This document shows positions 1-14,141 of a stretch of DNA of 14,141 nt, in pieces. The stretch comes from Jimgerdemannia flammicorona. Taxonomy: Eukaryota; Mucoromycota; Endogonomycetes; Endogonales; Endogonaceae. The translations under genes and the position numbers were made by a program. Within the stretch, counting starts at the first letter, position 1. The number at the start of each line of letters is the position of its first letter. The stretch spans positions 1 to 14,141 of the forward strand of contig RBNI01004392.1 of the NCBI GenBank assembly GCA_003990745.1, given 5' to 3'. The notes below the pieces were generated by a model. The model saw only the letters and a program-made list of their open reading frames with translations. It had not been told where the DNA came from and did no database searches.

Positions 1-81
1 AGGAAGAATAGAATGCAAACAAAAATAAAAAGTAATACAATACATGGAAAAAATAGAACAGAATATAATTCTGATACTATT

Positions 82-98
82 AAAAAAAAAAAAAAAAA
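82..98. repeat. poly-A homopolymer (17 bp)
   Basis: An uninterrupted run of 17 A residues in AT-rich flank. It could be a simple-sequence tract or the tail remnant of an older retroposed insertion; no target duplication or open frame next to it distinguishes these. Confidence 0.9.
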
Positions 99-214
99 TC
101 CTATGTCTAAGAAATTTTTATAGATTGAAAAGTATTCTGAAATATCTAAAATATTTGCAGAAATGTAATGTAATGTTATCTATATAATCCACTTGTAGAT
201 GAGGGATATAAATA

Positions 215-220
215 ATATAT
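215..220. repeat. candidate target-site duplication, left copy
   Basis: ATATAT directly before the 5' LTR, matched by ATATAT at 9012-9017 after the 3' LTR. Because both sides are TA-rich the match could be partly by chance. Confidence 0.5.
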
Positions 221-375
221 TGTAATGGTGACCCCAGAATGATGACATCAGTACAGGAGACAGCCTTTCCTCGTAAGCTACTAGATCAGAGCATGAGAAG
301 ATTATACAGCATATGAGATGAGCAATGATGACCAACTGTGAGTCATTGTGACCACTACATAAGCATCCTGAAGAA

Positions 376-383
376 TATAAAAG
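376..383 (+). promoter_or_regulatory. upstream LTR TATA box (5' LTR)
   Basis: TATAAAAG lies about 80 bp before the first ATG of the LTR frame (463) and is identical in the 3' LTR at 7622-7629, although the LTRs differ by about 7%. It is a candidate promoter for the LTR-encoded protein. This is inferred from motif and position only. Confidence 0.5.
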
Positions 384-462
384 AAGGATCAAGGAACTGC
401 AGTAGCAGCAACCAACAAGAACCACTAATCCCAAAATAGCTCAAAGACTTACCACAAATGAA

Positions 463-1320
463 ATGCCTGCTGCCTGCCAAACCTCAAGGTCAAGGAATCA
501 CCAAGGTATCTCAGTCGAAGAAAGGATGTTCCAAGACATCAGAAGAGCTATGAGGACCTGCTCAAGAAGGACTCCTAGTGTCAACCTGGGCACTACAGAC
601 CCTTATCACTTCATTCTCTACTGCTGTGAAATGGAAACAAGGATCAACATTGCTACCGAATGCCTCCAAATGTGGCAGGAGTATGAAATAGGAAACCTCC
701 TCTACTGGGAGTTCCCACAGGCCAGCACCCAGGAGCTATAAGGTGCCACTCCCATGGATATACATGAAACAAGGATAGCTAAGAAGATCCATCAGATCTT
801 CAGGCATGCACCATGGTCAATCCCCGACTTGGAGTATGTTAGAGTCTCAGATTTCAGAAACCTGTCATCTTGCCACATCAATGCACTAGAAGCCAGGGTG
901 GCTACAGAAGCCCAGTCCACTATCACCCTCAACAGCGAAGAAGTAGAAGACTTCTGGTACCCCATCCTTCAAGACAACTCAGACCAATTCCTGCAAGGAT
1001 TGATCTCAGTATTCCAAGGCCCAAGCATCCAGGTTAGATCTCCCCAAGACCCCACATTTGTCCCCTATTTTGTGGAAGAGAACCTCATAGACTGGAGAGC
1101 TCCAGACCTTATTCCCGATTTTCCCGCCACAGCCAAATGTGATGACATCATCGGTGATGATGTCATTCCTTGTGACTTCGACATATGCGAGACACGTGAC
1201 ATATCTGAAGTATGTGAAACGCATGATCTGCATAATGAATTTGCGGATCTCATCTCCTTCAGTGATGATGACAGTGATGATGATGAAGAAGCCCCTATGG
1301 TCCTAAACTTTCTGCTCTAA
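463..1320 (+). pseudogene. LTR-encoded protein of unknown function, 5' LTR copy, one premature stop
   Basis: The frame runs from ATG 463 to TAA 1318-1320 with one internal TAA at 739-741, where the 3' LTR has CAA at the same place (CAA to TAA, a C-to-T change). The two open halves are 92 and 188 codons. I do not recognise the family. Visible features are a basic N-terminal part (an RRAMRTCSRR-like stretch), a central region rich in Trp and hydrophobic residues, two imperfect 9-residue repeats near the C terminus (ICETRDISE then VCETHDLHN, encoded at 1182-1235), and a very acidic tail (SFSDDDSDDDEEAP). No transmembrane segment or signal peptide is evident. The 5' copy keeps the ATG that is ATA in the 3' copy; the closest upstream in-frame stop is TAG at 403. 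Such a long frame in an LTR suggests the progenitor expressed it. Confidence 0.75.
1142..1166. repeat. 11-bp perfect inverted repeat with 3-nt loop inside the LTR frame
   Basis: ATGACATCATC (1142-1152) pairs exactly with GATGATGTCAT (1156-1166). The 3' LTR counterpart at 8388-8412 is also perfect although both bases next to the loop have changed (C to T on the left, G to A on the right). A related TGATGACATCA occurs at 240-250 near the LTR start. The half-site TGACATCA resembles bZIP/CRE-type sites, but these bases also encode an Asp/Ile-rich peptide, so the symmetry may be incidental. Confidence 0.45.
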
Positions 1321-1327
1321 GTTTCTT

Positions 1328-1467
1328 GTTACACTGGATAATGCCAGCACTGGTATTTTTATGTAATACTGAATAATGCCAGCACTGGTATTCTGAGGTA
1401 ATGCAAAATTGTTCCAGCATCGGCATTTTGATGTGATACCAAATAATACCAGCTCTGGAACTTAGTA
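1328..1467 (+). repeat. 4 x 35-bp tandem repeat with palindromic cores (5' LTR)
   Basis: Four diverged units in exact 35-bp register: 1328-1362, 1363-1397, 1398-1432, 1433-1467. Each starts GT(T/A/G)A and carries a CCAGCNCTGG-like imperfect palindrome about 16 bases in, usually inside AATRCCAGCACTGGTATT. The array starts 8 bp after the stop codon of the LTR frame and ends about 60 bp before the second TATA box, where an enhancer or upstream activating sequence would be expected. Spacing of 35 bp is roughly 3.3 helical turns. Function is inferred. Confidence 0.8.
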
Positions 1468-1528
1468 GTTTTAGTTATTGGAATTTATATTTAGCTTTAT
1501 ATCTTAGCAATCATTGAATTATATTTTG

Positions 1529-1561
1529 TATAAATACCCCTCTTATTTCCTCTAAAATAAA
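1529..1561 (+). promoter_or_regulatory. downstream LTR core: TATAAATA and AATAAA (5' LTR)
   Basis: TATAAATA at 1529-1536 is followed by a pyrimidine-rich stretch and by AATAAA at 1556-1561. TATA box, start region and poly(A) signal within about 35 bp is the typical compact U3-R layout of LTRs. In the 5' LTR it would drive the genomic RNA. Both motifs are preserved in the 3' LTR at 8775-8782 and 8802-8807. Confidence 0.6.
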
Positions 1562-1768
1562 GTCAGTTCCGGTTTCACTTATACACACTTCCTTGCAAGC
1601 AATCTAAAAGATAACAAGTCAGTTAAAGATAAGAATTTTGAGGACTATAAGACCTTGGGAAGGCACTCCAATAAGAACTTGCTTATAACAACTTGAGTTA
1701 GTCTAAGAGATACACCTTGAAGAGAATCTGGTATATTTGAAAGACTCAGTGACCACTATGTGACAACT

Positions 1769-1785
1769 TGGTGCCCATTGGCTGG
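1769..1785 (+). other. candidate minus-strand primer-binding site
   Basis: Three bases after the LTR end is TGGTGCCCATTGGCTGG, which begins with the TGG expected from pairing with a tRNA CCA end. The complement would be the 3' end of a tRNA with a GGGC-A-CCA terminus. I cannot name the tRNA from memory. The rest of the leader (1786-1891) shows no gene; the gag reading frame is open upstream to about 1799, but without an ATG. Confidence 0.65.
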
Positions 1786-1891
1786 TGATTCAAGATAAAT
1801 CCCTCACTTTCAAGCTGAAAAACAAATAACCCCAACAATAACTACCCTGACTACAAGAGTCACCCCTGTAAGAATTCAAGACAAGATAGAA

Positions 1892-2980
1892 ATGTGCCCC
1901 CCTACATTCTATGGATATATTACTGAAGAGTCAATCCTGACCTTCATTGAAGACTTTGAACAATTCGCCACTGTACAAGCTCTTGGTGTGGATGCTCAAT
2001 TGGCCCTTCTACCAGTCAGCCTCAGAGGATCTGCCAGAGACAAGTTCAAGCAGCCACTATTGCTGGTGCTGATGCAGTTAAACTTGGCAATATGAAGGAC
2101 TTCCTCAGAACAACATATTATACTGAAGAGATCAAGCAAGCTCTCAAGGATCAACTCAATACTATCTGCCAGGGACTTAGTGAAGATTCCAACTCATTCT
2201 ATATCTGAATCTGCCACCAGATTATCTTGGCTGGCTATGATGACCACCTCAAGGAACAAATAGTGGATTCAACCTTCCTCAAAGGAGTTCACCCTGAAAT
2301 TACCCTAGCAATCTGATCTACCCCAGCTGTACTGACACTTAATTAGAAAGTGGTCTTTGCACAGAGATATTGGACTATCAGACACCCTGCCAAACACTCA
2401 ATGGAGAAAATAACTGGTATCAAGATGGAGCCATCAAAGCCAACTAGTATCTTACCTGCTACAGTTGTGAACAGACAACCAACCACATCTATCCCCAAGA
2501 CAGCCAAAGCTAACCCAGTGGAAGAACTCGCCAAGCAGTTTGCTGAGATGACTGCACACCTTGGTGATGTTGTTAGAGAAGTCCGAAGTGCCAATAGGAG
2601 ACCAGTGCAGAGATTTGCAGCTGCTACAGAAGAATGCAATAACATCACATGCTTCAGATGTAGAGAAGAAGGCCACTATGCAAAGAATTGCATGACCGAA
2701 ATGAGACACAAAGCCCAACCAAGCAATGCTAGCAGAACCAGAGAACAAACCAATGCAGTAGTCATCGAGGAAATTGGTGACACTGATGATGAAGAATACT
2801 ATGAGGAACTTGAATTCTACCCTGCTACTGAAGGTACCAGAACCCGGTCCAAGCTCTATGATAAGAAGAGCAACAGCAAGCCAGTTGGAAGACCAAAGAA
2901 GACCCCAGCTGTTACCATTCAAAGCAAGACCCAACCTAAGGAGATTGATCAAGACATGGAGTTAGATGAAGCTGCCCGCC
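1892..2980 (+). pseudogene. gag: Gypsy gag (capsid and nucleocapsid), frameshifted with stops
   Basis: The first ATG is at 1892. The first 50 or so codons (FYGYITEESILTFIEDFEQF) resemble the start of a Ty3/Gypsy capsid domain. The frame shifts around 2040-2056: before it coding continues in the 1892 frame, after it in the frame shared by all later gag-pol up to about 5870. Stops at 2206 (TGA), 2314 (TGA) and 2344 (TAG) fit C-to-T changes in Arg or Gln codons. The nucleocapsid has a CCHC zinc knuckle at 2650-2691 (CFRCREEGHYAKNC, spacing C-x2-C-x4-H-x4-C), which in this family binds the element RNA during packaging. An acidic stretch and a basic SKPVGRPKKTP stretch follow. The gag/protease boundary is not visible, so the end given is approximate. 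Confidence 0.88.
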
Positions 2981-3279
2981 AAATTATTGAAGGCACTACT
3001 CCAGTCTCAGGAGAAAGCAAAAGCAAGAAGGAACAGAAGCTGTGCAAGACCAAGATCCACCAGTATGACATCTACAAGGACCTCAAGGAACAGAAGGTCA
3101 ATGCCACTTTTGGACAACTAGCTGAAGTCCCTGCCTTCAGACAGCAGTTGAGAGTAGGACTTGCAACTACCATCAAGAATCAAGAGTACAAGATTGTAGA
3201 AGCCCACAATACACAAGAAGAATCCGAGAACTCAGGTGAAGAATCTGAAGACCAGTGCAAGACATCAGCCTATACTCTC

Positions 3280-3600
3280 TGCCAGATTGAAGACTGTATC
3301 TTTGATGCTATCATTGATACTGGTGCTGGAGGATGTCTTATGAGCAAGAAGGCAATTGACTGCCTAGGTTGGGATATTGAAGAGTCTACTAAGATGGTCT
3401 ATGTTATAGCAGATGGTACATGAGCTACCCCCCTTGGCAAAATCTGAGAAGTCCCCATCAAGATAGGAGGAGTCACTATTCCAGTAGACGTGATTGTTAC
3501 AAGCACCACCAACTATGATATCCTTATTGGCAACCAATGGCTTCACAAGGCCAGGGCCATCATTGACCTCAATGCCCAGAAGATGCAGATCAACTATAGA
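3280..3600 (+). pseudogene. pol: Gypsy aspartic protease domain (retropepsin-like)
   Basis: The active-site loop reads IIDTGAGGCLMSKKA, with the catalytic Asp at 3316-3318 in a DTGA motif. The C-terminal half carries NYDILIGNQWL (about 3514-3546), the conserved second hydrophobic-G motif of retropepsins. Two TGA codons (3421-3423 and 3445-3447) interrupt the flap region, each fitting an Arg CGA to TGA change. In the progenitor this domain would have cut the polyprotein; it is in the same frame as gag, so gag and pol appear to have been one continuous frame rather than a programmed frameshift. Confidence 0.9.
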
Positions 3601-4020
3601 GGGAGAAAGGTACGAGTCTCTATCAATGTCCACAAAGGAGTTCTACCAGATATGGAGGAAGAAGATGAAGAAGATATAGAGGTCTTCATGCACTCAGTGA
3701 ACAAGAACAAGAGCAAGACACCCAAGCTCACAGATGAGCAGTGGTACAACAAGATCATTGATGGCTATGCCCCTCAAGGAAGATGCCCCCATGGTACTAG
3801 AATGTACTGCTCTGAACACCTGAATGACTGCTGGTCCTGTATCAGTGAAGTCAGGAAAATCTGCCAACAGAAACATGAGCAAGAAGTTGCCGAAGCAAAA
3901 AGGAAAGCCGAAGAAGATGATCAGCCCCCAGAGCTTCAAGCTGATAGTGACAATGAGGAGGAACAAGAATCTGACATCATCCTCAAGGTCAAGAAGTTTC
4001 ACCCTGAAGCCAAGATCCCA
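3601..4020 (+). pseudogene. pol: Protease-dUTPase linker with Cys/His cluster and acidic coiled region
   Basis: About 140 residues without internal stops join protease and dUTPase. They include an acidic run (DMEEEDEEDIEV), a Cys/His cluster at 3784-3864 (C-P-H-x5-C-x2-H-x3-C-x2-C-x7-C, with CWSC at its core), then a charged, probably helical KHEQEVAEAKRKAEEDD stretch and a second acidic run. The cluster could bind a metal ion, but its spacing is not a retroviral CCHC knuckle. I do not recognise this region from other Gypsy elements. Confidence 0.6.
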
Positions 4021-4400
4021 GAATACAAGACTGAAGGAGCCATAGAAATGGACCTTGCCAGCATTCAAGATACTACCCTTGAACCACAGACCACTACCCT
4101 ACTTGGCACTGAAATTGGAGTCAAGCTATCAGAAAACCATGTCGGAATTATCAAGACCAGGAGCAGTCTGGCCAAAAGTGAAATCTCAGTTGAAGGAGGA
4201 GTAATTGACCCTGATTACACTGGTGAGATCTTTCTCATAGTCAGAAATCACAACCACACCACCCCCTTCGAAGTCAAGAAGCATAACAGGATTGGCCAGA
4301 TGCTGATCCATGAAATCAAGAAGCCCAAGATCATTGAAGCCATGGAACTCATCAAGACCAAGAGAGGAGAACAAGGCTTTGGATCTACTGGAAGAGGAGC
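4021..4400 (+). pseudogene. dUTPase domain in the Gypsy polyprotein
   Basis: This domain would hydrolyse dUTP to dUMP and pyrophosphate, limiting uracil incorporation during reverse transcription. All five trimeric-dUTPase motifs are present in order: I, AIEMDLAS around 4039-4062; II, TRSSLA around 4156-4173 (the phosphate-binding RSSLA is exact); III, GGVIDPDYTGEI around 4195-4230, with the catalytic Asp at 4207-4209; IV, NRIGQMLI at 4285-4308; V, RGEQGFGSTG at 4363-4392, the Gly-rich flexible arm. There is no stop or frameshift inside it. It lies between protease and RT. Among retroviruses, betaretroviruses carry dUTPase next to protease and non-primate lentiviruses carry it within pol; in LTR retrotransposons it is uncommon. 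Confidence 0.93.
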
Positions 4401-4566
4401 CTACACTACCACCAAGATTACCGAACTTGAGTACAAGAAAGACAAGGACCAGAATAAGCACACCTATACCATTGGAGAAAACTTTCCCCTAGAGGAACAA
4501 CTTCTCAAGATCCTGCACCAGAATGAAGGAGTACTTGCTACAGACTTTAGGGATATCCACAATTAA

Positions 4567-5502
4567 GAACCCAGGTACTACCACAATGTTGACACTGGTG
4601 ATACCAAGCCTATCTACCAGAAAGCCAGACCCATACCATCTGCCTACAGAGAGTGGCTGCAAGCAGAACTCAAGGAAATAGAAGAAGCTGGAATCATCAA
4701 GCAAGCTATCAGCCCCTGGGCCTCACCCATTGTCCTAGCCCCAAAGAAAGGAAGCAAGCCTGGAGAGTTTGTACCAAGTCTCTACATTGACTACAAGAAG
4801 CTCAATGCCATCACCAAGAAGGACAGGCAGCCCTTGCTGAATATTCAAGAAATTCTTACCACTCTTGGAAGCGAAGCCAAATACTACACCACCTTAGATC
4901 TGTTCTCAGGCTTCCATCAGATCAGTCTCACTCAAGATGCCAGTGAGAAATCAGCCTTCATCATACCTGACGCCACCTATATCTACCTGCGAATGCCATT
5001 TGGAATGTGTAATGCCCCAGCAAGTTTCCAGTGAATGATGAACAGAGTCTTCAGCAATGAGATTGGAAAATGGCTCTTTGTCTATGTTGATGATATGATC
5101 ATCTTCAGCAATACTGCATGGGAACATGTCAATCACATACAGCTAGCCCTCAAGAGGCTCAAGGAGCATGGCCTCTACATCAAGCCCAAGAAATGTAAGT
5201 TTACTGCTCAAGAAATCATCTACCTAGGACACCTCATCAACCAGACCAGAATCCACACAGACCCCATGAAGATTGAGGCTGTTGCAGCCTACCCAAGACC
5301 CAGAACAACCACAGAAGTCCACAACTTCCTTGGACTGGCCAGCTACTACAGAAGATTCATTAAAGGATACTCCAACATTGCAGCACCTATCTACGAGCTA
5401 CTGAAGAAGGAGACCAAATTTGAATGGACCAAGGAGTGCCAAGAAACCTTCAATGAACTCAAGACCAGGTTGACCCAAGCACCCATCCTCAGAAGATCAG
5501 AC
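4567..5502 (+). pseudogene. pol: Gypsy reverse transcriptase domain
   Basis: Conserved RT blocks appear in order: ISPWASPIVLAPKK near 4710, the DYKKLNAITKKD block near 4790, LDLFSGFHQI near 4895, MPFGMCNAPASFQ ending at 5031, the catalytic YVDD at 5083-5094, and YLGHLI near 5221. The thumb/connection follows with NFLGLASYYRRFI, typical of Ty3/Gypsy. A TAA (4564-4566) sits before the domain, a TGA (5032-5034) falls right after ASFQ where the family usually has Arg, and a TAG (5503-5505) marks the start of RNase H. Apart from these stops the sequence is well preserved, so the element is fairly recent. Confidence 0.96.
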
Positions 5503-5505
5503 TAG

Positions 5506-5880
5506 AACCTAGAATTCATCCTGCAGACAGATGCAAGTGCTATAGGACTTAGAGCAGTCCTAGCTCAGAAGAAAGATGGATATAAATATTTCATCTCCTA
5601 TGCAAGCCGAGGCACCCGTGGAGCAGAGCAGAACTATGAGTCATGCAAGCTTGAATGTTTAGCAGTAGTCTGGGCAGTAGACAAGTTTCACTACTACCTA
5701 GCTGGGAAATACTTCACCATTCAAACAGACCACTCTGCTCTTGTCTGGCTATTCCACACTTTGAACCCCAAAGAAATATATGCCAGATGGATTTACAGGC
5801 TGCAAGAGTATGACTGTACTGTCAAGCACTGCTCAGGAAAGACCAACACCAATGCTGATGCACTCTCAAGAACACCCCGA
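5506..5880 (+). pseudogene. pol: Gypsy RNase H domain
   Basis: It follows RT in the same frame. The four acidic catalytic residues can be placed: Asp in QTDAS (5530-5532), Glu in KLECLAVVW (5653-5655), Asp in QTDHSAL (5728-5730), and Asp in NADALSR (5857-5859). It would degrade the RNA strand of the RNA-DNA hybrid. The usual Gly-Gly-x-Leu after the first Asp reads AIGLRAVLAQ here. After LSR the frame is lost: the integrase continues in the next frame, so an indel lies between about 5870 and 5930. Confidence 0.95.
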
Positions 5881-5899
5881 AACACCCCCATCAAGACCA

Positions 5900-7153
5900 T
5901 TCAACATGAATAAGGAGCTATACTATGGATTAATCAGCTACCTTGAGCAGCGGAAAATGCCCAACCACCTCGAACCCTGGACAATCACTATCATCAATTG
6001 AACTTGGAAATAGTTTGAATTAGACAACACTACACTCAGAAAAGGAGGAAAGCTAGTAATACCTGAATACAAGAAGTATCAAGTAATGAAGGAAGTACAC
6101 GAGCAAGGGTACTTAGGAGGAACCAACACATATGACAAGGCAAGAAGAACCATGTAGTGGCCCAAGATGGAAGAAGACCTGCACCAATTTGTCAAAGGGT
6201 GTGACAAGTGCCAAAAACAGAAATATGATCAGCAAGACCAGACACCCCGGTCATCAAGAATTGAGTCTATCCCCTTCCACCACATTGCAATGGATATCAT
6301 TGGACCACTACCAGTAATACTATCAGGAAACCACTATATTATAGTTATTATAGACCTCTTCACCAAATAGATAGAGGCAGGAGCATTACAAGAAGCCAAT
6401 GCCCTCTCTATAGCCAACTTCTTGCATCAAGAAATCATCTGCTGCTACAAGACACCAAAGCAAATCACCACAGACCATGGCATGGAATTTGTCAATGGAT
6501 TCCATGAGATAATATATCAGAAATATAAGATTCAGCACATCAAGACCACCACATACCACTCTCAAGGAAATGGACAGACAGAAAGAACTAACAAGACTCT
6601 CAAGAACATCCTAGCGAAGATCTCAGAGATATATGAGAATTGGGATAACTATCTCTCAACCGCCCTCTCTGTCCTATGAGATATACAGTCACAGAGCACA
6701 CATTTTACCCCAGGAGAGCTGCTCTTCGGAGAAGAAGATTCTGATGGAACCTCAGCCACAAATCTAGACCTAACTTGGAGACAGGTTAATGCAGAAATCT
6801 GGAGACTACACCAAATCCAGAAGAAGGCTGAAGATTACATCACCAAGTCACAAGTACTGACAAGGAAGAATGTGGAAAAGAATCACAAGGCCCTAGAACC
6901 CATCCGAATTGGTGAAAAGGTTCTACTGTATCGAAATATGGTAGAAGCCTCATGGTCGCAAAAACTGGAGCTCAAATGGGAAGGACCCTTCTATGTGCAA
7001 GATATCAAGGGAACTACCTTCTGGCTTAGAAAAATCTCAGAGACCATACTGCCTACTACAGTACACAGGAACAGACTCAAGAAGTACCACAAATCTATAC
7101 AAGAGAAGCAAAACATGATGACCACCCATGAGGTTCTAGTCTACGAATCATAA
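5900..7153 (+). pseudogene. pol: Gypsy integrase with GPF module, no chromodomain
   Basis: The N-terminal zinc domain keeps His at 6098-6100 and CDKC (Cys at 6200-6202 and 6209-6211), but the second His of HHCC is not evident (GGTNTY where GGH is usual). The DDE core has Asp 6293-6295, Asp 6473-6475 and Glu 6581-6583, with exactly 35 residues between the last two (D-x35-E), as expected. The C-terminal GPY/F module reads KWEGPFYV (GPF at 6983-6991) and is followed by VHRNRLKKYH. The frame ends at TAA 7151-7153 with no chromodomain. Stops at 5999 (TGA), 6011 (TAG), 6155 (TAG), 6368 (TAG) and 6677 (TGA) each fit one transition from Arg, Gln or Trp codons. Confidence 0.95.
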
Positions 7154-7456
7154 CAGCATGTCCCGTGACCAGCAGGCTATCTGTCTGGACTATTCTCTAA
7201 GGGATATGGCACTGGCAACTACTCATCCATGAGACTTTCATAGTCAGAGGAGTTTGAACTGTCAACTGATTGATCAAGATCAGAATTAGGCCCTTGCTCT
7301 ATATGAAGGGAGCGACCCTTCACCATCACGCCAAAATATAAAGGGAAGACACCAGCCCATAAACACCACTTTTTGACCCCTTGCCAGAGGTTATGGGATC
7401 AGCAAATTTTTCAGGACTGGACCAATGAAAAATGATGCTCAGGAAGATCCTTATTC
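7154..7456 (+). other. post-pol region; possible decayed third reading frame
   Basis: This is about 300 bp between the integrase stop and the polypurine tract. One frame starts with ATG at 7158, right after the pol stop, and runs into the 3' LTR to a TGA at 7572. It is interrupted at 7230 (TGA), 7287 (TAG) and 7374 (TGA), each compatible with C-to-T changes. I recognise no family, and three stops in about 138 codons is also compatible with non-coding DNA. Confidence 0.3.
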
Positions 7457-7466
7457 AGGAGAAAGA
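7457..7466 (+). other. polypurine tract (plus-strand primer)
   Basis: AGGAGAAAGA abuts the TG that opens the 3' LTR. In LTR elements the RNase H-resistant polypurine tract primes plus-strand DNA synthesis exactly here, which supports the LTR boundary. Confidence 0.88.
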
Positions 7467-7621
7467 TGTAATGGTGACTCCAGAATGATGACATCAGCAC
7501 AGGAGACAGCCTTTCCTCACAAGCCACCAGATCGGAGCACGAGAAGATTATACAGCATACAAGATGAGCAATGATGACTAACTGTGAGTCATTGTGACTA
7601 CTGCACAAGCATCCTGAAGAA

Positions 7622-7629
7622 TATAAAAG
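7622..7629 (+). promoter_or_regulatory. upstream LTR TATA box (3' LTR)
   Basis: TATAAAAG, identical to 376-383. From here a transcript would contain only the LTR frame and could end at the AATAAA at 8802, making a self-contained unit inside the 3' LTR. Confidence 0.5.
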
Positions 7630-7771
7630 AAGGATCAAGGAACTGCAGTAGCAGTAATCAACAAGAACCACCAATCCCAAAATAGCTCAAAGACTTACCA
7701 CAAACGCAATACCTGCTGCCTGCCAAATCTCAAGGTTAAGAAATCACCAAGGTATCTCAGTCAAAGAAAGG

Positions 7772-8566
7772 ATGTTCCAAGACATCAGAAGAGCTATGAG
7801 GACCTGCTCAAGAAGGACTCCTAGTGTCAACCTGGGCACTGCAGACCCTTATCACTTCATTCTCTACCACTGTAAAATGGAAACAAGGATCACCATTGCT
7901 ACCAAATGCCTCCAAATGTGGCAGGAGTATGAAATAGGAAACCTCCTCTGCCAGGAGTTCCCACAGGCCAGCACCCAGGAGCTACAAGGTGCCACTCCCA
8001 TAGATATATGCGAAACAAGGACAGCTAAGAAGATCCATCAGATCTTCAGGCATGCACCATGGTCAATCCCCAACTTGGAGTATGTTAGAGTCTCAGATTT
8101 CAGAAACCTGTCATCTTGCCGCATCAATACACTAGAAGCCAGGGTGGCTACAGAAGCCCAGTCCACTATCACTCTCAAAAGCAAAGAAGTAGAAGACTTT
8201 TGGCACCCCATCCTCCAGGACAACCCAGACCAATTCCTGCAAGGATTGATCTCAGTATTCCAAGGCCCAAGCATCCAGGTTAGATCTCCCCAAGACCCCA
8301 AATTTGTACCCTATTTTGTAGAAGAGAACCTCATAGACTGGAGAGCTCCAGACCTTGTTCCCGATTTTCCTGCCACAGCCGAACGTGATGACATCATTGG
8401 CAATGATGTCATCCCTCGTGACTTCGACATATGCAAGATGCATGACATACCTGAAGTATGCGAAACACGTGACCTACATGATGAATTCACAGATCTCATC
8501 TCCTTCAGTGATGATGACAGTGATGATGATGAAGAAGCCCCCATGGTCCTGAACTTTCTGCTCTAA
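7772..8566 (+). CDS. LTR-encoded protein of unknown function, 3' LTR copy (264 codons, intact frame)
   Basis: The frame is open from 7652 to TAA 8564-8566. The ATG used by the 5' copy has become ATA at 7709-7711, so the first remaining Met is at 7772 and the protein is about 21 residues shorter than the ancestral form. The product starts with a basic segment (MFQDIRRAMRTCSRRTPS), has a central Trp-containing region, two Cys-Glu-Thr/Met-type repeats near the C terminus, and ends with a Ser/Asp/Glu-rich tail (SFSDDDSDDDEEAPMVLNF). No known domain, signal peptide or membrane helix is recognisable. The acidic tail would suit a nuclear or chromatin-contacting accessory factor, but this is only a guess. 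It lies upstream of the second TATA box, hence in U3. Differences from the 5' copy (about 59 in 858 bp) are as dense as in the non-coding LTR. Confidence 0.65.
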   Translation: MFQDIRRAMRTCSRRTPSVNLGTADPYHFILYHCKMETRITIATKCLQMWQEYEIGNLLCQEFPQASTQELQGATPIDICETRTAKKIHQIFRHAPWSIPNLEYVRVSDFRNLSSCRINTLEARVATEAQSTITLKSKEVEDFWHPILQDNPDQFLQGLISVFQGPSIQVRSPQDPKFVPYFVEENLIDWRAPDLVPDFPATAERDDIIGNDVIPRDFDICKMHDIPEVCETRDLHDEFTDLISFSDDDSDDDEEAPMVLNFLL

Positions 8567-8573
8567 GTTCCTT

Positions 8574-8713
8574 GTTACACTGGATAATGCCAGCACTGGT
8601 ATTCTCATGTAACACTGAATAATGCCAGCACCAGTATTCTGAGGTGACGTGAAATTGTTCCAGCACCAGCATTTTGATGTGATACCAAATAATACCAGCT
8701 CTGGAACTTAGTA
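8574..8713 (+). repeat. 4 x 35-bp tandem repeat with palindromic cores (3' LTR)
   Basis: The same four-unit array as 1328-1467, 8 bp after the LTR frame's stop codon. The cores are slightly altered by transitions, for example CACCAGTATT where the 5' LTR has CACTGGTATT, a reciprocal CA/TG difference. Confidence 0.8.
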
Positions 8714-8774
8714 GTTTTAGTTATTGGAATTTATATTTAGCTTTATATCTTAGCAACCATTGAATTATATTTTA

Positions 8775-8807
8775 TATAAATATCCCTCTTATTTTCTCTG
8801 AAATAAA
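8775..8807 (+). promoter_or_regulatory. downstream LTR core: TATAAATA and AATAAA (3' LTR)
   Basis: TATAAATA at 8775-8782 and AATAAA at 8802-8807. In the 3' LTR the AATAAA is the candidate poly(A) signal for both the genomic RNA and any LTR-frame transcript; the TATA box could also send transcription outward into the flank. Confidence 0.6.
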
Positions 8808-9011
8808 GTCAGTTCCAGTTTCACTTACACACACTTCCTTGCAAGTAATCTAAAAGATAACAAGACAGTTAAAGATAAGAAGTTTGAGGACTATAAGACC
8901 TTGGGAAGGCACTCCAATAAGAACTTGCTTATAACAACTCGAGTTAGTCTAAGAGATACACCTTGAAGAGAATCTGGCATATTTGAAGGACTCAGCAACC
9001 ACTATGTGACA

Positions 9012-9017
9012 ATATAT
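9012..9017. repeat. candidate target-site duplication, right copy
   Basis: ATATAT directly after the terminal CA of the 3' LTR, matching 215-220. Confidence 0.5.
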
Positions 9018-9085
9018 AGATATAGAATATGATATGAGAGGCTTTTAATAGTCTGAAAAAAGAAAGAAAAAAAAGTATCCTATAA

Positions 9086-9690
9086 TTAATCGAGTGCTAG
9101 TATAACACTCATTCCTTTAATGCATTGCTTGAATTTTGGCCTTGGAAGGGCTTTAGTAAGTGAATCAGCAGTCATATACTCTATAGGAATATATTCCAGA
9201 TATATAGTGCTATTTTCTACATATTTTCAAATAAAGTGGTACTGTATATCAATATGTTTCATTCTGCTATAGTGTACTGGATTCTTAGTAAGTATTATCA
9301 TTGATTAGTTATCTTGCTTAATCAGTATAGAGTTCTCCTGAGTGAAACTGAGCTCCTTTAGTAGTTTGCAAAGCCAAATAGCTTTCTTTATTACCAATAA
9401 CAATGTCTGATATTCAGCTTATATAGATGAGATCACAATGAAGGATTGCTTATGTATTTGCCATGAGATTACAGATCTTTTACCAATGTGAAAGAGATAT
9501 TCAGTCATAGACTGGTGGTTATCTAAGTCTCCAACCCAATCAGTATTATAAGTACTAGATAGCTAGATGCCATTACTCTCACTTAATCTAATATTACCAT
9601 CTGAAGTAAGCATATAGTACACTGATCTCTTTAAGTATCTGAGTATCCTCTTGATTGTCATTCAATGAAAATTATCATAGTATAAGGAAT
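9086..9690 (-). pseudogene. pol: Copia RNase H and C terminus of pol
   Basis: The end of pol is plain on the minus strand: YMTADSLTKALPRPKFKQC lies at 9122-9178, the canonical Copia C-terminal block, and is followed by a stop at 9086-9088. Just upstream the NPVHYSRMKHIDIQYHFI block (about 9233-9290) marks the RNase H/C-terminal region common to Copia pol, and further upstream an SAEYQ-like block reads AEYQTLL. Stops interrupt it repeatedly, mostly where Trp, Gln or Arg is expected. Confidence 0.92.
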
Positions 9691-10680
9691 ATTGTGCCAC
9701 CTTATTCATAGTATATAATATATTAGGCCTTATTTCTAGGATAAGATATATAAGAGAGCTGACTACTTGTTAATAGGAAATGTTGTTAGTATTGTTCTTG
9801 TTAATATCATCCTTGGATATAGTATTTGGCTTTCTTAACTTCATAGAAATATCAATAGGAGTGTTGATGGGCTTACAATCACTTATATTGAAATATTTGA
9901 GAATGGCTTTGGCATAAGTTTCTTGAAAGAGATATATGGTATATATATTTCTGTTATATATGATAGATATCCCCAAAAGAAAGGATGTATTACCTATATC
10001 AGTCATCTTAAATTCTCAGCATAGAGTTTCCTTTACTCCATTAAGCCTGTTCCTGTTGATTATGATAATGATATCATCAACCCATATATCAATAAATACT
10101 ATACTATTATTATAATATTAGATATATATACAATTATCTACTTCACAATACTTGAATTCATTATCAAGAAGATGTTTGTTGATCCTCTTATTCTATAGGC
10201 ATACTGTTTGTTTAATACCATATAGTCCTTTATGTAATTTGCATATGAGATTGCCATTCTGGTTATCATATAGTTCATATTCTTGTAGTTGACAAACATA
10301 TAGTTTGGTATCTATGTCACCATTTAAGAAGGCTGTCTTAATGTCCATCTGATGGATCTCTAGGTCATATAGCACACCAATTATAAGGAGTATTCTAAGT
10401 AAAGTAAGCTTGAATACTAGTAAAAATGTTCTGTCATAATCTATGCTATAATCTTACAAGTAACCCTTAGTAATAAAATAAGCTTTATATCACTCTATAT
10501 TTTCTTTGATATTGTGCTTTATCCTATACACTCACTTGGATCTAATTGCTTGATAATTGAGTGAAAGAGATATGAGATCCTACATACTATTCTTGATGAG
10601 TAAATAATATTTCTCATCTATTACTTATTTCTATTTCTTGCTGTTAGGATTGATTATGGCTTTATCATATATACTTAGCT
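9690..10680 (-). pseudogene. pol: Copia reverse transcriptase domain
   Basis: Read on the minus strand: an N-terminal block with IDEKYYLLIKN and YRIKHNIKENIE, then LEIHQMDIKTAFLNGD at 10316-10363, LHKGLYGIKQ, the catalytic block IWVDDIIIII (WVDD at 10073-10084, where many families have YVDD), then MTDIGNTSFLLGISI starting at 10006 and the KPINTPID block. This is the RVT_2-type RT of Ty1/Copia. The two longest open pieces are 60 codons (10193-10375) and 78 codons (9770-10006); stops elsewhere break the domain. Confidence 0.95.
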
Positions 10681-11100
10681 TGCTAGAAGATATTGCAATA
10701 TACACACATTCATATGCTTTGGCATAGCTCATATGGTCCTTACATTGCTGTTGAGAGCTTATTGATATATCCCAATAGTTTTCTAAATTGGAATGATTTT
10801 CTCAGCAAATGTTGAAGCACTTTTGCTTTTATTTACCCTTTATAGATAATTCTTTGTTATTAGAGAATTTGCTGTCATCTTCATCTTTGATCACTATTAT
10901 TCTAAGCTCAGGCTTAGGTATGTATGTATAATAGTTGAAAATAATTTTGATTGACTACTAGAGGGGTGGATGGTAGTTGCACTGATTGCTATATTTATAC
11001 TAACTGAGATATAGATATAGAGGTTTTGACTAGTACTTCTATGTAGGGTTCCAAGCCATTTCCTTTTTCTCTGAACTACATATATATTATACAAAATGAC
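10681..11100 (-). other. Copia integrase-RT linker, no conserved domain seen
   Basis: This lies between the integrase C terminus and the RT start, where Copia polyproteins have a poorly conserved, low-complexity linker. It is AT-rich with many stops on both strands. Ser/Thr-rich pieces appear on the minus strand around 10897-11094, but no family is recognisable. Confidence 0.5.
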
Positions 11101-12060
11101 TATATACTACTTGTGTAGATCTCATAGTTAGTATACTTTGCTAGAATATTCAAGAAACACATGCTTGCTCACCTTGGGTTCAAATTTATCCCAGAGGGTA
11201 TTGCTTTTGTTGAGGATATATGTATGTCTCACAACTGAATATATATAGATGAGATATATCGGTTTTGGATCTGCTCCATAATTCTTTAGAGATAAGATCA
11301 TTATCTCTGGAATACTTACTATTGCCATAATCCTTACTTAGTGATCAAGTTACATATTAGTTGTAGATATATACTATAGTATTTATAACTTTGGCCCAAT
11401 AAGAATATGACAATCTAGTAGTATTGATCATCATACATACTATTTCTATGGCTGTATAGTTAAATTACTCAGACACACTATTCTGCTAAAGTATATAGAA
11501 AGCCATCATTTGATAGATTATGTTATGTTTTATCAGAAACTACTTAAATGTGTTATTGATATATTTATATTCATTGTCTGATCATATAGTACATATTCTA
11601 CATCCAGTTTCATTTTTGTTAATCACTTTGAATTCTTTGAATTTATTTAAGACTTTGCTCTTTACTGATAAGAGATATATATATGTATACCCTATATATA
11701 TAATTGTTAATGAATGTGAGAAAATACCTCTTGCTGGAGTATGATGGAGTATGCATTAGCCTGTATATATCTGTATACATGAGGTCAAGGATCTCAGATA
11801 TATACTTTAATCATTCTTTGAATGGTCACTAGGATGCTTTTTTTACTATGCAATCTTCATAGAAACTGTTATGCAGATATACTACTAGTAATCCTCTGAT
11901 ATATTTACTTCTTATCATATATTTGAGACTCATCTTGCCAATATGTTCTAAGTATTGATACCACATATTGGATACATTAGGTATAGTTGTCATATATATG
12001 AAGGCTTTTATGCTATTTAGTATACTATTGATCATATAAAGATTACCACATTTTGAGGCT
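11100..12060 (-). pseudogene. pol: Copia integrase (pre-integrase zinc domain, DDE core, C-terminal part)
   Basis: On the minus strand the zinc-binding N-terminal region reads YLEHIGKMSLKYMIRSKY and then CEDCIVKKAS within 11829-12035; the first His of the family's H-x-R-x-G-H pattern is now Tyr. The first catalytic Asp lies in LMYTDIYR (about 11760-11785), followed by RYFLTFINNY (family: FIDDY). The second Asp is in SDNEYKYINN (about 11555-11585) and the Glu in QNSVSE (about 11465-11482). The C-terminal FEPKVSKHVFLEYSSKVY block is at 11128-11181. Stops separate all of these. Confidence 0.9.
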
Positions 12061-12099
12061 ATTATTAACCTCTTATTGTTATGAAAATTATATATACAC

Positions 12100-12400
12100 T
12101 GTTGTGCTCTTTAAATATATATCTTTATTGCCATAGGTTATTATTTTGCCTATAGAGAAAAGGTTCTTTCCTATCTCTAGAGTATATAGTATATCTGCCA
12201 GAGTAGCAGTAGGCTTGACAATATTTCTGTAGAGATATATATCAATATTTCCCTTTTCTTGAGCATAGATGATATTATTATCTCCTAACTTAATAAGTAT
12301 AGAGTGTTCAAATGATTGATATGTGGAGAACTATTCTCTGTGTGGCATCATATATTGTATAGCTCTAGAATCTATTAACCAGATATCATTATTATCAGCA
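12100..12400 (-). pseudogene. pol: Copia aspartic protease with damaged active site
   Basis: The minus strand reads NDIWLIDSRAIQYMMPHRE around the active site, with DSRA at 12361-12372. The family consensus there is D-S-G-A followed by T/S-x-H-M. Here the Gly is Arg, the residue after Ala is Ile and the His is Tyr, each one transition away from the family codon, so the protease is inactive. The downstream part (LADILYTLEIGKNLFSIGK) matches the protease-to-integrase junction of Copia elements. Confidence 0.88.
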
Positions 12401-12543
12401 ATATTAGCATATTTACCAGATATATGGCTAGATATATAGTTCATAGTTTTTCTATCTATACTACTGATGGTATTTACATTATCACTTCTTGTTGACCCAA
12501 AAGTATTTCACTGACTGGTACTTATAGATAATGAGTTAGTAGC

Positions 12544-12575
<32 letters not shown>
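12544..12575. repeat. (AAT)n microsatellite, about 32 bp
   Basis: Nearly eleven perfect AAT units lie between the nucleocapsid and protease regions of the Copia relic. In the ancestral frame this would be a homopolymeric amino-acid run or an expansion after inactivation; the perfection of the units favours a recent expansion. Confidence 0.9.
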
Positions 12576-12599
12576 GTTGATAGATTTGGTGCTAGATCC

Positions 12600-13591
12600 C
12601 ATACTAGCAGAACTGATATTACTGATAGAATTGGTGGTAGAGTTGGCAGCTTGTACAAAAAATAGTTACTACTTTCATCAGTTTTAGTAGTATTTATATT
12701 GTCATACTTCTCTCAATAGTTCCTATATCTACATTACCAATACTGGTTTTTTTCACACTTTTCACTACTCTCTTTATTATTTTCCCAGCAATAATATTGG
12801 TATTTCTTATATTTATACTTGTCACAGTATTCACAATAACCATCATACTTAGTTGATTGGCTATTATATTATTAAGCTTGGGTTTGGACTTATTGACTTT
12901 ATTGACTATATCTTTGACCTCATTTAGTACCACATCTGTGGAACCTGTAGAATGCCCTTTCATCATTGTTTTCTTCAGCACTATTTCCTTAGTACATTTT
13001 CTCATTCATGAGACTTATTATCATATAGATATAGTCTGAAAGGCTGCCACTCTCATGCATGGCTGTGATGACAATATTATATATATCCAGAAGTCCCCTT
13101 GTAAGTACTATAACCTTATCTTCATTGCTAATATAATCTGCAGACATACTGAGGGAATTCACTTTAATTACTATATCATTGATACAACTGGCATATTCAC
13201 AGATACTCTCCTTGGGCTTTATTTAAAAATTGAATAGCTGAGATTTCAGATAGAATCTATTTGATACAGATGCTTATATATAATAATTTCATAGGGCTTC
13301 TCATGCCTCATTGGCTATATTTACATGTATTACAAGCTTTATTTATGAGTTTAATAATATGAATATAATCATGCATAATGCTTGCCAATTGTTTATAGTG
13401 TCATAGTCTTGAATCTACACTTGTAGCTTTGTATACTCTGTCAGACTGCATTCATCAAGAAGATTCATTATATAGAATGCCCAGATAGTGTAATCTTTCC
13501 CATTAAAGATTGGGATGAACCTCTTAACTGTATTTATACTTACAATAGAGACTGCTCTCATCACTGGAACACTTACAATTGGGGTATCCAT
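12600..13591 (-). pseudogene. gag: Copia gag with degenerate zinc knuckle
   Basis: The likely initiator ATG is at 13591 (minus). After about 24 residues comes RFIPIFNGKDYTIWAF (about 13472-13520), the classic F-x-G-x-x-Y-x-x-W start of Copia capsid. A nucleocapsid motif at 12788-12835 reads YCEYCDKYKYKKYQYYCW: Cys residues are in place, but Tyr stands where His is expected (a CAT/CAC to TAT/TAC change). Many stops break the frame; a longer open stretch on the same strand at 12694-13005 reads the wrong frame through this motif and is not the gag product. Confidence 0.87.
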
Positions 13592-13702
13592 ATTGCTAGA
13601 TTGTTCATCACTTGATATTTCTAGTGTATATGATTGTATAGCATATATTTACAAGATATATATATATATATATTTATTATTATTATTTTGCTATATCTAC
13701 TT

Positions 13703-13722
13703 AGTGCTAGCAGGGCTCATAA
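13703..13722 (-). other. Copia primer-binding site, initiator tRNA(Met) anticodon-arm type
   Basis: On the plus strand GCAGGGCTCATAA is the sequence of the initiator tRNA(Met) anticodon stem-loop; on the minus (sense) strand it is the complement that pairs with it. Drosophila copia and several fungal Copia elements prime from an internal cut of this tRNA rather than its 3' end. The site lies four bases inside the 5' LTR boundary at 13727, exactly where a primer site belongs. Confidence 0.82.
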
Positions 13723-13726
13723 TCTT

Positions 13727-13853
13727 TGTTGGAAAGAGGGGCATTTTTATTGAGTTTGTATAGAATATATATTTCATATATTACTGATAGATAATATAAA
13801 ACTGATAAAATTATCAATTATATATTGATATATATCAAGTTGTTATCCCAACA
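13727..13853 (-). repeat. Copia 5' LTR (127 bp)
   Basis: On the plus strand this starts TGTTGG (13727-13732) and ends CCAACA (13848-13853), a perfect 6-bp terminal inverted repeat with TG...CA ends. The inner edge is next to the primer-binding site and gag starts about 135 bp further inside. 127 bp is very short for an LTR. No second copy was found in the window to confirm it. Confidence 0.78.
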
Positions 13854-14108
13854 CTCCTGAATTTAGCCTTCTTATAAAATACTAACCAGAAGAAAATATA
13901 TCTTACTAATATTTATTAAAATGATACCCTTTATCTTAATGATAAATATTGGTAATATTCTCTAAAATAGAGATTTTATTAAGATTTACATTATTATTCT
14001 ATAGGATTTTAATGGGTTAAACCAAACCATATCTTATAATAACTAAAAAAATATTAATTTATAAGTTCAATTTTTTTAGAATTAGTATAAATAGACTGAT
14101 AGGTAGGA

Positions 14109-14141
<33 letters not shown>
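13854..14141. other. AT-rich right flank, no gene seen
   Basis: Beyond the Copia 5' LTR the sequence is very AT-rich, with small palindromes such as CTCTAAAATAGAG near 13961 and no coding signature. It ends in an uninterrupted run of at least 31 Ts (14111-14141) that continues to the window edge. Confidence 0.6.
14111..14141. repeat. poly-T homopolymer (at least 31 bp)
   Basis: A pure T run reaching the window edge. It could be the reverse-strand poly(A) tail of a non-LTR retroelement to its right, a simple repeat, or an assembly edge artefact. Confidence 0.85.

Follow-up and report, generated by a model that had tools for sequence, protein, structure and literature searches.

Can the long terminal repeats (LTRs) of a Gypsy retrotransposon house a complete protein-coding gene? 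To our knowledge, protein genes placed in an LTR are familiar chiefly from a handful of animal retroviruses. The question is raised by a contig of the fungus Jimgerdemannia flammicorona. An initial annotation, made from the letters alone, had claimed a frame of about 285 codons in each LTR of a Gypsy element. The window analyzed here is that entire contig, 14,141 bases long, and the genome searched comprises 134.8 Mb in 7,754 contigs. We find that a selected gene is present inside the LTRs of this Gypsy lineage, and that it most likely lies in U3.

The element and the frame in its LTRs

The 5' LTR spans positions 221–1765 and the 3' LTR positions 7467–9011, both on the plus strand, as defined by direct repeat alignment together with solo LTRs. 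Specifically, the ends of solo LTRs fix these borders and the strandless 4-bp target site duplication, ATAT, at 217–220 and 9012–9015. Each LTR is 1545 bp long, with a GC content of 42.2% versus 28.9% in the flank (9013–14141). The pair aligns without gaps (1441 of 1546 bases identical, 93%), and within the final 1545-base borders 98 of the 105 differences are transitions. Between the LTRs, on the plus strand, lie a gag zinc knuckle followed by the start of an aspartic protease (2350–3420; PF00098, 1.8e-5; protease 0.0065, below its cut-off), a pol dUTPase domain situated after the protease region and before the reverse transcriptase (3490–4563; PF00692, 3.9e-26), part of a reverse transcriptase (5035–5502; PF00078, 7.2e-13), and part of an integrase core (6422–6676; PF00665, 0.0068, below its cut-off, with fitting place and order). 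The element is a Ty3/Gypsy LTR retrotransposon with decayed gag-pol: it has paired TG...CA LTRs, a short target duplication, a gag zinc knuckle, and a reverse transcriptase. The order of protease, reverse transcriptase, and integrase matches also fits, but those to the protease and integrase are both sub-cut-off in these decayed frames.

The frame occupies positions 463–1320 of the plus strand in the 5' LTR, where its 285 codons are open except for a TAA at 739–741. In the 3' LTR, it occupies 7709–8566, also on the plus strand, where ATA replaces the start codon (7709–7711) and the frame is then open to 8566. Both copies are as the initial annotation had described them, including their different lesions. 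LTR alignment and solo LTR borders place the frame wholly inside the LTR. The 3' LTR stays open on the plus strand for as many as 302 codons, versus a maximum of 185 in 2000 first-order Markov sequences with matching composition. Antisense open frames of 84–89 codons also exist at both LTR starts (180–434 and 7411–7680, minus strand); they are probably due to chance.

A protein search of the genome, in which 145 of 4,367 first candidates were scored, yielded at least 145 nearly full-length matches. Among those listed, identity is 83–89%, the query itself aside, and about half carry stops, which the search reads through. The 48 family A copies studied are protein-search matches and near matches, with two duplicates dropped, and this manner of finding biases them to good frames. 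The ATG is kept in 38 of these copies, internal stops are absent from 20, and 29 of the 36 internal stops present lie one transition away from CAA, CAG, or TGG. Start codon, open frame, and stop codon coexist in 16 copies of this search-biased set, which supports the earlier suggestion that the progenitor had the gene whole. Internal sequence adjoins 15 of the 48 loci only after the LTR and 14 only before it. It adjoins neither side in nine loci near a contig end and in ten with room on both sides. Solo LTRs of family A have perfect 4-bp target duplications in 10 of 10 cases, a TG start in eight, and a CA end in eight, the remaining ends being altered. The solo LTRs (10 loci, e.g., L063 and L056) keep the gene, some without a stop in the first 214 codons, and such stop-free solo LTRs might still express it.

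Elements chosen by their integrase also carry the frame. From at least 150 integrase matches, 21 were examined: three come from the end of the list, and the other 18 are plus-strand matches with enough contig sequence beside them. A frame of at least 136 codons stands at the expected distance in 19 of the 21; related elements lacking it had been proposed as a ground for refutation. The exceptions are L083, with no frame at the place, and L087, with only 25 codons, interrupted. In five of the 19, the gene is split over two reading frames, and another, L076, bears a deletion. In L076, a 207-bp LTR tail (1257–1474), 94% identical, lies directly before the start of the full LTR, and that same LTR has lost about 320 bp within the frame.

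The gene extends to more distant relatives. The 10 decayed loci of family C encode proteins 34–52% identical to the query, and alignment of family A with family C LTRs is limited to bases 147 (at the earliest) to 886, approximately TATA box 1 through the first 214 codons. Upstream of its LTR, one family C locus (L055) shows homology to integrase (30% identity, 5e-11); no gag-pol match was seen in the flanks of the other nine.

Purifying selection on the frame

Selection was gauged from pairwise dN/dS values for codons 1–214, summarized as medians. Within family A, the median is 0.29 (190 pairs; 20 of the 21 copies, of 48, with no stop there), a value that picking these 20 copies for absence of stops may have somewhat lowered. 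It is 0.23 between families A and B (60 pairs; all three B copies then fetched), 0.15 between A and C (200 pairs, with all 10 C copies; dS is close to saturation), 0.17 between B and C (30 pairs), and 0.24 within C (45 pairs). The +1 and +2 frames give 0.57–1.07 across the same five family comparisons. When codons in CG, TG, or CA contexts are excluded, the true frame gives 0.12–0.23 versus 0.53–1.69 in the shifted frames. The antisense frames are low in one case (0.32–0.42), probably because the silent positions of that frame fall on those of the true one, and range from 0.48 to 1.34 in the other two. Transversions at four-fold sites are about threefold those at second codon positions for A–B, A–C, and B–C, and 1.6-fold within C. 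Family A, whose copies differ mostly by post-insertion decay, has no such excess (0.0013 at four-fold sites versus 0.0032 at second positions). A site-frequency test within family A is uninformative because 261 of the 292 variants among the 48 copies are transitions.

A comparison with the integrase calibrates these values. In 15 loci readable for both and not selected for absence of stops, dN/dS is 0.34 in the core of the frame, 0.39 in its tail, and 0.35 in the integrase part. Purifying selection on the LTR gene is about as strong as that on the integrase of the element. The initial annotation had named a dN/dS near 1 as a refutation; the medians are instead 0.15–0.35 in the comparisons drawn.

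Insertions and deletions carry the same signature. Among the 48 protein-selected copies, indels of in-frame length make up 81 of 83 inside the frame versus 3 of 100 outside it; for unique events, multiples of three are 26 of 28 and 3 of 35, respectively. The count was repeated on copies picked by integrase or DNA because a protein search favors intact frames. This second set of 21 copies combines 17 of the 21 integrase-selected elements, the rearranged L076, L081, L083, and L087 being excluded, with four DNA-search matches outside the protein-search list. In this set, 24 of the 33 unique events inside the frame have lengths divisible by three, versus 3 of 29 outside (Fisher p = 6e-7). All 24 occur in the acidic tail, a variable region with 29 events in total, and none of the four indels in the first 214 codons is a multiple of three. 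The tail is rich in GAT/GAC, and slippage by three there may contribute to the excess, but indel lengths of up to 84 bp can hardly be slippage.

Could the frame be captured host or non-coding DNA, or merely a chance open stretch? The lack of a significant match to a database family accords with such an origin, but dN/dS, the in-frame indels, the length relative to chance, and the presence of the frame in three diverged families all speak against it, and we consider it exceedingly improbable. The 302-codon length versus the 185-codon maximum, together with dN/dS and the in-frame indels, led to rejection of this candidate. Moreover, no database search showed captured host or non-coding DNA, the other outcome that had been listed as counting against the gene.

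Putative promoter and poly(A) signals and a proposed transcript map

The flanking signals named in the initial annotation are present in both LTRs, all on the plus strand. TATA box 1 (TATAAAAG), the putative promoter of the gene, precedes the frame at 376–383, as identified by motif search and family conservation, and motif search places its 3' LTR counterpart at 7622–7629. TATA box 2 (TATAAATA), the putative promoter of genomic RNA, follows the frame at 1529–1536, again from motif search and family conservation, and AATAAA, the presumed poly(A) signal, lies at 1556–1561, 27 bp from the start of TATA box 2. In the 3' LTR, motif search finds TATA box 2 and AATAAA within 8775–8807 (AATAAA at 8802). 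Outside the LTRs, two further TATAAATA sites (207 and 5581) and one AATAAA (24) turned up in the same search.

These signals recur across families. TATA box 1 stands before the frame in 47 of 48 family A copies, 3 of 3 in family B, and 7 of 10 in family C (one of the seven a decayed variant). The 27-bp distance from the start of TATA box 2 to AATAAA is kept in 46 of 48 family A copies (L024 and L026 end earlier) and in all three of family B. In family C, AATAAA occurs 25–31 bp past TATAAATA in seven of 10 loci; two of the three loci without that pair (L039 and L047) are cut by the contig end, judging by locus length. The order of TATA box, gene, TATA box, and AATAAA is kept in most loci of this distant family.

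In the proposed map, TATA box 1 would give rise to a short transcript of about 1.2 kb, ending past AATAAA, in each of the two LTRs and likewise in a solo LTR. Transcription typically starts about 30 bp downstream of a TATA box. At that distance, TATA box 2 would drive genomic RNA that starts at or just beyond AATAAA, so that the poly(A) signal would be absent from the 5' end of the genomic RNA, and the RNA would be cut only at the 3' LTR. R would be very short in this map, and everything before about position 1560, the gene included, would be U3, with TATA box 1 serving the gene alone. Because TATA box 2 lies 25–31 bp before AATAAA, we place the gene most probably in U3, where both LTRs and any solo LTR could express it. 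The conserved signals of three families thereby support the earlier proposal of a U3 location and a separate transcription unit, and suggest that the whole gene is in U3, with genomic RNA starting at or just past AATAAA.

Positions 1547–1598, around and after AATAAA, are the least conserved stretch downstream of the repeat array described below (0.86–0.89 versus 0.93–0.99). Related LTRs vary there by small insertions and replacements, unlike in the surroundings. This stretch may mark the R/U5 border.

An alternative map makes TATA box 1 the genomic promoter, in which case the frame would lie not in U3 but in a 1.2-kb R or leader upstream of gag. TATA box 1 is about as conserved as TATA box 2, as that map would have it. 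Yet AATAAA would then fall in the 5' part of the genomic RNA, with gag behind a long first ORF, and the spacing of TATA box 2 and AATAAA is held at 25–31 bp in three families, among copies with both. That spacing is approximately the distance that keeps AATAAA out of an RNA started from TATA box 2, given the usual start distance. We judge the long-leader arrangement to be quite unlikely, and we retain the U3 placement.

Between the gene and TATA box 2 lies a tandem array of about four units of roughly 35 bp, with a core like AATGCCAGCACTGGTATT that has dyad symmetry (1327–1465, plus strand); these are proposed control sites. The array of the 3' LTR is at 8573–8711 (plus strand; repeat search and LTR alignment). 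Array indels among copies most commonly measure 35 bp, many are that length or a multiple of it, and lengths of 70 and 175 bp also occur. By its position, the array resembles an upstream activating sequence, a reading that we infer from the layout. Dyads in the array number 0.91 per copy versus 0.093 in shuffles, an approximately tenfold enrichment, and their density is 5.9 per kb (0.91 per 155 bases) versus 5.5 per kb in LTR bases 1256–1400. Support for the palindromes as candidate binding sites is modest. The dyad core was not seen in the three family C LTRs inspected. After the stop codon, the family C loci L040, L041, and L046 have other short repeats (TTAGTTAGTT words) in place of the array.

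The product, its possible role, and known systems

The product has a basic N terminus, a conserved core, and an acidic tail ending DLISF...LNFLL. Protein-database searches returned seven homologs (P0001–P0007), six in a first search and P0007 in a second. They lie on short contigs from JGI or ENA, none longer than 1625 bases, and one is annotated "hypothetical protein." The homologs largely keep the stretches HQIFRHAPWSIPNLEY, EEFWNPILQDNPDQF, YFVEEN.IDWR, DLISF, and LNFLL; P0005 is without DLISF. In P0002, net charge is +8 in residues 1–60 and –14 in residues 211–270, bearing out the basic N terminus and acidic tail claimed at the outset. Equally, the absence of a family match held in Pfam, NCBIfam, PHROGs, and PDB sequences. 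Specifically, the window protein matched no Pfam family at E ≤ 1, and seven aligned members at E ≤ 10 matched only ATG5_HBR (0.028, two members) and NpmA (0.026, one member). Pfam contains models of the mouse mammary tumor virus (MMTV) superantigen, Nef, and BEL, and those searches gave no match to the MMTV superantigen, Nef, or foamy BEL families. NCBIfam gave nothing significant (P0005 had a weak SpvA match at 0.03, 13.9 bits versus a cut-off of 503), PHROGs gave only nonsignificant matches of 0.1–0.12 to families of unknown function, and PDB sequences gave none that was significant (one at 1.4). No relative was found in IMG/VR, from which records near this genome were possibly left out. An AlphaFold model built from eight sequences is mostly helix, with a pLDDT of 41, and is unusable. 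As far as searched, the protein family is apparently new.

What might such a protein do? The basic N terminus, the acidic tail, and the 35-bp array before TATA box 2 lead us to suggest a trans-acting regulator of its own LTR. The product would act via the repeat array just upstream of TATA box 2, raising or timing the synthesis of genomic RNA. Foamy virus Tas and HTLV Tax are activators of their own LTRs. In our view, the best fit for the gene, the array, and the two TATA boxes together is a self-regulating module that works through activation or anti-silencing. Several findings weaken the regulator reading: no DNA-binding domain was recognized in the Pfam and NCBIfam searches, the structural model is poor, and a charge pattern is a weak guide. 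The module is likewise weakened by a dyad-core density barely above that of another part of the LTR and by the different repeats of family C. Taken whole, the explanation that the gene lies in U3 under its own TATA box 1 and encodes a trans-acting LTR regulator is quite possible, if short of probable.

Two other roles merit consideration. VANC proteins of VANDAL transposons are anti-silencing factors, and the U3 protein could similarly bind its own repeats and remove or block DNA methylation or small-RNA silencing. The adjoining array suits such a role, and decay by transitions, seen in the LTR pair and in the family A variants, fits the loss of methylated C. Furthermore, the available part of one report describes CG methylation and small RNAs at transposable elements of R. 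irregularis (PMC8647823), a fungus whose kinship to this genome is a guess. But nothing sets anti-silencing apart from plain promoter activation, and the family searches yielded no homology to a known suppressor; we rate it as unlikely. The protein could alternatively be a structural or RNA-handling accessory, either a Gag partner or an exporter of genomic RNA like CERV of Cer1, which is required for genomic RNA export according to the accessible portion of PMC10309623. The basic N terminus and the helices of the very-low-confidence model are compatible with an accessory, but the element already has a zinc-knuckle gag, the U3 protein has no such match, and a separate promoter would be unnecessary for this kind of product. 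An accessory role appears doubtful.

Several known systems invite comparison. The sag gene of the betaretrovirus MMTV is likewise a gene in a retroelement LTR, the LTR here being 1545 bp long; host, element family, and protein differ, and the U3 protein has no Pfam superantigen match. Measured against a sag-type layout, protein-level selection on the frame is present, and the position inside U3 is a probable one, suggested by TATA/AATAAA spacing. Foamy virus bel/Tas and HTLV Tax are alike in the proposed mode only, as element-coded activators of their own LTR; no sequence relation was seen, and the present gene is wholly inside the LTR. VANDAL elements likewise join a protein gene and a short-repeat array, but they are DNA transposons, and no VANC match was seen in the family searches. 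The nef gene of primate lentiviruses overlaps the LTR only partially, whereas here the entire gene, with its TATA box, is inside. Like the present frame, nef is a long ORF within the 5'-most third of the LTR, according to the portion of PMC2664473 available. Finally, extra ORFs of plant Gypsy elements (Grande gene23, Retand, and RIRE2) and of fungal Boty are likewise conserved extra genes of no known family, but they sit downstream of pol and ahead of the 3' LTR, many of them as antisense frames, while the present gene is in sense and in both LTRs. The Grande product is nuclear and its gene is transcribed from its own promoter, as stated in the accessible text of PMC7264820.

Our literature search found no gene inside a Gypsy LTR, or inside an LTR in a fungus; subscription papers fall mostly outside that search, and priority is not proven. 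No such LTR gene appears in the accessible portions of PMC8647823, PMC11075540, PMC3248453, PMC11963269, PMC7264820, PMC2664473, PMC12037069, PMC6875170, and PMC10787394; the "LTR ORFs" in the available part of PMC12037069 are gag-pol frames.

LTRs are normally treated as non-coding control DNA, and here they hold a whole selected gene, with a putative TATA box of its own and a presumed poly(A) signal that it shares, across diverged families. A plausible reading, though short of probable, is that a non-retroviral Gypsy lineage independently evolved a U3-encoded regulator; every LTR, solo LTRs included, would then be both a regulator gene and a set of target sites, enabling genome-wide control of the family from its numerous LTRs. 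If the layout is right, U3 genes reach beyond a few vertebrate retroviruses, and an apparently new protein family opens to study. Solo LTRs, normally counted as dead, could keep expressing an element protein, and repeat annotation that masks LTRs would conceal such genes.
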